From assembly GCA_013697245.1 (NCBI GenBank), contig JACCXH010000056.1:1-64000 (forward strand): a DNA stretch of 64,000 bases. The letters are read 5' to 3'. Positions 1 through 64,000 of the stretch are shown here, piece by piece; position 1 is the first letter of the stretch; each line of letters opens with the position of its first letter. Made by a program: the position numbers and the translations under genes. The stretch comes from Bacteroidota bacterium. GTDB taxonomy: Bacteria > Bacteroidota > Bacteroidia > B-17B0 > Aurantibacillaceae. The notes beneath the pieces were generated by a model, which made no database searches, was not told the origin of the DNA, and saw only the letters and a program-made list of their open reading frames with translations.

Positions 1-85
1 TGTTGAAAAAATAATGACTTAATAATTAGATAACTCTGAAAAATTTATTTACTTCGTATCAACAAATCTCAAAAACAAAAAAACC

Positions 86-241
86 ATGGCAAAAAAAGCA
101 ACAGCTAAAAAAGCTACAGCAAAAAAAGCAGCTCCTAAAAAAGCAGCAAAAAAAGGCGCTAAAAAAGCAGCTCCTAAAAAAGCAGCTAAGAAAAAAGCAG
201 CTCCTAGAAAAGCAGCTAAGAAAGCAGCTAAGAAAAAGTAA
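86..241 (+). CDS. Histone H1-like Lys/Ala-rich DNA-binding protein
   Basis: A 51-residue protein made almost only of Lys, Ala and a few Pro/Thr/Gly/Arg residues, built from degenerate AAKK/AAPKK units. This is the composition of the C-terminal tail of eukaryotic H1 and of bacterial Hc1-type proteins, which bind and compact DNA electrostatically through an unstructured basic chain. No globular domain is present. The ATG at 86 is the only reasonable start, and a strong intrinsic terminator follows the stop, so the gene is probably monocistronic. A long open frame on the opposite strand is only a mirror of the repeat. The DNA-binding role is inferred from composition. Confidence 0.85.
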   Translation: MAKKATAKKATAKKAAPKKAAKKGAKKAAPKKAAKKKAAPRKAAKKAAKKK

Positions 242-248
242 AAAGAAG

Positions 249-272
249 CCCCGCTCAGCGGGGTTTTTTTTT
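249..272 (+). terminator. Intrinsic terminator of the H1-like gene
   Basis: A GC-rich inverted repeat (CCCCGCT at 249-255, AGCGGGG at 257-263) is followed by nine T residues, 8 bases after the stop codon of the H1-like gene. Confidence 0.9.
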
Positions 273-353
273 GACCTTTTTTTCTACCAAACAAAATTCA
301 TCGTCTCAAAATTTAATTTATATTTACACTTATTATTAAAAACAGAAAAAGAG

Positions 354-884
354 ATGAAAAAACTAATCAATTTATTATCAGTTGCTGTGATCGTGTCAAC
401 CCTAATTTCATGTGGTGGCAAAAAGAAAGAGCAAGAAGCTATAGTTGCCCCACAAGGCATGAACGTTTTAGACCTTAGCAAATACGGTAAGCCGTTCGCG
501 ATCTTTGTGCCCGATACCAATGCAGCTAAACTTACAGTTACCGAACAATCTTCAGGCGCTTTAGATATTAAAGTAGGTGGCACCTTTGCCATTACCATTA
601 ATGAGCAGGCTGCCGATATCGAGTTAAAGAAAAAAGACATTAAAGAGGATGAGGTTTTAAAATTCAAGAATTATGTAGTGGACGAACCAACTGCTATTTT
701 TTGGGAGAGCGAGATCGTAAAACCTGAATTTCACTTTATTGTTAATCAAAAAATAGGTACTACAGATTATTGTATCGAAGATCTTAAAAGTACCGAAACC
801 GAACCTTTTGATAAAGCAACCACTCAAAAAATGTACGATAGTGCAAAAGGCATAAAAGAAATTAAGAAAGAAGAAAAGTCTTAA
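354..884 (+). CDS. Putative lipoprotein of unknown function
   Basis: 176 residues beginning with a typical lipoprotein signal peptide: Met-Lys-Lys, a hydrophobic stretch, then the lipobox LISC with the acylated Cys at residue 20. A GGKKK linker follows, so the protein should be anchored to the inner or outer membrane and face the periplasm or outside. The mature part is acidic, predicted alpha/beta and has a Lys/Glu-rich tail. I recognise no domain. The gene stands alone between two terminators. Confidence 0.8.
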   Translation: MKKLINLLSVAVIVSTLISCGGKKKEQEAIVAPQGMNVLDLSKYGKPFAIFVPDTNAAKLTVTEQSSGALDIKVGGTFAITINEQAADIELKKKDIKEDEVLKFKNYVVDEPTAIFWESEIVKPEFHFIVNQKIGTTDYCIEDLKSTETEPFDKATTQKMYDSAKGIKEIKKEEKS

Positions 885-904
885 TTCTGTTTTTTTAGAA
901 AAAA

Positions 905-934
905 GCCGATCCGAAACCCCGGATCGGCTTTTTT
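905..934 (+). terminator. Intrinsic terminator of the lipoprotein gene
   Basis: Perfect 9-bp stem (GCCGATCCG 905-913 with CGGATCGGC 920-928), six-base loop and a run of six T residues. Confidence 0.92.
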
Positions 935-1042
935 ATTGCGCTTCCAGTTATTTAAGGCTATTAACAATAAAGGCAAATTATTAACACCATAGCCAATCTT
1001 AGAAAGTTTTTCTAATATTTGTCCTCAGTCAAACTAATTACT

Positions 1043-1390
1043 ATGTCGGAAGAACTTGAAAAAAATGAAAGTGGAGATTTGTTCTCGAAATCTGTAAGAG
1101 CAGGAAAGCGTACTTACTTTTTTGATGTGAAGAGCACTCGTGGAAATGATTACTACCTAACTATTACAGAAAGCAAGAAGCGTTTTGGTACTGATGGTAA
1201 ATTCAGCTATGAAAAACATAAGATCTTTTTATATAAAGAAGATTTTGAAAAATTTGTTGAGGGCCTTAACGAAGCAGTAGCCCATATTAAGGAAAATGCC
1301 CCCGAAATAGAACCAAGAAAAGAATACTCCGAGCATAACAGAGACGAGTCTACAAGTTCTGAAGTGAATTTTGAAGACCTTGGAAATTAA
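1043..1390 (+). CDS. PUR-family (DUF3276) nucleic-acid-binding protein
   Basis: 115 residues with the hallmark run of bacterial PUR repeat proteins: RAGKRTYFFDVKSTRGNDYYL followed by TITESKKRF and YEKHKIFLYKEDFEKF. Members of this family, common in Bacteroidota and spirochaetes, fold like eukaryotic Pur-alpha repeats and bind single-stranded DNA or RNA, often as dimers. The tail after about residue 88 is acidic and probably disordered. The ATG at 1043 is preferred over a TTG eight codons upstream because family members begin close to the acidic MSEELEK-type leader. The gene is monocistronic, ending in a palindromic terminator. Confidence 0.9.
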   Translation: MSEELEKNESGDLFSKSVRAGKRTYFFDVKSTRGNDYYLTITESKKRFGTDGKFSYEKHKIFLYKEDFEKFVEGLNEAVAHIKENAPEIEPRKEYSEHNRDESTSSEVNFEDLGN

Positions 1391-1401
1391 AAACTTTAAA
1401 A

Positions 1402-1426
1402 CGGATCCAAAAACGGATCCGTTTTT
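1402..1426 (+). terminator. Terminator between convergent genes
   Basis: CGGATCC (1402-1408) and GGATCCG (1415-1421) form a 7-bp stem followed by TTTTT. A-rich sequence on the other side lets it work for the convergent SGNH hydrolase gene too, whose stop codon it overlaps. Confidence 0.85.
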
Positions 1427-2102
1427 ATTTTAATAAAGTTAAAGCTGAGCTTAAAATTATTTTTTCCCACAAAGCATATTCTTTAGCCGAAGGGTGAAGT
1501 CCATCGGCCGCCACCAAAGAAGCATCGTCTTTCATTTTTTTAGACAGGTCGTAAATATCTACCAAAGGCAATCCTCTTTTTTTAGCTTCGGCAATAATTA
1601 CTGTATTAAAGTCGGCAATTCCTTTTCCGATATCCCTGCCATTACCGTAATCTTTGCCCTGTGGCGTAACACCAAAATCAGGAATGGTTATTAAAATGAT
1701 CTTTTTCGTATCACTCATGTTTTTTTGTACATCATCCAAAATAAATACCAGGTTCTTGGTAAAGCTTTCTTTTGACACTCCTCTCACCCAATCATTCACA
1801 CCAATTAATATGGTAACAAAGTCGGGTTTTAATTTTTTTACCAATGGCAATTCATTATCAATAAGGTTTTGTGTGCTAAAACCATTCCGCGCCGGGTTAT
1901 CCAATAGTTTACATTCAATTTTATTTTCAATTAAATGATTGGTGAGCAGCAACGGCCATGCTTCTTTTTCAGTTGCCCCGGTGCATATAGTGTATGAATC
2001 GCCCAGAGGCAAATAAGTAATGATTTTGGGTGGCTGCATCTTAAAAGCGGTAAAAATTACAATAATTAAAAAAAGGATCTGGTATATATATTTTCGCTGC
2101 AT
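1425..2102 (-). CDS. SGNH/GDSL-type lipase/esterase
   Basis: 225 residues with an N-terminal hydrophobic segment (about residues 4-20) that is a signal peptide or anchor. The catalytic blocks of the SGNH hydrolase family are all present: GDSY with the nucleophilic Ser at residue 36, an Asn-containing block after NPARNG, GVND at 101-104, and DGLHPS with the Asp/His pair at about 200-203. These enzymes hydrolyse esters of lipids or acylated sugars. The substrate cannot be told from sequence. The location is probably periplasmic or envelope-attached. The next gene upstream is the divergent trp operon. Confidence 0.88.
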   Translation of the reverse strand: MQRKYIYQILFLIIVIFTAFKMQPPKIITYLPLGDSYTICTGATEKEAWPLLLTNHLIENKIECKLLDNPARNGFSTQNLIDNELPLVKKLKPDFVTILIGVNDWVRGVSKESFTKNLVFILDDVQKNMSDTKKIILITIPDFGVTPQGKDYGNGRDIGKGIADFNTVIIAEAKKRGLPLVDIYDLSKKMKDDASLVAADGLHPSAKEYALWEKIILSSALTLLK

Positions 2103-2286
2103 ACACTAAGTTACGATTATTAGCCCCTAATTGGATTTAAAAATTTAAATTATCATGACCGGATTTGCAAAAAATCATCTTTTTTTAAAACCCGCAAACC
2201 CAATGATTATCGCAACTAAGACATTAAAACCACGACTTTGGTTGAACCCAAAACAAAAAATAATTTTTTTAATAAAAAACTTTGCT

Positions 2287-2294
2287 TAGGTTTG
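2287..2294 (+). promoter_or_regulatory. -7 promoter element of the trp-aro operon
   Basis: TAGGTTTG is an exact match to the Bacteroidota -7 consensus TAnnTTTG and lies 9 bases before the leader-peptide start codon. No good -33 TTG/TTTG box is seen at the usual spacing. Transcription should begin around 2299-2301, giving a leader mRNA with almost no 5' untranslated bases before the leader ORF. Confidence 0.65.
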
Positions 2295-2303
2295 TACACG
2301 GAA

Positions 2304-2366
2304 ATGAAAAATAATAATGTAAATAAAATGTGGTGGTGGTTCGCAAATACAATTGTGAACAGCTAA
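2304..2366 (+). CDS. trpL: trp operon leader peptide
   Basis: A 20-residue ORF, MKNNNVNKMWWWFANTIVNS, with three consecutive TGG (Trp) codons at 2331-2339. Trp is normally the rarest residue, and this ORF sits directly upstream of an intrinsic terminator and of trpE, the classic architecture of ribosome-mediated attenuation. The stop codon (2364-2366) lies just after the sequence that can form the antiterminator. The peptide itself probably has no function beyond sensing charged tRNA-Trp. Confidence 0.9.
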   Translation: MKNNNVNKMWWWFANTIVNS

Positions 2367-2406
2367 ATTTATATTTACCTAAGGCATATTTCAAAGCCCG
2401 CTGTTC
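2339..2406 (+). promoter_or_regulatory. trp attenuator: 1:2 stem and 2:3 antiterminator
   Basis: Segment 1 (GTTCGCAA, 2339-2346), starting on the last Trp codon, pairs with segment 2 (TTGTGAAC, 2353-2360) through eight bases including one G-U. Segment 2 also contains GAACAGC (2357-2363), perfectly complementary to GCTGTTC (2400-2406), the 5' arm of the terminator hairpin. A ribosome stalled on the Trp codons would cover segment 1 and free segment 2 to form the antiterminator, so the operon is expressed when Trp-tRNA is scarce. When translation runs through, the terminator forms. Confidence 0.85.
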
Positions 2407-2424
2407 TGTAACAGCGGGCTTTTT
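2396..2424 (+). terminator. trp attenuator terminator (3:4)
   Basis: Perfect 10-bp stem (GCCCGCTGTT 2396-2405 with AACAGCGGGC 2410-2419), four-base loop CTGT, then TTTTT. It lies between trpL and trpE, 17 bases before the trpE start codon, so it must be bypassed for expression. Confidence 0.95.
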
Positions 2425-2441
2425 ATTTTAAACCAAGCGAC

Positions 2442-3887
2442 ATGATAGAATTAAAAACATACACAAAAACCATACTTGCCGATACTAAAACGCCAATCGG
2501 TATTTTTATGGCGCTAAGAGATATTTACCAAAAACCTCTTTTGCTAGAAAGTTCGGATTATAACAGTAAGCAAAACCATTATTCGTATTTATGCTTCCAG
2601 CCACTTGCCTCTTTTGAATTGTCAGGCCAGGTTTTAAAAACAGTTGTTGGTTCTGTAATTCAAAAACAAGCTCTTCCATCTTCAAACAGAACCTTGGTTC
2701 AGGAATTCATCAATTTTAAGGAGCAATTTATTTTTCAAGAGCTAAATTTTGGTTTTTGCACCGGTGGATTGTTTGGCTATAACAGTTTTGATGTGATAGA
2801 ATATTTTGAAGACATTACTTTTAGGCAAAAAGAGAATAAACAGCTAATACCGGATATTTTATATCATCTGTATTCTTTGATCTTGGTCTTTGACCATACA
2901 ACAAATAACCTACACATTATTTCTCATGCTTTTGATAACGAAACTGCCCAAAAACAATTATTCGAACTTAACGAAAACATACTAACCCAGCAGGTAACTG
3001 AATTTAATTTTAGCCCGGTAGGAGAAGAAAGAGCCAACCAAACTGATGATGAATTTATGGAGCTGGTTAATGTTGCAAAAGATCATTGCCAAAAAGGTGA
3101 TATCTTTCAAATGGTATTATCGCGCCAATTTTCGCAAGCCTACATTGGCGACGACTTTAATTTATACCGCGCGCTTAAGAATATTAATCCATCACCTTAT
3201 TTGTTCTATTTCGATACAGGCAGGTTTCGCTTGTTTGGTTCTTCGCCCGAAGCGCAACTGATCATTAAAAACAATAAAGCACAAATTAATCCAATTGCCG
3301 GCACTTATAAACGCAGTGCAAATAATACGGAAGATATCATTAACGCAAAAAAATTACTGGTTGACGAAAAAGAAAATGCCGAACATATGATGTTGGTTGA
3401 TCTTGCGAGAAATGATCTGAGCAAATATTGCACTGCTGTTGAACCTGTTTATTTACAACAAGTGCAGCTTTATTCGCATGTAATACACTTGGTAAGCAAA
3501 ATAGAAGGAGAGCTTCGGGCAGGCATTCATGCTTTTGAAGTGTTAGCGGGCTCATCACCTGCGGGTACATTATCGGGGGCACCAAAATACAAAGCCCTAC
3601 AGTTAATTGATAAATATGAACCAACATCGCGCGGTTATTATGGCGGTTCAATAGGATTTTTATCTGATAAGAACGAACTTAACCAGGCCATCATGATCCG
3701 TACTTTTTTAAGTAAGGATCATGTTCTTTATTACCAGGCGGGCGCAGGTATTGTTAACGCCAGCGATCCTGAGTCTGAAATGAACGAGATCTATAACAAA
3801 ATATCTGCCCTTAAAAAAGCCATTAAAGAGGCTCAAAAAATTAATAAAACCATATCCTCATACAGCCATGAAACTACTAATACTTGA
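2442..3887 (+). CDS. trpE: Anthranilate synthase component I
   Basis: 481 residues. It catalyses conversion of chorismate to anthranilate with ammonia supplied by TrpG, the first committed step of tryptophan synthesis. The C-terminal chorismate-binding domain is complete, with the signatures FGSSPEAQ, INPIAGTYKR, DEKENAEHMMLVDLARND, GTLSGAPKYKALQ and QAGAGIVNASDPESE. The N-terminal domain has LLESSD, the usual place of the tryptophan feedback site. The start ATG lies just after the attenuator. The 3' end overlaps trpG by 20 nt, suggesting translational coupling of the two subunits. Confidence 0.97.
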   Translation: MIELKTYTKTILADTKTPIGIFMALRDIYQKPLLLESSDYNSKQNHYSYLCFQPLASFELSGQVLKTVVGSVIQKQALPSSNRTLVQEFINFKEQFIFQELNFGFCTGGLFGYNSFDVIEYFEDITFRQKENKQLIPDILYHLYSLILVFDHTTNNLHIISHAFDNETAQKQLFELNENILTQQVTEFNFSPVGEERANQTDDEFMELVNVAKDHCQKGDIFQMVLSRQFSQAYIGDDFNLYRALKNINPSPYLFYFDTGRFRLFGSSPEAQLIIKNNKAQINPIAGTYKRSANNTEDIINAKKLLVDEKENAEHMMLVDLARNDLSKYCTAVEPVYLQQVQLYSHVIHLVSKIEGELRAGIHAFEVLAGSSPAGTLSGAPKYKALQLIDKYEPTSRGYYGGSIGFLSDKNELNQAIMIRTFLSKDHVLYYQAGAGIVNASDPESEMNEIYNKISALKKAIKEAQKINKTISSYSHETTNT

Positions 3888-4434
3888 TAATTACGACAGC
3901 TTTACTTACAATCTTGTTCATTTAGTCGAAAAAATGGGCAATATTAAGTTTGATGTCATTCGTAACGACAAAATTTCTTTAAAAGAAGTAAATGATTATT
4001 CTAAAATACTTTTATCGCCCGGCCCGGGCTTGCCAAAAGATTCAGGTATTATGCCCGAACTTTTAATGCAGTACCACAAAACCAAATCCATATTTGGAGT
4101 TTGCCTGGGCCTGCAAGCAATTGGTGAAACTTTTGGCGCTTCTTTAATGAACCTTGAAACCGTGTACCATGGCATTGCTACTCCTGTATACCTTCTTAAC
4201 GAGGATAAAATTTTTAAGGATTGTCCTAAAACATTTAATGCCGGTAGGTACCACTCGTGGGTAATTAAAAATGAAAATTTACCGGATGAATTGATCGTTA
4301 CCGCCATTGATGATAAAAATAATATTATGGCGGCTAAACATCGTACCTATGATGTAAGAGGCGTTCAGTTCCACCCTGAATCTATTTTATCGGAGCACGG
4401 AGAAACCATTCTACGAAATTGGCTTAGCGCCTGA
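3868..4434 (+). CDS. trpG: Anthranilate synthase component II (glutamine amidotransferase)
   Basis: 188 residues, a complete class I glutamine amidotransferase. NYDSFTYNLV lies at the start, the oxyanion-strand PGPG at 51-54, the nucleophilic Cys79 in GVCLGLQAIG, and the catalytic His169/Glu171 in HPES. It hydrolyses glutamine and channels ammonia to TrpE. In some bacteria the same subunit also serves aminodeoxychorismate synthase (PabA). No separate pabA is visible here. Confidence 0.97.
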   Translation: MKLLILDNYDSFTYNLVHLVEKMGNIKFDVIRNDKISLKEVNDYSKILLSPGPGLPKDSGIMPELLMQYHKTKSIFGVCLGLQAIGETFGASLMNLETVYHGIATPVYLLNEDKIFKDCPKTFNAGRYHSWVIKNENLPDELIVTAIDDKNNIMAAKHRTYDVRGVQFHPESILSEHGETILRNWLSA

Positions 4435-4484
4435 TCGTAAAAACATAATCATTCATCATTATTAATTTTAAAAAATTAAAACCA

Positions 4485-5462
4485 ATGTTTCAAAAACTTT
4501 GTAGCGGACATATTTTATCACAACAAGAAGCGCACGACCTGATGCTGGATATCGCTTCGCAAAAAATGAACGAATACCAATTGAGTATTTCTATTGGCAT
4601 CTATCAAACGCGGCATATTTCTATGCAGGAACTAAGCGGATTTAAAAATGCTTTAATGGATCTGTCAGTAAAAGTAGGCCTGCACAAACCCTGCATAGAT
4701 GTTTGTGGTACGGGTGGCGATAAAAAAAACACTTTCAATATTTCTACCCTATCTGCTTTTATTTTAGCGGCAGCAGGTGTTCCTGTTGCAAAACACGGCA
4801 ATTACGGCGCTTCAAGCGTGTCGGGTTCATCAGATGTTTTAAAACATTTCGGATATCAATTCAAAAGCGATCCCTCCGAGCTTAATTATGATCTTGAGAA
4901 ACATAATATGTGTTTTATACATGCACCTTTATTTCACCCTGCTTTAAAAATGGCCGCTCCTGTGAGAAAAAATATTGGCATAGGTACTTTTTTTAATTTG
5001 CTTGGCCCCCTTGTTAACCCGGCCGATCCACAATTCCGTTACATTGGCACATTTAATAGTAAAATAGCAAGAATGTATAATTACATTTTACAAAACTCGG
5101 GTCACAATTATACGATCGTACATTCTTTGGATGGTTATGATGAAATAAGCCTAACCTCAGAAACGAAACTATATACCAATTTAAAAGAAACGATGATAGA
5201 TAACTTTGATTTTAATTTTTCGAAATTGGCTGCAAACGATCTTTATGGCGGCGAAACAATTGCGGACGCTGCTGCAATTTTTTTAAATGTATTACAGAAC
5301 AAAGCTACTCGAGCACAAACCGAAGTGGTGCTTGCCAATACAGCTCTGGCAATGAATTGTTATTATCCTAACATCACACTTCATGACTGCATCGAAAGAT
5401 CAAAAGATGCTATTATTTCTAACAAAGCATATTCCTTATTTAAGAACCTGATTAATTCATAA
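4485..5462 (+). CDS. trpD: Anthranilate phosphoribosyltransferase
   Basis: 325 residues. It transfers the phosphoribosyl group of PRPP to anthranilate. The PRPP-binding loop CGTGGD is at about 74-79, followed by KNTFNIST. The anthranilate-site motifs KHGNYGASSVSGSSDVL and FLLGPLVNP-like NLLGPLVNPADP are intact. A gap of 50 nt separates it from trpG, the widest spacing inside the trp block, but no terminator or promoter is evident there. Confidence 0.96.
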   Translation: MFQKLCSGHILSQQEAHDLMLDIASQKMNEYQLSISIGIYQTRHISMQELSGFKNALMDLSVKVGLHKPCIDVCGTGGDKKNTFNISTLSAFILAAAGVPVAKHGNYGASSVSGSSDVLKHFGYQFKSDPSELNYDLEKHNMCFIHAPLFHPALKMAAPVRKNIGIGTFFNLLGPLVNPADPQFRYIGTFNSKIARMYNYILQNSGHNYTIVHSLDGYDEISLTSETKLYTNLKETMIDNFDFNFSKLAANDLYGGETIADAAAIFLNVLQNKATRAQTEVVLANTALAMNCYYPNITLHDCIERSKDAIISNKAYSLFKNLINS

Positions 5463-5465
5463 ACC

Positions 5466-6278
5466 ATGAACACACTTGAAAAAATAATAACACACAAAAG
5501 ATCAGAAGTAGAAGAAAATAAAAAACTTTATCCCGTTAAATTATTAGAACGCTCGCTTTATTTTAACTCTGTCCCTGTTTCGCTGGATAAATATTTAAAG
5601 CGGCAGGATAAAAGTGGCATTATTGCCGAAATAAAAAAACGATCCCCGTCAAAAGGCATCATCAATAACTATGTAAATGTAGAAAAAACATCAATTGGTT
5701 ATATGCAAGCAGGAGCAAGTGCAATTTCTGTACTTACCGATAAAACTTTTTTTGGCGGAACTAACCAGGATCTTAGCCTTGCCCGAAAATTTAATTTTTG
5801 CCCCATTTTAAGAAAAGATTTTATTGTGGATGAATATCAGATTATTGAAGCTAAATCTATTGGTGCCGATGCCATATTATTAATAGCAGCCTGTTTAAAC
5901 AAAAACGAAATTATTTTGTTGAGCGAACTGGCTGTGAGTTTAGGACTTGAAGTACTATTGGAGATACATGAAGAGGCTGACCTGGAAAAAATCCCAACGT
6001 CAATAACTATTGTTGGGGTAAATAACCGCGATCTTAAAACATTAAAAATAGATATGAATACAAGCTTTAGATTAATTGATAAACTGCCTAAAGAAAAAAC
6101 AAAGGTTGCCGAAAGTGGTATTGAAAGTGTTGAAAGCATACTACAATTAAGAGAAGCAGGTTATTCGGGATTTTTAATAGGTTCTTATTTTATGAAACAT
6201 CCCGAACCTTCTTTCGCCTGCAAAGAATTTATTTCTTTAATTAATAATGCTACTAAAAAATTAAGCAATGCTGATTAA
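5466..6278 (+). CDS. trpC: Indole-3-glycerol phosphate synthase
   Basis: 270 residues, a TIM-barrel enzyme that closes the indole ring. Active-site segments are visible: AEIKKRSPSKG near residue 54 (catalytic Lys), LTDKTFFGG, LRKDFIVDEYQI, a VGVNNRDLKT segment and AESGIES. It is encoded as a single-domain protein, not fused to TrpF as in Escherichia coli. The gene starts 3 nt after the trpD stop and overlaps trpF by 11 nt. Confidence 0.97.
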   Translation: MNTLEKIITHKRSEVEENKKLYPVKLLERSLYFNSVPVSLDKYLKRQDKSGIIAEIKKRSPSKGIINNYVNVEKTSIGYMQAGASAISVLTDKTFFGGTNQDLSLARKFNFCPILRKDFIVDEYQIIEAKSIGADAILLIAACLNKNEIILLSELAVSLGLEVLLEIHEEADLEKIPTSITIVGVNNRDLKTLKIDMNTSFRLIDKLPKEKTKVAESGIESVESILQLREAGYSGFLIGSYFMKHPEPSFACKEFISLINNATKKLSNAD

Positions 6279-6903
6279 GGTGTGTGGTTTAAATAACCGA
6301 GATAATATTATCACTATCTCAAAGATGGATATACAATTAATGGGGTTTATTTTTTATAAAGGATCGCCCCGTTATTTTAATAATGCATTAAGTTTTAATG
6401 AAGTAAGGCAAATTCCTAAAACAATAAAAAAAGTGGGTGTATTTGTAAATGAGCCTGTTTACAGCATTTTAAACACAGTAGCGCATTTCGATCTAGACAT
6501 GGTGCAACTTCATGGCGAGGAACCTGTGAAGGATTGCGAGCAACTTTTGCCGTTTGTAAAAGTTATCAAAACCATATCTATAAAGGACAAAGCCTCATTA
6601 AAAAGCCTGTCTAACTATACTTCTGTATGCGATCATTTTTTGTTTGATACCGCAACAGCAAATTATGGCGGAAGCGGAAACAGTTTTAACTGGAATTTAT
6701 TGCAAGAAATTAAAATAACTAAACCATTTTTTATCAGCGGGGGCATTTCTCCTAATAACTATAATGAGTTGGCGGGTTTAAAACTTAATAATTTTATTGG
6801 GATAGATGTGAACTCCAAATTTGAAGTAACCCCTGGGTTAAAAGACATTGAAAAAATTAATTTACTCTTAAAACAAAAACATCATGCAAGCGCAAATCAC
6901 TAA
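6268..6903 (+). CDS. trpF: Phosphoribosylanthranilate isomerase
   Basis: 211 residues, TIM-barrel isomerase acting between TrpD and TrpC. Signatures: KVCGLNN at the N-terminus with the general-base Cys, [32 protein letters not shown] with the catalytic Asp, and [11 protein letters not shown]. It overlaps trpC by 11 nt at the start and trpB by 20 nt at the end. Confidence 0.96.
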
Positions 6904-8077
6904 AGGCTATTCTATCAGCAAAAATGGTTATTATGGAAATTTTGGTGGTGCCTATATACCCGAATTGCTGTATAATAATGTAAACGAATTGGTTCAAAAT
7001 TATTTACAATTAACGCAAGACCCTGATTTTAATAAAGAGCTTAATCTTCTTTTAAAAGATTATGTGGGCAGGCCAAGCCCTTTATACTTTGCAAAAAAAT
7101 TGTCAAAAAAATACGGGGCAAAAATTTATTTAAAACGCGAAGATCTTAATCACACAGGTTCGCATAAAATAAATAACGCGCTTGGTCAGGCCTTGCTTGC
7201 AAAAAAATTAGGTAAGCAAAAAATAATTGCCGAAACGGGTGCAGGCCAGCACGGAGCTGCCGCTGCCACTGCCTGCGCTCTTTTAGGCTTAGAATGCACG
7301 GTGTTTATGGGCGAAGTGGACATTGAACGCCAGGCGCCAAACGTATCGCGAATGAAAATGCTGGGAGCAAAGATCATTCCGGCAACAAGCGGCACAAGAA
7401 CGTTAAAAGATGCTACTAACGAAGCCATTCGTTACTGGATAAACAATAACGATTCGTATTACCTTATAGGTTCTGTGGTTGGCCCGCACCCCTACCCCGA
7501 CCTTGTAACGCGCTTTCAAGCAATTATCAGCAAAGAAATAAAAGAACAATTGCTTACTGCTGAGGGTAAAGAAGATCCTGACTATGTATTAGCTTGCATT
7601 GGTGGCGGAAGCAATGCGGCCGGCGCATTTTACAATTTTATTGGTAATGAGCGCGTAAAATTAATTGGTATTGAAGCCGCAGGAAAAGGCTTAAATACCG
7701 AATATACTGCCGCGACTTTACAAAAAGGTTCATGTGGTATCATTCACGGAAGCAAAACATTTTTAATGCAAACGTACGACGGACAAATTACAGAACCTTA
7801 TAGCATTTCTGCGGGCCTGGATTATCCCGGTATTGGTCCGCTACACGCGCATTTACAAGAAACAAAACTGGCCCGGTATTTATCTGCAACAGATGAAGAA
7901 AGTTTAGCCGCAGCTTTTGAATTAATGCAGGAAGAAGGAATTATTCCGGCTTTAGAGAGCGCTCATGCATTTGCGGTCTTAAAAAAAATAGAATTTAAAG
8001 AAAATGAAGTAGTGGTGATCAACTTATCAGGCCGCGGTGATAAAGATCTGGATACGTATTTAAAACATTTTAATTAA
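6884..8077 (+). CDS. trpB: Tryptophan synthase beta chain
   Basis: 397 residues, the PLP enzyme that condenses indole with serine. NFGGAYIPE begins the fold, and the PLP-binding Lys lies in [22 protein letters not shown], the phosphate loop GGGSNAAG, and the C-terminal [13 protein letters not shown] are present. Length and motifs fit the TrpB1 class, which forms the alpha2-beta2 complex with the adjacent TrpA. It overlaps trpF and is followed by trpA after one base. Confidence 0.98.
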
Positions 8078-8078
8078 T

Positions 8079-8879
8079 ATGAAAACAAGATCAGAAATTT
8101 TATTTGAAAAAAAACCCAGCAACAATTTGTCGGTTTTTATTACTGCTGGTTTTCCAAACAAAGAAAGCCTTTTAGAGATTATTCCTTTATTAGAAAATTC
8201 AGATTGCGATATTATTGAGATCGGAATTCCTTTTTCAGACCCCTTGGCAGATGGCCCGGTAATTCAACAAAGCAGCGCAATCGCATTAAACAATGGCATG
8301 AATCTGGAATTGTTAATTAACCAGGTAAAGCAAGTGAGGCCTTTAATTTCTAAACCCATTATTTTAATGGGCTATTTAAATTCGCTTTTAAAATTTGGCA
8401 TTGAGCGTTTTTACGAAAGTTGTCATGAAGCCGGTGTAGATGGACTAATTATCCCTGACCTGCCATTACATGAGTTTAAAAATGAACATGAGCTGTATAT
8501 TAAAAAATATAACCTTGATTTTATTTTCTTGATCAGTCCAACAACTGAAAATAAACGGGCTTTAGAATTAGCAGCTAACAGCTCGGGTTTTTTGTATTTA
8601 GTTTCATCTAATTCTACCACCGGTAACATAAATGAGAATAAAACAGACCTCTCTGAAAAAGTAATGACACTAAAAAATGAGGGTTTAAAGATCCCAGTAT
8701 TAATTGGTTTTGGTATTAAGACCAGCAACGACTTTACAAAAGTGTGCAAATATGCAAATGGCGCTATCATTGGTTCTGCTTTTATTCAGATGATAAAAAA
8801 TTCAAACAACCTTCAAAAAGATATTCCGCAATTTATTCATAACCTTAAAACCAAAACTCATGATCATTCAATTAACTAA
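8079..8879 (+). CDS. trpA: Tryptophan synthase alpha chain
   Basis: 266 residues. It cleaves indole-3-glycerol phosphate and passes indole to TrpB. Catalytic Glu in IIEIGIPFSDPLADGP and the following Asp are present, as are VDGLIIPDLPLHE and the phosphate-binding IGFGIKTSND. Its last 20 nt overlap the DAHP synthase gene, so the trp block is coupled directly to the aro block. Confidence 0.97.
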   Translation: MKTRSEILFEKKPSNNLSVFITAGFPNKESLLEIIPLLENSDCDIIEIGIPFSDPLADGPVIQQSSAIALNNGMNLELLINQVKQVRPLISKPIILMGYLNSLLKFGIERFYESCHEAGVDGLIIPDLPLHEFKNEHELYIKKYNLDFIFLISPTTENKRALELAANSSGFLYLVSSNSTTGNINENKTDLSEKVMTLKNEGLKIPVLIGFGIKTSNDFTKVCKYANGAIIGSAFIQMIKNSNNLQKDIPQFIHNLKTKTHDHSIN

Positions 8880-9870
8880 TTCAATTACAGAAGACCAAAA
8901 AGTGACTTTATTTGAAAAATTAAATAAACATAAATTCGCTATTAACGAGGTAAATACGCAACTCGAAAAATATTTGGTATGTATTGGCAAAACCGAAATT
9001 GATATTCGCGAAATTGGTCATTTAGCAGGAATTAAAGATGTGCATATAGTTTCAGATAGCTATAAACTGGTAAGCAAAAAATGGAAAGTAAAAGATACCA
9101 GCATAGCACTTGGAAATGATATTTTTATTGGCAAAGATGCACCGTCTATTATGGCAGGTCCCTGTTCGGTAGAAAGCGAAGAGCAGATAGACAAGATCAT
9201 TATGCATTTGAACGAACAAAACATTAAAATAATAAGAGGAGGTGTTTTTAAACCAAGAAGCTCACCCTACGCTTTCAGAGGGTTGGGAATTGATGGCTTA
9301 AAAATGATGCATGAAAAATGCAAGCCATATAATATAAAAATAATCACCGAGGTAATGCAGGTTTCTCAAATAGAAGAAATGTTACCGTATGTGGATGTAT
9401 TTCAGGTTGGCGCAAGAAATTCGCAAAATTTTAATTTGTTGGATGCTTTAGGAGAAATAGATAAGCCTGTGCTTTTAAAAAGAGGTATCAGTGGCACAAT
9501 TGAAGAACTGTTATCATCGGCCGAATACGTATTTAGTAAAGGCAACGAAAAATTAATTTTATGCGAACGCGGCATTCGCACTTTTGAAACTGCCTACCGC
9601 AATACTTTTGATATAAATGCCATACAGGTATTAAAAGAAAAAACGCATTTGCCGGTAATTGCCGATCCATCGCACGGCGTTGGTATTCGCTCCTTTGTTC
9701 CAAAATTGGCGCTATCTGCCTTGCTCAGCGGAGCTGATGGCATTATTTATGAAGTGCACGAAAAGCCTGAAGAAGCTCTGTCAGATGGACAACAAACCCT
9801 TAATTTTATGGAATCGGCCAAACTGGTAGAAAAAATAAAATTACTTTATCAATCATTTAATTTCAATTAA
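8860..9870 (+). CDS. aroF: 3-deoxy-7-phosphoheptulonate (DAHP) synthase, type I-beta
   Basis: 336 residues. The first roughly 80 residues resemble the ferredoxin-like regulatory domain of Thermotoga-type enzymes. The remainder is the KDPG/KDO8P-synthase-like barrel with MAGPCSVESEEQ, RGGVFKPRSSPYAFRGLG, a metal-binding Cys in that first block, and IADPSHGVGIRSFVP. It makes the first intermediate of the shikimate pathway from PEP and erythrose 4-phosphate. It lacks the chorismate mutase domain often fused in other Bacteroidota. Its position after trpA puts pathway entry under trp attenuation. Confidence 0.94.
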   Translation: MIIQLTNSITEDQKVTLFEKLNKHKFAINEVNTQLEKYLVCIGKTEIDIREIGHLAGIKDVHIVSDSYKLVSKKWKVKDTSIALGNDIFIGKDAPSIMAGPCSVESEEQIDKIIMHLNEQNIKIIRGGVFKPRSSPYAFRGLGIDGLKMMHEKCKPYNIKIITEVMQVSQIEEMLPYVDVFQVGARNSQNFNLLDALGEIDKPVLLKRGISGTIEELLSSAEYVFSKGNEKLILCERGIRTFETAYRNTFDINAIQVLKEKTHLPVIADPSHGVGIRSFVPKLALSALLSGADGIIYEVHEKPEEALSDGQQTLNFMESAKLVEKIKLLYQSFNFN

Positions 9871-9878
9871 CTTTGGGT

Positions 9879-10940
9879 ATGTCTTTAATTAAAGCAAACG
9901 GATATAACATTGCCATTGGAAAAGACGCCTTAAAAACACTTTCGGCTTATTTAAAGAAAAGCAAATATTCCTCGTATTTTATTATTTGTGACGAGAATAC
10001 GATTCGTTTCTGTTTACCAAAATTAATAATGAGTTGCCCGGCATTAAAAGATGCTGAGATCCTAGAGTTGGAAAGTGGAGAAGAAAGTAAATCCATAGAA
10101 TTTAGTGCTCATATCTGGCAAACATTGATCGAGAATAAGGCCGATAAAAACTCGCTGATAATTAATTTAGGCGGCGGCGTGGTAAGCGACCTTGGTGGCT
10201 TTTGTGCTTCTACATATAAAAGAGGAATAGATTTTATAAATGTTCCTACTTCCTTATTAGCCATGGCCGACGCCAGTGTTGGCGGAAAAACAGGGATCGA
10301 CTTTGCAGGCTTAAAAAATTCTATTGGCACATTTGCACAACCTAAATCCGTGTTTGTCAATCCCGGGTTTTTAGAAACCTTATCACCAAGACATTATAAA
10401 AATGGTTTGGCCGAGATTTTTAAAATAGCCATTATAAGCGATAAAAAATTCTTTGAGGAATTAAAAAACTTAAAAGGCGATCATAAAATAGAATCTATTA
10501 TAACTAAAAGCATTGCTTTAAAAAACAAACTTGTTTTAAAAGATCCATTTGATAAAGGTACACGCAACATTCTCAATTTTGGCCATACAATTGGTCACGC
10601 CATTGAGTCGCTTTTATTAGGAACCACGAACGAATTACTACATGGCGAAGCAGTTGTTATTGGTATGATGATAGAAAGCTATATTGCATTTGATAAAAAA
10701 ATGCTGAGCAAAAAAGAGTTGGATGAAATAATAAGCGTTCTGAAAAAAGAATTTGCTCCACAAAACATCCTTCATTTAAATTTTGTTTCGATGATAGAGT
10801 TATTAAAGAATGATAAAAAAACCTTCAAAAATAAATTCAAGTTGGCTTTAATAAATAAGATCGGCGCTTGCAAATATAATTTAGAGGCAAGCGAGGCGCA
10901 AATAAAAAAGGCTATTGATCTTTATAACTCAACTATATAA
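9879..10940 (+). CDS. aroB: 3-dehydroquinate synthase
   Basis: 353 residues from the ATG at 9879, preferred over a TTG two codons upstream. It converts DAHP to 3-dehydroquinate using NAD and a divalent metal. Signatures: NLGGGVVSDLGGFCAS, VPTSLLAMADASVGGKTGID, FNPGFL-like VNPGFLETL, NFGHTIGHAIESL and HGEAVVIGM. It lies 8 nt after the DAHP synthase stop, and its stop codon shares a base with the aroA start. Confidence 0.96.
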   Translation: MSLIKANGYNIAIGKDALKTLSAYLKKSKYSSYFIICDENTIRFCLPKLIMSCPALKDAEILELESGEESKSIEFSAHIWQTLIENKADKNSLIINLGGGVVSDLGGFCASTYKRGIDFINVPTSLLAMADASVGGKTGIDFAGLKNSIGTFAQPKSVFVNPGFLETLSPRHYKNGLAEIFKIAIISDKKFFEELKNLKGDHKIESIITKSIALKNKLVLKDPFDKGTRNILNFGHTIGHAIESLLLGTTNELLHGEAVVIGMMIESYIAFDKKMLSKKELDEIISVLKKEFAPQNILHLNFVSMIELLKNDKKTFKNKFKLALINKIGACKYNLEASEAQIKKAIDLYNSTI

Positions 10941-12214
10941 TGCTTTTACTTTCAGCGCCCGAACATATTTTAAGCACAACCATAAAACTTGCCGGTTCTA
11001 AAAGTATTAGCAACCGTTTATTGATCTTAAATAATGTGTTAGATCTAAATTTAAGCTTAGAAAATAATTCTACCTCCGAAGATACTTTACTATTACAAAA
11101 TGCTTTTGATCAAATAAAAAATAAAGATCATGCTACAATAGATATTCATCATGCGGGCACCGATATGCGTTTTTTAACTGCATTATTATCTGCAAAAAAA
11201 GGTGACTGGATCCTTACCGGCTCTGATCGTATGAAACAAAGGCCAATTGGCGAATTGGTAAACGCATTAAGAACTTTAGGGGCAGAGGTTGACTATTTAG
11301 AAAAAGAAAATTTCCCGCCTCTAAAAATTAAAGGAAAAAAATTAAAAGGTGGAAAACTCGAAATTGATGGAAGTATTAGCAGCCAGTTTGTTTCTGCCTT
11401 ATTATTAATTTCTCCAACCTTTGAAAACGGATTGGAGCTTACCTTGAAGAACGAAATTGTCTCCTGGCCCTATGTATTGATGACATTAGATCTGCTTAGC
11501 GAATTTGGGTCAAAAGTATCAACTGTTTTAAATACTATCCATGTTTCGCAGTCAGATTCAAAGTTCAAAGTTCAAGATTCTCAAATATTCAATGTTGAAT
11601 CTGATTGGTCTGCCGCATCTTATTGGTATAGCATTGTAGCTTTAAGTAAAAAGGCAGAGATCACTTTAGTGGGCTTAAAAAAGTCTTCTTCTCAGGGCGA
11701 TTCTGTTTTGCCCGAAATTTATAAGCAACTTGGTGTTTCATCACAATTTATGAACGAAGGATTGATGCTTACAAAAAGCAATAGAGTTGACACTTATTTT
11801 GAATATGATTTTACCAATTGTCCAGATCTCGCGCAAACAATTGCCGTTACTTGTTTTGGACTTGGAATAAAAGCAAAATTAACCGGCCTTAAAACTTTAA
11901 AAATTAAAGAAACCGATAGAATATTGGCTTTAAAAACAGAGCTCGAAAAATTTGGGGCTCTTGTAAGTATTTCAGAAAATTCGTTGGAGATAAAAGACTC
12001 AGGACTCAAGACAAAAGACAAACTGCCGACTGCCGACTGCCAGGTTATAAGCATAAAAACATACAATGACCATAGGATGGCTATGAGCTTTACCCCGCTG
12101 GCATTGGTTTTTGGAGCCATAAACATTCTAAATCCTGAAGTAGTTTCTAAATCTTATCCTTTATTTTGGGAAGATTTGAAATCAGTTGGTTTTAGCGTAA
12201 ATTTGCTGCCATAA
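10940..12214 (+). CDS. aroA: 3-phosphoshikimate 1-carboxyvinyltransferase (EPSP synthase)
   Basis: 424 residues. It transfers enolpyruvyl from PEP to shikimate 3-phosphate. Key segments: AGSKSISNRLLILN, HHAGTDMRFLTALLS, the RPIGELV loop, SSQFVSALLL, SDWSAASYWY, KETDRILALKTELEKFG and TYNDHRMAMSFTPLAL. Two low-complexity in-frame insertions are visible, around 11554-11600 and 11996-12043, where short DNA units repeat (AAGTTC, and CTGCCGA). They fall before the SDWSAA segment and before the TYNDHR segment and look like tolerated loop insertions. The frame is intact throughout, so the enzyme should be functional. Confidence 0.95.
   Translation: MLLLSAPEHILSTTIKLAGSKSISNRLLILNNVLDLNLSLENNSTSEDTLLLQNAFDQIKNKDHATIDIHHAGTDMRFLTALLSAKKGDWILTGSDRMKQRPIGELVNALRTLGAEVDYLEKENFPPLKIKGKKLKGGKLEIDGSISSQFVSALLLISPTFENGLELTLKNEIVSWPYVLMTLDLLSEFGSKVSTVLNTIHVSQSDSKFKVQDSQIFNVESDWSAASYWYSIVALSKKAEITLVGLKKSSSQGDSVLPEIYKQLGVSSQFMNEGLMLTKSNRVDTYFEYDFTNCPDLAQTIAVTCFGLGIKAKLTGLKTLKIKETDRILALKTELEKFGALVSISENSLEIKDSGLKTKDKLPTADCQVISIKTYNDHRMAMSFTPLALVFGAINILNPEVVSKSYPLFWEDLKSVGFSVNLLP
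11554..11600 (+). repeat. Short tandem-type repeat inserted in aroA (first)
   Basis: GATTCAAAGTTCAAAGTTCA and the following bases are iterations of a TTCAAAG-like unit, unlike the surrounding coding sequence. It adds about 16 residues (SDSKFKVQDSQ region) without shifting frame. Confidence 0.55.
11996..12043 (+). repeat. Short tandem-type repeat inserted in aroA (second)
   Basis: GACTCA and AGACAAA units are followed by two and a half copies of CTGCCGA. The stretch encodes a residue run containing KTKDKLPTADCQ just before the conserved TYNDHR motif and keeps the reading frame. Confidence 0.6.
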
Positions 12215-12215
12215 A

Positions 12216-13058
12216 ATGGCATTTTTCGGTTCAGATAAAACTACAAAAACAGAAGGTAAAGAAATGTCTTTTCTCCAGCACCTGGAAGAATTTCGCTGGC
12301 ATTTAGTAAGAAGCGCGCTTGTTATTATGGTTTTTGCCATTGCCGCTTTTTGTTTGAACGATTTTGTTTTTGACACTATTATTTTTGGTCCGCTACGCCA
12401 GGATTTTATTTCCTATAAAGTATTATGTGCGCTAGGTCATAAAATTGGTGCCGGCGATGTAATGTGTATGACCATTAAACCGGCACATCTTCAAACCTTA
12501 AGTGCTTCCGAACAATTTTTTAATCACATGTGGATCTCATTTTTATGCGGCATCATTCTTGGTTTTCCATTTGTGTTATGGGAGTTGTGGAAGTTTGTGC
12601 GTCCGGCTTTAAAGAACAAAGAAATTGGTCCGGTAAAAATATTTGTGGTAATTGCCTCAGTGTTATTTTTGATCGGCATCTTTTTTGGTTATTATTTATT
12701 ATTTCCCATGAGCTATAATTTTTTAATTAACTACCAGGTTTCTTCTAGCGGCATTGTACAAACACAAAATACATTTGATGATTATATCTCTTTAATAAGT
12801 ACCATGACCTTAGTTTCGGGAATAATTTTTGAAATGCCCATACTGGTTTATTTTTTAACGCGTATGACCCTGCTTACCCCGCAATTCATGCGCAAATACC
12901 GTAAACATGCGGTGATCATTATTTTAATTGCAGCTGCTATTATTACACCAAGCCCTGATGTTACATCACAAATGGTAGTTGCCATTCCAATGTATCTCTT
13001 ATATGAATTAAGTGTATTTGTATCTGCCTGGGTAATAAAAAAACATAAATTAGAATAA
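12216..13058 (+). CDS. tatC: Sec-independent protein translocase TatC
   Basis: 280 residues. TatC is the core receptor of the twin-arginine translocase and has six membrane segments, which are visible as hydrophobic blocks. The conserved N-terminal MSFLQHLEEFRWHLVRS containing the signal-peptide-binding Glu is present after a short basic extension, as is the FEMPILVYFL segment and ITPSPD before TM5/6. It starts one base after the aroA stop. The partner tatA is about 15 kb away. Confidence 0.96.
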   Translation: MAFFGSDKTTKTEGKEMSFLQHLEEFRWHLVRSALVIMVFAIAAFCLNDFVFDTIIFGPLRQDFISYKVLCALGHKIGAGDVMCMTIKPAHLQTLSASEQFFNHMWISFLCGIILGFPFVLWELWKFVRPALKNKEIGPVKIFVVIASVLFLIGIFFGYYLLFPMSYNFLINYQVSSSGIVQTQNTFDDYISLISTMTLVSGIIFEMPILVYFLTRMTLLTPQFMRKYRKHAVIIILIAAAIITPSPDVTSQMVVAIPMYLLYELSVFVSAWVIKKHKLE

Positions 13059-13076
13059 TCTTTAAAGCGATCATTC

Positions 13077-13418
13077 ATGTCAGAAAAAGTAAAAGAATTC
13101 AACGACTACCGTTCAAAAATGAACGAGGTTATTTTAGGAAAAGATAACCTGGTAATTAAACGCTTGTTTAATTTAGATACACAAACTTATTCTGAAGGCG
13201 CTTTGAACGTTAAGACCAAAGAAATGCTTGGCCTTGTGGCAAGCATGGTTTTGCGTTGCGACGATTGCATTAAATACCATTTAGAAAAATGTAAAGAGCA
13301 AAATTGTACCACCGAAGAAATATATGAAATATTTGCTGTAGCTAATATTGTTGGTGGAACGATCGTTATTCCTCACACACGCCGTGGAGCGGAGTTTTGG
13401 GAAGAATTAAATAAATAA
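13077..13418 (+). CDS. Carboxymuconolactone decarboxylase/AhpD-like protein
   Basis: 113 residues of all-helical AhpD-like fold with the redox-type motif CDDCIKYH (Cys61, Cys64, His68). In this family the CxxCxxxH motif supports peroxidase or thiol-disulfide chemistry. Here no partner peroxiredoxin is adjacent, so the actual role is unknown. It lies 18 nt after tatC and may be the last gene of the trp-aro-tatC transcription unit. Confidence 0.88.
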   Translation: MSEKVKEFNDYRSKMNEVILGKDNLVIKRLFNLDTQTYSEGALNVKTKEMLGLVASMVLRCDDCIKYHLEKCKEQNCTTEEIYEIFAVANIVGGTIVIPHTRRGAEFWEELNK

Positions 13419-13428
13419 ATTCAATGTC

Positions 13429-14721
13429 ATGATAAGGTCAACCTGTTTATTAATACTTCTTTTATTTGTAATGATTCAGTCCTTATCATCGCAGATCACA
13501 TCGGTTAAAAGCATTTATTTTGCTACCGGCAAATATGAACTCTCGTTTATTATTAAAAGTAAAATTGATAGTGTATTGTATTCTATTCCTGAGAGTGATA
13601 GTACACAAACCGTTACCCTTAAAAAAGTTTTCGTTAATGGCCATACTGATAATGTTGGAGATAGTATTGTTAATGTTAAGCTTTCTCTTAAAAGAACAAA
13701 TTCGGTTACACAGTACCTTGTAAAAAAAGGAATTTCTAAAAGTATCTTAAAACAAAATTATTGGGGAGAAGATAAACCTCTTAGATCAAATGATAATGAT
13801 CAGGGGAAATTCTATAATCGTAGGGTTGATATAATTTTTAAATACGAGATCATTAAAAAGAAAAAAGCAAATGCTATTCCATCTCAACCCCCGGTAGTTG
13901 AAAATAATCCTTGTAATCGCGATACTTTGATAGATATTCCTCTTGGCGGGAAACTTAAAATAAAAGTATGCGAGTACACAAAGGGAAAAAATTGTTTATC
14001 CTTTGAAGCAATAAATGATCCGGATTCTATCAGGCAAGGAAATAGTTATACGGTTGATAATACGGGCGCTCCTTTAATATCAGGCGGCATGTATAACATC
14101 AGAGTTTGTCCTGAAGATTGTAAAGATAAGTTCATAACCCTTCTTATTCCTATCCGCATCATATGTGGGTTCGATCTTCCTGTACCAATGAACTTATATA
14201 TCATCACAAAAAAAGGCTGGCAACCTTTACCAAAAACAATTATGAAAGAAAAAAGGATCGGGGGCCTTAGATATTATGAAGTAACGCTCGACCTCTGTCA
14301 GTTTGCAAGTGTTGGAGGGGGTAGAATAAATTGTGACTTCAAGATCTCAAAAACCAAGAAGGCTAAATTTATTGCCAAAGATGGTTTAAAAATAATCAAG
14401 GCCAGCATTTATTCTGCAGGGCCATTATATTCCTATAAAATGCAAATTAAAGACAATAAGCAGTCTGCTTCTTGCCAGATCCCATGTTCTTGCGAAGAAC
14501 CTTTAGCCTATATCAAAGCGGTTACACCAAAAGGCGATACCATCACCATGAAAGATAAGCCAATTAACCGTTTAAACAAAAAATATACAAGGGGTTATTG
14601 CAGAACCGGTAGTTACATTCAGGATAAAAGAAATTTATGGGTGTTTAGAATAAAAGAAAAAGCTATTTACAGGAAATATTTTTTATACGAATTGGACTTT
14701 GATAACTTTAAAGTAAACTAA
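13429..14721 (+). CDS. OmpA-family peptidoglycan-binding protein
   Basis: 430 residues with an N-terminal signal peptide (about 1-21). An OmpA C-terminal-like domain comes first, containing the VNGHTDNVGD motif at about 69-78 and NRRVDIIF near 130. This is the peptidoglycan-contacting domain. The rest of the protein (about 150-430) has many Cys residues (for example CPEDCKDK and CQIPCSCEEP) and no recognised family. Having the OmpA domain at the N-terminal side is unusual, since it is usually C-terminal. Probably periplasmic or outer-membrane associated. Confidence 0.82.
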   Translation: MIRSTCLLILLLFVMIQSLSSQITSVKSIYFATGKYELSFIIKSKIDSVLYSIPESDSTQTVTLKKVFVNGHTDNVGDSIVNVKLSLKRTNSVTQYLVKKGISKSILKQNYWGEDKPLRSNDNDQGKFYNRRVDIIFKYEIIKKKKANAIPSQPPVVENNPCNRDTLIDIPLGGKLKIKVCEYTKGKNCLSFEAINDPDSIRQGNSYTVDNTGAPLISGGMYNIRVCPEDCKDKFITLLIPIRIICGFDLPVPMNLYIITKKGWQPLPKTIMKEKRIGGLRYYEVTLDLCQFASVGGGRINCDFKISKTKKAKFIAKDGLKIIKASIYSAGPLYSYKMQIKDNKQSASCQIPCSCEEPLAYIKAVTPKGDTITMKDKPINRLNKKYTRGYCRTGSYIQDKRNLWVFRIKEKAIYRKYFLYELDFDNFKVN

Positions 14722-14758
14722 TTAAATAACAAATACTATAGGAGCAGCAGGATTTATT

Positions 14759-14962
14759 ATGTTTGGCTTAATGATGTTATTAAGCCTTCCAATATTAACC
14801 TATTTTTACGCAAAACATTTAGGCAGAAATGCAAAATTGTGGTTTGTGATCGGCCTTATTTTACCGGGAATAGCAACGATCATACTTTCATTTTACCCGA
14901 TCTTTCGGGTGACAATAGACCAAAAGAAGAAGGAGCTAAAATTCTTAATTAACCGCGTCTAA
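14759..14962 (+). CDS. Small membrane protein, unknown function
   Basis: 67 residues with two predicted membrane segments (about 1-17 and 27-47) joined by a short basic loop, and a basic C-terminal tail. A purine-rich GGAGCAGCAGG lies just upstream of the ATG. The last 18 nt overlap the convergent coiled-coil gene. No family recognised. Confidence 0.6.
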   Translation: MFGLMMLLSLPILTYFYAKHLGRNAKLWFVIGLILPGIATIILSFYPIFRVTIDQKKKELKFLINRV

Positions 14963-15835
14963 TTTCTTCCTCACATCAGCAACCACTTTTTTCTGATTTT
15001 CTATTTCAGCTTTTTTCTTGGTTTGATCTTCTTCGTTCTTTTTAATACTCGCTTCTTCTTTTTTAATTTTTTTATTGTAATCTTCAATATCTCCTTTTAA
15101 ATTCTTTTTGTCTTTTTCAAGATCACTTAACTGGCCTTCCAGTTTATCTAAGATCTTTTTTGAAGATTTAGCCTGCTCGCTTACCGCACCCGAACTGGCA
15201 TCCACCACTTTTTTCTGAATATGCACCTCTCCTTTTTTCTTCTCTATCTCAACATCCTTTTCTACCACATCTTTTTCGGCTTTGGTTATTTTTTTCTTCA
15301 GGTCTTCAATATCATCTTTCGAATTCTTATTGTCTTTTTCAAGGTCTTTTTGATCGTCTTCCAACTTTGCCTGTTGTTTTTCTGCCACTTTTACTGCAGC
15401 CGTAATTGGTTCTTTGGTCATTTTAACAGCAAAATCTTTCACCATTTTTTCTACAAACTTAAATTTATCTTTATCGTTGGATGAGGTTAAATAAGTTCCT
15501 CCAAGATCAACAGCCACTGCCATTTTAATTTTTTTGTCTTTTTTATCTTCTTCAAATCGCGTGTAAAAATCTACCGGGTTATTACCCCACTCTTTTACTA
15601 AAATATTATCGCCAAAAACTTCGTTATCGCTATCTTTTACTTTTTCGTATTTAAAGTCTTTTAAAACCTTCTTCCATTCACTAATTACTTCGTCTGTGGT
15701 ACTTTCATAAATGGTTGTAATAACAGCATTCTGACTGCCGACGCTGAATTTTTCGCTCGACTCTTTTGTATTGATGGATTGTGAAAAAGTAAAGCCTGCA
15801 AAAAAAATTGCCGAAAGAGTAAATAGTTTTTTCAT
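14945..15835 (-). CDS. Secreted coiled-coil protein, unknown function
   Basis: 296 residues from the ATG at 15835, chosen over one eight codons upstream because it starts a clean signal peptide (MKKLFTLSAIFFAGFTFSQS). An N-terminal mixed domain (about 20-150) is followed by a long Lys/Glu/Asp-rich coiled coil (about 150-290) with two near-repeated segments of the form DLEKDKKNLKGDIED and DLEKDNKNSKDDIED. Exported, probably periplasmic. It follows the PspC gene by 16 nt and is probably cotranscribed with it. Confidence 0.82.
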   Translation of the reverse strand: MKKLFTLSAIFFAGFTFSQSINTKESSEKFSVGSQNAVITTIYESTTDEVISEWKKVLKDFKYEKVKDSDNEVFGDNILVKEWGNNPVDFYTRFEEDKKDKKIKMAVAVDLGGTYLTSSNDKDKFKFVEKMVKDFAVKMTKEPITAAVKVAEKQQAKLEDDQKDLEKDNKNSKDDIEDLKKKITKAEKDVVEKDVEIEKKKGEVHIQKKVVDASSGAVSEQAKSSKKILDKLEGQLSDLEKDKKNLKGDIEDYNKKIKKEEASIKKNEEDQTKKKAEIENQKKVVADVRKKLDAVN

Positions 15836-15851
15836 ATTAAAAATGTTAGAA

Positions 15852-16088
15852 TTATTCAATATCCCAAACGCTTTTGCGTTTGCGCGATCTAAAGGGTTTA
15901 AAGTAATTTTTATGCTCTAAGATAAAAGCCATAATAAAATAAATAATTATGGGACTGCCAAAAGTAAAAAAGGATAAATAAATAAAATACATGCGCACAG
16001 TGGTTGTTCTAATGCCAAGCAATTTGCCCCACCATTCGCACACGCCAAAAGCCTGCTGCTCAAACCAATGAACAATTTTTTTTACCAT
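15852..16088 (-). CDS. PspC domain protein
   Basis: 78 residues, essentially one PspC domain: FGVCEWWGKLLGIRTTTVRMYF, then a hydrophobic membrane segment with SFFTFGSPIIIYF, then a basic tail. PspC domains sit in the inner membrane and in Proteobacteria help sense envelope stress. This short form is typical of Bacteroidota. It is first in a two-gene unit with the coiled-coil exported protein, consistent with an envelope role. Confidence 0.88.
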   Translation of the reverse strand: MVKKIVHWFEQQAFGVCEWWGKLLGIRTTTVRMYFIYLSFFTFGSPIIIYFIMAFILEHKNYFKPFRSRKRKSVWDIE

Positions 16089-16200
16089 ATCACAAAAGTA
16101 TAAAAAAATAAGGTCAATAACTAAGTCCCGTAAAGGTAAAGCAGATTTATTTTTGGGGTTATAAGAATATTTTTTAGTTTTATAGCCAAAACCCTTGCAT

Positions 16201-16512
16201 ATGATAAAATCTTTGTTGTTGTTTTACGCTTTTGTCATATCATTTTCTTTTTCATCCTGTAAAAAGAATTATACCTGTGATTGTAATACCAATAGTACTT
16301 TAAAAACTTCTAATGGAGACTTTGTAAGTATTATAAGTCCGGGAAGTAAAACACCTTATACCGAAAAAATGAGTAAGAAACAGGCAATAGAGGCCTGTAA
16401 ACATGAACAAACATCAATTCAAACTAATTTTACAAATGGAATCACTGGTAACGGCAACAGCTCTCTAGTTGCAGGAGAATCTATTGTTACCTCATGTAAT
16501 ATAATCCTTTAA
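16201..16512 (+). CDS. Small Cys-rich lipoprotein, paralogue 1
   Basis: 103 residues from the ATG at 16201. A lipoprotein signal peptide ends in SFSSC, followed by KKNYTCDCNT. The mature part has four further Cys residues and a MSKKQAIEAC motif. The gene immediately downstream encodes a paralogue with the same spacing of Cys and KKQA motifs. Function unknown. The conserved Cys residues suggest disulfides in an exported domain. Confidence 0.75.
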   Translation: MIKSLLLFYAFVISFSFSSCKKNYTCDCNTNSTLKTSNGDFVSIISPGSKTPYTEKMSKKQAIEACKHEQTSIQTNFTNGITGNGNSSLVAGESIVTSCNIIL

Positions 16513-16523
16513 AAATTATAATT

Positions 16524-16811
16524 ATGAAATATATTTATATTTTACCTTTTTTAATTATCGCTTTTAGTTCTTGTAAAAAGAAATACAATTGTCATTGCAA
16601 TACTACCGCTTCGTTTACAAATTCAGGCAATACAGGGTCTTATAACTCTAAAACAGCGCCAATGAATAAAAAAATGACCAAAAAACAAGCCACGGCAGTT
16701 TGTGCAGATGAAGCAAAAAATTTAGATGCCACTTACGCCAATTTTATTACTAATAATGGCACCTCATCTTCAAACGGAGTTACAGCACATTCAGTATGCT
16801 CTTTACAATAA
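16524..16811 (+). CDS. Small Cys-rich lipoprotein, paralogue 2
   Basis: 95 residues. The lipobox AFSSC is followed by KKKYNCHCNT and later MTKKQATAVCADEA, matching the upstream lipoprotein in order and spacing, with 11 nt between the genes. A tandem duplication of a small exported domain. No family name can be given. Confidence 0.75.
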   Translation: MKYIYILPFLIIAFSSCKKKYNCHCNTTASFTNSGNTGSYNSKTAPMNKKMTKKQATAVCADEAKNLDATYANFITNNGTSSSNGVTAHSVCSLQ

Positions 16812-16814
16812 TTA

Positions 16815-18092
16815 CTACTTTAACAACGAAGCAGCTACCCCACATTTTAAACAGGCTTTTTTACTGCAATAGTTATCGTAAAGGTTAATTGCCGCCTGAC
16901 TATCTGCCGCGGTTTTTAACACCGGCTTTTTCTCGTTAAATAATTTAGTTTTGGCGTTTTGTTCAAAATCACAATTATTTAAAAGCTCAACGGCCAGGTT
17001 GGTCATTTCTTCTTTCCCTGTTCGTTTCGAATAAAAAAAATAAAAAGGAGCAAAAGTATTTATAATCAGATTTTCAATAGAAGTTAATCCAAGTGTCAGA
17101 TCTTTTGAGGTCAGTTTTCCATCCATGTTATAATGGTTTTTCCAATAACCGTCTAAGTTTATTTTTAAGGCCAAAACAATTTCTTCGTAATTAGAAAAAT
17201 CGTAAGGCGCAATAAATAATCCGGGTTTGGTATTTATTAATTTTGCAAATTGTGCCAAACGTATGGTAGGAAAATTTGCCGGACGCAACTTGGAAAATTT
17301 AAAGATGTCCTTATTTAAAGAAATAATACGGTATTTGTTCTTCAAATAATCAAACTCATTTTGCAATTGCAAAATATATTTATCTTCAAACTGGTTTTCT
17401 AACAAGCCAGAAGCGCCTAATAATAAGGCTTCCAGCTGCAACAGATTATCAGAATGTTTTAGTAATATGGTAATGGGTAAGTTTTTTGCAAGTAATTCAA
17501 ATGGCAAAGAATTTACGTTGAAGCCAAAATTGCGCAAGAGTAAAGAATAAAAAGTTTGCGTATAATCGCCTTTCACCGAACTGAAATAATCTTCCAGCGC
17601 CCTCACTTTTCCTTCCAGCCTTTCAAAGGTCATGCGCTCTAACCAACTAATAAATTTTAGTTCGTTAACCCCTGCTAATTGGTTATGACAAGCAATTTTT
17701 GCTTTAGATGTATTTAACTGATGGTATGTTGCCAAAGTACTTTCGGCAATTAAATTTTTTAATTCCAACACCTCCACATTATTTATTTTATTCTGCATAA
17801 GATCTGCATCATGCTCATACACCACATGCAAAATAATGTTATCATAATTCTTATCTTGTTGGTGTTTGTGTTTTAACCAATCGCTGGTTTTAATATGCAC
17901 TTCTATATTGCCCACTAAAACAACCTCCTCTACTTTTATCTGTGCATTAAAAAAATCCGGGCCCGAATCTTTATTTAACTCCCCATTTTTTAAAACAGAA
18001 ATGCTTTTACCGCTGGTAGTAATAAAAGGCAGCGGTTTTAAAATTTTATATTGCCATAAGAATTGCAGCAGGTCTTCGTTAAATTTATGCAT
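16815..18092 (-). CDS. DUF2851 family protein
   Basis: 425 residues. The N-terminal SGPDFFNAQIKVEEVVLVGNIEVHIK segment with SDWLKHKHQQDKNYDNIILHVVYEHD is characteristic of DUF2851, a family of Bacteroidota proteins of unknown function whose core somewhat resembles nuclease-like folds. The C-terminus has CSKKACLKCGV, a possible metal site. It overlaps the upstream YdcF-like gene by 8 nt. Cytoplasmic, with no signal peptide. Confidence 0.85.
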   Translation of the reverse strand: MHKFNEDLLQFLWQYKILKPLPFITTSGKSISVLKNGELNKDSGPDFFNAQIKVEEVVLVGNIEVHIKTSDWLKHKHQQDKNYDNIILHVVYEHDADLMQNKINNVEVLELKNLIAESTLATYHQLNTSKAKIACHNQLAGVNELKFISWLERMTFERLEGKVRALEDYFSSVKGDYTQTFYSLLLRNFGFNVNSLPFELLAKNLPITILLKHSDNLLQLEALLLGASGLLENQFEDKYILQLQNEFDYLKNKYRIISLNKDIFKFSKLRPANFPTIRLAQFAKLINTKPGLFIAPYDFSNYEEIVLALKINLDGYWKNHYNMDGKLTSKDLTLGLTSIENLIINTFAPFYFFYSKRTGKEEMTNLAVELLNNCDFEQNAKTKLFNEKKPVLKTAADSQAAINLYDNYCSKKACLKCGVAASLLK

Positions 18093-18852
18093 AACCTCTT
18101 ATTTTGTAAACAATAAAACCCAGCCACTCATGAATGATAGTTTGTAGCGCGAACAAAGCATCGGGGTTTGGAATAAATAAATGATCAAAACTAAAACGCC
18201 TGATGCCGCTTACCCGATTGGTTAAATAAGGTGTGAGATTTTTGTAGCCTGCTTTTTTAAATACGGCTAAAGAGCGCGGCATATGGTAAGCCGATGTGAC
18301 CAATAAAAAATGACCTTTTATTTTTAGGCTATCCAGGATCTTTTTCGTAAAAACAGCATTCTCATAAGTATTCTTGCTTTCGGTTTCAATGATCATGGCA
18401 CTATCGGGAATGTTAACCGACCTTAAATATTTTTTTACATAAATGCCTTCTTTTTTCTCAGGAAATTCGATGCTGCCGCTACCCCCGGTGAAAATAAATT
18501 TTTTAACCCTGCCGTTATAGTATAAAGGAAAGATCTGGAACAACCTATCGGCACCCCAGCCAAAATTCAATTTTTTCAATCGCACATCAACGCTGCCAAT
18601 GCCGCCTAAAATTATGGCCCCGTCGTATTTGGTTGTCATAAGATCGTAATCGGGTGTAACAGGCTCGTATTGACGAAAACACTCATCAACTATGAATGAA
18701 TTGCTACAGATATATAAAATAACTAATGCCGCTATCCTTAATTTTTTTGCCCTCCCTTCTACCTTGGTCTTAAAAGAATATAATAAAAAAACAAACACCC
18801 ATACCAGTGGTGAAATTATGAAACCAAGTATTTTTGAGAAAAAGAAAAACAT
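18085..18852 (-). CDS. YdcF/SanA/ElyC family membrane protein (DUF218)
   Basis: 255 residues: two N-terminal membrane segments (about 5-28 and 38-55), then a DUF218 domain with DGAIILGGIGSVD, the FIFTGGSGS loop, ESKNTYENAVFTKKIL and LLVTSAYHMPRSLAVFKKAG. Relatives influence envelope integrity and peptidoglycan or polysaccharide precursor metabolism in E. coli (SanA, ElyC), but the enzymatic activity is undefined. It follows the gene at 18856-19881 by 3 nt. Confidence 0.88.
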   Translation of the reverse strand: MFFFFSKILGFIISPLVWVFVFLLYSFKTKVEGRAKKLRIAALVILYICSNSFIVDECFRQYEPVTPDYDLMTTKYDGAIILGGIGSVDVRLKKLNFGWGADRLFQIFPLYYNGRVKKFIFTGGSGSIEFPEKKEGIYVKKYLRSVNIPDSAMIIETESKNTYENAVFTKKILDSLKIKGHFLLVTSAYHMPRSLAVFKKAGYKNLTPYLTNRVSGIRRFSFDHLFIPNPDALFALQTIIHEWLGFIVYKIRGYA

Positions 18853-18855
18853 ATA

Positions 18856-19881
18856 TTAAAATTTTAATTGGCCGGTCTCTTCATCCACCTGTATCTTCAA
18901 TTGATCAGAATCTGCAGTTACATCTTTAATGATTTTTATAGTTCTTAGCAGAGGAGAAAAAGCTCTTAAATTTGCCAACGTTTTATTATTAAAGATATTT
19001 TCTTTTTTCTTATAATATATTTCTTTTAAAAAAATTCTTCCATCCGCTTCAACAACTGCAGGCAAATATTTTCCATCACTTATATAAATATAAAGCTGAT
19101 TGTTTTTTATAAAAGCAAACGCTTTTTTTACTAGATAACTTTTACAATCAATTAAAACAGGTTGAAAATTTATTAAAGCAGAATCGTTTATTATCTTATA
19201 ATTTGAAGTTAAAACAGGGGCATTTCTTATTAACTGGCCAATATTAAAATAAAGACCATCGTTTCCATTCGCACTTTCTATCCTCTTTACAGGTAATGAA
19301 TTTAAACGTTTTACAAGGTCTTCTGTTTGTTGCGCAGTAAATTCTAATGGCTTGTAATACATTATTTGATTTTTGAATTGCAAAAACGCAGCCGCCATTG
19401 CTTCAGAAAAAATTTTATTAAGACCGCTCGCTTTATTAAGACCTGCACTTTTATCAAATTTTAAATACTGACTATATTCCAGCTTTGCCATATTTTCGGT
19501 TATTCTATAATAATCAAAGGCCAAAGTAATTTCGAAATCATCAGTATTTCCATTTAAAATTTCGATTAAATTAATTTGATTAATTACAAGGATAATTTTC
19601 GTTGGCTCATAAAAAGATTTATGGTGTTTTAAAAAAAACCGTTCAAGTTCTGAACTAATAGTGTCATTGCCTACAGTTTGTATTTTATTTAAAAGCCCTT
19701 CATAATAAAACCCTGTAGGTTTTTGTTTATTAAACCTCGCATCTACAACTTTAGCGATCGAAAAATTATATTTCTCATAAACAAAGGCATCTTTGTTAAG
19801 CATAAATGTACCATCAAATGCCAAAAGCATTTTAGAGATGAAAAAGCTAAAAAATAATACGGCCAATAGTTTATGGTTCAT
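18856..19881 (-). CDS. Secreted protein of unknown function
   Basis: 341 residues with an N-terminal signal peptide (about 1-21). The remainder is mixed alpha/beta with many Asn/Lys/Ile, and no motif that I recognise. It heads the unit that continues into the YdcF-like and DUF2851 genes. It may act at the envelope, an inference from the signal peptide and neighbours only. Confidence 0.7.
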   Translation of the reverse strand: MNHKLLAVLFFSFFISKMLLAFDGTFMLNKDAFVYEKYNFSIAKVVDARFNKQKPTGFYYEGLLNKIQTVGNDTISSELERFFLKHHKSFYEPTKIILVINQINLIEILNGNTDDFEITLAFDYYRITENMAKLEYSQYLKFDKSAGLNKASGLNKIFSEAMAAAFLQFKNQIMYYKPLEFTAQQTEDLVKRLNSLPVKRIESANGNDGLYFNIGQLIRNAPVLTSNYKIINDSALINFQPVLIDCKSYLVKKAFAFIKNNQLYIYISDGKYLPAVVEADGRIFLKEIYYKKKENIFNNKTLANLRAFSPLLRTIKIIKDVTADSDQLKIQVDEETGQLKF

Positions 19882-19968
19882 TTTAATATGTATTGATCAT
19901 AAATGTAAAAAAGTTTAATGATTTTTTTGGCATTCTCTCCTAATATAAATCGCTATATTTATCGAGAT

Positions 19969-19976
19969 TAAATTTG
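19969..19976 (+). promoter_or_regulatory. -7 promoter element of accC
   Basis: TAAATTTG matches TAnnTTTG and lies 20 bases before the accC start. No -33 box at ideal spacing is seen. Confidence 0.5.
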
Positions 19977-19996
19977 ATTATTTCAAGACAAATAAC

Positions 19997-21481
19997 ATGA
20001 AAAAGATCTTAATAGCAAACCGTGGCGAAATTGCCTTGCGTATTATGCGTAGCGCCCGCGAAATGGGTATTAGAACCGTTGCCATTTTTTCTGAAGCAGA
20101 TAGAAATGCTTTATTTGTAAAATATGCCGATGAGGCCGTTTGTGTTGGTCCGCCGCCAAGCTCACAATCTTATTTACAAGGCGATAAGATCATTGCTATT
20201 TGTAAAGAATTGGGCGTTGATGGCATCCATCCCGGTTACGGATTTTTAAGTGAGAATGCGGATTTTGCCAGAAAAGTAAAAAAAGCAGGCATTACGTTTA
20301 TTGGCCCAAGTGCCGAGAGTATGGACCTGATGGGTGATAAACTAAGCGCCAAAGCCACCGCTAAAAAATACAATGTACCTATGATTCCCGGTTCTGATGG
20401 GGCTATCAGCGACCTGAAAGAAGCCGTTAAAGTGGCTAAAGAAGTTGGTTTTCCTTTATTGATAAAGGCCAGTGCCGGCGGTGGTGGTAAAGGTATGCGC
20501 CTGGTTGAGAAAGAAAGTGAGATCGAAGAGCAAATGAAAATGGCTATCAGCGAGGCCATCTCTGCCTTTGGAAACGGAGCTGTTTTTATTGAAAAATATG
20601 CCAGTCAACCGCGCCATATTGAGATCCAGCTTTTAGCCGATAACCATGGCAATTGCGTTTATCTTTTTGAGCGGGAATGCAGCATCCAGCGCCGTCATCA
20701 AAAATTAATTGAAGAAGCGCCAAGCAGCGTTCTATCGCCCGAACTGCGTGCAAAAATGGGTAAATGCGCTGTCGATGTGGCCAAGGCCTGCAATTACAGC
20801 GGCGCCGGAACAGTAGAGTTCTTATTAGATGCCGATCTTAACTTCTATTTTTTAGAAATGAATACGCGTTTGCAGGTAGAACACCCGGTTTCTGAATTAA
20901 TAACCGGTCTTGATCTTGTGAAAGAACAAATAAAAGTGGCCCGCAACGAAAAATTAAGCTTTACACAGGATGATCTTAAAATAAACGGCCATGCCCTGGA
21001 AGTGCGAGTGTGTGCTGAAGACCCGATGAATAATTTTTTACCGGATATTGGTAAATTATTGGTTTATAAAACACCAAGTGGCCCCGGAGTACGCGTAGAT
21101 GATGGTTTTGAGGAAGGCATGGATATCCCTATTTATTACGATCCCATGATCTCAAAATTAATTGTGCATGGTAAAGACAGGACCGAGGCCATCGCAAAAA
21201 TGATAAGGGCCATTGAGGATTACACAATAATTGGTGTGGAAACGACGTTAGAATTTTGTAAATTTGTTTTAAAGCATGAGGCTTTTGTAAGCGGTAACTT
21301 TGATACCGGGTTTATTCCAAAATATTTCAAACCCGAGCTCTTAAATGTAAAAAACGAAGAGTACGCCCAATTAGCCGCCATTGCAAGTTCTATAATATTT
21401 GAGAATACGAAGGCAAAACAGGCCGGAACGACCGAAAGCTCTGTTAAAAAAAGTAAATGGAAAACAAACCGGTTAAATTAA
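19997..21481 (+). CDS. accC: Biotin carboxylase subunit of an acyl-CoA carboxylase
   Basis: 494 residues. The N-terminal KILIANRGEIALRIMRSAREMG, ATP-grasp loop KASAGGGGKGMR, EKYASQPRHIEIQ, FLEMNTRLQVEHPVSE and the C-terminal biotin carboxylase domain with RVCAEDP are intact. It carboxylates biotin on a carrier protein with ATP and bicarbonate. The length exceeds plain E. coli AccC (449) by a roughly 45-residue tail. This resembles Bacteroidota subunits that also work in propionyl- or acetyl-CoA carboxylase complexes. No carrier or carboxyltransferase gene is adjacent, so substrate specificity is open. Confidence 0.93.
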   Translation: MKKILIANRGEIALRIMRSAREMGIRTVAIFSEADRNALFVKYADEAVCVGPPPSSQSYLQGDKIIAICKELGVDGIHPGYGFLSENADFARKVKKAGITFIGPSAESMDLMGDKLSAKATAKKYNVPMIPGSDGAISDLKEAVKVAKEVGFPLLIKASAGGGGKGMRLVEKESEIEEQMKMAISEAISAFGNGAVFIEKYASQPRHIEIQLLADNHGNCVYLFERECSIQRRHQKLIEEAPSSVLSPELRAKMGKCAVDVAKACNYSGAGTVEFLLDADLNFYFLEMNTRLQVEHPVSELITGLDLVKEQIKVARNEKLSFTQDDLKINGHALEVRVCAEDPMNNFLPDIGKLLVYKTPSGPGVRVDDGFEEGMDIPIYYDPMISKLIVHGKDRTEAIAKMIRAIEDYTIIGVETTLEFCKFVLKHEAFVSGNFDTGFIPKYFKPELLNVKNEEYAQLAAIASSIIFENTKAKQAGTTESSVKKSKWKTNRLN

Positions 21482-21644
21482 GAGCTTGTTGGAGTTTAAG
21501 AAGTGAATTTGTTTATAGATTATTTTTGAGCGAAACGAGGCAAATTTTGCAGTCATAATGAAACAAATTATAACGAAAAATTTAACGAAGGAGCAGCCAA
21601 AAAGAAGCATAAACAAATTATTTGGTAAATTTTAACACGCTCTA
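21481..21644. repeat. Palindromic MITE-like intergenic element
   Basis: 164-bp imperfect palindrome filling the space between accC and the DUF4294 gene. The ends are inverted (AGAGCTTGTT at 21481, AACACGCTCT ending at 21644, 9 of 10 matching), and an inner pair is perfect (AATTTGTTTAT 21506-21516 with ATAAACAAATT 21610-21620). Further matched blocks lie towards the centre (TTTTTG, AAATTTT). No ORF is inside. It could be a non-autonomous mobile element or a large structured RNA. The left end overlaps the final base of the accC stop codon. Confidence 0.7.
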
Positions 21645-21693
21645 AGACGCAACTTGTAGGTTACATTTACCGTAAAAGATAATAAAGGATTAG

Positions 21694-22341
21694 ATGAGTA
21701 GCTGGTTTTTTAAATATTCTTTCAATAATTCATTTTTAAAACTAATGAGCTTACTCTTTATAGGCCTTAGCTCATCATCTTTACAAGCTCAAAGCAACAC
21801 GCAGGATTTTACCGTGCCACCAAAAGTTGGTTTTCGCTGCAGGGCAGAGATTGTTAATGGCGACACCCTGCCATTGGTACTTTTAAATACTGTTTACGTT
21901 TATACCGATTTTGTTTATAGAACCCCTCGCCAGTATGAGCAATGGACAAGAGTTAAATACAACGTAAAAAAAGTGTACCCTTATGCTATCCTGGCTGCAG
22001 CCAAATTAAAAGAATACGATAAGGCCCTCGAAAAAATGCAGGACGAAGACCTTAAAAAAGCCTTTTTAAAAGTTTGCGAAAAAGACCTTAGAAATGAATT
22101 TGAAGATGAGTTAAAGAATTTAACCATTAGCCAAGGCAAAGTGCTTATGAAATTGATTGATCGCGAATCGGGTAAAACAACTTACGAGGTGGTAAAACAG
22201 CTACGTGGTAGTTTTCAAGCGGCCATGTGGCAAACTCTGGCCCGTTTATTTGGTAATAACATGAAAACCGAATACGACGCCAAAGTAGAAGATATCATGA
22301 TAGAACGCGCTATAAAGTTAGTTGAAAGCGGACAGTTTTAA
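21694..22341 (+). CDS. DUF4294 family secreted protein
   Basis: 215 residues. After a hydrophobic leader ending near QAQS (about 1-34), the protein has the family hallmarks NGDTLPLVLLNTVYVY, RVKYNVKKVYPYAILAAAKL and LIDRESGKTTYEVVKQLRGSFQAAMWQTLARLFG. DUF4294 proteins are found mostly in Bacteroidota and are exported. Their function is not known. Confidence 0.87.
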   Translation: MSSWFFKYSFNNSFLKLMSLLFIGLSSSSLQAQSNTQDFTVPPKVGFRCRAEIVNGDTLPLVLLNTVYVYTDFVYRTPRQYEQWTRVKYNVKKVYPYAILAAAKLKEYDKALEKMQDEDLKKAFLKVCEKDLRNEFEDELKNLTISQGKVLMKLIDRESGKTTYEVVKQLRGSFQAAMWQTLARLFGNNMKTEYDAKVEDIMIERAIKLVESGQF

Positions 22342-22430
22342 GTTTTTACTACGGTTATTAAGAATCGTTTGTAAACAAAAAATTTAATGGTACCATAAAC
22401 AGCAGTTAAAAATTTTCTTACTTTCGCTAT

Positions 22431-23210
22431 ATGTATAGATTATTAATTATTGCCATACTTTTTGTGTCGTTTGCAATGAATGGCCAAACAAAAACTAAAA
22501 AAGACCCTAAGGGTAAAACAAAAGTTGCCAAGGTAGATTCTACCGGTGCCGAAATTGAAGAAGAAAAAACCCCCGAAGAATTGCTGGAGCTAACGCTGCC
22601 TTTAGAGACTGAAATCGACGCCATGACGGGTAAAAAAGTTTTCTATAAAGAAAGAAAGCTTAGGAACGACTCTTTAAGAAATGCTTTACGTATTGAACAA
22701 AGAAAGAAAAAAATGTCGTTCTGGGTTAAAACCACTTACCCTAACCCAAAACTTAAAAACAAACAGTTGCCAATACAGTTATGCATTAATATTGCTAATA
22801 AAGATACTAACTTAACTTATTGTGTAAACGACTCTATTTGCAAAGATCCTGAAATTAAAAAAGTGATTTATGAAAAAGTAGTTGGTGATACAACATATAT
22901 GTTGATATTTATTCAGGCCTACACCAAATCTAAATCTGATGGTGGTGTTTGTAACGCCGGCAAAGAGCAAAAACTATATTTTGTGCGCTGGAATCCAAAA
23001 ACAAATGTGGCCAAATGGAAATTAAAGAACATTAATTCCTGCATTAAAACCATTACCAATATGACCAAAGAAAAGATCACCGAGTGGGATAAAACCAGCG
23101 TTTTAAACGTCAGTTACCATAGGGGATCTACTTTTTACGACATTAAATTCGATCCAAATAAGCCGCAATTGGGCTTCCAGACCGAAGGTGGTGGCGGTGC
23201 GGCTGAATAG
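22431..23210 (+). CDS. Secreted protein of unknown function
   Basis: 259 residues with signal peptide (MYRLLIIAILFVSFAMNGQ) and a Lys/Glu-rich linker (about 20-75). A globular part follows with several Cys (INIANKDTNLTYCVNDSICKD, SDGGVCNAGKEQ) and a glycine-rich end (GGGGAAE). No family recognised. It is followed after 60 nt by lpxK. Confidence 0.72.
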   Translation: MYRLLIIAILFVSFAMNGQTKTKKDPKGKTKVAKVDSTGAEIEEEKTPEELLELTLPLETEIDAMTGKKVFYKERKLRNDSLRNALRIEQRKKKMSFWVKTTYPNPKLKNKQLPIQLCINIANKDTNLTYCVNDSICKDPEIKKVIYEKVVGDTTYMLIFIQAYTKSKSDGGVCNAGKEQKLYFVRWNPKTNVAKWKLKNINSCIKTITNMTKEKITEWDKTSVLNVSYHRGSTFYDIKFDPNKPQLGFQTEGGGGAAE

Positions 23211-23270
23211 ACCAAAAGCACCCGTATAAATATTTTAATTTTTCGAAAAAAATAAGCATATTTAACCTGT

Positions 23271-24359
23271 TTGAATTCCGGGTTAAAAATACTGCTTTCA
23301 CCTCTTGCATTTATTTACGGCTTTATCACCTTAATAAGGAACCGTTTATATGACGGTCATTTTTTAAAAGTTACTAAATTTGATGTGCACACCATTGGTG
23401 TGGGCAATCTTTCGGTTGGCGGCGCCGGAAAAACCCCCCTTGTAGAATATCTTATTCGTTTGCTCCGCCAGGAAGAACCAAAACTTGCAACGCTTAGTCG
23501 TGGTTATAAACGCAAAACCTCAGGTTTTTTATTGGCCGATGAAAATAGCACCGCCGAAGATATTGGTGATGAACCTTTAATTTATAAATATAAATACAAG
23601 GTGCAGGTGGCAGTAGATGCCAACCGTGTGAGTGGTGTAAAAAAATTAATTGCCTTAGAAGATAAGGCACCAAAAATAATTTTGCTCGACGATGTTTTTC
23701 AGCACCGGGCCATAAAATGTGGTTTAAACATTGTGGTTAGTGATTACAATAATTTATTTTTTAACGATACTATGTTACCTGCAGGCACATTGCGCGAATT
23801 TAAAAGTGGCATCGTGCGTGCCGACCTCATCATTATTACAAAAACACCGGATAGGACAAGCCCTGTTGAGATACGGAACATTCTTAAAGATGTTAACCCA
23901 AAGGCGCATCAACAGGTATTTTTTAGCTATTTGCAATATGGCGATCTTTATTCAATTACAAATGCCAACGAAAAAATTGATACACTAAATGATCTTTTTC
24001 GTTTCAGGGTAATTTCATTTGCAGGTATTGCTAATGCGCAACCCATGGTTAATTATTTAAAAGAGTACGCCGCCGATGTAAAACATTTGCAGTTTAACGA
24101 TCATCACGAATTTTCAATAAAAGATTTGGAAGATATTGAACGATATTATAATAGTTTTGAAGGTGGGAATAAAATTTTAGTAACCACCGAAAAAGATTTT
24201 ATGCGCTTAAAAAGTAATTTGGTTTGGTCTATCGCGCAGCGCATGAACATTTATATTTTGCCGGTAGAAATGACCTTTAAAGATAAAGAAGAAGAATTTA
24301 ATCAAGTAATTTTAAAATATGTTAGAGCAAATAGAATTTACCACCAAAAGTATACGTGA
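23271..24359 (+). CDS. lpxK: Tetraacyldisaccharide 4'-kinase
   Basis: 362 residues. It phosphorylates the 4' position of the lipid A disaccharide precursor at the inner membrane. The N-terminal amphipathic/membrane helix LLSPLAFIYGFITLIRNRLYD is followed by the P-loop GNLSVGGAGKTP (about 46-57), SRGYKRKT, DDVFQHR and DLIIITKTP. The start is TTG at 23271. No ATG exists nearby, and this position gives the normal family N-terminus. The last 41 nt overlap the purine nucleoside phosphorylase gene. Confidence 0.92.
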   Translation: MNSGLKILLSPLAFIYGFITLIRNRLYDGHFLKVTKFDVHTIGVGNLSVGGAGKTPLVEYLIRLLRQEEPKLATLSRGYKRKTSGFLLADENSTAEDIGDEPLIYKYKYKVQVAVDANRVSGVKKLIALEDKAPKIILLDDVFQHRAIKCGLNIVVSDYNNLFFNDTMLPAGTLREFKSGIVRADLIIITKTPDRTSPVEIRNILKDVNPKAHQQVFFSYLQYGDLYSITNANEKIDTLNDLFRFRVISFAGIANAQPMVNYLKEYAADVKHLQFNDHHEFSIKDLEDIERYYNSFEGGNKILVTTEKDFMRLKSNLVWSIAQRMNIYILPVEMTFKDKEEEFNQVILKYVRANRIYHQKYT

Positions 24360-25134
24360 AAAAACTAATAATTTTATTCCGCAAGTTGGCATTATACTTG
24401 GAACCGGTTTGGGTGGTTTAGTAAAAGAAATTATTGTTGAGTTTGCACTTCCCTATAACGAGATCCCTAACTTCCCGGTAAGCACTGTAGAAGGCCACAG
24501 CGGCAAATTAATTTTTGGTGAGCTGGGTGGTAAAAAAGTAATTGCTATGCAAGGCCGTTTTCATTTTTACGAAGGCTACAGTATGCAGGAAGTTACTTTC
24601 CCGGTAAGAGTGATGAAAGCTCTTGGTGTAAAAACATTATGTGTGAGTAATGCAAGCGGGGGTATGAACCCAAAATTTGAAGTGGGCGAACTAATGATCA
24701 TTAACGATCATATCAATTTATTTCCAACCAATCCGCTGATAGGAAAAAACATAGAAACATTAGGGCCGCGTTTTCCGGATATGAGCGAAGCGTACAAAAA
24801 AACTTACGTTGCATTAGCAAAAGAAATTGCAAAAGAAAATAATATTAAAGTAAGCGAAGGTGTGTATGCCGGCTTAAGCGGCCCTTGTTTTGAAACACCT
24901 GCCGAGTACCGTTATCTGTGGCGCACAGGCGCCGATGTGGTGGGCATGAGCACAGTACCGGAAGTAATTGTGGCCAAACATGCTGGTATGGATTGTTTTG
25001 GTATTAGCATTGTAACCGATCTTGGTGTAGAAGGTGTGGTGCAAAATGTAAGCCATGAAGAAGTACAACACATTGCCAAAATGCAGGAACCAAAAATGAC
25101 CTTGTTGATGAAGGAGTTGATAAAACGCATTTAA
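24319..25134 (+). CDS. punA: Purine nucleoside phosphorylase (inosine/guanosine type)
   Basis: 271 residues of the trimeric PNP family. GIILGTGLGGL (phosphate loop), VEGHSGKLIFG, QGRFHFYEGY, VSNASGGMNP, GLSGPCFETPAEYR, GADVVGMSTVPEVIVAKHAGMDCFGIS cover the active site. It cleaves purine nucleosides with phosphate to base and ribose 1-phosphate. The ATG overlaps the end of lpxK by 41 nt, an unusually long overlap supporting cotranscription. Confidence 0.95.
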   Translation: MLEQIEFTTKSIREKTNNFIPQVGIILGTGLGGLVKEIIVEFALPYNEIPNFPVSTVEGHSGKLIFGELGGKKVIAMQGRFHFYEGYSMQEVTFPVRVMKALGVKTLCVSNASGGMNPKFEVGELMIINDHINLFPTNPLIGKNIETLGPRFPDMSEAYKKTYVALAKEIAKENNIKVSEGVYAGLSGPCFETPAEYRYLWRTGADVVGMSTVPEVIVAKHAGMDCFGISIVTDLGVEGVVQNVSHEEVQHIAKMQEPKMTLLMKELIKRI

Positions 25135-25221
25135 TAAAACGCTGATGACGCAGAAAATATGATCTAAATGATATGCACAATATCAAATAGCTATTGGCAT
25201 GATTGTTGTTAAAATATGTTT

Positions 25222-26667
25222 ATGAAAAAAATCTTCATTCTTATCTTATTTTTAGCTTTTCAAAAACAATTTGCACAAAACCTTGTATGTTTTACAACTC
25301 CGCAACCAGCAAAGCCTGTGGGGTCTTCAATGAAAAGTTGGATGGTATCAAATGCAAAAGCCGATTTTAATAATGATGGAATAGATGACATTTTTTCTGC
25401 TACGGTAAATGGAATTGCTCTTTTACAATCGAATGGTACTGGGTCTTTTTCCTCTGATACAATATTAGATATTGGGCTGACAACAGGGGCTGTGCTTACA
25501 GGAGATTTTAATAATGACGGTAGGGCTGATATTGCTGCGACGGTTCCAGATTCAAATAAAGTTGCGATCATTTTAGGAACTGGCACAGGAACTATACTTT
25601 CTGTTTTTGTTTTTTCTGTTGGCTTATTGCCATGCTCATTAGCTTCAGGAGATTTTAACAATGATGCAAAAATTGATCTTGCAATAGCAAATTATTCATC
25701 TAATACAGTTTCGATTTATAAAGGTGTAGGCAACGGCACTTTTACATTTCTTACAAATTATAACGTCGGTGTAAATCCTTCGATACTTATTGCAGGTGAT
25801 TTTAATAATAATGGCAACCTTGATCTGATGGTAAACTCTACAAATGCTTCATATATATTAAAAGGAAACGGCGCCGGGTTATTTGCTGTAAGTACTTTTA
25901 GCAATCTTTTGGCGACCAATTTAATTACACGAGATGTAACTGCTGATGGAAATCTTGATGTATTATATACACATTTAAACGATTCTTTAGTTTATTTGGC
26001 AAAAGGCAATGGTAATTATACATTTCTTCCGGCAATTAGCTATTCTCTTTCTCATACTAATGGATATCACACACTGAACGGACTTTATGCGGACGATTTT
26101 AATAATGATGGCAAAATGGATTTTATTTGCGCCTCAACCGATAATAGTACTTTTATATCACATGAATGTTATTTAGAAATATTCAATGGTCAGGGTTCAG
26201 GGAATTTTACAGGACCATCTAGTTTTTCCGTTTCGTCCACTGGTTTTCAAGTCCCTTTTGGTTTTATTCCTGTAGATGCTAATAATGATTCTAAACTAGA
26301 CATTGTAGTTGCTTTAGATAACGCTGGTATTATTGAAATTTTATATAACTGTAATACAGTTGGGGTAATAGAAAATTCTGAAGACAAATATGGGATTGCT
26401 CTTTATCCCAATCCTACTTCTGACATTATAAATATAAGTTTTGATCTTGAGACGGAGATTAAAAAAGTAGAGATCTTTAATGATTTTGGTCAATTGATTC
26501 ACCAAGAAATCGTTATTTTTAAAGATAACGGTACAGTAATAAATACAAAAGAATTGCCTAATGGGGTTTATCACCTTACCCTTCGACAGGCTCAGGGTTA
26601 TAATACGGTAATTGCTACTAAACAATTTGTAATTTCAAGGTATTTGAACTCTGATAATTCAAATTAA
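25222..26667 (+). CDS. FG-GAP/VCBS-repeat protein with T9SS sorting domain
   Basis: 481 residues from the ATG at 25222, or two more from 25216. A signal peptide ends at KQFAQ. Then come six or more repeats of the DFNNDGxxDI type (FG-GAP/VCBS beta-propeller blades with calcium-like Asp/Asn clusters). A C-terminal type A T9SS domain (ALYPNPTSDIINISF to the end) marks it for outer-membrane passage and surface attachment or release. The sorting domain is interrupted by residues TLRQAQGY encoded by a palindromic repeat at 26578. Function likely adhesive or structural. Confidence 0.87.
   Translation: MKKIFILILFLAFQKQFAQNLVCFTTPQPAKPVGSSMKSWMVSNAKADFNNDGIDDIFSATVNGIALLQSNGTGSFSSDTILDIGLTTGAVLTGDFNNDGRADIAATVPDSNKVAIILGTGTGTILSVFVFSVGLLPCSLASGDFNNDAKIDLAIANYSSNTVSIYKGVGNGTFTFLTNYNVGVNPSILIAGDFNNNGNLDLMVNSTNASYILKGNGAGLFAVSTFSNLLATNLITRDVTADGNLDVLYTHLNDSLVYLAKGNGNYTFLPAISYSLSHTNGYHTLNGLYADDFNNDGKMDFICASTDNSTFISHECYLEIFNGQGSGNFTGPSSFSVSSTGFQVPFGFIPVDANNDSKLDIVVALDNAGIIEILYNCNTVGVIENSEDKYGIALYPNPTSDIINISFDLETEIKKVEIFNDFGQLIHQEIVIFKDNGTVINTKELPNGVYHLTLRQAQGYNTVIATKQFVISRYLNSDNSN
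26578..26598 (+). repeat. LRQAQG-type palindromic repeat within a T9SS gene
   Basis: ACCCTTCGACAGGCTCAGGG and the next T form an inverted-repeat core with ends ACCCT/AGGGT. Read in frame it encodes TLRQAQG between two strands of the sorting domain, and the opposite strand reads LSLSKG-like. From general knowledge this sequence is a very common short repeat in Bacteroidota genomes. Confidence 0.7.
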
Positions 26668-26717
26668 TATTATTTGAACAAAATAATCAGATCTTATAGA
26701 TCGGCATTATCTTCGCT

Positions 26718-27248
26718 CTATTTTGAATCTTCCGGAAAGATACAGTCTATCAAAGATTGTTCATCGCCCATAGAGGTAGTAGTTTGTATCAGGCCGATAC
26801 CTTTTGCGTAATAATATTGGGTAAAATAATTTAACGTGATCAAATTTCCGTTCATCATTAATTTACTCTCCGCTTCTATCATCATCACGTTCTCAAAGGT
26901 TTTGCCCTTTACTTCCTTTACAGAGCCAATTTCTTTAACCGTCATTACTAAAATACTGTCCAGGCCGTTGGCCTTAAATTTTATTTCCCAGGTATCGCCT
27001 ACAGGAGCATTATCTTTTAACAAGGTATTAATAGTCCCGTCCTCAAAAGAATCGGTTACATAATCATTTCCTTCTTTACGAAAGATCTGGTTCTTGTTCA
27101 TTAACGAGTTGACCATTGTAAACTCATTAGGCTTTTCGGGGTTAACCGCCGCGATCATATTTGTGTAGGAAGAGCCATCTTTGCTTAAATAAACCCAACC
27201 ACAACCTACTTCGAGTGGATAATAAACTTCTACGCCACCTAATATCAT
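26718..27248 (-). CDS. Protein of unknown function
   Basis: 176 residues, no signal peptide from the ATG at 27248. An in-frame stop 31 nt upstream leaves no room for a longer product. Beta-rich sequence with YYPLEVGCGWVYLSKDG, GDTWEIKF and YYAKGIGLIQT, resembling beta-barrel lipid- or ligand-binding folds in pattern only. It follows the 27283-27738 gene by 34 nt. Confidence 0.7.
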   Translation of the reverse strand: MILGGVEVYYPLEVGCGWVYLSKDGSSYTNMIAAVNPEKPNEFTMVNSLMNKNQIFRKEGNDYVTDSFEDGTINTLLKDNAPVGDTWEIKFKANGLDSILVMTVKEIGSVKEVKGKTFENVMMIEAESKLMMNGNLITLNYFTQYYYAKGIGLIQTTTSMGDEQSLIDCIFPEDSK

Positions 27249-27282
27249 AATCTTTGATTTAATTTTTTCACTATAAATTTAA

Positions 27283-27738
27283 CTACTCACGGTAAAAGAA
27301 AATATTTTCTATCACCACTTTTTCTTCTTTTTTATTGATTATTTTAACCAGTATCCTGTTCTTTTGATAAGATGATGGGCCATCAATTAAACTAATAAGG
27401 CCAAATACCTTTTTAAAGCCTTTGGTGTCGGGCATTTCGTTTATTACAAATTGCGATTCGTATTTTAAGCCCGGCATATAATTTAATTTTACAAGGCTAT
27501 CGTTAGAGGTCTTTAAAAGTTTTCCGTTCTCAACATAAACGGTTACATATTTTTTTAAAGAGTCAGGAACTACCAAATAAAAAACATTGGTTGAGTTTTT
27601 TACAACAGAGTCGGTTGAGTTGCCTTTATTAAAAAAATAAATTAGGTTTGAGTTCTTTTGAAATTTTATTTTTGCGGGTGTTTGGGAATATATATTTCCT
27701 GAAATAAAAATAATAAGGAAATAAAAAACAGATCTCAT
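27283..27738 (-). CDS. Secreted protein of unknown function
   Basis: 151 residues with a signal peptide (MRSVFYFLIIFISGNIYSQ). The mature part is beta-rich and ends in KEEKVVIENIFFYRE. No family recognised. It lies 15 nt downstream of tatA, probably in the same transcript. Confidence 0.68.
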   Translation of the reverse strand: MRSVFYFLIIFISGNIYSQTPAKIKFQKNSNLIYFFNKGNSTDSVVKNSTNVFYLVVPDSLKKYVTVYVENGKLLKTSNDSLVKLNYMPGLKYESQFVINEMPDTKGFKKVFGLISLIDGPSSYQKNRILVKIINKKEEKVVIENIFFYRE

Positions 27739-27753
27739 ATTAATCCTTTCAGG

Positions 27754-28005
27754 TTATTCTTTTTCAATTTCTTTTTTTATTTCCTGAATGTGTTCGTTCA
27801 CCTGTTCGGTAATTCCACCGGTGCTATTTTGAATATCTTTTTGTATACCGCTGGTAGCATCTTTAAACTCTCTTATGCCCTTGCCCAAAGTTTTCGCAAT
27901 GCTTGGAATGCCCTTGCCGCCGAATAAAAGCAAGATCACAAATAAAATAATAATTACTTCGCCACCACCTAAATTTAAAAATAATATAAACTGATTGAAT
28001 GTCAT
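27754..28005 (-). CDS. tatA: Twin-arginine translocase subunit TatA
   Basis: 83 residues: an N-terminal membrane helix (about 10-30, GGGEVIIILFVILLLFGG), the family FG-x-K-G-I-P hinge, an amphipathic helix (AKTLGKGIREFKDATSG) and a charged, flexible tail. TatA oligomers form the pore of the Tat system together with TatC, encoded at 12216. The gene follows a 35-residue membrane ORF by one base. Confidence 0.93.
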   Translation of the reverse strand: MTFNQFILFLNLGGGEVIIILFVILLLFGGKGIPSIAKTLGKGIREFKDATSGIQKDIQNSTGGITEQVNEHIQEIKKEIEKE

Positions 28006-28006
28006 T

Positions 28007-28114
28007 TTAATTTTTCCTCCTCATAAATCTAAAAACAACTACTGCGCCGGTAATAAAAACGATAGCTACAAAAGCTATAATTAAAAGGTCACTTAGGTCA
28101 ACTCCTTTACTCAT
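28007..28114 (-). CDS. 35-residue single-span membrane protein next to tatA
   Basis: Small ORF beginning MSKGVDLSDLLIIAFVAIVF, with a 20-residue hydrophobic segment and a basic end (RFMRRKN). Its stop is separated from the tatA start by a single base, and an AGGAGG-like run near its 3' end precedes tatA. Translational coupling, single-span topology and a positive cytoplasmic tail suggest a real peptide. The function is unknown. Confidence 0.55.
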   Translation of the reverse strand: MSKGVDLSDLLIIAFVAIVFITGAVVVFRFMRRKN

Positions 28115-28134
28115 GGTACAAATTTACTAATAAA

Positions 28135-29085
28135 TTACTCTTCTTCTATCCCTATATGAATAAGCGCGTCGCCCTGGTTTACTACCGGTTGGTTGTTAAT
28201 GCCTACAATATACCCGTTAGTAGGGCTCAGTATCTTATCTTCAGCCTCGCCAAAAGGATTACAGATCACGCCTAAAAGATCGCCCTTACGCACATAAGCG
28301 CCATTGTTGGCATTCATGTGAAAAAGCCCGCTGTTATTGGCGCGTACCCAGGTATCTTTTTTTATTTTAACAGAAGGGTTAGGTGGCAAATCAAAATCTA
28401 TCATATCATATGAGCGCATTAAACGTAAACAACCATTTACCCCTTCATTTATGGCTAAATAATCAAAGCGCATACTTTCGCCGCCTTCATACACTAAAAT
28501 TGGTTTTCCTTTTTTTGCGGCTTCTTTTCTAAACGTACCATCACGGTAAGTACTATCAATAATTAAAGAGGTAGCAAAACGTTCGGCCAAAGCCACATTG
28601 TCCGGAAAATCGAAAACACAGCGCAATTGCGGGTAGTTATTTATTTTTGCGCCACCGGTATGAAAATCGAAACCAAAATCAATAATGGGTACAATATGTT
28701 TCATAAGATCATACGCGATCCTGCTTCCCAATGAGCCTGTTTTTGTGCCGGGAAAACAACGGTTTAAATCACGACCATCCGGCAAATCGCGGCTGCCATA
28801 TAAAAAGGAAACCACATTAATAACCGGTATAGCAACCAGCGTGCCGCATTTAAGATTCTCTATTTCATCGCGCGAAATTATTTTACGAATAATTTCTATG
28901 CCGTTGGTTTCTTCTCCATGCATGCCCGCGCATAATAAAATAGCGGGCCCTGGTTTTTTTGAATGGATCACATGAACAGGGATCTCTATCTTTGTTTTTG
29001 TATGTAACTCATACGAATTTAAGATAACTGTTTTTGTTTGACCGGGCTCAATAGACTGGCCGTTGATGGTAATTGTTTTTTGCAC
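28135..29085 (-). CDS. AstE/AspA-type zinc carboxypeptidase (M14-like)
   Basis: 316 residues. Zinc-ligand motif GMHGEETNG, then DLNRCFPG and DFHTGG match the succinylglutamate desuccinylase/aspartoacylase superfamily, which removes acyl or amino-acyl groups. A C-terminal barrel-like domain includes GVICNPFGEAEDKILSPTNG. It is the last gene of the operon with rimK and a retropepsin-like protease. This neighbourhood suggests a role in trimming or recycling glutamate adducts and not in arginine catabolism. Confidence 0.85.
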   Translation of the reverse strand: MQKTITINGQSIEPGQTKTVILNSYELHTKTKIEIPVHVIHSKKPGPAILLCAGMHGEETNGIEIIRKIISRDEIENLKCGTLVAIPVINVVSFLYGSRDLPDGRDLNRCFPGTKTGSLGSRIAYDLMKHIVPIIDFGFDFHTGGAKINNYPQLRCVFDFPDNVALAERFATSLIIDSTYRDGTFRKEAAKKGKPILVYEGGESMRFDYLAINEGVNGCLRLMRSYDMIDFDLPPNPSVKIKKDTWVRANNSGLFHMNANNGAYVRKGDLLGVICNPFGEAEDKILSPTNGYIVGINNQPVVNQGDALIHIGIEEE

Positions 29086-29107
29086 TTTTAATTTCTTGTT
29101 TTAAGAT

Positions 29108-30004
29108 CTATTCTCCGGGTTTATTAAATTCATTACGTTCTACATACTCAATTATTTTTCCGGCAATATCAATTCCGGTAGCTCCTTCAATGCCTTCCAG
29201 TCCTGGCGAAGAATTAACTTCCATTACTAACGGTCCACGGCTTGACTGTAAAAGATCTACCCCGGCAATACCAAGGCCTAATTTTTTTGCCGATTTTATT
29301 GCTGTTGCCCTTTCTTCGGCTGTTAGCTCAATTACTTTAGCCGTACCACCGCGGTGCAAATTACTTCTAAACTCACCTTCTTTTGCCTGGCGCTTCATAG
29401 AGCCTACCACTTGCCCGTCTACCACAAACACACGAAGATCGGCTCCACCAGCTTCTTTAATGAATTCCTGAACCAACATATTTGCTTTTAATTTCATAAA
29501 AGCCTCTAGTACACTTTTAGCCGCTTTTTGATTTTCGGCCAAAATAACACCAATACCTTGTGTTCCTTCTAATAATTTTACTACGCATGGTGCGCCACCA
29601 ACACTCTCAATTACATTATCAATATCCTTATCTTTTGGCGATGAAGCAAAAGCTGTTTTAGGAATACCAATACCCGCACGCGCTAATATTTGCAGGCTCC
29701 GCAGCTTATCCCTCGAACGCACTAATGCCTGCGACTCTACCGCAGTAAATATTTTCATCATCTCAAACTGGCGCACAACTGCCGAGCCGTAAAAAGTTGC
29801 TGAAGCACCAATTCTTGGTATCACTGCATTAATGTCTTTAACTTCTTTACCGTTAAAATAAATATGTGGCCTGCCCGCTTCTATTACCAGAACACATTTC
29901 ATGTGGTCGAGTAAAACAACATGGTGGCCGCGTTTTTCTGCCGCTTCAATTAAACGCTTTGTAGAATACAAATTTTTATTCCGTGAAAGGATGGCAATAT
30001 TCAT
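29108..30004 (-). CDS. rimK: RimK-type ATP-grasp glutamate ligase
   Basis: 298 residues, close to the E. coli RimK length of 300. [23 protein letters not shown] at the N-terminus, [13 protein letters not shown], the ATP-grasp core [34 protein letters not shown], and metal ligands in [14 protein letters not shown]. RimK adds glutamate residues to ribosomal protein S6 or makes poly-glutamate. It lies 6 nt after the retropepsin-like protease gene and 22 nt before the hydrolase, within one operon. Confidence 0.92.
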
Positions 30005-30010
30005 AACACT

Positions 30011-30481
30011 TTATTTTATTTGAATTTGTTTAAGTACTTTTCTTGAGATCTTTTTTCCGCCGGTGTGTGTTTGGTTAACATCAATAATAAATTTTGCCTT
30101 TAATAATTTACGGCCAATTAAAACATCGTAACGCATCGAGGCCCTGTCGGAAAGTGAAATGGTTGACCAGATCTTTTTTCTGCCGATCTTAACAAGCGTT
30201 CTTATAATATAACGTTCTTCTACCTCGCCAAAAGAATTTTTAATGGCTTTTAACGAAAAATCTTCGAAGCGTTGCATTTTATGATTTTTATTGTCGGAAA
30301 AGACAACAAAATAGAGTGTCTTTTTTGAGTCCTCTGTTTTAATATAAATTTCAGAGCAGTGAATGGAAGAAGTATAAGCGCCGGTATCTATTTTTGCTTC
30401 TACATTAAAAACATCCAGCAAAGGAAAATCTACAAACTCCCGTCTGCCAATTAATCTTAAGCTATTTTTTTTCTCCGGCAT
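30011..30481 (-). CDS. Retropepsin-like aspartic protease (RimB/Zn_protease family)
   Basis: 156 residues. KIDTGAYTSSIHC (Asp32) is the DTGA motif of the family formerly annotated as ATP-dependent zinc protease, a retropepsin fold. In Pseudomonas a homologue, RimB, works with RimK by cleaving glutamates added to S6. YDVLIGRKLLKAKFIIDVNQ and the basic end are also typical. The start overlaps the preceding FAD oxidoreductase gene by 20 nt. Confidence 0.87.
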   Translation of the reverse strand: MPEKKNSLRLIGRREFVDFPLLDVFNVEAKIDTGAYTSSIHCSEIYIKTEDSKKTLYFVVFSDNKNHKMQRFEDFSLKAIKNSFGEVEERYIIRTLVKIGRKKIWSTISLSDRASMRYDVLIGRKLLKAKFIIDVNQTHTGGKKISRKVLKQIQIK

Positions 30482-31529
30482 AAAGTGAATAAAAGCGTAC
30501 CACGTTTACTTCTGTAGGCAGCGCTTCTTTTTGCAAGTAGAAATTTACGAACTTTTTTGCAAAATAAGGTGCTAACATCACGCCTTTTGTGCCTAAACCA
30601 TTAAAAATAAACAAATTATTATAGCCCGGATGCGCTCCTATAATTGGTCGCCGGTCGCTTGAAGAAGGCCTTATACCTGCCTGTTGCCGGGTAATAGTGT
30701 AATTACAGTTAATTAATTGTGCTAGCTTTTCTTCCAGTTCGTGGAAGCCTTTTTGGGTTTTTTCTTCATCAAGATCTGTCCATTCATAGGTAGCGCCTAC
30801 TTTAAAAGTACCGTTGCTTTGGCCCATAATAAAACCGTTCTTATTTAAAATATGCTCTTTAATTTTTAGGTCCGGCGCTGTAATTTCAAGTATTTCTCCT
30901 TTGGCTGGCTTAAGTGGCACCCAATTAAAAAAAGGATTATTTTTTACCAGGTAGCCTTCGCAAAAAATAATATTTTTAGCGATTACATTTTTGTACGATA
31001 GGTGATCGGCATCTATTTTTAATTGTTCGTGCTCAAAGGTTTCATCCATTAAATGTTCTTTAAAGAAATGATCTGTTGCATTTAAAAATTCGATTACATT
31101 TAAATTACCACTTTGTTTTACAAGGCCAACCTGTTTGGAGATTTTACAGTTTAGCAGATCTAAAGAATTATCATCGCGGAGTGTGTCGTCTAAAAATTCG
31201 CTCAGTTCAAGACTTGCTTTATTTAACCATAATTTTTTTTCTTGCTCTTCGACAAATGACCGTATGATGGAACGTTGCGTAATGAGTTTTTTATCTAATC
31301 GTCTTTCACAGTTGCTGTAAAATTCATTTAAATAAACAATAAGTTCATTTGCCAGCCAGCTTTTGGTTAAGCGTTTAAACACAATTGGGTTCCAAATACC
31401 GGCAGCCACTTTTGAACAGCTGCTTAAATTTTGGTTACCAATAATTTTAAATGATCGCTTTTCTTCTAAAAGTGTATGAGCTATAACACTTGCTGCAAGT
31501 CCCCTTCCGACGATAATAAAATCGATCAT
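30462..31529 (-). CDS. FAD-dependent oxidoreductase (D-amino-acid oxidase-like)
   Basis: 355 residues. An N-terminal FAD-binding fold, FIIVGRGLAAS (glycines at 8 and 10), is followed by SKVAAGIWNPIVFKR. The C-terminal FAD-contact region is GIRPSSSDRRPIIGAHPGYNNLFIFNGLGTKG. The substrate is unknown. Family members oxidise amines or amino acids. It is encoded first in a unit with the protease, rimK and hydrolase genes, and its end overlaps the protease start. Confidence 0.82.
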   Translation of the reverse strand: MIDFIIVGRGLAASVIAHTLLEEKRSFKIIGNQNLSSCSKVAAGIWNPIVFKRLTKSWLANELIVYLNEFYSNCERRLDKKLITQRSIIRSFVEEQEKKLWLNKASLELSEFLDDTLRDDNSLDLLNCKISKQVGLVKQSGNLNVIEFLNATDHFFKEHLMDETFEHEQLKIDADHLSYKNVIAKNIIFCEGYLVKNNPFFNWVPLKPAKGEILEITAPDLKIKEHILNKNGFIMGQSNGTFKVGATYEWTDLDEEKTQKGFHELEEKLAQLINCNYTITRQQAGIRPSSSDRRPIIGAHPGYNNLFIFNGLGTKGVMLAPYFAKKFVNFYLQKEALPTEVNVVRFYSLYAGEKK

Positions 31530-32152
31530 TTTTTATTTTCTGATCTTACGTGTGGGTTAAAATTCTTTTTAAGGCCCCTGTATGCGCCCGAAAAGAACAA
31601 AAATAACTTAATGCCAATTACTCTTTGCTTGTAACTTAATTCAGCAAATAATTCGGCACCAATTCCAATATCATAGGCTAATTTGGTAGTGGCTTGTCCG
31701 CAGGCGTAAACTCCTATGCCCTTGTAAAATTCGGGCCTGAAAGTATTCGCTGTATCGGGTACACCAACTACACCATAAAAAAAAGTGGGGCCTCCAAAAA
31801 ACGCAACGTTATATTTAGATGATTCTTTTCTGTAACCATACCCTATACGTGCCTGCGTTTGGCTGTTATCTAAAATTTTAAGTCCGCTTATGGCAATACC
31901 CGCCTGAAAATATTCGCGACGAATGTGAAAATGAAAATCAAGTCCCATACCCTGTTGCACTTCAGAGCGTAAACTAGTATTATAAAAAGACGGGCCAAGG
32001 GTTATGTAACTATTGTATTTACGATAGCGTTTACCATCGTTTATGATCTCTTCTTTTCTATCATACTTCGGCTCTGAAGGTATAAGAATGGGCTCCTGCG
32101 CTAAAAGGTCAAAGCCATATAAAAGGGTAACTATGAGGACGTATTTTCTGAT
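31526..32152 (-). CDS. Secreted beta-barrel-like protein with anomalous start
   Basis: The frame stays open well upstream of the first GTG (31960) and includes a clear signal peptide reading RKYVLIVTLLYGFDLLAQ. In that frame no ATG, GTG or TTG exists upstream of the signal peptide. The codon at the expected place (32152-32150) is ATC. From there the product has 208 residues, ending in alternating hydrophobic and glycine/aromatic strands typical of an outer-membrane barrel. Possible causes: non-standard initiation, a point mutation, or a sequencing error. The C-terminal end overlaps the FAD oxidoreductase start by 4 nt. Confidence 0.6.
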   Translation of the reverse strand: MRKYVLIVTLLYGFDLLAQEPILIPSEPKYDRKEEIINDGKRYRKYNSYITLGPSFYNTSLRSEVQQGMGLDFHFHIRREYFQAGIAISGLKILDNSQTQARIGYGYRKESSKYNVAFFGGPTFFYGVVGVPDTANTFRPEFYKGIGVYACGQATTKLAYDIGIGAELFAELSYKQRVIGIKLFLFFSGAYRGLKKNFNPHVRSENKK

Positions 32153-32156
32153 ATGA

Positions 32157-32164
32157 CAAAGATA
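32157..32164 (-). promoter_or_regulatory. -7 promoter element of the barrel-like gene
   Basis: Read on the minus strand, TATCTTTG matches TAnnTTTG exactly. It ends only 4 bases before the ATC codon at the start of the signal peptide, so the transcript would begin essentially at that codon. Confidence 0.45.
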
Positions 32165-32241
32165 GACAGAATATTAATTTAGAGGCTAATATTATGGTCC
32201 GAAACTTTGTAAAATGGCAGTTATTATTGATAAGTGGCGAA

Positions 32242-32880
32242 TTAGCTTAGAAAAGGGTTATTTTGCTTTTCATAACCAATAGTGGTGCTAGGCCCGTGGC
32301 CACTATATACTTTTACATCATCCGGCAATACAAATAATTTTTCGCGGATAGACTGCAATAATGTATCATGATCGCCCTTTGGCAGATCGGTGCGGCCAAT
32401 ACTGTTTTGAAACAATACATCGCCGCTTATCAGTAGTTTATTTTCTTTATTGTAAAACGAGATGCTGCCGGGTGAATGACCAGGTGTAAAAATAGTTTCA
32501 AATTCATACACACCTAAATTGATCTTATCGCCGGGTAAAATAAACTTTTCAGGAAAAGGAGATGGATCGCAAGGAACATTATACATGGCGGCAGTTTCAG
32601 GCAAACGTTCAATAAAAAATAATTCTTCCTCATGCGTTTCAGGAAGCAAACCATAAGTATCAAAAATAAATTTGTTTCCAAGAATATGATCGATATGGGC
32701 ATGCGTTAAAAGTAAACGACTGAGTTTTAATTTCTTTTCTTCGATAAAATTTTTAAGAATGGTATTTTCTGAAGAAGTATAATTTCCCGGATCGATTATA
32801 AAAGCTGTGCCCTCATCATCATAAAGCAAGTAAGTGTTTTGCGAAAAAGGGTTGAAGGTAAAAGATTTTAAATACAACAT
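32242..32880 (-). CDS. MBL-fold metallohydrolase (glyoxalase II-like)
   Basis: 212 residues. The metal-binding motif THAHIDH (His60, His62, Asp64, His65) is followed by TPGHSPGSISFYN, LISGDVLF and a terminal YSGHGPSTTIGYEK. These are the ligands of a binuclear zinc hydrolase of the hydroxyacylglutathione hydrolase-like subfamily. The substrate is undetermined. It lies 2 nt after the amidohydrolase gene. Confidence 0.92.
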   Translation of the reverse strand: MLYLKSFTFNPFSQNTYLLYDDEGTAFIIDPGNYTSSENTILKNFIEEKKLKLSRLLLTHAHIDHILGNKFIFDTYGLLPETHEEELFFIERLPETAAMYNVPCDPSPFPEKFILPGDKINLGVYEFETIFTPGHSPGSISFYNKENKLLISGDVLFQNSIGRTDLPKGDHDTLLQSIREKLFVLPDDVKVYSGHGPSTTIGYEKQNNPFLS

Positions 32881-32882
32881 AC

Positions 32883-34040
32883 TTATATTATTTTTTGCGT
32901 GAGTGAAAGTTGATCATTTTTAAAATTCACAAGATTTAAACCTGCATTTTTTCCCGGAATTAAAGTTCCAAATTCATTTTCAATGTTTAAAGCAACAGCA
33001 CCATTATAAGTTAATATTTGAAGAGCATTTTCTAACGTAAATTGTTGTGTGTGTTTTAAAATTATATTGGCCTCGGCTAAAAGATCCAGACCATCATTAC
33101 TTGCAAGGCTATCGGTACCCAGGCAAATGCTATTAACCTGGTCTTTAAACAAACTATAATCGGGTAATTTATTCTCGATGTATAAATTAGCCTTCGGACA
33201 AAAACAGAAAAAACAATTTTTATCTGCAGCCAAGTGTACATCTTCTTCGGTAGAAAAAGTATTATGCACCAGCATCACTTTTTGGTTGTTGAAGCTGTTG
33301 ATATAAGATCTTAAACTTGAGCATCCAGGCGCTTTGAACCAACTGATATCTGCTTTTAAAAAATCATACAATCCTTTAAAGTCATTTTCTTTCCCAAAAA
33401 AGAATTTTGTTTCTTCTTCTGTTTCCTGGTTATGAATAGATAATGGTAAATTATTTTCTTTGTCAAACTTTGCAATACGTTCTATCAATTGTAACGATGT
33501 GCTGTAAGGCGCGTGAGGCGCTAAGCTTCCCGGTAGGTCTAGCGACTGTAATAATTTTAAAAAAGGGAAACTTAAGTCAAACATCATACTTTCATTTGCC
33601 GGATTCAATCCTAAGATCTCAATGAAAGTATGGTATTTTATTTTAGACTTTTGTTTGGTTTTAAAACTATCATCACCATTACTAATATCTCCTACAGCTA
33701 AAATTCCGTTCTTCCACATCTCTTCATCAGCAGCGGACGCACTCTCCTGAATTTTTTCTTTTGAAACGCCGCTCATGCGTTGCATGATGATGTGTTTACC
33801 AAAACCCGGAATACCAGTGTGTTTTTGAATTTTGCCTTTTAAATGGCTGAGTTCTAAATGGCAATGCGCATTTACAAAACCCGGTGTGATGATCCCATCA
33901 AAAACCTCGATTTTATCTTTTTGAACTGTATTTTCAGCAACGATCTCTTTTAACGCATTTTGGCCGTCAATTACCAATAACGAGCCTTCCGGCAACCATT
34001 GCTTGCCGTTAAAGACCTTATTTGCTTTTAAAAATCGCAC
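32883..34040 (-). CDS. Amidohydrolase/chlorohydrolase-type deaminase
   Basis: 385 residues with the amidohydrolase core: GFVNAHCHLELSHLKG (His59/His61 metal ligands), LAPHAPYSTS, SIHNQETEEE, VLVHNTF and GTDSLASNDGLDLL. The family covers cytosine, guanine and aminofutalosine deaminases. The NAHCHLELSHLKG form is often seen in aminodeoxyfutalosine-deaminase-like proteins, but no menaquinone genes are near, so the substrate stays open. Confidence 0.88.
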   Translation of the reverse strand: MRFLKANKVFNGKQWLPEGSLLVIDGQNALKEIVAENTVQKDKIEVFDGIITPGFVNAHCHLELSHLKGKIQKHTGIPGFGKHIIMQRMSGVSKEKIQESASAADEEMWKNGILAVGDISNGDDSFKTKQKSKIKYHTFIEILGLNPANESMMFDLSFPFLKLLQSLDLPGSLAPHAPYSTSLQLIERIAKFDKENNLPLSIHNQETEEETKFFFGKENDFKGLYDFLKADISWFKAPGCSSLRSYINSFNNQKVMLVHNTFSTEEDVHLAADKNCFFCFCPKANLYIENKLPDYSLFKDQVNSICLGTDSLASNDGLDLLAEANIILKHTQQFTLENALQILTYNGAVALNIENEFGTLIPGKNAGLNLVNFKNDQLSLTQKII

Positions 34041-34094
34041 GGCGTAAAGTTAGTTAATTATAAGTTTGTATGGTATCTTTACATCGCAATATTA

Positions 34095-35153
34095 ATGGCA
34101 AAAAAAGACATACGCGCACTATCGGTTGATCAATTGGCAGACTTGTTCAAAGAGATCAACGAACCGGCTTTTAGGGCAAAGCAGGTGTATGATTGGCTAT
34201 GGGCAAAAAGCTCGGTAGATTTTGATCAAATGTCGAACCTTTCAAAAAAATTAAGAGATTATTTAAATACCAATTTTGCCATTAATGCGGTGCAAATTAG
34301 TGAGCTTCAGGTAAGCTCCGACAGGACCATAAAATGCGCCATGCGTCTGCACGATAATTATGTAGTAGAAAGTGTTCTTATCCCTCATCAAACACGTTTT
34401 ACAGCTTGTATCTCATCGCAGGTTGGCTGTAGTTTAACCTGCAAATTTTGCGCAACCGGTAAATTAAAACGTATGCGTAATTTAAATGCAGATGAAATTT
34501 ACGACCAGGTTGTTCTAGTAAAAAATACTGCTATGGAGCGTTACAAATCTCCACTCACCAATATTGTTTATATGGGCATGGGCGAGCCTTTGTTGAACTA
34601 TAACGAAGTTATGAGATCGGTAGAAAAAATTACAAGCCCAAAAGGTTTGGGTATGGCCGCCAAACGCATTACTGTGTCAACAGCCGGTGTGGCAAAAATG
34701 ATCACCAAACTTGGAGATGATAATGTGAAGTTTCATTTGGCTTTATCATTGCATGCTGCAAGCGATGAAAAAAGAAACCACATTATGCCCATTAACGAAA
34801 CCAATTCGTTAGAGAATTTAGCGGCATCATTAAACTATTTTATTGATAAGACCGGCACGCGGCCTACTTTTGAATACATTGCCTTTAAAGATTATAACGA
34901 TTCGATACAGGATGCTCAGGACCTTGTGAACTTTTGCAAAAAGGTAAAAAGCAAAGTTAATATTATTGAATATAACCCTATTGATGATGGGGAGTTTAAA
35001 CAAACTACCCGCGACCGGTTAAAGGCTTTTACCGACCACTTAGAAAAAAACGGAATTATATGTAATGTACGTCATAGTCGAGGTAAAGACATTGATGCAG
35101 CCTGTGGCCAGCTGGCAAATAAAAATAAACTGGCTATGGAACAATTAAAATAA
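34095..35153 (+). CDS. rlmN: 23S rRNA (adenine2503-C2)-methyltransferase
   Basis: 352 residues. The radical SAM motif CSLTCKFC (Cys112, Cys116, Cys119) and the catalytic Cys in IDAACGQLA near the C-terminus define RlmN. GMGEPLLNYNEV and VSTAGVAKMI are family blocks. It methylates A2503 of 23S rRNA and also A37 of some tRNAs. A variant -7 box (TATCTTTA, 34074) precedes the ATG by 13 bases. Confidence 0.96.
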   Translation: MAKKDIRALSVDQLADLFKEINEPAFRAKQVYDWLWAKSSVDFDQMSNLSKKLRDYLNTNFAINAVQISELQVSSDRTIKCAMRLHDNYVVESVLIPHQTRFTACISSQVGCSLTCKFCATGKLKRMRNLNADEIYDQVVLVKNTAMERYKSPLTNIVYMGMGEPLLNYNEVMRSVEKITSPKGLGMAAKRITVSTAGVAKMITKLGDDNVKFHLALSLHAASDEKRNHIMPINETNSLENLAASLNYFIDKTGTRPTFEYIAFKDYNDSIQDAQDLVNFCKKVKSKVNIIEYNPIDDGEFKQTTRDRLKAFTDHLEKNGIICNVRHSRGKDIDAACGQLANKNKLAMEQLK

Positions 35154-35175
35154 AAAGTTTAAATTTAAGACCATT

Positions 35176-36153
35176 GTGTCTAAAGCAATAAACGAAATAA
35201 AACAACCGGTAGCTGAACATATACTGGCCTTTGAAGAAAAATTCAAAGATGCCATGAAAAGTTCTGTGCCCTTACTTGATAAAATTACCAACTACATTGT
35301 AAAACGAAAAGGCAAACAGATACGCCCGCTATTTGTTTTTTTAAGTGCGCAAAATACCGGTACTATAAATGAGAGTACTTACCGCGCCGCCGCATTAATA
35401 GAATTATTGCATACGGCTACATTGGTGCATGATGACGTGGTGGATGATAGCAACGAGCGACGTGGTTTTTTTAGTGTGAATGCTTTATTCAAAAATAAGA
35501 TTGCCGTTTTAATTGGTGATTTTTTATTATCAAAAGGTTTATTACTTTCGTTAGACAATAACGATTTTCATTTATTAAAAATTGTTAGTAATGCCGTGCG
35601 CGAAATGAGCGAGGGCGAACTGCTGCAAATAGAAAAAGCAAGAAGGCTTGACATTTCGGAAGAAATTTATTTTGAAATCATCACCAAAAAAACAGCTACA
35701 TTAATTGCGGCCTGTTGCGCGGCGGGAGCAGCTTCGGTAAGCGACGATCAAAAAATAATTGAGTTGACAAAAGATTTTGGCACATTAACCGGTATTGCTT
35801 TCCAGATAAAAGACGATCTGTTTGATTATGGTAATGATGAGCAAATTGGCAAACCAACCGGCATTGATATTAAAGAGAAGAAAATGACACTGCCTTTAAT
35901 TTATGCTTTGAACAATTGCAGTTGGTTAGAGAAACGGAAAGTGATCAACATTATTAAAAATCATAACGAAGAAAGCGACCAGGTAAAATTGGTAATTGAT
36001 TTTGTGATTGAAAAAGGTGGTATTGCCTACGCTAATAAAATAATGCACGAGTATAAGAATAAGGCCCTGGAGGTATTATCAAAACTACCAAAAAACCCGG
36101 CAAGAGATAGTTTAGAGCGTTTATTGATCTATGCCATTGAAAGAAAAAATTAA
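35176..36153 (+). CDS. Polyprenyl diphosphate synthase
   Basis: 325 residues from a GTG start. The two Asp-rich metal-binding motifs are present: DDVVDDS (first) and DDLFDYG (second), with GKQIRPLFVFLSA and GDFLLSKG between. Medium-to-long-chain trans-prenyl transferases of this type make the side chain of menaquinone. The product chain length cannot be judged reliably. It lies 22 nt after rlmN. Confidence 0.93.
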   Translation: MSKAINEIKQPVAEHILAFEEKFKDAMKSSVPLLDKITNYIVKRKGKQIRPLFVFLSAQNTGTINESTYRAAALIELLHTATLVHDDVVDDSNERRGFFSVNALFKNKIAVLIGDFLLSKGLLLSLDNNDFHLLKIVSNAVREMSEGELLQIEKARRLDISEEIYFEIITKKTATLIAACCAAGAASVSDDQKIIELTKDFGTLTGIAFQIKDDLFDYGNDEQIGKPTGIDIKEKKMTLPLIYALNNCSWLEKRKVINIIKNHNEESDQVKLVIDFVIEKGGIAYANKIMHEYKNKALEVLSKLPKNPARDSLERLLIYAIERKN

Positions 36154-36169
36154 TTTTACTTTTTTAATA

Positions 36170-36676
36170 ATGAAAAAAATAGCTTTTATAATTTCGCCTG
36201 TTTTAATGTTGTTTCTTTTTTGCTGCCACACTAAAACTGAAACCACAGAAACTTTGGTTAACGATCATGTAGCCGATTCAATTTCAAAACAACAACAAAA
36301 GATAGTTACTGATTCTTTAAAAAAGAAAAACCCTTTGTTGATCGTGCCGCCTGATAGTAGTTATACCGGCGAATACATTGATAAATACGATAATGGCATT
36401 ACTAAATTTAAAGGGATTTTTCGTTTTGGCAAACGCCATGGCCAGTGGATGTCGTTTTACCCAACAGGTATTGCCTGGAGCGAATTACATTATGATAAAG
36501 GTTTGCGCGAAGGTTTGAACATTGCTTATTTTGAAGATGGAAAAAAGCGCTATGAAGGCTATTATAAAAAAGATGTACGTGATAGCGTTTGGCAATATTA
36601 CGACTCTATCGGAAATCTTGCCGAAAAAGTATTGTTTAAGAATGATAAGGTTGTAAAAAAACTGCCGTTGAAATAA
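36170..36676 (+). CDS. YwqK/MORN-type repeat lipoprotein
   Basis: 168 residues from the ATG at 36170. This start gives a lipoprotein signal with lipobox FLFCC, whereas an upstream in-frame start would bury it. The C-terminal half has MORN-like antitoxin-type repeats (YDNGITKFKGIFRFGKRHGQW, YPTGIAWSELHYDKGLREG, YFEDGKKRYEGYYKKDVRD). Many Bacteroidota have such surface or periplasmic repeat proteins. Partner and role unknown. Confidence 0.8.
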   Translation: MKKIAFIISPVLMLFLFCCHTKTETTETLVNDHVADSISKQQQKIVTDSLKKKNPLLIVPPDSSYTGEYIDKYDNGITKFKGIFRFGKRHGQWMSFYPTGIAWSELHYDKGLREGLNIAYFEDGKKRYEGYYKKDVRDSVWQYYDSIGNLAEKVLFKNDKVVKKLPLK

Positions 36677-36680
36677 TTAT

Positions 36681-37685
36681 TTATTTCCCGCTTTTACTGC
36701 CATCATAAGCCCATTTTAAATAAACAGAGCCCCAGGTAAAACCTCCGCCAAATGCAGCTAAGATAATGGTATCGCCTTTTTTAAGCTGTTTTTCGTAATC
36801 CCAAAGTAAAAGCGGTATAGTGCCGGCCGTTGTGTTGCCATAACGTTCAATATTCATCATTACCTTTTCAGAGCCAATACCCATGCGCTTTGCTGTAGCG
36901 TCAATAATACGTTTATTTGCCTGGTGAGCGGCCAACCATGTAACATCTTTATCTGTTAAATTATTTTTAAGCATTATTTCTGCACTTACCTCAGCCATAT
37001 TATAAACAGCGTGTTTAAAAACAGCTTGTCCTTCCTGGTAAACAAAATGCATTTTATTATCTACTGTTTCGTGGCTTGCAGGTCTTAACGATCCGCCGGC
37101 CTTCATATGTAAATGTGTGCAGCCGTTACCGTCTGCGTGTAAAATAAAATCTTTTATGCCAACATCTTCTGTAGATGGTTCTAACAAAACCGCACCTGCT
37201 CCGTCTCCGAATATTACACAGGTAGTTCTGTCTGTATAATCTATAATTCGGCTCATGGTATCGGCACCTACAATTACTACTTTTTTATAACGACCGGTTT
37301 CAATAAACTGTGCGCCTGTTGTTAATGCGTAAATAAAGCCGGAACAAGCGGCGCCAATATCAAAAGTGCAAATATTTTTAGCGCCTACTTTTGCAGCAAT
37401 TAAGTTGGCCGTTGCAGGAAATACCATGTCGGGCGTAACGGTTGCGCAAATTAAAAGATCTATTTCTTTAGGATCGATGCCTCTTTTTTTACATAATAAT
37501 TTTACCGCTTCAGCTCCCATATCAGAGGTTGCTTTAGTAGGGTCTTTCTCAATATGCCGTTGTTTAATACCGGTGCGGGTAGTTATCCATTCATCGGTAG
37601 TATCAATGATTTTTTCCATATCGGCATTGGTTACAATGTTCTCCGGCAAAAAGCCTGCTACTGCGGTTATGGCGGCTCTAATCAT
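36681..37685 (-). CDS. fabH: 3-oxoacyl-ACP synthase III
   Basis: 334 residues. Catalytic Cys114 in IGAACSGFIYAL, His in AAHQANKRI and Asn in GNTTAGTIPLLL form the triad. It starts fatty acid synthesis by condensing acetyl-CoA (or branched acyl-CoA) with malonyl-ACP. The ATG overlaps the plsX stop, and plsX/fabH adjacency is conserved across bacteria. Confidence 0.96.
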   Translation of the reverse strand: MIRAAITAVAGFLPENIVTNADMEKIIDTTDEWITTRTGIKQRHIEKDPTKATSDMGAEAVKLLCKKRGIDPKEIDLLICATVTPDMVFPATANLIAAKVGAKNICTFDIGAACSGFIYALTTGAQFIETGRYKKVVIVGADTMSRIIDYTDRTTCVIFGDGAGAVLLEPSTEDVGIKDFILHADGNGCTHLHMKAGGSLRPASHETVDNKMHFVYQEGQAVFKHAVYNMAEVSAEIMLKNNLTDKDVTWLAAHQANKRIIDATAKRMGIGSEKVMMNIERYGNTTAGTIPLLLWDYEKQLKKGDTIILAAFGGGFTWGSVYLKWAYDGSKSGK

Positions 37686-38623
37686 TACTGAAATGTTTGT
37701 TGTATTTTTTCGGTTAGTTTAACATCCACAAGATCTTTAGCAAGTACTAACGAGTTTCTAAATGCTAATGGGCTTGATATACCGTGACAAATAATAACGT
37801 TGGAATTGATTCCCAAAATTGGGGTGCCGCCGTATAATTCATAATTGAATTTATCAAAATATTCATTATCGATCTTCAATTTTTTACTTACTGTATAAAA
37901 TGCTTCGGCCATTTTAAGAACGACATTTCCGACAAATCCTTCGCACACTACAACATCTGCTTTATCCTTAAAAATATCACCACCTTCAATGTTTCCTACA
38001 AAATTAAAATCCTTTGAGTCTTTCATTAAAGAGTGTGTTGCCTGGGCTACAAGATTTCCTTTTTCAGGCTCTTCGCCAATGTTCAATAAAGCAACTTTAG
38101 GATCTTTTATTTTATAAATTTCTTTTGCAAGAATAGAGCCTAAGATACCAAATTGATATAATACATCGGGCTTGCAATCAGCATTAGTGCCCACATCCAG
38201 GATCAACCCAAAGCCGCCCTTCTCTTTAGGCATGATAGAGGTTATACAAGGACGAATAACGCCAGGTACTGCCTTTACTGTGAACATAGAGCCTACAAGC
38301 ATGGCCCCGGTATTGCCCGCGCTGATAAAAGCATCCAGTTGGGATTCTTTTAAAAGCTTAAATCCAAGATTTATAGTGCTGTTTGGTTTTTGAGAAAATG
38401 CTTTTGTAGGGTGCTCGCCCATTTCAATAACTTCTGTGGTGTGCACATAATCAAACGTATCCGGGTTAACACCCTTTTCTTTGAAATATGCCTGCGCAAC
38501 ACTGCTGTCGCCAATTAATACTATTCTAGCATGCGCAGGAAGTTCTTTAGCCGCCAATATGGCCCCCTCCAAACAATTGTTTGGAGCAAAGTCACCACCT
38601 AAAATGTCAAAGCCAATTTTCAT
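37685..38623 (-). CDS. plsX: Phosphate acyltransferase PlsX
   Basis: 312 residues. GFDILGGDFAPNNCLEGAILA at the start, EVIEMGEHPTKAFSQKPNS, FISAGNTGAML and VGNIEGGDIF match PlsX, which makes acyl-phosphate from acyl-ACP for phospholipid synthesis. In the usual order it directly follows rpmF. Here a histidine kinase gene lies between them. Confidence 0.96.
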   Translation of the reverse strand: MKIGFDILGGDFAPNNCLEGAILAAKELPAHARIVLIGDSSVAQAYFKEKGVNPDTFDYVHTTEVIEMGEHPTKAFSQKPNSTINLGFKLLKESQLDAFISAGNTGAMLVGSMFTVKAVPGVIRPCITSIMPKEKGGFGLILDVGTNADCKPDVLYQFGILGSILAKEIYKIKDPKVALLNIGEEPEKGNLVAQATHSLMKDSKDFNFVGNIEGGDIFKDKADVVVCEGFVGNVVLKMAEAFYTVSKKLKIDNEYFDKFNYELYGGTPILGINSNVIICHGISSPLAFRNSLVLAKDLVDVKLTEKIQQTFQ

Positions 38624-38717
38624 ATGCGTTTACGCGTTAAAACTAATTTTTAACAAACTACAATAATACAATTTTATACGCTTAAATTCACCCAAAAGCG
38701 TTTGAATTATTAATAAT

Positions 38718-39971
38718 TTAATTGTTGGGGAAATTGATCTCGATTTTTGCCCCATTATTATTGGTAAATAAAACTTTACCTTCTATTTGATCAGTAAGCG
38801 ATTTTATCAAAACAATGCCTAAAGAACTGGTTTCCAAATCAGTATTAAAATCTTTCGTAAAACCATCGCCCGAATCTTTTACGATTAAAGAAACGAAATG
38901 ATTGCTTTTTTTAATAGAGATAAAAAATTTATTGTTTTGTTTGGCCGTATCTTTAAAGCCATATTTAATGCTATTGGTTACTATTTCATTTAAGATAAGC
39001 CCTAAGGGAATTGACAGGTTTATTGAAATATCAATAGCGTCATAAATTTCCTCAATTTCTACGTTTTCTTTTAAATGATAGGAATTAAATAATTCTGCTA
39101 TTAGTTGGGAGGAGTATTTACCAAGATCGATCTTTTTAAATTCAGGATTTTTAAAAAGCATTTTATGTACGAGGGCCATACTCATGATCCTGTTCTTAGT
39201 TTCGCTTATGATCTGTTTTGCTTCTTTATTGTTGATGGCGTCTTCCTGTAAATTAAGCAGGCCCGAAATAATAGCCAAATTATTTTTTACACGGTGATGT
39301 AATTCTGCCAACAATATTTCTTTTTCTTTAAGTGAAAGCTTAACCTCTGCCTTTGTTTTTTCGATATCCTTTAATTGCACAATTATCTCTTTATTTTGAT
39401 TAAAGATGGTTTTGTTCAACAAAAAAGTTAGTAGTCCTGTAAGAAAAATAGAAAGAAAAACATCGTAATACCAAATTATTTTTATTTGTGATGACTCTAT
39501 GTTCTTGATCTGCCAGTCGGGTAGATCTATGATTAAACTTAAGGCAAAAAAAACCAAACAAACCATAAAGTGAAACAACGACCATTTATCAATTCGCGAA
39601 GGGTTGTTTAATAAAACGATGCTTACAATTACCGGAAAATAAAAAAGATAGGTACCGGTTTCGGGCGGGTAATATTCGCCAATAAAAAATAAAGAGAAAT
39701 TCACATTTAAAGTAAAGAGGGCAAAAGCTATATCAACATATTTTTTATAGCTTAAAAAAAGTGAAACAGCTGCCATTATCATAAAAACAAGCTCAGCAAC
39801 TATCGGAAAATTATCCCGGATGAAAAACCAATTGGTAAGGCCTATGAGTAAAAATAAAATTACAACCAGGTTTAAGAGGTTGACACTTTTAACACGTCTT
39901 TTGTGATGAAAAGATTGATCCTGTTGTACTCCAAAATCAAGTACCTGAAAAAAAAGTGCCTTTAAGTTCAT
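38718..39971 (-). CDS. Membrane sensor histidine kinase (HisKA_2/HWE type)
   Basis: 417 residues. Six or more hydrophobic segments (about 32-190) replace a periplasmic sensor domain. A coiled linker leads to the phosphoacceptor block ELHHRVKNNLAIISGLLNLQ (His226) and a HATPase domain with N-box NEIVTNSIKYGF and DSGDGF. This subfamily is common in Bacteroidota and often signals through a response regulator encoded elsewhere. None is in the window. Its position between rpmF and plsX is unusual. Confidence 0.9.
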   Translation of the reverse strand: MNLKALFFQVLDFGVQQDQSFHHKRRVKSVNLLNLVVILFLLIGLTNWFFIRDNFPIVAELVFMIMAAVSLFLSYKKYVDIAFALFTLNVNFSLFFIGEYYPPETGTYLFYFPVIVSIVLLNNPSRIDKWSLFHFMVCLVFFALSLIIDLPDWQIKNIESSQIKIIWYYDVFLSIFLTGLLTFLLNKTIFNQNKEIIVQLKDIEKTKAEVKLSLKEKEILLAELHHRVKNNLAIISGLLNLQEDAINNKEAKQIISETKNRIMSMALVHKMLFKNPEFKKIDLGKYSSQLIAELFNSYHLKENVEIEEIYDAIDISINLSIPLGLILNEIVTNSIKYGFKDTAKQNNKFFISIKKSNHFVSLIVKDSGDGFTKDFNTDLETSSLGIVLIKSLTDQIEGKVLFTNNNGAKIEINFPNN

Positions 39972-40007
39972 TGCAACTATAGAGAAAGCCGCAATATAGT
40001 AAAAATA

Positions 40008-40037
40008 TAAAAAGCAGGTAATATTACCTGCTTTTTA
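40008..40037 (-). terminator. Terminator downstream of rpmF
   Basis: 24-bp perfect palindrome (AAAGCAGGTAAT 40011-40022 with ATTACCTGCTTT 40023-40034), with T-rich sequence on the downstream side for the minus strand. It separates the ribosomal unit from the histidine kinase gene. Confidence 0.8.
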
Positions 40038-40061
40038 ATAAAATATATAAGTAGTGATCTA

Positions 40062-40244
40062 CTATGCTTTTTCCATTACCACTTTACCTTTGTAGTAAAG
40101 TTTTCCTTCAAACCAATGTGCGCGGTGCATTAAATGCGCTTCGCCGGTGGTTGAATCTTTTGAAATTGTCATAGCTGTTGCTTTGTATGTTGCACGACGT
40201 GAGTCTCTACGTGAACGGGATAGTTTTCGTTTTGGATTTGGCAT
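40062..40244 (-). CDS. rpmF: 50S ribosomal protein bL32
   Basis: 60 residues. [19 protein letters not shown] is the standard bL32 N-terminus, and the length is normal. The zinc-ribbon Cys residues found in some L32 proteins are absent, so this is a Cys-minus form. It follows yceD by 10 nt, the common yceD-rpmF arrangement. Confidence 0.97.
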
Positions 40245-40254
40245 GATTTCTAAA

Positions 40255-40788
40255 TTAATTTTTATTAATGTTTTTTAATTTTTCCCATAAGGGGTTATTC
40301 TTATTTTCCGTTTCGCTTTCATCCGAATTGGAAGTTAAACTATCCAGCTTGTCTTTTGTTTCGTAATCGCATTTAAACTCTTCTTCATCGAGTTCGCATG
40401 GCACACGGCGCGCGGGAATAGCTAAAATAATGTATTCGTATAAATAGTGAGAGATCTCAAATTCTTCATCCCCTTCTTCAATAACTAAAATTTCGTCATT
40501 GCTTTCTTCAGGGTTACCGCGCTTTATTACCAACTTCTCTTTTCCTTCTATCGGAAAATCAAAACCTTTTAAACAACGGTCGCAATCTACTTTTACAGTT
40601 CCTTCAAATTCAAAATCCATTTGCAATAAATGGTTTTGTTTTGTAAGTACAGCTGTAACTTGTATATCGCCACTTTGCACTTCACTATTTTCAATCTTAC
40701 TAAAGAACTTATCGTTTACATCGAATTCAAATTCGTGTAAACCAACGGGTAAGCCTCCAAACTGTATTACGTACTCACTCTTGCCCAT
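40255..40788 (-). CDS. yceD: YceD/DUF177 family 23S rRNA accumulation protein
   Basis: 177 residues. The family core [18 protein letters not shown], with a Cys pair, and the second segment [13 protein letters not shown] are present. YceD homologues help accumulation of 23S rRNA and nearly always precede rpmF, as here. A strong promoter lies upstream. Confidence 0.92.
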
Positions 40789-40810
40789 ACCTCTCTTTTA
40801 AAAAGGACTG

Positions 40811-40840
40811 CAAATATAGGTTTTTTGTTTGATATGCAAA
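40811..40840 (-). promoter_or_regulatory. Promoter of yceD-rpmF
   Basis: On the minus strand: TTTG (40840-40837), 18-base spacer, TATATTTG (40818-40811), a full Bacteroidota-type promoter. The sequence after it is nearly the same as that following the rpmH promoter. Confidence 0.75.
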
Positions 40841-40922
40841 ATATATTAACAATAAATGAAGGTCTTTAAGCCTCCTACTATAGCTATTGGGGCATTCTTC
40901 AAAAGAAAACTCCTTCATTATT

Positions 40923-40965
40923 AGTCTCCCTCTCCATTGGAGAACGACGGAAGAGTGAGGCTTTA
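40923..40965. repeat. Degenerate intergenic repeat
   Basis: AGTCTCCCTCTCCATTGGAG, followed after a few bases by GAGTGAGGCTTT, looks like a decayed copy of a CCCTCTCC...GGAGAGGG...GTGAGG element that I know as frequent in Bacteroidota genomes. The partial inverted arms (CTCCATTGGAG) are visible. Confidence 0.45.
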
Positions 40966-40968
40966 AAC

Positions 40969-41000
40969 AAAAAAGCCATCCTTTTACGGACGGCTTTTTT
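40969..41000 (-). terminator. Terminator of rpmH
   Basis: GCCATCC and GGACGGC arms (one A-C mismatch), a six-base loop and flanking runs of A and T, 23 bases downstream of the rpmH stop on the minus strand. Confidence 0.8.
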
Positions 41001-41023
41001 TAAACTATTTAAATGTAAATTAC

Positions 41024-41179
41024 TTATTTATGGGTTTTTTCGCTGCTAACAGTCAATTTTTTACGCCCACGGGAACGTCTTGCTGCTAATACACGGCGAC
41101 CGTTTGCCGATGCCATACGCTCTCTGAATCCATGTTTATTTTTTCTTTTACGTTGCGATGGTTGAAAGGTCCTTTTCAT
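41024..41179 (-). CDS. rpmH: 50S ribosomal protein bL34
   Basis: 51 residues beginning [18 protein letters not shown], then [20 protein letters not shown], the invariable bL34 sequence. It has a full promoter and a terminator, so it is transcribed alone. The usual neighbours rnpA and dnaA are absent. Confidence 0.98.
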
Positions 41180-41222
41180 GATATTAAATATTTACTTGTT
41201 AATTACTTTTAAAAATGGATTG

Positions 41223-41253
41223 CAAATATAGCGGTAATTTTTATTTCGACAAA
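41223..41253 (-). promoter_or_regulatory. Promoter of rpmH
   Basis: On the minus strand: TTTG (41253-41250), 19-base spacer, TATATTTG (41230-41223), then GCAATCC. A textbook -33/-7 Bacteroidota promoter. Confidence 0.78.
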
Positions 41254-41325
41254 CTTTATTTAAAATTTAACCCAATTTAAAGGCCGTTATTACAATTTAA
41301 TGACATGTTAAGGGCTTTTATAGCT

Positions 41326-41333
41326 TAATTTTG
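41326..41333 (+). promoter_or_regulatory. -7 element of the ABC exporter gene
   Basis: TAATTTTG matches TAnnTTTG and lies 8 bases before the ATG, implying a very short 5' untranslated region. Confidence 0.55.
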
Positions 41334-41341
41334 CGTTTTTT

Positions 41342-43177
41342 ATGGCAAAACACCGTAGAGGGGGCGGCCCCACCAACAACGAGAACGATGAATTACCTAA
41401 GGCTAAGCTTAGTCTGGCTAACCTTAAAAAATCATTGCGTTTATTTGGCTACTTAAAAAGACAAAAATGGAAATTTTTAATGGGCATGGTCTTTTTGGTT
41501 GGAACAGCCTCTGTTGGCCTGTTATTTCCCGTAAAAGCCGGTGCGTTATTTGGGTTTTTTGATAGTAACCCCGCCAATTTAGCCGCAAACCAGAGCAAAT
41601 TAATGGGTCTTGGTATTACACTTTTAATTATTTTATTGATACAAGGCGTGTTTTCTTTTGGCAGGGTTTATTTTTTTACTTTGGTAACCGAAAATATTTT
41701 ACAAGGCTTACGCAACGATACGTTTAAACGTTTAATTCAAATGCCGATGGGTTTTTTCTCAAAGAACCAGGTAGCAGAATTAAGCAGTAGAATGGCTACG
41801 GATATAAACGTTATTTCAGAAGCTTTTACCGTAAATATTGCAGAGCTTATACGCCAAACAATTGTTGGTGTTGGCGGATTAGTTTTAATGGTGGTGCTTA
41901 CCAAATGGGAAATTGCGCGATGGTTTGTTTTTATAATTCCGCCACTTACCATAGTTTCTATTTTATTTGCAAAAAAAATAAGAAAATATTCAAAAGGCTT
42001 TCAGGATAAAATTGCAGAAGCAAGTGTAATTGTTGGCGAAGTGCTTTCGGGGATCTCTAATGTAAAAACCTTTACCAACGAAGCTTACGAGATAAAACGT
42101 TATACAGAAAAAACAGAGGACATTAAAATATTTGGTTTTAAATACGGTGTTTTTCGCGGAACGTTTTTTGCGTTTGTCATTACTTTTGTTTTTGGAACCG
42201 TGTTCTTCATTTTGTACATTATGGTGCAAATGGTAATGAACGGCAAATTAACATCAGAACAATTTGGCCAATTTTTAATGCTCGCGCTTTTTGTAGCAGG
42301 TTCTTTGGGCGGCTTACCCGAACAGGTTGCATCTATACAACGCGCACTTGGCGCTACCGACAGAGTATTTGAATTAATTGATAGTGATATTGAGGACATA
42401 GAATTATTTAAAGATAACGTTCCGGCAAAACGATCAAATGGAGAAATTGAATTTAAAAATGTGTCGTTTAATTATCCAACGCGTCCGGATTTTGATGTGC
42501 TTAAAGATATTTCATTTAAAGCCAGTGCCGGCGAAACGGTTGCGCTTGTGGGAAGCAGCGGCTCCGGTAAATCTACCATTGCTAGTTTGATCTTACGTTT
42601 TTATGATCCGCAAAAAGGAACAATTGAAGTAGATGGCGTTAACAGCAAAGACATTCAGCTAACTGAATTAAGAAAACAAATAGCTATTGTACCACAGGAT
42701 GTTATTTTATTTGCTGGAACAATAAAAGATAATATTGCTTACGGTAAACCAAACGCAACAGATGCTGAAATTGAAGAAGCAGCGCGTAAAGCCAATGCGT
42801 ACGATTTTGTTACTTCATTCCCCGATAAATTTAAAACATTGGTTGGCGAAAGAGGTATTCAACTCAGTGGTGGGCAAAGGCAACGTATTGCTATTGCACG
42901 CGCCGTATTAAAGAACCCAAGCATTTTAATTTTAGATGAAGCTACCAGCAGCTTAGATAGCGAAAGCGAACATTTAGTGCAGGAAGCCTTAGATAAATTA
43001 ATGGTAGGGCGCACCAGCATTGTTATTGCACATCGTTTAGCGACAATACGAAATGCCGATAAAATTGTGGTACTTCAGCATGGTCTTGTACAGGAAATTG
43101 GTCCGCACCAGCAATTAATTTTAAATGAAAAGGGTTTGTATCACAAACTGAGCAAAATGCAGTTTGAATTAAGTTAG
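41342..43177 (+). CDS. ABC transporter, fused permease and ATPase (MsbA/lipid exporter-like)
   Basis: 611 residues. Five to six membrane helices (about 45-320) are followed by a nucleotide-binding domain: Walker A GSSGSGKST near residue 400, signature LSGGQRQRIAIARA near 508, Walker B SILILDEATSS near 530 and H-loop in IVIAHRL. The half-transporter architecture dimerises to export lipids, peptides or drugs. Sequence alone cannot decide which. The last 9 nt overlap the convergent HAD gene. Confidence 0.93.
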   Translation: MAKHRRGGGPTNNENDELPKAKLSLANLKKSLRLFGYLKRQKWKFLMGMVFLVGTASVGLLFPVKAGALFGFFDSNPANLAANQSKLMGLGITLLIILLIQGVFSFGRVYFFTLVTENILQGLRNDTFKRLIQMPMGFFSKNQVAELSSRMATDINVISEAFTVNIAELIRQTIVGVGGLVLMVVLTKWEIARWFVFIIPPLTIVSILFAKKIRKYSKGFQDKIAEASVIVGEVLSGISNVKTFTNEAYEIKRYTEKTEDIKIFGFKYGVFRGTFFAFVITFVFGTVFFILYIMVQMVMNGKLTSEQFGQFLMLALFVAGSLGGLPEQVASIQRALGATDRVFELIDSDIEDIELFKDNVPAKRSNGEIEFKNVSFNYPTRPDFDVLKDISFKASAGETVALVGSSGSGKSTIASLILRFYDPQKGTIEVDGVNSKDIQLTELRKQIAIVPQDVILFAGTIKDNIAYGKPNATDAEIEEAARKANAYDFVTSFPDKFKTLVGERGIQLSGGQRQRIAIARAVLKNPSILILDEATSSLDSESEHLVQEALDKLMVGRTSIVIAHRLATIRNADKIVVLQHGLVQEIGPHQQLILNEKGLYHKLSKMQFELS

Positions 43178-43876
43178 ATCGGCCGGCTCTATTTTATTAT
43201 CTACCACCGTAAAGAATTGTGTTTTTACCGTTTTTCTTTTTTCGATATATGTTTTATAACCTGCTGTAGAATTTTTGCGGTTATTAATTACATCGGTAAA
43301 ATTTTCGTTCAGTGCAATTAATAATTCGGAAGCTTCGCGTATTACAAAGTTGCCACCACTGTTGGCCGACAGGTAATCTGCCAGGTTATTCTTTATACAA
43401 TGATCAATAAATAAAGGGTTGGCTTTTTGGTTCACTAAAATTCTAACGCCACAAACCTCAGCCATAGAAAGATCTAACACATCGTCAAAAAAATAAGCTA
43501 CTTCGCTTGGTTTAATATTTTCTTGTTCGCAAATAAAATTAAGGGCGTTTATTTTTGCAGCTACTTTAAAAAAAGAATAATTAAAACATTCGCGCCGGCA
43601 AAAATAAAAAGCCGTTTCGTTCTTCTCGCCGCTAATAACGGCTGTTAAAGGCATTTGGCCGTTCTTCATAAAATGAGAATACCTTAACAAATTGGTGCCC
43701 ATGCTATCTACCTCACTAAAATTACTGCCACCGGTATTGTTTTTTTGGCCGTTATTAAAAACGCCATCCCAATCAAAAATAAAAGCTTTAATTTGACAGA
43801 GTTTATTTTGGATCTCAGAGATCGGCGTAATAAATTTTGCGCCCAAATTTAAATATGCATTTTCAATTTCTTTCAT
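43169..43876 (-). CDS. HAD phosphatase, KdsC-like
   Basis: 235 residues. HAD motif I is FIFDWDGVFNNG (Asp35, Asp37), with TAVISGEKNETAFYF (motif II region) and a VAYFFDDVLD motif III/IV-like block. It resembles the KdsC family that dephosphorylates 3-deoxy-aldulosonic acid phosphates, with an extra C-terminal tail from about residue 190. It is directly downstream of the transaldolase-CBS gene, but an intrinsic terminator lies between them and ends right at its start codon. Confidence 0.8.
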   Translation of the reverse strand: MKEIENAYLNLGAKFITPISEIQNKLCQIKAFIFDWDGVFNNGQKNNTGGSNFSEVDSMGTNLLRYSHFMKNGQMPLTAVISGEKNETAFYFCRRECFNYSFFKVAAKINALNFICEQENIKPSEVAYFFDDVLDLSMAEVCGVRILVNQKANPLFIDHCIKNNLADYLSANSGGNFVIREASELLIALNENFTDVINNRKNSTAGYKTYIEKRKTVKTQFFTVVDNKIEPADLT

Positions 43877-43903
43877 AAAAAAAGCCCTTTAAGATAAAAG
43901 GGC
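43877..43903 (-). terminator. Terminator of the transaldolase-CBS gene
   Basis: On the minus strand: GCCCTTT (43897-43903 side) pairs with AAAGGGC (43884-43890 side) around a six-base loop, then seven T residues that run straight into the ATG of the HAD phosphatase gene. Confidence 0.82.
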
Positions 43904-43913
43904 TTAGATTTTT

Positions 43914-44924
43914 TTAAGATTTTAAGTCCTGAATATCCAGCATGCCAACAGGTTTGCCGTTATTGGTAACCACAATGGTATCTACATTTGTTTTCTTAAA
44001 TAATGTATTGGCATCGTTTAATAACACATCCCCATCAATTGTAATTGGTTCGCGGTATTCTAGATCGCTTAATTTTTTAGTTAAGATATCGCGGCCTTTT
44101 TCGCCTAATAATTTACGCAAGCTTCCATCAGTAAACACACCTTTAATGCTGCCGTCTTTTTTAACTACTGTAATAGCGCCGAAATTAAATTCAGTCAATT
44201 TAATGATCGCATCTGTAATGTTGGTGTCTTCTGAAACAATAGGATTAACACCATTGATAGCCTCTTTTACTTTTACCATCATTAAACGGGTATCCATTAT
44301 AAATTGATCGGTGCCAACAGTAGTAAAATTATTTTCGGTTAATTGTTTTAATATCTTTAGCGGTACAGTAATGGTGTGAACGCCAATATTAATAGCATTT
44401 CGTACATGCTCAACCGTTCTAACGGACGAGAACATGATCTTAGTATCATAACCGTAGATCTCAACTGCATCTACACATTGTTCTACCAGCGCTAATGCAT
44501 CATGGCCCTGATCTTGTAAACGACCTACCAACGGGCAAACATAAGTAGCGCCGGCCTGCATAGCCATATAAGCTTGTTGCAGGGTGTAAACCAAATGCAC
44601 GTTCACTAAATAACCTTTATCGCGGAGTAGTTTGCAGGCGCGAACACCTTCTAACGAAACAGGAATTTTAAATACCGTTTTTGTAGGATCTAAGCCTAGT
44701 TTTATCTGGCGCTCGGCTTCTGCCAATACTTCTTCGGCTGTGTTGCCAAGGGCTTCTATTTGAAGCACCGGAACCACCTTGCTTAGTTTTACAATAGTGC
44801 CATCAATATCAGTAATACCTTCCTTTTGCATAAAGGTAGGGGTAGTTGTTAATCCATTAAGGAAGCCTAATTTAAAACCTTCTTCAATTTCTTTGAGGTT
44901 CGCCGAGTCTAAGTATAATTCCAT
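43914..44924 (-). CDS. Transaldolase/fructose-6-phosphate aldolase-like protein fused to CBS pair
   Basis: 336 residues. Residues 1 to about 220 form a TalC/FSA-like barrel: MELYLDSANL with Asp6, LTTTPTFM where E. coli FSA has TTNPS, the Schiff-base Lys86 in TVFKIPVSLEGV, YVCPLVGRLQDQG and VHTITVPLKILKQL. Residues about 225-336 hold two CBS motifs (ITDAIIKLTEFNFGAITVVKKDGS, TNVDTIVVTNNGKPVGMLDIQD), like the CBS pair of arabinose-5-phosphate isomerases. Asn28 is replaced by Thr, and the FSA Thr109 position is His, so the reaction may differ from canonical FSA. The CBS pair may bind nucleotides or sugars as a regulator. Confidence 0.85.
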   Translation of the reverse strand: MELYLDSANLKEIEEGFKLGFLNGLTTTPTFMQKEGITDIDGTIVKLSKVVPVLQIEALGNTAEEVLAEAERQIKLGLDPTKTVFKIPVSLEGVRACKLLRDKGYLVNVHLVYTLQQAYMAMQAGATYVCPLVGRLQDQGHDALALVEQCVDAVEIYGYDTKIMFSSVRTVEHVRNAINIGVHTITVPLKILKQLTENNFTTVGTDQFIMDTRLMMVKVKEAINGVNPIVSEDTNITDAIIKLTEFNFGAITVVKKDGSIKGVFTDGSLRKLLGEKGRDILTKKLSDLEYREPITIDGDVLLNDANTLFKKTNVDTIVVTNNGKPVGMLDIQDLKS

Positions 44925-44996
44925 TTTTATGTATTAAATTAAAGCGTAAAGAAACTAAAAAAAATTGGATTTTATAGTATTGGTTATAAACAAGAA

Positions 44997-45026
44997 AGCC
45001 CCGAATAGATCCGGGGCATTCATAAA
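44997..45026 (-). terminator. Terminator of the small T9SS protein gene
   Basis: GCCCCG (44997-45002) pairs with CGGGGC (45011-45016) across an eight-base loop. The minus-strand gene ends at 45043, 27 bases upstream in transcription. Confidence 0.75.
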
Positions 45027-45042
45027 TTTTTAAAAAAAATAC

Positions 45043-45816
45043 TTATTTAATGATCAGTTTTTTGGTAACAGAACTGTTTGCCATTTTTATTTGCGCAAAA
45101 TAAATTCCGGGGCTTAATTCGCTCACACTAAGATCAACTTTGTTCTTACCTTCTGCAATAGTAATTGTTCTTTCAGAAACAACTGCACCTAAAGCATTAT
45201 AAATACTTACTTTAGCATCCATTGCTTTTTGCGAAGTAACTTTTAATACGGTAGCATCGGTAGCAGGATTTGGGAATAATTCTAAAGCAGATAATACATT
45301 AGAACTTAACTCCGAAATGCCTAAAGGACCATTATACTTAATACTGAATTGTACCGAATCGCTTAGGGTTGCGGTATTATAAACAGTATATTTTACAAGG
45401 CTGTAGCCCACAGTAGATACCTCATCAAGATCGGTAGTGATGTATTGATTCGGTCCCTGAAGATCTGTAGTACTATTTCCTCCGGGAATGCTTGTTGGGC
45501 CTGCGGTATAGGTATCTGCCAGATAACAATTCTGCGCAAAGCAAAAATGAGCTTTGGCAACATTAGTAGTTGTGGTTGACGCGTGCAAGACAATATCATA
45601 ACGCTTTAAAACATATGATTTTGTTGAACTGCTTGTGTTTTTTATATCAAAATCATATGTAGCTGTATTTCCGGCAACTGTAGTAGCTTCAATTATTTGG
45701 TTTGGCGCCATGGCAACTACGTTATTGGTATTTGTCATATTACTAATCAAAATACTTGATTGCGAAAAGCCTTTTAAACAAAAAAGCGAAGCTAAAATAA
45801 ATAAAGATTTTTTCAT
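45043..45816 (-). CDS. Secreted protein with T9SS type A sorting domain
   Basis: 257 residues from the ATG at 45816 (signal peptide MKKSLFILASLFCLKGFSQS). A small beta-sandwich-like region (about 30-170) is followed by the sorting domain: ELFPNPATDATVLKV, IYNALGAVVSERTI, LSVSELSPGIYFAQI, ending KKLIIK. It is exported through T9SS. The N-terminal domain is unassigned. It is downstream of the Omp28-like cluster, separated by a terminator. Confidence 0.85.
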   Translation of the reverse strand: MKKSLFILASLFCLKGFSQSSILISNMTNTNNVVAMAPNQIIEATTVAGNTATYDFDIKNTSSSTKSYVLKRYDIVLHASTTTTNVAKAHFCFAQNCYLADTYTAGPTSIPGGNSTTDLQGPNQYITTDLDEVSTVGYSLVKYTVYNTATLSDSVQFSIKYNGPLGISELSSNVLSALELFPNPATDATVLKVTSQKAMDAKVSIYNALGAVVSERTITIAEGKNKVDLSVSELSPGIYFAQIKMANSSVTKKLIIK

Positions 45817-45829
45817 TTTTATAAGTTTA

Positions 45830-45858
45830 AAAAGCCTTAGCAAATTGCTAAGGCTTTT
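45830..45858 (-). terminator. Terminator of Omp28-like paralogue A
   Basis: AAAAGCCTTAGCAA (45830-45843) and TTGCTAAGGCTTTT (45845-45858) form a perfect 14-bp palindrome immediately after the gene at 45872-47869. Confidence 0.85.
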
Positions 45859-45871
45859 ATTAATTCAATTA

Positions 45872-47869
45872 TTATTTAGTAACAGTTAATTTTTTAACCA
45901 TCGAACCGTTTGTAGATTCAACAGATACAGTATATAAACCGTTTGCAAAATTAGTAGCGTCTAATTGTAAAGTGTTGATACCAACAGCTAATTCAATTTG
46001 TTTGCTGAAAACAATTTGTCCTAATGTATTAAATACCACTACGTTTGCATTACCAGCAGTAACCGCGTTAATTTTTAAATTAGTTTCGCCCCTGGTTGGG
46101 TTAGGGTAAACTTCAAAACTAACATTGCTGTTAGCCGTTGTTTTAATTGAAGTTGGGTTAGCTTGTGATAAATTGATATTATCAACATACATGTTATTAC
46201 CATAATCAGAAGTAGAAACAAATTTTACTAATGCCGTTGAACTATTTGCTAATGAAGGCAAAGCTAAAGTAACTGTTTTCCATTGTGAAGCAGTTGGAAT
46301 GAAAGCAGCAGTAGTAAGTGGCGCAGTAGCTAAAACAGTTCCTGCCTGACTAAAGATGTTAGTCCAGGTAGAACCACAATTGGTAGAAACCATAACGTCT
46401 AACTGGTCATTCTCGTTATTTGGTGTAGCTGTATAAAAAGCATAAGCCACATCAAAAGATAATACCGGAGAAGTTACAGCAGTAAGATCTGTTGGGGGTA
46501 AATAAAGTTCATCTTTATCACCAACAACACCATTATTAAAGAAGTCAGATTTAGACGCACCAGTATTAGAGCCATAAGCACCTACAGCACCATTTCTTGT
46601 CCAGGTATAACCACCATCAGGATTAACAATCGTCCAGTTTGTTGGAGGGTAAGTTGCCGCAGTAAAAGGTTCTACAACAGGTCCGGCAAAATAAGTTGGC
46701 GAGCAAACAAAAGATGTTTTAACCGTATTGTTTGAGTTGTTGAATTCGCCACCACTTACAGCGGTAATGTTATAAGAATAAGTATGAGAACCAGGAGTAG
46801 TAGTAATTAAATTTAATGGAATAGTAGTAGAAGCACCAGCTGCTAAGTTACCGGTCCAAACAACGTTTGCACCAACTGAAGCATCTAAAGTAGGTGATAC
46901 TGTAAATGCTGTAATTGCATTAGTACCGTTATTTTTAATAGTTGCAGTAGGTATTAAAGTTGTAGAACAAACTACGGCTCCAATGTTTGCAGACATAGCT
47001 TTAGCATCGTTAGCTAAACCAACTGTGTTTGATAACGCAGCTTGTTTAACCTGGTAGTTACCATCATCTTGTATAAAACCAACAAAAGCAACCTGAGACT
47101 TGTCTCTGATATAAGAAGGTAATACGCAATTAATAGTAAAGGTTTGAGTTTGTCCGTTGATCCAACCAGAAGCCATTGGTGTACCGGTTTGAATGTTTGG
47201 GAAAGATTTTACGGCCACATCCTGGAAAAAAGTTTCGCCATTAGTTCCCGGTTGTGTAGCAAATTGAATGTTTCTTTCTGTCATTACTAAACGGTATACT
47301 AAAGCGCCTGATGAAGTATAATTCATAGATGCTGTGATATTTACTGTTAATGTAACTGCCGTATAACTTGGATTCCAAGCACGGTTCATTGTAATAGTGA
47401 ATGGCGAAGAAATTGCCGATGAACTGGCAAATAACGAAGAACTGCCATAAAAAGCATGATCGCTTGCAGCTGTGCTTGATGGTACAGCCCATAAGTGACC
47501 TCCATCAATTCTGGCTTGTGGCGCAGAGTTAATACCGTTTGTTATAGTAGTTGTAGGCGTGTATTGTTGAGGGTAACCGTATCCTGCAGAAGCAATAGAA
47601 TGGTAACGCCAATCAATTTCAGCTTGGTTTGTTAGGTATAGTGACCAGGTGTTTGTTGGAGCAGAAGGAATAGGCACCTGCCATTTTAGTGCAATTACTT
47701 TAGTGATGTTTGTTGGCGACAATAAAGTAGCGTTAAGGGCTGGGTTTGTTGAAGCACACGGGGGACAATTCTCTCCTGTGAATTCTTCGAATAATGACAT
47801 ACGTGGAGATTGAGCTACAGCTACAACTCCTGCAATCACTAATCCAAATGTTAATAGATTTTTTTTCAT
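45872..47869 (-). CDS. Omp28-like T9SS cargo with thioredoxin-like CPPC domain (paralogue A)
   Basis: 665 residues. After the signal peptide (ends VAVAQ) comes a thioredoxin-like region with LFEEFTGENCPPCASTNP, the CxxC-bearing motif of Omp28-related proteins. Then come beta-sandwich domains (about 290-560) and a type A sorting domain (FEVYPNPTRGETNLKI to the end). Reactive CPPC suggests a thiol-redox or disulfide-linked surface protein, but activity is not shown. It has its own promoter and terminator and is one of three tandem paralogues. Confidence 0.88.
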   Translation of the reverse strand: MKKNLLTFGLVIAGVVAVAQSPRMSLFEEFTGENCPPCASTNPALNATLLSPTNITKVIALKWQVPIPSAPTNTWSLYLTNQAEIDWRYHSIASAGYGYPQQYTPTTTITNGINSAPQARIDGGHLWAVPSSTAASDHAFYGSSSLFASSSAISSPFTITMNRAWNPSYTAVTLTVNITASMNYTSSGALVYRLVMTERNIQFATQPGTNGETFFQDVAVKSFPNIQTGTPMASGWINGQTQTFTINCVLPSYIRDKSQVAFVGFIQDDGNYQVKQAALSNTVGLANDAKAMSANIGAVVCSTTLIPTATIKNNGTNAITAFTVSPTLDASVGANVVWTGNLAAGASTTIPLNLITTTPGSHTYSYNITAVSGGEFNNSNNTVKTSFVCSPTYFAGPVVEPFTAATYPPTNWTIVNPDGGYTWTRNGAVGAYGSNTGASKSDFFNNGVVGDKDELYLPPTDLTAVTSPVLSFDVAYAFYTATPNNENDQLDVMVSTNCGSTWTNIFSQAGTVLATAPLTTAAFIPTASQWKTVTLALPSLANSSTALVKFVSTSDYGNNMYVDNINLSQANPTSIKTTANSNVSFEVYPNPTRGETNLKINAVTAGNANVVVFNTLGQIVFSKQIELAVGINTLQLDATNFANGLYTVSVESTNGSMVKKLTVTK

Positions 47870-47910
47870 GTGATTTAAATTTTAAATTGATTTAGTTATT
47901 AATAGTCAAA

Positions 47911-47942
47911 CAAATATAGCGATCAAACCTTAATATATCAAA
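47911..47942 (-). promoter_or_regulatory. Promoter of Omp28-like paralogue A
   Basis: On the minus strand: TTTG (47942-47939), 20-base spacer, TATATTTG (47918-47911), about 41 bases before the ATG. Confidence 0.7.
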
Positions 47943-48070
47943 TAGAATTTTGTTAAAAACAGAGTGCCGCTCGTTTAGGGTCTATTTTCAATGTTTATAG
48001 GCCTTACAGAGGATTTTTTGCCAAAAAAAAGCCTGATTTTTTTACTTCTTAACATAACTGGGCCAAATAA

Positions 48071-48101
48071 AAAAGGCCGCCTTTTTCAAAAGCGGCCTTT
48101 T
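48071..48101 (-). terminator. Terminator of Omp28-like paralogue B
   Basis: GGCCGC (48075-48080) pairs with GCGGCC (48092-48097), extended by flanking A and T runs, 19 bases after the stop of the gene at 48120-50120. Confidence 0.85.
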
Positions 48102-48119
48102 ATGTTCTTAAAATTAAAT

Positions 48120-50120
48120 TTATTTAGAAATGATCAGTTTTTTTGTTTGTTTATTTTTATCCGATTCCATCACAACAATATAAACTCCTGCGGCTAAATT
48201 TTTACAATCCAAACTTACATTATTTGATCCTGCATTTAATTTATATTTTTTGTTGTAAACCATTTGTCCGATAGAGTTGGTAACTGTTAATTTTATTTCC
48301 TGGTCGTTTAATGCAGTTAAAAAAACAGTAGCTTCATCTGCTGCAGGATTTGGATAAACATCAAACGCAGCATTAAACGCAACACTATTCTTAATGGCGG
48401 TTAGATTAGATTGTTGTAAATTAATATTATCTAAGAACAACCTGTTACCAGCATTGCTCTTACCCCAGAATTTAACCAGCAGTTGTGGTGCATTAGAATA
48501 AGTAGTTAAAGGCACAATGGCTGTTGACCATTGCGATGCAGTTGGAACAAAAAAAGTAAGGCTGTTGGTTGGTGCAGTAGCCATACTCGAGCCGCCATTA
48601 GCCCACACCATGTTCCAGGTATTACCGCAATCGCCGGATACGAATGCTTTTAAAGAATCTTTGCTGGTTGTAAAGATCTGGCAGTAAGAAAGATCAAAAC
48701 TTAATTCAGGCAAAGTAATTCCTGTAAGATCGGTTGGTGGTAAATAGATCTCATCAATGTCGCCATTAGTGATGGAGTTAACCTGAAATAACATTGACTC
48801 TGCACTTGTACCGTATCCACCGGCTATTGCTGTTCTTGTAAAAGTATTCACACCATTATCCAAATTAAATAATGCCCAATTGGTTGGCGGGAAAGTAGTA
48901 CTTACAAAACCTTCTGTTACAGGACCGGGGAAATTAGTTGTAGGCGTAATAAAGAATATTTTTTTTGTGTTATTGCTCATTACAACATCGCCGCCGCTAA
49001 CACCCGTAATGTTATATGAATAGGTATGCGCACCCGAAGAAGTGCTGATTACATTCATCACAAGATTTGTAGTAGCAGTTGGTGCTAAATTTCCTGTCCA
49101 AAAAATATTTGCTCCCGTAACACCATCCAGTACCGGTGTTACTGTCATTGCAGTAATGGCATTTATACCATTATTTTTTATTGTTACGCTTGGCATTAAT
49201 GTATTGGTACATTGAACAGAAGGGATTGAGATAGAAACCGCTTTTGCGTCATTTGGAATTGCCGGCTGTAAAGTTCTTGCTGCTTGATAAATTAGTCGTG
49301 TACCATCATCCTGCACAAAACCAACAAAAGACATTTGGCCTTTATCATAAACATAAGAAGGAACAGCGCAGTTAACAACAAAGGTTTGCGTTTGCCCTGC
49401 TGTCCATGTGTTCGGTAAAACAGTACCCATGCTTGTTACAGCAGTGCCTGTAGTAGCGGTTGGATATGATTTTCGAACGGCATCATAAAAATCTTTTTCG
49501 CCATTTGTTCCTGGAGGCGAATCAAAATTAATTGTTCTTTCAACCAAACATAAACGATAAACCAAAGTACCGGTAGATGTAAATGCTGTAGAAGATTGTA
49601 CAGTTACAGTAACTGCACAGTTACTGAAAGTAGCGTCCCATGCGGTGCTCATGTTAATTGAAAAATTAGTGGTTTGTGATTGTGCACTGCTAATAACGGC
49701 ATTGCTAATATAGAATGGATGATCGGATGTTGCGCCAAAATCCCATTGATGCCTTCCGTCTAAACGACCGGCAGGTGCAGAGTTAATGCCACTTGTAACC
49801 GCATTGGTTGGCGTATTTTGGCTTGGATAACCATAACCACCTGAAGCACTTGATTTGTAACGCCAGTCAATTTCTGCTTGATTAGTTCTGTATAATGACC
49901 AGGTTAAAGATGGCGCCGAAGGAATTGGCACCTGCCATTTAATGGCGATAACTTTTGGGGCATTGGTGGCAGATAACAAAGTAATATTTAATGCCGGGTT
50001 TGTAGAGGCACAAGGGTTACAATTTTCACCGGTAAATTCTTCAAATAACGATGTGCGAATTTGAGCTGAAGAAAATAAGCTGCAAATTACGAATGCAAAA
50101 ATGAAGTAAGTTTTTTTCAT
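48120..50120 (-). CDS. Omp28-like T9SS cargo with CNPC motif (paralogue B)
   Basis: 666 residues, same architecture as its neighbours: signal peptide (ends CSLFSSAQ), LFEEFTGENCNPCASTNP (CNPC in place of CPPC), beta-sandwich middle, and the sorting domain from AFDVYPNPAADEATVFL to the end. It shares the insert with GGYGYPSQNTPTNAVTSG with paralogue A, which paralogue C lacks. The altered CxxC would change the redox potential of the pair. Confidence 0.88.
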   Translation of the reverse strand: MKKTYFIFAFVICSLFSSAQIRTSLFEEFTGENCNPCASTNPALNITLLSATNAPKVIAIKWQVPIPSAPSLTWSLYRTNQAEIDWRYKSSASGGYGYPSQNTPTNAVTSGINSAPAGRLDGRHQWDFGATSDHPFYISNAVISSAQSQTTNFSINMSTAWDATFSNCAVTVTVQSSTAFTSTGTLVYRLCLVERTINFDSPPGTNGEKDFYDAVRKSYPTATTGTAVTSMGTVLPNTWTAGQTQTFVVNCAVPSYVYDKGQMSFVGFVQDDGTRLIYQAARTLQPAIPNDAKAVSISIPSVQCTNTLMPSVTIKNNGINAITAMTVTPVLDGVTGANIFWTGNLAPTATTNLVMNVISTSSGAHTYSYNITGVSGGDVVMSNNTKKIFFITPTTNFPGPVTEGFVSTTFPPTNWALFNLDNGVNTFTRTAIAGGYGTSAESMLFQVNSITNGDIDEIYLPPTDLTGITLPELSFDLSYCQIFTTSKDSLKAFVSGDCGNTWNMVWANGGSSMATAPTNSLTFFVPTASQWSTAIVPLTTYSNAPQLLVKFWGKSNAGNRLFLDNINLQQSNLTAIKNSVAFNAAFDVYPNPAADEATVFLTALNDQEIKLTVTNSIGQMVYNKKYKLNAGSNNVSLDCKNLAAGVYIVVMESDKNKQTKKLIISK

Positions 50121-50211
50121 TCAATATAATTTTAAAAGTTTATTTGATTTAGGACGGAGCCATCTAAGTTAAGTATCAATTTATAAAAAGACAATATTAT
50201 TATGTTAAAAT

Positions 50212-50242
50212 AAAAAAGGCAGCAATAATATTGCTGCCTTTT
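50212..50242 (-). terminator. Terminator of Omp28-like paralogue C
   Basis: GGCAGCAAT (50218-50226) pairs with ATTGCTGCC (50230-50238) around a three-base loop, with A and T runs on either side, 22 bases after the paralogue C stop. Confidence 0.85.
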
Positions 50243-50263
50243 AAAAATACGTGTAAGCTTAAA

Positions 50264-52180
50264 TTATTTTGAAATAATTAATTTTTTGCTGGTAGAATTT
50301 TTACCGGATTCGATCACTACAAAATAAACACCATTTGCAAGATCTTTAGTTTCTAATTTAAAATTGTTTGTGCCCGGATTAACTGCTATTTGTTTTGTGT
50401 AAACAACTTGTCCGATAGTATTTGTTACCTTAATGTTTGATGTACCTGCATTATCAGATTTAATTTTTAAAGTAACATCGCTGTTTGCCGGATTTGGAAA
50501 AATTGAAATGTTTGCATCATCGCGGTTATTTTTTGCAATACCCGATGGGTTTGCCTGCGAAAGATTAACATTATCAAGATATAAATTGTTTCCATTATCG
50601 TTTGTAGCTCTGAATTTAACTATCACGTTAGAAGTAGCAAAACCGGTAAGCGCGATTGTTTCGGTAAGCCAATCTTGCGCTAAAGGCGCTATAAAAGGGG
50701 CTGTGATAGCTGCACTAGTTGCTAAGACCTGGCCGGCTTTACTGTAAACATTTGTCCATGTTGCACCACAATTGTTTGAAACAAAAACATCCAGTTGGTC
50801 GTTTTCAGAAATACGTTGTGCCTTAGCAATATCAAAAGATAGATTTGGGGTAGATGAACCACTAAGATCAATTGGTGGTAAATATAATTCATCCACATCA
50901 CCAGGAACCGGGTTAGTATAAAAATCAAATTTTATAGCACCATAATCTGCTGAGTTTGCATAACTACCAACGTTTACTACCCTGCTCCATGATGGGCCGT
51001 TGTTAGAGTTTACCCTTGTCCAATTAGTTGGAGGGAAAGTAGACAAAGAAAAATCTTCTATGATCGGTGTTGTTTGATAATTAGATGCAACCAGGTAATT
51101 TACTTTATTTGAAACATTAAAAAAGTTGTAAGGGCTATTCATTAATACTGTAAACGAAAATGTATGCGACCCGGAAGTTGTTCCTGTTGAGGTTGTATTT
51201 AAAACCAAAGTAGTAGATGCACCAACTGCAAGGTTACCGGCCCAAGGTGTAGTTGTTCCTGCAACACCATCGGTATAAGGTGTTACAGTAAAAGAAGTAA
51301 GTGGATTTAAACCATTATTCTTAACTGTAACCTGAGGTGTAATATTCGAAGAACAAGTAACATCCACTTTTGCATCAAGTGCAGTTAAAGCATCTGTAGG
51401 AATTGCCACTTTATCAACTCTAAAAGCCTGAAGAACATTTTTATTTGCTTCGTTTTGAATAAAACCAACAAACGCTACTTCATCTTTTTTCCTGGTATAA
51501 GACGGAATTGGACAATTAAGTGTAAAAGTTTGTGTTTGCCCAATGGTCCACGCGGTAGGTAAACCATAACCACTAACGGTTGGGAAAGATTTAATAGCAG
51601 CATCTTCAAAATTCTTTTCGCCATTAGTTCCAGGTTGTACACTAAATTGAATCAATCTTTCAACCATTACCGTACGAAAATTTAATGCGCTTGCTGTCGT
51701 AAAATTAGCGGTTGCCTGAACAGTAATTGTTAAGTTTACCGAACTACAAAACGGATCCCATGCGCGAACCATATTGATAGAGAATGGTGATGTAATGGCT
51801 TGGGCAGTATTAATTAAACCCGGGCTTACATTTGCAGCATGATCTGATGAAGCACCAAAAACCGTTAAGCTTTGGCCATCCATTCTGCCTTGTGGAGCAG
51901 AGTTAACAGCATAATAGCTCATCCTGGTATTGATCTCAGCAGAGTTTGTTTGGTATAACGACCAGGTATTTGTAGGGGCCGATGGAATAGGTACTTGCCA
52001 TTTTATGGCAATAACTTTCGTTGAATTTGCAGTTAACGTAGCATTTAAACCTGGATTTGTAGAGGCACATGGCGGACATGTCTCACCGGTAAATTCTTCA
52101 AATAAAGATAAACGGGTTGTTTGTGAAAAGGAAGTTAATCCTGCTATCATCAAACCAGCTATTAGTAAATTTTTTTTCAT
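50264..52180 (-). CDS. Omp28-like T9SS cargo with CPPC motif (paralogue C)
   Basis: 638 residues. Signal peptide (ends LTSFSQ), then LFEEFTGETCPPCASTNP, beta-sandwich domains, and the sorting domain from ISIFPNPANSDVTLKI to the end. It is shorter than paralogues A and B mainly because the tyrosine/glycine-rich loop after WSLYQTNSAEI is deleted. A -7 box TATATTTG lies about 37 bases upstream of its ATG. Confidence 0.88.
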   Translation of the reverse strand: MKKNLLIAGLMIAGLTSFSQTTRLSLFEEFTGETCPPCASTNPGLNATLTANSTKVIAIKWQVPIPSAPTNTWSLYQTNSAEINTRMSYYAVNSAPQGRMDGQSLTVFGASSDHAANVSPGLINTAQAITSPFSINMVRAWDPFCSSVNLTITVQATANFTTASALNFRTVMVERLIQFSVQPGTNGEKNFEDAAIKSFPTVSGYGLPTAWTIGQTQTFTLNCPIPSYTRKKDEVAFVGFIQNEANKNVLQAFRVDKVAIPTDALTALDAKVDVTCSSNITPQVTVKNNGLNPLTSFTVTPYTDGVAGTTTPWAGNLAVGASTTLVLNTTSTGTTSGSHTFSFTVLMNSPYNFFNVSNKVNYLVASNYQTTPIIEDFSLSTFPPTNWTRVNSNNGPSWSRVVNVGSYANSADYGAIKFDFYTNPVPGDVDELYLPPIDLSGSSTPNLSFDIAKAQRISENDQLDVFVSNNCGATWTNVYSKAGQVLATSAAITAPFIAPLAQDWLTETIALTGFATSNVIVKFRATNDNGNNLYLDNVNLSQANPSGIAKNNRDDANISIFPNPANSDVTLKIKSDNAGTSNIKVTNTIGQVVYTKQIAVNPGTNNFKLETKDLANGVYFVVIESGKNSTSKKLIISK

Positions 52181-52216
52181 CGTAATTTATTTTAAATGAC
52201 ATATTTTTTAGTATAA

Positions 52217-52224
52217 CAAATATA
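52217..52224 (-). promoter_or_regulatory. -7 element of Omp28-like paralogue C
   Basis: TATATTTG on the minus strand, identical to the -7 box of paralogue A. No -33 box is found at the best spacing. Confidence 0.5.
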
Positions 52225-52300
52225 GCAAACTCTTATTATAACCTATTGCACAAACCGTTAAATATTTGGTACATTTCAACTCTAAATCACAATTTATAGG

Positions 52301-52308
52301 TAATTTTG
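52301..52308 (+). promoter_or_regulatory. -7 element of mfd
   Basis: TAATTTTG matches TAnnTTTG and ends 8 bases before the ATG at 52317. Its place inside the frame of an upstream TTG argues that the downstream ATG is the true start. Confidence 0.55.
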
Positions 52309-52316
52309 CCGCAGAA

Positions 52317-55300
52317 ATGGTCCTAAACAAAAAGCTGGAGGGGATTTTTAATTCAAAACTTCAAAACTTAAACCTTAACCAAAACCACTGGCTGCAAGGT
52401 TTAAACGGATCTGCTTTGCCTTTTTTTATCCAATCGCTTTATTTAACGCATAAAAGATCATGTATAATTGTTGCTTCCGATAAAGAAAAAGCAGCCTATT
52501 TACTAAATGATTTAGAAACGCTGCTTGCGAACGAAAAGACTTTGTTTTTTCCCGAATCTTATCGTCAGCCATACCAGGAAGAAAAAACAACCAACGCCAA
52601 TATCCAGGAAAGGGCCGAGGTTTTAAACCTTTTATCAAAAGATACTTTTAAAGGCATTGTTATTACCTATCCTCAGGCATTAGCCGAAAAAGTAACTCTA
52701 AAACAAAAACTGCATCAAAATACTTTACAAATAAAAAAAGGAGAAAAACTCTCCATCGATTTCATTTCAGAATTTTTAGTGTCGTACGATTTTGAGCATG
52801 TTGATTTTGTTTATGAGCCCGGGCAATTTAGTATTCGTGGCGGCATCATCGATATTTTTTCTTTTGCTAACGAATTTCCTTATCGTATAGAATTGTTCGG
52901 TAATGAAGTAGATGCTATCAGAACATTTGATCCGACAGATCAATTATCAAACGCAAAATTTGATTTTGTTACCATTATTCCAAATATAAATTCAACCATT
53001 TTTACAGAAGAAAAAGTAGTACTGCTAAATTATTTTGATGCGGACAACTCATTTTTATTTTTTGAAGATGCGGGTTATGCTTTGGATATTTTTGACAAAA
53101 AATTTGAAACAGCCACAAAAGCATTTCATCAGCATACAGGCGAAATTAAACAAGTGCCCCCCGAAAAATTATACGCAAAGTCAGATGAATTAAAAGAACA
53201 ACTAAAGAAATTTACGTGTTTTGAATTTGGGATCAGACCTGTTCTCTCTTCAGATACCATCAAATTCAATCAGCGCCCTCAGCCTTCTTTTAATAAGAAC
53301 TTTGATCTTTTAATTGCCAATTTAAAAGAAAATAAGTCGAAAGGTTACGATAATTTTTTCCTCACAGATAACGTAAAACAGGCCGATAGGTTAATCACTA
53401 TTTTTAACGATCTTCTTGCAAAAGAACACCGTACTTACGATACCATCATTGATTATTTACAGTTAGATATTCACGAAGGGTTTATTGACGAAGACCTGAA
53501 ACTTGCTATTTATACCGATCATCAAATCTTTGAACGCTATCACCGCTTTAAACTTAAAGAATTAAAACACAAAAGCGCCGAAGCGTTTACAATAAAAGAA
53601 CTCCTCACTTTAAATCCGGGAGATTTTGTAACGCACATCGATCATGGCATCGGGCGTTTTGCAGGCTTACAAAAATTAAATATCAATGGCAAGGAACAGG
53701 AAAGTGTAAAATTATTATTTCGCGATAATGATGCTTTGTATGTGAGCATTCACAGCTTACACCGCATTAGTAAATTTAGTGGTAAAGAAGGTCATACACC
53801 TAAAATAGATAAATTAGGAAGTACCAACTGGGCCACATTAAAATTAAAAACAAAACGTAATGTAAAAGAACTTGCATACGATCTTATAAAATTATACGCC
53901 GAAAGAAAAGCAAAACCCGGGCACGCATTTCCAAAAGATAATTATTTGCAACATGAGTTGGAAGCATCTTTTATTTATGAAGATACGCCCGACCAAATTA
54001 AAGTTACTAAAGATGTAAAGCGCGATTTGGAAAAACCCCACCCGATGGATAGATTGGTATGCGGGGATGTAGGTTTCGGAAAAACAGAAATTGCCATTCG
54101 TGCTGCGTTTAAAGCTGTATGCGATAGCAAGCAGGTTGCCATTTTAGTGCCTACAACAATTTTAGCATACCAGCATTTTAAAACCTTTACCGATCGTTTA
54201 AAAGATCTTCCCTGTAATGTAGATTACATTAACCGTTTCCGTTCCACCAAACAAGTTAAAGATACATTACAACGTTTAGCAGAAGGCAAAGTGGATATTA
54301 TTATTGGTACACATAAATTAGTTGGCAAAGATGTTAAGTTCAAAGATCTTGGATTATTAATTATTGACGAAGAACAAAAATTTGGTGTTGGGGTAAAAGA
54401 TAAATTAAAAACATTTAAAAGTAATGTTGATACGCTCACTTTAACCGCTACCCCTATTCCACGTACATTGCAATTTAGTTTAATGGGAGCGCGCGATCTT
54501 TCTGTGATTTCTACGCCCCCTCCCAACCGCTATCCGGTGCAAACAGAATTACATTCTTTTGATGAAGAATTAATTCGCGATGCAGTGAGTTACGAATTGA
54601 ACCGTGGGGGCCAGGTATTTTTTGTACATAATAAGGTACAGAACATTACAGATATTGCCGGTATCATTCAACGCCTGGTGCCCGATGCACGCATTGCTAT
54701 TGGTCATGGACAAATGGACGGTGAAAAACTGGAAGACGTCATGCTTGGTTTTATGGAAGGCGAGTACGATGTTTTAGTAGCCACCACAATTATTGAAAGT
54801 GGATTAGATATAAGCAATGCCAATACTATTATTATTAACGATGCGCAAAATTTTGGCTTAAGCGATTTGCATCAAATGCGTGGACGGGTTGGACGCAGTA
54901 ATAAAAAAGCGTTTTGTTATTTATTAGCGCCATCGCAAATTATGCTTACCGGCGAAGCCCGAAAACGTTTAAAGGCCATTGTAGATTTTAGTGATCTTGG
55001 CAGTGGTTTTCAAATTGCCATGCGCGATCTTGATATTCGCGGTGCCGGAAATTTATTGGGTGGCGAACAAAGTGGGTTTATAAATGATATGGGCTTTGAC
55101 ACTTATATGAAAATTTTAAATGAAGCCATTGAAGAGTTAAAAGAAGAAGATTGGTATAAAGATGTTGTTGGCGAAGAACACGAATCAGATAAGTCCGTCT
55201 TCTCACGCCAATTTGTAAAAGAAACAGTTATTGAAACCGATCTTCCGTTACTTATTCCCGATACTTATGTAACAAGTTTAACCGAACGTTTATTATTATA

Positions 55301-55703
55301 TAGAGAGCTGGATAACATTACAAAAGAAGAAGACCTTAAGTTATTTGAAACGAATTTAAAAGACAGGTTCGGACCCGTGCCTTTAGAGGCTATAGAGTTG
55401 ATAAATGTTGTGCGCATGCGTTGGAAAGCCATGAAGCTGGGCTTCGAAAAATTAACCTTGAAGAATAAAAAAATGCTGGCCTATTTTTTAAATAAACAAG
55501 AAAGCGATTACTTTTCGAGTCCAATGTTTCAGGCGGCCTTGTTATTTGCGCAAAAATATCCTAATCTTTGTACTTTAAAAGAGCAAAATAAAAAATTGTA
55601 TTTAACCATAGAAGATGTTGATTCTGTAAAACGTTCGGCAGAAGTATTAACGCAAATAGAAGACCTTATCCAGTTTCCGCAAGTAGCAACAGATGAAAGC
55701 TAG
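52317..55703 (+). CDS. mfd: Transcription-repair coupling factor
   Basis: 1128 residues from the ATG at 52317. Domains in order: UvrB-homology region; RNA polymerase-interacting CarD-like domain (PGDFVTHIDHGIGRFAGL); SF2 translocase with Walker A GDVGFGKTEIA (near 586), DEEQ box LLIIDEEQKFGV and motif VI region HQMRGRVGRS; and the C-terminal TRCF domain. Mfd removes stalled RNA polymerase and recruits UvrA to lesions. It overlaps the next gene by 11 nt. Confidence 0.96.
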   Translation: MVLNKKLEGIFNSKLQNLNLNQNHWLQGLNGSALPFFIQSLYLTHKRSCIIVASDKEKAAYLLNDLETLLANEKTLFFPESYRQPYQEEKTTNANIQERAEVLNLLSKDTFKGIVITYPQALAEKVTLKQKLHQNTLQIKKGEKLSIDFISEFLVSYDFEHVDFVYEPGQFSIRGGIIDIFSFANEFPYRIELFGNEVDAIRTFDPTDQLSNAKFDFVTIIPNINSTIFTEEKVVLLNYFDADNSFLFFEDAGYALDIFDKKFETATKAFHQHTGEIKQVPPEKLYAKSDELKEQLKKFTCFEFGIRPVLSSDTIKFNQRPQPSFNKNFDLLIANLKENKSKGYDNFFLTDNVKQADRLITIFNDLLAKEHRTYDTIIDYLQLDIHEGFIDEDLKLAIYTDHQIFERYHRFKLKELKHKSAEAFTIKELLTLNPGDFVTHIDHGIGRFAGLQKLNINGKEQESVKLLFRDNDALYVSIHSLHRISKFSGKEGHTPKIDKLGSTNWATLKLKTKRNVKELAYDLIKLYAERKAKPGHAFPKDNYLQHELEASFIYEDTPDQIKVTKDVKRDLEKPHPMDRLVCGDVGFGKTEIAIRAAFKAVCDSKQVAILVPTTILAYQHFKTFTDRLKDLPCNVDYINRFRSTKQVKDTLQRLAEGKVDIIIGTHKLVGKDVKFKDLGLLIIDEEQKFGVGVKDKLKTFKSNVDTLTLTATPIPRTLQFSLMGARDLSVISTPPPNRYPVQTELHSFDEELIRDAVSYELNRGGQVFFVHNKVQNITDIAGIIQRLVPDARIAIGHGQMDGEKLEDVMLGFMEGEYDVLVATTIIESGLDISNANTIIINDAQNFGLSDLHQMRGRVGRSNKKAFCYLLAPSQIMLTGEARKRLKAIVDFSDLGSGFQIAMRDLDIRGAGNLLGGEQSGFINDMGFDTYMKILNEAIEELKEEDWYKDVVGEEHESDKSVFSRQFVKETVIETDLPLLIPDTYVTSLTERLLLYRELDNITKEEDLKLFETNLKDRFGPVPLEAIELINVVRMRWKAMKLGFEKLTLKNKKMLAYFLNKQESDYFSSPMFQAALLFAQKYPNLCTLKEQNKKLYLTIEDVDSVKRSAEVLTQIEDLIQFPQVATDES

Positions 55704-56667
55704 ATCGCGCTCTATAATTATTTTAGGTGTCCTTTTTGGATATATTTTATTACAGTTTTTGTGGTGGGAAGTTTTGTTGGTGCGACAAACCGGCCAAATC
55801 ATAGATCTTAAACAAAAAATTATTGAGCTTAGCACAACTAACGAATCGAGACTAATAGAGGAAATAGATTTGCTCCACCAAAAAAAGAAAATGCAGGTAA
55901 TGATGGTGGTTGGTGAAGGCACCGTTTTTTTATTACTGTTATTATTTGGCATTTATAAAATTAAACAAGCACAGGATAAAGAAACCACACTTAATAATCA
56001 GCAAAAGAATTTTTTTCTTAGCATTACACATGAGTTAAAAACACCCATTGCTGCTACCAAATTACAATTACAAACCTTACAAAAACAAAAATTAAATGAG
56101 CTTACACAGCAAACATTAATTGCCAATGCTTTAACTGAGACCGAGAGATTAAATAATTTAATTGATAACGTTCTTTTAGCAAGTAGGTTAGACGCAGGAG
56201 AGTTTATGTTTAAATTAGAAAAACAAAATTTAAGCGAAACGGTTACAGGCATTTTAAACCGTTATTATAAAAAAGAAATTGCTTCGGGGGAATTAAAATT
56301 AAAAATTGATGAGCAGATATTTGCAGAAATAGATGAAAGCTCTTTTCCATCTATTATTACCAACCTGGTTGATAACGCTCTAAAATATTCTCCTGATCGA
56401 AAAGAAATTACGTTGGAATTGTTAAGCGAAAAAAATGCTAGTATTTTAAGCGTTCAGGATAAGGGTTGTGGAATTTCGGCAATTGATAAAGGAAAAATAT
56501 TTAATAAATTCTTTAGAGCCGGCAATGAAGAAACAAGAAGTTCAAAAGGAACGGGACTTGGTTTATATATCGTTAGTTACATTATAAAAAATCATGGCGC
56601 TACCATGCTTGTAAAAGATAATCTGCCAAAGGGCAGTATTTTTGAGATACGTTTCAATGCAGTTTAA
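55693..56667 (+). CDS. Membrane sensor histidine kinase
   Basis: 324 residues. Two membrane helices (about 8-30 and 69-89) flank a short coiled periplasmic segment. Then HisKA with SITHELKTPIAAT (phosphoacceptor His113) and HATPase with N-box NLVDNALKYSPD, DKGCGIS and GTGLGLYIV. The cognate response regulator is not in the window. The start overlaps mfd, and the end overlaps the substrate-binding protein gene, hinting that the kinase is part of the same transcript as the importer. Confidence 0.92.
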   Translation: MKARSRSIIILGVLFGYILLQFLWWEVLLVRQTGQIIDLKQKIIELSTTNESRLIEEIDLLHQKKKMQVMMVVGEGTVFLLLLLFGIYKIKQAQDKETTLNNQQKNFFLSITHELKTPIAATKLQLQTLQKQKLNELTQQTLIANALTETERLNNLIDNVLLASRLDAGEFMFKLEKQNLSETVTGILNRYYKKEIASGELKLKIDEQIFAEIDESSFPSIITNLVDNALKYSPDRKEITLELLSEKNASILSVQDKGCGISAIDKGKIFNKFFRAGNEETRSSKGTGLGLYIVSYIIKNHGATMLVKDNLPKGSIFEIRFNAV

Positions 56668-57814
56668 TTTTTTTAAATATCTATTTTTTGCAGGCCTCCT
56701 GTTTTTCTTAAGTTGCTCGCAACGAGAAGAAAAAAAAGTCGATTTTTTTTCTTCTCTTAAAAAAGATACGGGTATTAAATACGCCAAACGTTTTTCTATC
56801 TCCCGCAATAACAAGGTAACGTTAGTGTATCTTTTCGGGAATGGATCGAATTATGATACCACTGCAAGTTATTTAATTTATACAGATGCATCGTCTATAA
56901 AAAATGTTCCTAAAAATATTACACTCATAAAAAGTCCCTGTAAAAAAATTGCGGCTTTAAGCAGTATTTATGTCAACATGTTTTGCGAGCTTGGTTTACT
57001 TGATCTTGTAGCGGCCATTGATAATGTGGATTACATAAACAACAAAGATATAATTTCGAGATGTAATAGCGGACAGATAAAAGAATTATCAAAAGGTATT
57101 GAGTTGGATCTGGAGCAAACCATTCACCTAAACCCCGATATAATTTTCACCTTCGGGATGGGTGATCCCAAAAAAGATGTTAACCCTAAATTATTACAAA
57201 CCAAAATACCTATAGCTATTAGTTTAGACCATAAAGAAGAGACGCCATTAGCAAGAGCCGAGTGGATAAAATTTTTTGCAGTTTTTGTAGATAAAAAAGA
57301 CATGGCAGATTCTATTTTTAAGATCGTCGAAAAAAATTATACTGAATTAAAAGCTATTGCAAAAAAAGCCGAAAGCAAGCCAACCGTTTTTAACGATATA
57401 AAATATAGCGACTCCTGGTATATGCCCGGAGGAAAAAGTTATGTGGCGCAAATGTTAGATGATGCCGGTGCAAATTATTTATGGAAGAACGACACTAACT
57501 ACGGCAGCTTGCCGCTTAGTTTTGAGAAAGTTTATGTAAAAGCTAAAGAAGCAGATTTTTGGATAAACCAATCTACTTTAAAAACAAAAAAAGAACTATT
57601 AAGTTTTGATAGTCGATATAATGAATTTAAAGCTTTTAAAACAGGGGCACTTTTTAATAATACATTGCACGCAAACAATAAAGGTTATAGTACTTATTGG
57701 GAAACGGGTATGATCTATCCCGATAGAATACTAAGCGATCTTATTTTAATATTTCATCCTGAATTAAAAGCAGATATCAAAAATGATATGTATTATTACG
57801 AGCAATTAAAATAA
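56657..57814 (+). CDS. Periplasmic substrate-binding lipoprotein of an iron-chelate/cobalamin importer (BtuF-like)
   Basis: 385 residues from the ATG at 56657. The lipobox FFLSCSQ anchors it. The fold is the helical-backbone class III binding protein, with VYLFGNGSNYDTTASY, SSIYVNMFCELGL, LNPDIIFTFGMGDP, and MPGGKSYVAQMLDDAGANYLW. Substrate: siderophore, heme or cobalamin. The corrinoid/iron class cannot be separated by eye. It overlaps the kinase gene by 11 nt and precedes its permease by one base. Confidence 0.87.
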   Translation: MQFNFFKYLFFAGLLFFLSCSQREEKKVDFFSSLKKDTGIKYAKRFSISRNNKVTLVYLFGNGSNYDTTASYLIYTDASSIKNVPKNITLIKSPCKKIAALSSIYVNMFCELGLLDLVAAIDNVDYINNKDIISRCNSGQIKELSKGIELDLEQTIHLNPDIIFTFGMGDPKKDVNPKLLQTKIPIAISLDHKEETPLARAEWIKFFAVFVDKKDMADSIFKIVEKNYTELKAIAKKAESKPTVFNDIKYSDSWYMPGGKSYVAQMLDDAGANYLWKNDTNYGSLPLSFEKVYVKAKEADFWINQSTLKTKKELLSFDSRYNEFKAFKTGALFNNTLHANNKGYSTYWETGMIYPDRILSDLILIFHPELKADIKNDMYYYEQLK

Positions 57815-57815
57815 G

Positions 57816-58802
57816 TTGGAAAAACACACTAGCATAAAGTTTTTAATTTTAATTGGCCTTTTAATTTGCGCCTGTTTTTTAAGTTTATTTTACGGCGGCA
57901 GCGAAACTATTTCGTTTAGCGATCTATCCTCTAACAATTTTATTTTTTGGCACATCCGTTTTCCAAAAACAATAACTGCTATTATTGCCGGCTGTACGCT
58001 TGCGGTTTCCGGTTTGATTTTACAGATCATTTTTAGAAATCCGCTTGCCGGGCCATATGTGCTAGGTATTAGCTCTGGAGCATCCTTAATGGTGGCAATA
58101 AGTATTTTGGCCGGCAGTACTTTACATTTATTTTCTGATTTTTTTATTGGTAAAACATTTATTGTGCTCTCTGCCATTGCCGGAAGTTTTTTAATTACAT
58201 TTTTAATTTTAGCTGTTTCCAAAAAAGTTAACAGTAACATTGTTTTGCTTTTAATTGGTTTAATGCTCTCACAAATTTGTGGTGCCATACAAACTGCCCT
58301 CGAATATTTTTCGGATGCTAACAGCCTTAAAAGTTTTGTGATATGGGGCATGGGTTCTTTAGCCAACACCACTAATTTTGATCTTTTGATTTATTTGCCA
58401 ACAGCTTTGGTTACCTTGCTTATAATTTTATTTTTTATAAAACCTTTAAACGCTTTATTGCTTGGCGAAAATTACGCGCAAAATGTTGGTATCAATTTTA
58501 ATTCTAGCCGTTTTTATTTAATCTTAATTTCGTCTGTATTAACGGGTTTAACTACTGCTTTTTGCGGCCCCATTGCCTTTATTGGCACTGCCGTTCCTAT
58601 TCTTTCCCGTATGGTATTTAAAAGCTCTAAACAACATTTGCATGTAGCTTCCTGTTTATTAATTGGAAGCATTATTCTTTTACTGTCTGATGCATTAGCC
58701 AATTCTGCCATCAATAACATTTCATTACCAATAAACATGATCACCACATTTATTGGCGCACCATTGGTAATTTATCTCATGTTTAAAAACAAAACCTGGT
58801 AA
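57816..58802 (+). CDS. FecCD/BtuC-type permease
   Basis: 328 residues from a TTG start one base after the binding-protein stop. About nine to ten membrane helices with family motifs RFPKTITAIIAGCTLAVSGLILQIIFRNPLAGPYVLGISSGASL and GMGSLANT, and FCGPIAFIGTAVPILSRMVF near the end. It forms the dimeric channel for a class III binding protein. Confidence 0.92.
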   Translation: MEKHTSIKFLILIGLLICACFLSLFYGGSETISFSDLSSNNFIFWHIRFPKTITAIIAGCTLAVSGLILQIIFRNPLAGPYVLGISSGASLMVAISILAGSTLHLFSDFFIGKTFIVLSAIAGSFLITFLILAVSKKVNSNIVLLLIGLMLSQICGAIQTALEYFSDANSLKSFVIWGMGSLANTTNFDLLIYLPTALVTLLIILFFIKPLNALLLGENYAQNVGINFNSSRFYLILISSVLTGLTTAFCGPIAFIGTAVPILSRMVFKSSKQHLHVASCLLIGSIILLLSDALANSAINNISLPINMITTFIGAPLVIYLMFKNKTW

Positions 58803-59545
58803 TGGATAAAAAGGAACGTATACTTTTAAAAGATACTGCGCTGGGATATAAAAAAAATGGCCAGATTATTCCAGTTTTAAAAAACGTTAACCTAAGTTTT
58901 TATGAGGGGGATTTTATTGGTATTGTTGGTATAAACGGCGTTGGAAAATCTACTCTTTTAAAAAGTTTGTGTGGGCTGTTACCGGTTTTGCAGGGCGAAA
59001 TTTTTATCGATCAGTACCCTGTTTCCGCTTTTTTATTGAACGAATTGGCAAAAAAAATAGCTATTGTATTAACTGAAAAGATTGGCGGCTTTAATTTAAC
59101 AGCCTATGATGTAGTTGCGGCTGGTCAAATGCCATACACCAATTCATTTAACCGTTTAGAGAAAGAAAATATTAACATTATTGACCAGGCAATTAAAGCC
59201 TGTGGAATTAGCCAGCATCAACATAAACTTTTAAACGAGTTAAGTGATGGCTTGTTTCAAAAAACAATTATTGCCAAGGCTTTAGCACAGCAAACACCCA
59301 TTATGCTATTAGATGAGCCGAGTGCGTTTTTAGATTATGCCTCCAAACATGATCTATTCATTTTATTAAAAAAACTAGCAGATGAAGAGCGTAAATGTGT
59401 GTTGGTGAGTTCGCACGACCTGGATCTATTGCTAAAATACTGCTCTAAACTATTAGTAATTTCAAATATATCAACAGCTTTGATTTCTGTTTCGGAAGCT
59501 AAAACCAACAAGGCATTTCTTGAAATTGGCGGGGGTTTTATTTGA
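58802..59545 (+). CDS. ABC importer ATPase (BtuD/FecE-like)
   Basis: 247 residues. Walker A GINGVGKSTLLKSL, Walker B PIMLLDEPSAFLDY and H-loop VLVSSHDLDLL are intact. The signature is LSDGLFQK instead of LSGGQ or LSDGQ: the Gln is Leu, so its ATP contact differs, although many importers keep function with relaxed signatures. The ATG shares a base with the permease stop. Confidence 0.9.
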   Translation: MDKKERILLKDTALGYKKNGQIIPVLKNVNLSFYEGDFIGIVGINGVGKSTLLKSLCGLLPVLQGEIFIDQYPVSAFLLNELAKKIAIVLTEKIGGFNLTAYDVVAAGQMPYTNSFNRLEKENINIIDQAIKACGISQHQHKLLNELSDGLFQKTIIAKALAQQTPIMLLDEPSAFLDYASKHDLFILLKKLADEERKCVLVSSHDLDLLLKYCSKLLVISNISTALISVSEAKTNKAFLEIGGGFI

Positions 59546-59591
59546 CCCTTTTTTTCCACACTTGTACGTTGTAAACATTTTTTAAAAAAAC

Positions 59592-59623
59592 TTGTTATTT
59601 ATTTAATTAAAGCACTATTTTTG
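59592..59623 (+). promoter_or_regulatory. Promoter of the SET-domain gene
   Basis: TTG (59592-59594), 21-base spacer, TATTTTTG (59616-59623), then 8 bases to the ATG. A complete Bacteroidota-type promoter. Confidence 0.7.
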
Positions 59624-59631
59624 TCATCGCT

Positions 59632-60051
59632 ATGGCCTTAAAAATTAAAAATTCTAAATTACCCAACGCCGGAAAAGGTTTGTTTACAGATAAACCAATT
59701 AAAAAAAATTCAAAGATAATTGAATATAAAGGCGAGATCATTAACTGGAAAGAATACGAAAAAAGAGTACTTGAACATAAGGATGGTTATTTATTGTACA
59801 TTAATAAGCAACGTTGTATTGACGCTTATGATACTCCAAAATACAAAGCGCGTTATGCCAATGATGCCGAAGGCCTTAGTCGAATTAAAGGTTTAAAGAA
59901 TAACGCCTACTATGAAATATCCGGCAAACAAGCTTATATTGTTGCAGAACGCGACATTAATGCAGGCGAAGAAGTATTTGTAGGTTACAGTAAAGAATAT
60001 TGGGATTGTATCCGTTACAACATTAAACACAAACTTTACAAAAAAAATTAA
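59632..60051 (+). CDS. SET-domain protein-lysine methyltransferase-like
   Basis: 139 residues, essentially a single SET domain: SKLPNAGKGLFTDKPIKKNSKIIEYKGE (SAM-binding start), YLLYINKQRCIDAYD, ARYANDAEGLSRIKGLKNNAYYE (pseudoknot/ND motif region) and AGEEVFVGYSKEYWD. No pre- or post-SET Cys clusters are seen. SET enzymes methylate lysines using S-adenosylmethionine. The target here is unknown. It is monocistronic with its own promoter and lies upstream of pth. Confidence 0.88.
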   Translation: MALKIKNSKLPNAGKGLFTDKPIKKNSKIIEYKGEIINWKEYEKRVLEHKDGYLLYINKQRCIDAYDTPKYKARYANDAEGLSRIKGLKNNAYYEISGKQAYIVAERDINAGEEVFVGYSKEYWDCIRYNIKHKLYKKN

Positions 60052-60106
60052 TTGTATATTTACTCGGCTTTGTAACATCTATCAAACGAAAACAAAGTAA
60101 ATTTTA

Positions 60107-60673
60107 ATGAGTAAATTTTTAATAGTTGGTTTAGGCAATATTGGCGAAGAATACGCCGAAACCCGGCATAACATCGGCTTTAAAATTGTGGATGCCTTGG
60201 CTAAAGATTCGGCTATTAAATTCTCATCCGATCGTTATGCAGATGTTGCCGAATTAAAACACAAAGGCAAAACCCTTATTTTAATTAAACCAAGCACTTA
60301 TATGAACCTTAGTGGTAAGGCCGTTAATTATTGGTTGCAAACAGAAAAAATTGAAACAGAAAATATGCTGGTGCTTGTTGATGAACTAGCTCTACCTTTT
60401 GGAAAAATTCGTATAGGCCCAAAAGGTAGTGATGGTGGCCATAATGGCCTTACCAGCATCCAGGAAACATTAAACACTACCAATTACCCGCGCTTACGTT
60501 TTGGCATCAGTAACGAATTTAATAAAGGCTCACAGGTAAATTATGTATTGGGTAAATGGAATGAAGAAGAATTAAAGACCCTTAACGAAAGAATAAAAAT
60601 TGCCGCAGATGCTGTTAAAGCATTCTCTTTCATTGGCCTGCAACGCTGCATGAATGAGTTTAATACTAAATAA
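60107..60673 (+). CDS. pth: Peptidyl-tRNA hydrolase
   Basis: 188 residues. GLGNIGEEYAETRHNIGF with the catalytic His21 and Asn11, LIKPSTYMNLSG, LALPFGKIRIGPKGSDGGHNGL, and RFGISN identify Pth, which frees tRNA from prematurely released peptidyl-tRNA. Length is normal for the family. Confidence 0.96.
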   Translation: MSKFLIVGLGNIGEEYAETRHNIGFKIVDALAKDSAIKFSSDRYADVAELKHKGKTLILIKPSTYMNLSGKAVNYWLQTEKIETENMLVLVDELALPFGKIRIGPKGSDGGHNGLTSIQETLNTTNYPRLRFGISNEFNKGSQVNYVLGKWNEEELKTLNERIKIAADAVKAFSFIGLQRCMNEFNTK

Positions 60674-60696
60674 TCAAATTATGGAAAATATAAAAA

Positions 60697-60752
60697 GTAA
60701 GATGGAAAATGTGGTTTACGATACATTTGCCGTTTTACATCTTCCATTTTAC
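60697..60752. repeat. Imperfect inverted repeat between pth and holB
   Basis: GTAAGATGGAAAATG (60697-60711) and CATCTTCCATTTTAC (60738-60752) are inverted copies with 13 of 15 matches, separated by 26 bases. No T-run follows, so it is unlikely to be an intrinsic terminator. It resembles short repeats frequent in Bacteroidota intergenic regions. Confidence 0.5.
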
Positions 60753-60773
60753 ATAAATCGGTAACTTTACTTC

Positions 60774-61895
60774 ATGTTATATAGCGAAATAGTTGGTCAG
60801 CAAGAACCCAAACACCGTTTATTAAAAATGGTGAAAGAGGAACGTGTTCCCCATGCCTTATTATTTGCCGGAAAAGAAGGAAGCGGAAATTTACCGGCGG
60901 CTATTGCTTTTGCGCAACATTTGTATTGTAAAAATAAAACAGATGACGGCGCTTGTGGAACCTGTATCTCTTGTAACAAAGTTTCAAAATTAATTCACCC
61001 AGATCTGCATTTGGTTTTTCCTATCGCAAAAAGTAAAGATGTAAAAAGCAGCAACGACCTTGTTAGAGATTTTAGGGAGGCTTTTTTAGCCAATCCTTAT
61101 TTAAGCCTGAATGATTGGTTCAATGAATTAAGTGCAGAAAATAAACAACCCATTATACCGGTTGAAGAAGCAAATGATATTTTAAAAAAATTAAGTTATA
61201 CGAGTTACGAAGGCTCTTATAAAATAATGATCATTTGGCAACCTGAAAAAATGAATGCCGAAGCCGCCAACAAACTTTTAAAAATATTAGAAGAGCCGCC
61301 TGAAAAAACCATTTTTGTTTTGGTGACTAATCATACTGAGCAATTATTAGCTACAATAATTTCGCGGGTGCAACAAATACCATTTTATAATTGTAGCGAA
61401 CAGGAAATTTCTGAAGCATTGATTGCTAATTTTAAAGTAAATACCGAGGTTGCCAGGCAAACTGCCATTCTTGCTAACGGAAATTATGCAGAAGCCATTA
61501 CTTTATTAACGCACAACGAAGAGAACGTGTCTTTTCTTGCCAACTTTCAAAATTTTATGAGGTTGGCATTAAAATTCGATCCGGGCAAGGCTTTAGTTTG
61601 GATAGATGAGAACGCATCGTCCGGAAGAGAAAAACAAAAACAGTTTTTGCAATATGGCTTAGAGGTATTTCGTGATTGTTTGATGTATAATTTTGGGGAT
61701 AAGAATCTGGTGAGGCTGAGTGGGCAAGAAAAACAATTCCTTGAAAAATTTGCACCTTTCGTAAATCAAAGAAATTATGAAAAACTGGTAGAGGAATTCA
61801 ATAACAATTACTATTATATTGAACGCAATGCGAATCCCAAGATCCTGTTCATGGATCTTATTCTGAAGACAAACGAGTTAATAAACTTAAAATAA
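60774..61895 (+). CDS. holB: DNA polymerase III clamp-loader subunit delta prime
   Basis: 373 residues. GQQEPKHRLLKM, VPHALLFAGKEGSGNLP, a zinc-binding Cys set (Cys52, Cys61, Cys64, Cys67), AEAANKLLKILEEPPEKTIFVLVT and TIISRVQ are the AAA+ features. The Walker A Lys is replaced (SGN instead of GKT), as is typical of delta prime, which does not hydrolyse ATP. It loads the beta clamp together with gamma/tau and delta. Confidence 0.94.
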   Translation: MLYSEIVGQQEPKHRLLKMVKEERVPHALLFAGKEGSGNLPAAIAFAQHLYCKNKTDDGACGTCISCNKVSKLIHPDLHLVFPIAKSKDVKSSNDLVRDFREAFLANPYLSLNDWFNELSAENKQPIIPVEEANDILKKLSYTSYEGSYKIMIIWQPEKMNAEAANKLLKILEEPPEKTIFVLVTNHTEQLLATIISRVQQIPFYNCSEQEISEALIANFKVNTEVARQTAILANGNYAEAITLLTHNEENVSFLANFQNFMRLALKFDPGKALVWIDENASSGREKQKQFLQYGLEVFRDCLMYNFGDKNLVRLSGQEKQFLEKFAPFVNQRNYEKLVEEFNNNYYYIERNANPKILFMDLILKTNELINLK

Positions 61896-61930
61896 AAAAG
61901 GGGTTGCCAAATTGGCAACCCCTTTTTTTT
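61894..61930 (+). terminator. Bidirectional terminator between holB and the PKD protein
   Basis: GGGGTTGCC (61900-61908) pairs with GGCAACCCC (61914-61922) around AAATT, followed by eight T residues, with A-rich sequence on the other side. It ends holB and, in reverse, the PKD-repeat gene. Confidence 0.92.
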
Positions 61931-61955
61931 GAGCTTATACTTAATTAAAAAAATT

Positions 61956-64000
61956 TTAGTTGTTGACGATTATTTTTTTTGTGCTTTCTTTATTACCAGA
62001 ATTTATTTTTACGAAATAAACACCGTTTGAAACATTGTCTAAATTTATTTTTTTAACCAGATTATCTTTTACTGTTTCGGTTTCATAAACTACTTCGCCA
62101 ATTAAATTGTAGATCTTGATCTTTACAGTTTCGTTCCCTAATCCATCCATGGTTAATTCAAATTGTCCGTTATTTGGATTAGGATAGATGGCGTAATTAA
62201 AGTTTTCAAATTCTACAGGATTAATTCCGGTAGTGGTTAAAGAAGGAGGAACAACATTGATGGTGATCATTTGCATATTTTGGCTTGAGGTTTTGTAAAT
62301 AAATTGGTTTACACAAGTTGAAGCTGAGCTTCCGCAAGATACAGTAACTGATAAACAAACACTGTAGGTTCCTGAAGCAGAATAATTATGTGATGTATAT
62401 AGTGTATTGCTAGTTGTGTTATCGCCCCAGTTCCATGTAGCGGCAACAACATTCCATGGCGATGCAGGAGTTGCATTCCAAACCAAAGTTGCTGTAGTTG
62501 GCGCTAAACTAAAATTTGAATTCGCAATACAAGGAATGCCTGTAACATTTATTGATTGAATAATACTATCGTAACATCCGGGTTGCGATGCCAAAAAATA
62601 GACGTTGTAAGCCCCGCTACTACCGTAGGTGTGGGAAGGCGACTGAGATGTACTAGTAAAACCATCGCCAAAATTCCAATAATAAACGGTATTAGAGTTT
62701 GTTCCAGTGGCTGTGTTATTAAAATTAACTAAACCGTTTGCGCCAACCGTGTGCGTGTAATTCGCCGAAATATTACAAGTGTTTGAGGTTACTGTAATTA
62801 CTTGCATGGTACTATCTGAGCAAGTTGCGCTATTTGAAGTAACAGTAAGGCTTACTGTATATGTTCCATTTGCAAAAGAATGATTTGTTGATGCCCCTGA
62901 ACCAAAATTACTGTTGCCGAAATTCCAATAAAAAGTAGTGCCCGGATTTGTTCCTGTTGAAACACTTGTAAAATTTACCAAACCGTTAGTGCTTTGTGTG
63001 TATGTAAAGCCGGCATTTATATTGCAAGGCACATTTGTAACATTTATATAATAGCCCATTGAGTCTGTGCAAGTGCCATCTATTGCATATAAAATAGCCA
63101 AGTACCAGCCGCTTGCCTGATATGTATGACTCGCAGCTGCGCCTGTACCAAAAGGGGTCAGGTCGCCAAAATCCCATGAATAAGTAGTTGTTGGAGTTGT
63201 TGCGGTAGAGGTACTTTGAAAGTTAATGCTTCCCAAAGAACCTGTTGTATATGAATAATTTGAAATTAGATTACACGTATTAGTTGTAACAGTAATTACC
63301 TGCGTTGCTGTACTTGAACAAAATGTAAAAGAGCTGTTAGCGATCATTAGTGTTACGGTATAAGTTCCGTTAGTATATACTTTTGATGCATTTGCCCCCG
63401 AACCAAAAGTGCTGTTGCCAAAATCCCACGAATAAGATGTATTTGCAGCAGTACCCGTAGAAGTGCTGCTAAAATTAATCAATCCATTAACACCTTGTGT
63501 ATAAGTAAAACCGGCGTTTAATAAACATGGATATGAGTTGACCATAACCGCTATCTGCACAGAATCTGCACAGGTTGCGGTAAAATTATTATTGGCATAC
63601 AGCGTTACGTTATAAAAACCATTGGCGGCATACGTGTGAGATGTTGTGGCACCGCTTCCATTAGCACTGGCATCACCGTACATCCATGAATAAGTTGTGC
63701 CGGGAACCGTGCCGGTTGAAGTACTTGTAAAAGTAACTGCTCCATTACTACCTTGTGTATAAGAAAAATTGGCGTTAACATTACAGGTTGACGTGATAGC
63801 ATTTGAAATTGTTATTGTTTGTTGAGAATAAACCGAACATGTCGGAACTGTAGTAGTGTACCATAAGCCAACGATATAAGTTCCATTTGCTGTATAGGTT
63901 ATTGCTGGAAAATCGGTTATAGATCCTGTTGCGGTTGCTGAGTTTCCAAAATTCCATGAATAATAAGATGTAGTGGTTGGAGAAACAGCACTCATAAACT
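61956..64000 (-). CDS. PKD-repeat protein with T9SS sorting domain (5' end outside window)
   Basis: At least 679 residues remain in the window, and the frame is still open at the right edge. Six full PKD-like repeats and one partial repeat are seen, each about 75-90 residues, with an initial Cys, NFTSTSTGT-type strand and SWDFGD-like motif (for example YYWNFGDGFTSTSQSPSHTY). The C-terminal domain (YAIYPNPNNGQFEL to KKIIVNN) is a T9SS type A sorting domain. PKD arrays occur in surface adhesins and large extracellular enzymes. No catalytic domain is visible in this part. Confidence 0.88.
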   Translation of the reverse strand, partial: FMSAVSPTTTSYYSWNFGNSATATGSITDFPAITYTANGTYIVGLWYTTTVPTCSVYSQQTITISNAITSTCNVNANFSYTQGSNGAVTFTSTSTGTVPGTTYSWMYGDASANGSGATTSHTYAANGFYNVTLYANNNFTATCADSVQIAVMVNSYPCLLNAGFTYTQGVNGLINFSSTSTGTAANTSYSWDFGNSTFGSGANASKVYTNGTYTVTLMIANSSFTFCSSTATQVITVTTNTCNLISNYSYTTGSLGSINFQSTSTATTPTTTYSWDFGDLTPFGTGAAASHTYQASGWYLAILYAIDGTCTDSMGYYINVTNVPCNINAGFTYTQSTNGLVNFTSVSTGTNPGTTFYWNFGNSNFGSGASTNHSFANGTYTVSLTVTSNSATCSDSTMQVITVTSNTCNISANYTHTVGANGLVNFNNTATGTNSNTVYYWNFGDGFTSTSQSPSHTYGSSGAYNVYFLASQPGCYDSIIQSINVTGIPCIANSNFSLAPTTATLVWNATPASPWNVVAATWNWGDNTTSNTLYTSHNYSASGTYSVCLSVTVSCGSSASTCVNQFIYKTSSQNMQMITINVVPPSLTTTGINPVEFENFNYAIYPNPNNGQFELTMDGLGNETVKIKIYNLIGEVVYETETVKDNLVKKINLDNVSNGVYFVKINSGNKESTKKIIVNN

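Follow-up and report, generated by a model that had tools for sequence, protein, structure and literature searches.

The trp leader and the operon it precedes

The window (the whole stretch of DNA analysed here, 64,000 nucleotides from a Bacteroidota bacterium not in culture) contains a tryptophan operon that begins with trpE and, upstream of it, a leader region with a promoter element, a short Trp-rich open reading frame (ORF) and an intrinsic terminator (Table 1). Direct reading bears out the original prediction of a 20-residue leader with three consecutive TGG codons behind a promoter, and the full set of parts drawn there is confirmed in the sequence. Both predicted pairings exist: helix 1:2 has 8 pairs, one of them G-U, and helix 2:3 has 7 Watson-Crick pairs. 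The terminator, predicted as a 10-bp hairpin with a U-run, is present too; its stem is 13 bp (2393–2405 with 2410–2422) when the A-U foot is counted and 10 bp when it is not. Its loop occupies 2406–2409, and the stem is followed by TTATTTTA.

RNA spanning 2300–2432 has a folding energy of −38.6 kcal/mol, versus a mean of −22.5 for shuffled sequences (z −4.4; 0 of 200 shuffles equally low). Between 2000 and 2700, one terminator-like site is observed versus 0.4 expected. When ORFs of at least 150 aa were called mechanically on both strands of the window (n = 53), a tandem-Trp short ORF and a terminator within 700 nt upstream were found for one only, and that one is trpE. The promoter element TAGGTTTG lies 9 nt from the leader ATG by direct reading. 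A scan of the 2000–2700 region gave no sigma-70-type site on the plus strand, as expected with a TAnnTTTG promoter, and no clear −33 element was found for TAGGTTTG.

Table 1. Features of the trp leader region and operon, in window coordinates.
Feature	Position	Strand	Basis
−7 element TAGGTTTG of the trp attenuator promoter (Bacteroidota TAnnTTTG)	2287..2294	+	read in sequence
Leader peptide ORF, MKNNNVNKMWWWFANTIVNS*, 20 aa; ATG 2304–2306, TAA 2364–2366	2304..2366	+	direct reading
Outer helix of the 1:2 domain, 5′ arm GTAAATA (codons 6 to 8)	2319..2325	+	centroid fold, energy test, RF01692 alignment
Sensor, TGG TGG TGG (leader codons 10–12)	2331..2339	+	direct reading
Segment 1, GTTCGCAA; partner 2353–2360	2339..2346	+	fold, family alignment, swap test
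Segment 2; 2353–2360 (TTGTGAAC) pairs with segment 1, 2357–2363 (GAACAGC) with segment 3	2353..2363	+	family pairing, mask folding
Outer helix of the 1:2 domain, 3′ arm TATTTAC	2372..2378	+	centroid fold, energy test, RF01692 alignment
GGC element inside the 2:3 antiterminator; potential partner GCC 2396–2398 (foot of terminator arm)	2383..2385	+	duplex test
Terminator 3:4 (stem 2393–2422) and T-rich tail	2393..2428	+	terminator scan, family alignment
Segment 3 (GCTGTTC); partner 2357–2363	2400..2406	+	2:3 pairing in 96.3% of family cells
trpE (anthranilate synthase component I), first operon gene	2442..3887	+	NCBIfam TIGR00564, 415 bits
trpG, trpD, trpC, trpF, trpB, trpA, DAHP synthase, aroB, aroA	3868..12214	+	NCBIfam

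For trpE, TIGR00564 is the top of 26 matches, with a score below the curated cut-off of 518 bits; among the families listed, none names trpE, trpF or aroA at its curated cut-off. From trpG to aroA, neighbouring genes overlap or lie 1–50 nt apart. In 12 hand-picked relatives, within the sequence stretch fetched for each, trpE, trpG, trpD, trpC and DAHP synthase are present in all 12, trpF, trpB and trpA in 11, and aroB together with aroA in 8. The closest named record is the Bacteroidota metagenome assembly UBA2475, whose TrpE is 87% identical.

The trp cluster includes, at 8860–12214 of the window, DAHP synthase, aroB and the one clear aroA that this genome has; tatC begins 1 nt downstream. 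The genome assembly (74 contigs, 4.44 Mb) has, besides this aroA, one weak second match of 44.9 bits. Family searches of the same genome returned no match for leuA or prephenate dehydratase (PDT), and a match below cut-off for prephenate dehydrogenase (PDH_N). The aromatic route in this organism may therefore serve mainly for tryptophan, in which case tryptophan control of the aro genes would be fitting. A trp switch at this position would also control DAHP synthase, aroB and the genome's only clear aroA.

Conservation within the family

The tryptophan pathway is patchily distributed in the family: TrpE (E ≤ 1e-60) was found in 30 of the 87 genomes sampled, and the order-level sample consists of the identical 87. 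A tandem-Trp leader with a terminator precedes trpE at 29 of these 30 loci, namely 28 loci plus L108 in genome G064; at the thirtieth, L030, the sequence starts inside the gene and has no upstream region. With G064/L108 and L030 set aside, a leader ATG, tandem Trp codons and a nearby stop are found at 28 of 28 loci, each with a strong intrinsic terminator after the leader.

We aligned 25 of the leaders (alignment A1), excluding L020, L028 and L031 as shorter or divergent and L029 and L030 because the full gene start is missing; L011 was trimmed to an inner ATG. The Trp codons, which had been predicted to be kept in relatives, are: all 25 aligned members have tandem TGG at codons 10–11, followed by a codon for W, C, P or L. 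Spacing is similarly fixed, with the leader stop at codon 20 or 21 and the terminator starting 26–30 nt downstream of the stop in every aligned member. Leaders of 19 and 20 aa are exactly one codon apart, and five rows are shorter by that codon. Outside the Trp run, leader residues are similar in most family members (M-K, V/L-N-N/K, V-N-S).

A covariance model (R1) built on the 25 aligned loci and run over the 87 genomes finds 28 places at E ≤ 2.2e-11, comprising the 25 training loci and three others: before trpE in G064 and in G030, and before a trpF-like gene in G067. The last of these (L149, G067:C26, about 566–1315) is a family trp leader element in front of a trpF-like gene, whose match of 72.9 bits is below cut-off. 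G067 has no TrpE match at 1e-60; here the trp switch has apparently persisted after most of the operon was lost. In G030, a second, divergent Trp leader, MKTHLNTNLFWWPADSYNREHWH, with a terminator lies at 153–277 of L268 (G030:C227:16300–18500; E 1.3e-5), before trpF-like and trpB-like genes, while trpE has its own leader; the trp operon of G030 is split, with one Trp leader per part. In the genome of the window, the R1 search gives no further trp-type leader below E 0.19.

There are 33 weaker R1 matches (E 1.3e-5 to 0.009), four of which were inspected; the strongest of them is the second leader of G030. Those in G025, G074 and G069 were rejected as trp leaders, the terminators standing behind longer ORFs, and we regard the weak matches as mostly chance products (three of the four inspected). 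In L020 (G030:C234) the leader has 16 aa and its stop codon runs into the beginning of segment 2; segment 2 is retained. L031 (G059), with a leader unrelated in sequence, shows a 10-bp 2:3 pairing (p = 0.005).

Distribution across Bacteroidota

Two samples were examined beyond the family. The named set comprises 57 loci (L069–L125) chosen by TrpE similarity, 10 of them the family's own; among the 47 others, tandem Trp codons and a terminator occur at 44. The exceptions are L119, with no leader, L105, where the scan found no terminator, and L094, with a W-C-W leader. The phylum sample, less biased than the named set, has TrpE in 211 of 247 genomes that are at least 90% complete. Within the same class as the window, taken to be Bacteroidia, the scan covered each of the 55 other loci: a tandem-Trp leader and terminator precede trpE at 47, and a tandem-Trp ORF alone at 5. 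The scan found no attenuator at 8 of the 55, of which 3 are without any tandem-Trp ORF. In other classes, 34 of 155 loci were scanned; leader and terminator occur at 10, one of them doubtful (L251), and the ORF alone at 11. The reverse-strand control gave leader plus terminator at 0 of 89. Because ribosome-mediated attenuation needs a ribosome close behind the polymerase, a tandem-Trp attenuator before trpE at 47 of 55 class loci constitutes genomic evidence for transcription-translation coupling in this phylum.

In a Bacteroidales assembly, two trp leader and terminator units stand in tandem before trpE (L079, JANQHE010000020.1, 5677–5976); they are possibly a double attenuator.

Leaders for other amino acids in the genome, which the original prediction had proposed to look for, are represented by one upstream of hisG. 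Here (L184, G000:C62) a GTG-start, His-rich ORF, VKTNTHIHPHHNLQQVGCACIVF, and a terminator lie about 310 to 180 nt upstream of the HisG domain match. A His-rich short ORF precedes hisG at 13 of 14 loci scanned. HisG was found in 9 of 16 family genomes (25 genomes searched in all), and amino-acid synthesis is patchy in the family (TrpE 30/87, HisG 9/16).

Pairing and covariation of the helices

Helices 1:2 and 3:4 are paired in 89.7% of the cells of the family alignment, versus 36–59% in slid controls, and two-sided changes occur in 8 of their 21 pairs, versus a shuffle mean of 3.8, with 0 of 500 shuffles reaching 8. Helix 2:3 is paired in 96.3% of cells (slid controls 25–49%), but few of its pairs change on both sides: 2 of 9, a number reached in 71 of 500 shuffles, and the control slid by +2 has 3. 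This scarcity may be expected of a segment that has two pairing partners and is itself coding. The originally proposed check for covariation across relatives thus finds helices kept and compensatory changes present, more for 1:2 and 3:4 than for 2:3. Counts of further pair types do not rise above shuffles, either for 1:2 and 3:4 (161 of 500) or for 2:3 (146 of 500).

Partners were also swapped between loci. For 1:2, native partners pair at −9.2 kcal/mol versus −5.9 when swapped, and the native partner is the better one at 27 of 28 loci; swapping weakens the outer helix at 21 of 28 loci and 3:4 at 28 of 28. We judged the outer helix by an energy test because the region after the stop codon aligns in differing registers, and obtained p ≤ 0.05 at 10 of 28 family loci.

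Helix 2:3 engages the upper terminator stem, and the foot stays free unless it is blocked by the GGC element. Of the 28 family members, 13 give p ≤ 0.05 for a duplex of GGC or an AGGC-like element with the terminator foot, and the other 15 give no significant duplex; the element is essentially absent in L011, L022, L025, L026, L028 and L031. L017 and L018 have AGACTT at this place and AAGTCC as the terminator foot. The element may act within the antiterminator, as its inner part, and so block the foot.

The antiterminator pairing 2:3 itself reaches p ≤ 0.05 at 21 of 28 family loci (L028 is not significant, p = 0.71) and at 6 of 10 loci from other classes. The counts are lower in the named set (20 of 44) and among class loci (11 of 47), so support for the detailed attenuator fold is confined to the family.

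Promoter spacing and a possible near-leaderless start

Among the 27 family leaders that have at least 30 nt of upstream sequence, 25 have a TAnnTTTG that ends 7–10 nt short of the ATG. With the gap counted as the smallest over in-frame ATGs, the motif lies within 10 nt of the ATG in 26 of 43 named leaders, where the commonest gap is 5 nt. Class leaders form two groups, with gaps of at most 10 nt in 20 of 47 and of 16–20 nt in 19 of 47. As a baseline, 3 of 55 window ORFs have TAnnTTTG 4–10 nt upstream. This motif is termed the −7 element in work on Bacteroides thetaiotaomicron, and transcription is therefore predicted to start a few bases 5′ of the leader ATG; the same source gives about 3.7% as the share of 5′ UTRs under 10 nt in that species (PMC7366714). 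We suggest, tentatively, that the trp attenuator might be near-leaderless, with a predicted start a few bases from the AUG and ribosomes loading at the 5′ end without a Shine-Dalgarno sequence, an arrangement that could set the timing between ribosome and polymerase. Bacteroidota are not known to rely on Shine-Dalgarno pairing.

Ribosome position and the probable mechanism of the switch

We folded the leader RNAs of 27 loci (L028 excluded) as transcripts ending before segment 4, with ribosome-covered bases removed. In free RNA, the median number of expected 2:3 pairs is 0.04, although 2:3 also forms (more than 5 expected pairs) in 5 of the 27: L010, L013, L017, L021 and L031. With a ribosome at the first Trp codon the median is 8.2, and at least 5 pairs are expected at 26 of 27 loci, L020 having about 1. 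At the last Trp codon the median is 8.8, with L011 and L020 near 1. With the ribosome at the stop codon the number is 0 in all 27, a result that is partly trivial, segment 2 being masked by construction. When the full RNA is folded to equilibrium, the terminator prevails even with a stalled ribosome (mean 0.92 of stem pairs), L031 being the only exception. Since equilibrium favours the terminator, switching must be under kinetic control, with 2:3 forming first.

The computations thus show the individual parts, how far they are conserved and change together, and how 2:3 formation in folding varies with where the ribosome stands. On this basis we hold with high confidence that the element is a ribosome-mediated transcription attenuator controlling the trp operon. 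Through this RNA switch the ribosome very probably senses tryptophan and sets whether the operon is on or off. The originally predicted mechanism, a classic trp attenuator, appears well supported by conservation, compensatory changes, fixed spacing and mask folding.

From these parts we infer where transcription starts, that the leader is translated, that ribosome and polymerase are coupled, that transcription terminates and that the system responds to tryptophan. RNA polymerase would start just 3′ of TAGGTTTG, and a ribosome would load on the leader ORF near the 5′ end. When charged tRNA-Trp is scarce, this ribosome would stall at codons 10–12 and mask segment 1; segment 2, which begins some 20–26 nt past the first base of the leading Trp codon, would stay free to capture segment 3 while segment 4 is still to be synthesized. 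This would keep the terminator from forming and let transcription run on into trpE and the genes behind it. When tryptophan is plentiful, the ribosome would reach the stop codon directly behind segment 2 and cover that segment, whereupon 3:4 would form and transcription would stop near 2424–2428. If the leader is not translated at all, the long 1:2 hairpin would likewise favour the terminator.

It is also conceivable, though improbable, that, with a translated leader and a real terminator, the main control lies elsewhere, in Rho action or mRNA decay tied to leader translation or in translational coupling to trpE, with 2:3 secondary. The equilibrium folds, in which 26 of 27 members form the terminator in all ribosome states, would suit such control, as would the lack of significance of 2:3 at most loci outside the family. 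However, 2:3 is preserved across nearly all family cells and is switched by ribosome position in the mask folding, and a strong intrinsic terminator stands behind each of the 28 family leaders. We consider it very improbable that the leader peptide acts in trans besides attenuating, as has been reported for peTrpL of Sinorhizobium meliloti (PMC7298713). The likeness of residues outside the Trp run in most family members might hint at such a role, but those codons fall in the outer helix and segment 2, where RNA pairing explains their conservation, and leaders from other parts of the phylum have little in common apart from the Trp run. The chance that the hairpin is a constitutive terminator or 5′-end feature and the Trp-rich ORF accidental or vestigial is negligible: the combination of leader and terminator occurs at 0 of 52 other window ORFs and in 0 of 89 reverse-strand regions, and the ATG, tandem Trp codons and nearby stop are kept at 28 family loci.

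Relation to known leaders

At gathering thresholds, no Rfam family matches in the window, and neither these scans nor permissive ones gave a TRAP or T-box family there; 2280–2460 has no match in the phage collection. An undescribed class of RNA was considered and rejected, the permissive scan having returned RF01692, Bacteroid-trp (Bacteroidete tryptophan peptide leader RNA), which has the same phylum and, by name, the same gene context. RF01692 aligns over its full length (model 1–131) to 2284–2405 of the window in that scan, and the two have in common the AUG, the Trp codons, a long hairpin with a GUAAAUA arm and the start of the terminator arm. The score is 34.4 bits, below the gathering threshold of 49. 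That threshold is reached by 0 of 20 family loci scanned and by 5 of 34 Bacteroidota trpE loci scanned outside the family (L111, L154, L155, L156, L202).

The window also resembles RF00513, Trp_leader, in its tandem Trp codons, helix 1:2 and a 3:4 terminator (GCCCGC/GCGGGC) with a U-run, scoring 26.7 bits over 2325–2427, below the gathering cut-off of 41; of 20 family loci scanned, one (L010, 42.4) passes it. Unlike RF00513, the window has segment 2 within the leader ORF, ahead of its stop codon, and a TAnnTTTG promoter close to the ATG. The trpL of E. coli encodes a 14-aa leader and has a 5′ UTR with a Shine-Dalgarno sequence.

The original prediction implied that an attenuator of this type would be new for Bacteroidota, and here it does not hold. 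The class is already covered by RF01692, listed in Table 1 of Weinberg et al. 2010 (PMC2864571), and a 2021 transcriptome paper on Flavobacterium psychrophilum, likewise a member of Bacteroidota, gives strong clues of leader-peptide attenuation, although its main text contains neither trp nor tryptophan (PMC9723704). Actinobacterial trp attenuators are described with the same elements, leader peptides with a UGG doublet or triplet ahead of trp operons together with a terminator and antiterminator, but in another phylum and with other sequences (PMC1262725). The attenuator in the window is thus ordinary in kind and sound, and sits on an unlisted branch. What is new here is that divergent branch, which RF01692 did not detect at any of the 20 family loci scanned, and its wider spread; new too are the promoter 7–10 nt from the leader start and the His leader in the same genome. 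As RF01692 misses this branch, annotation under-reports it.
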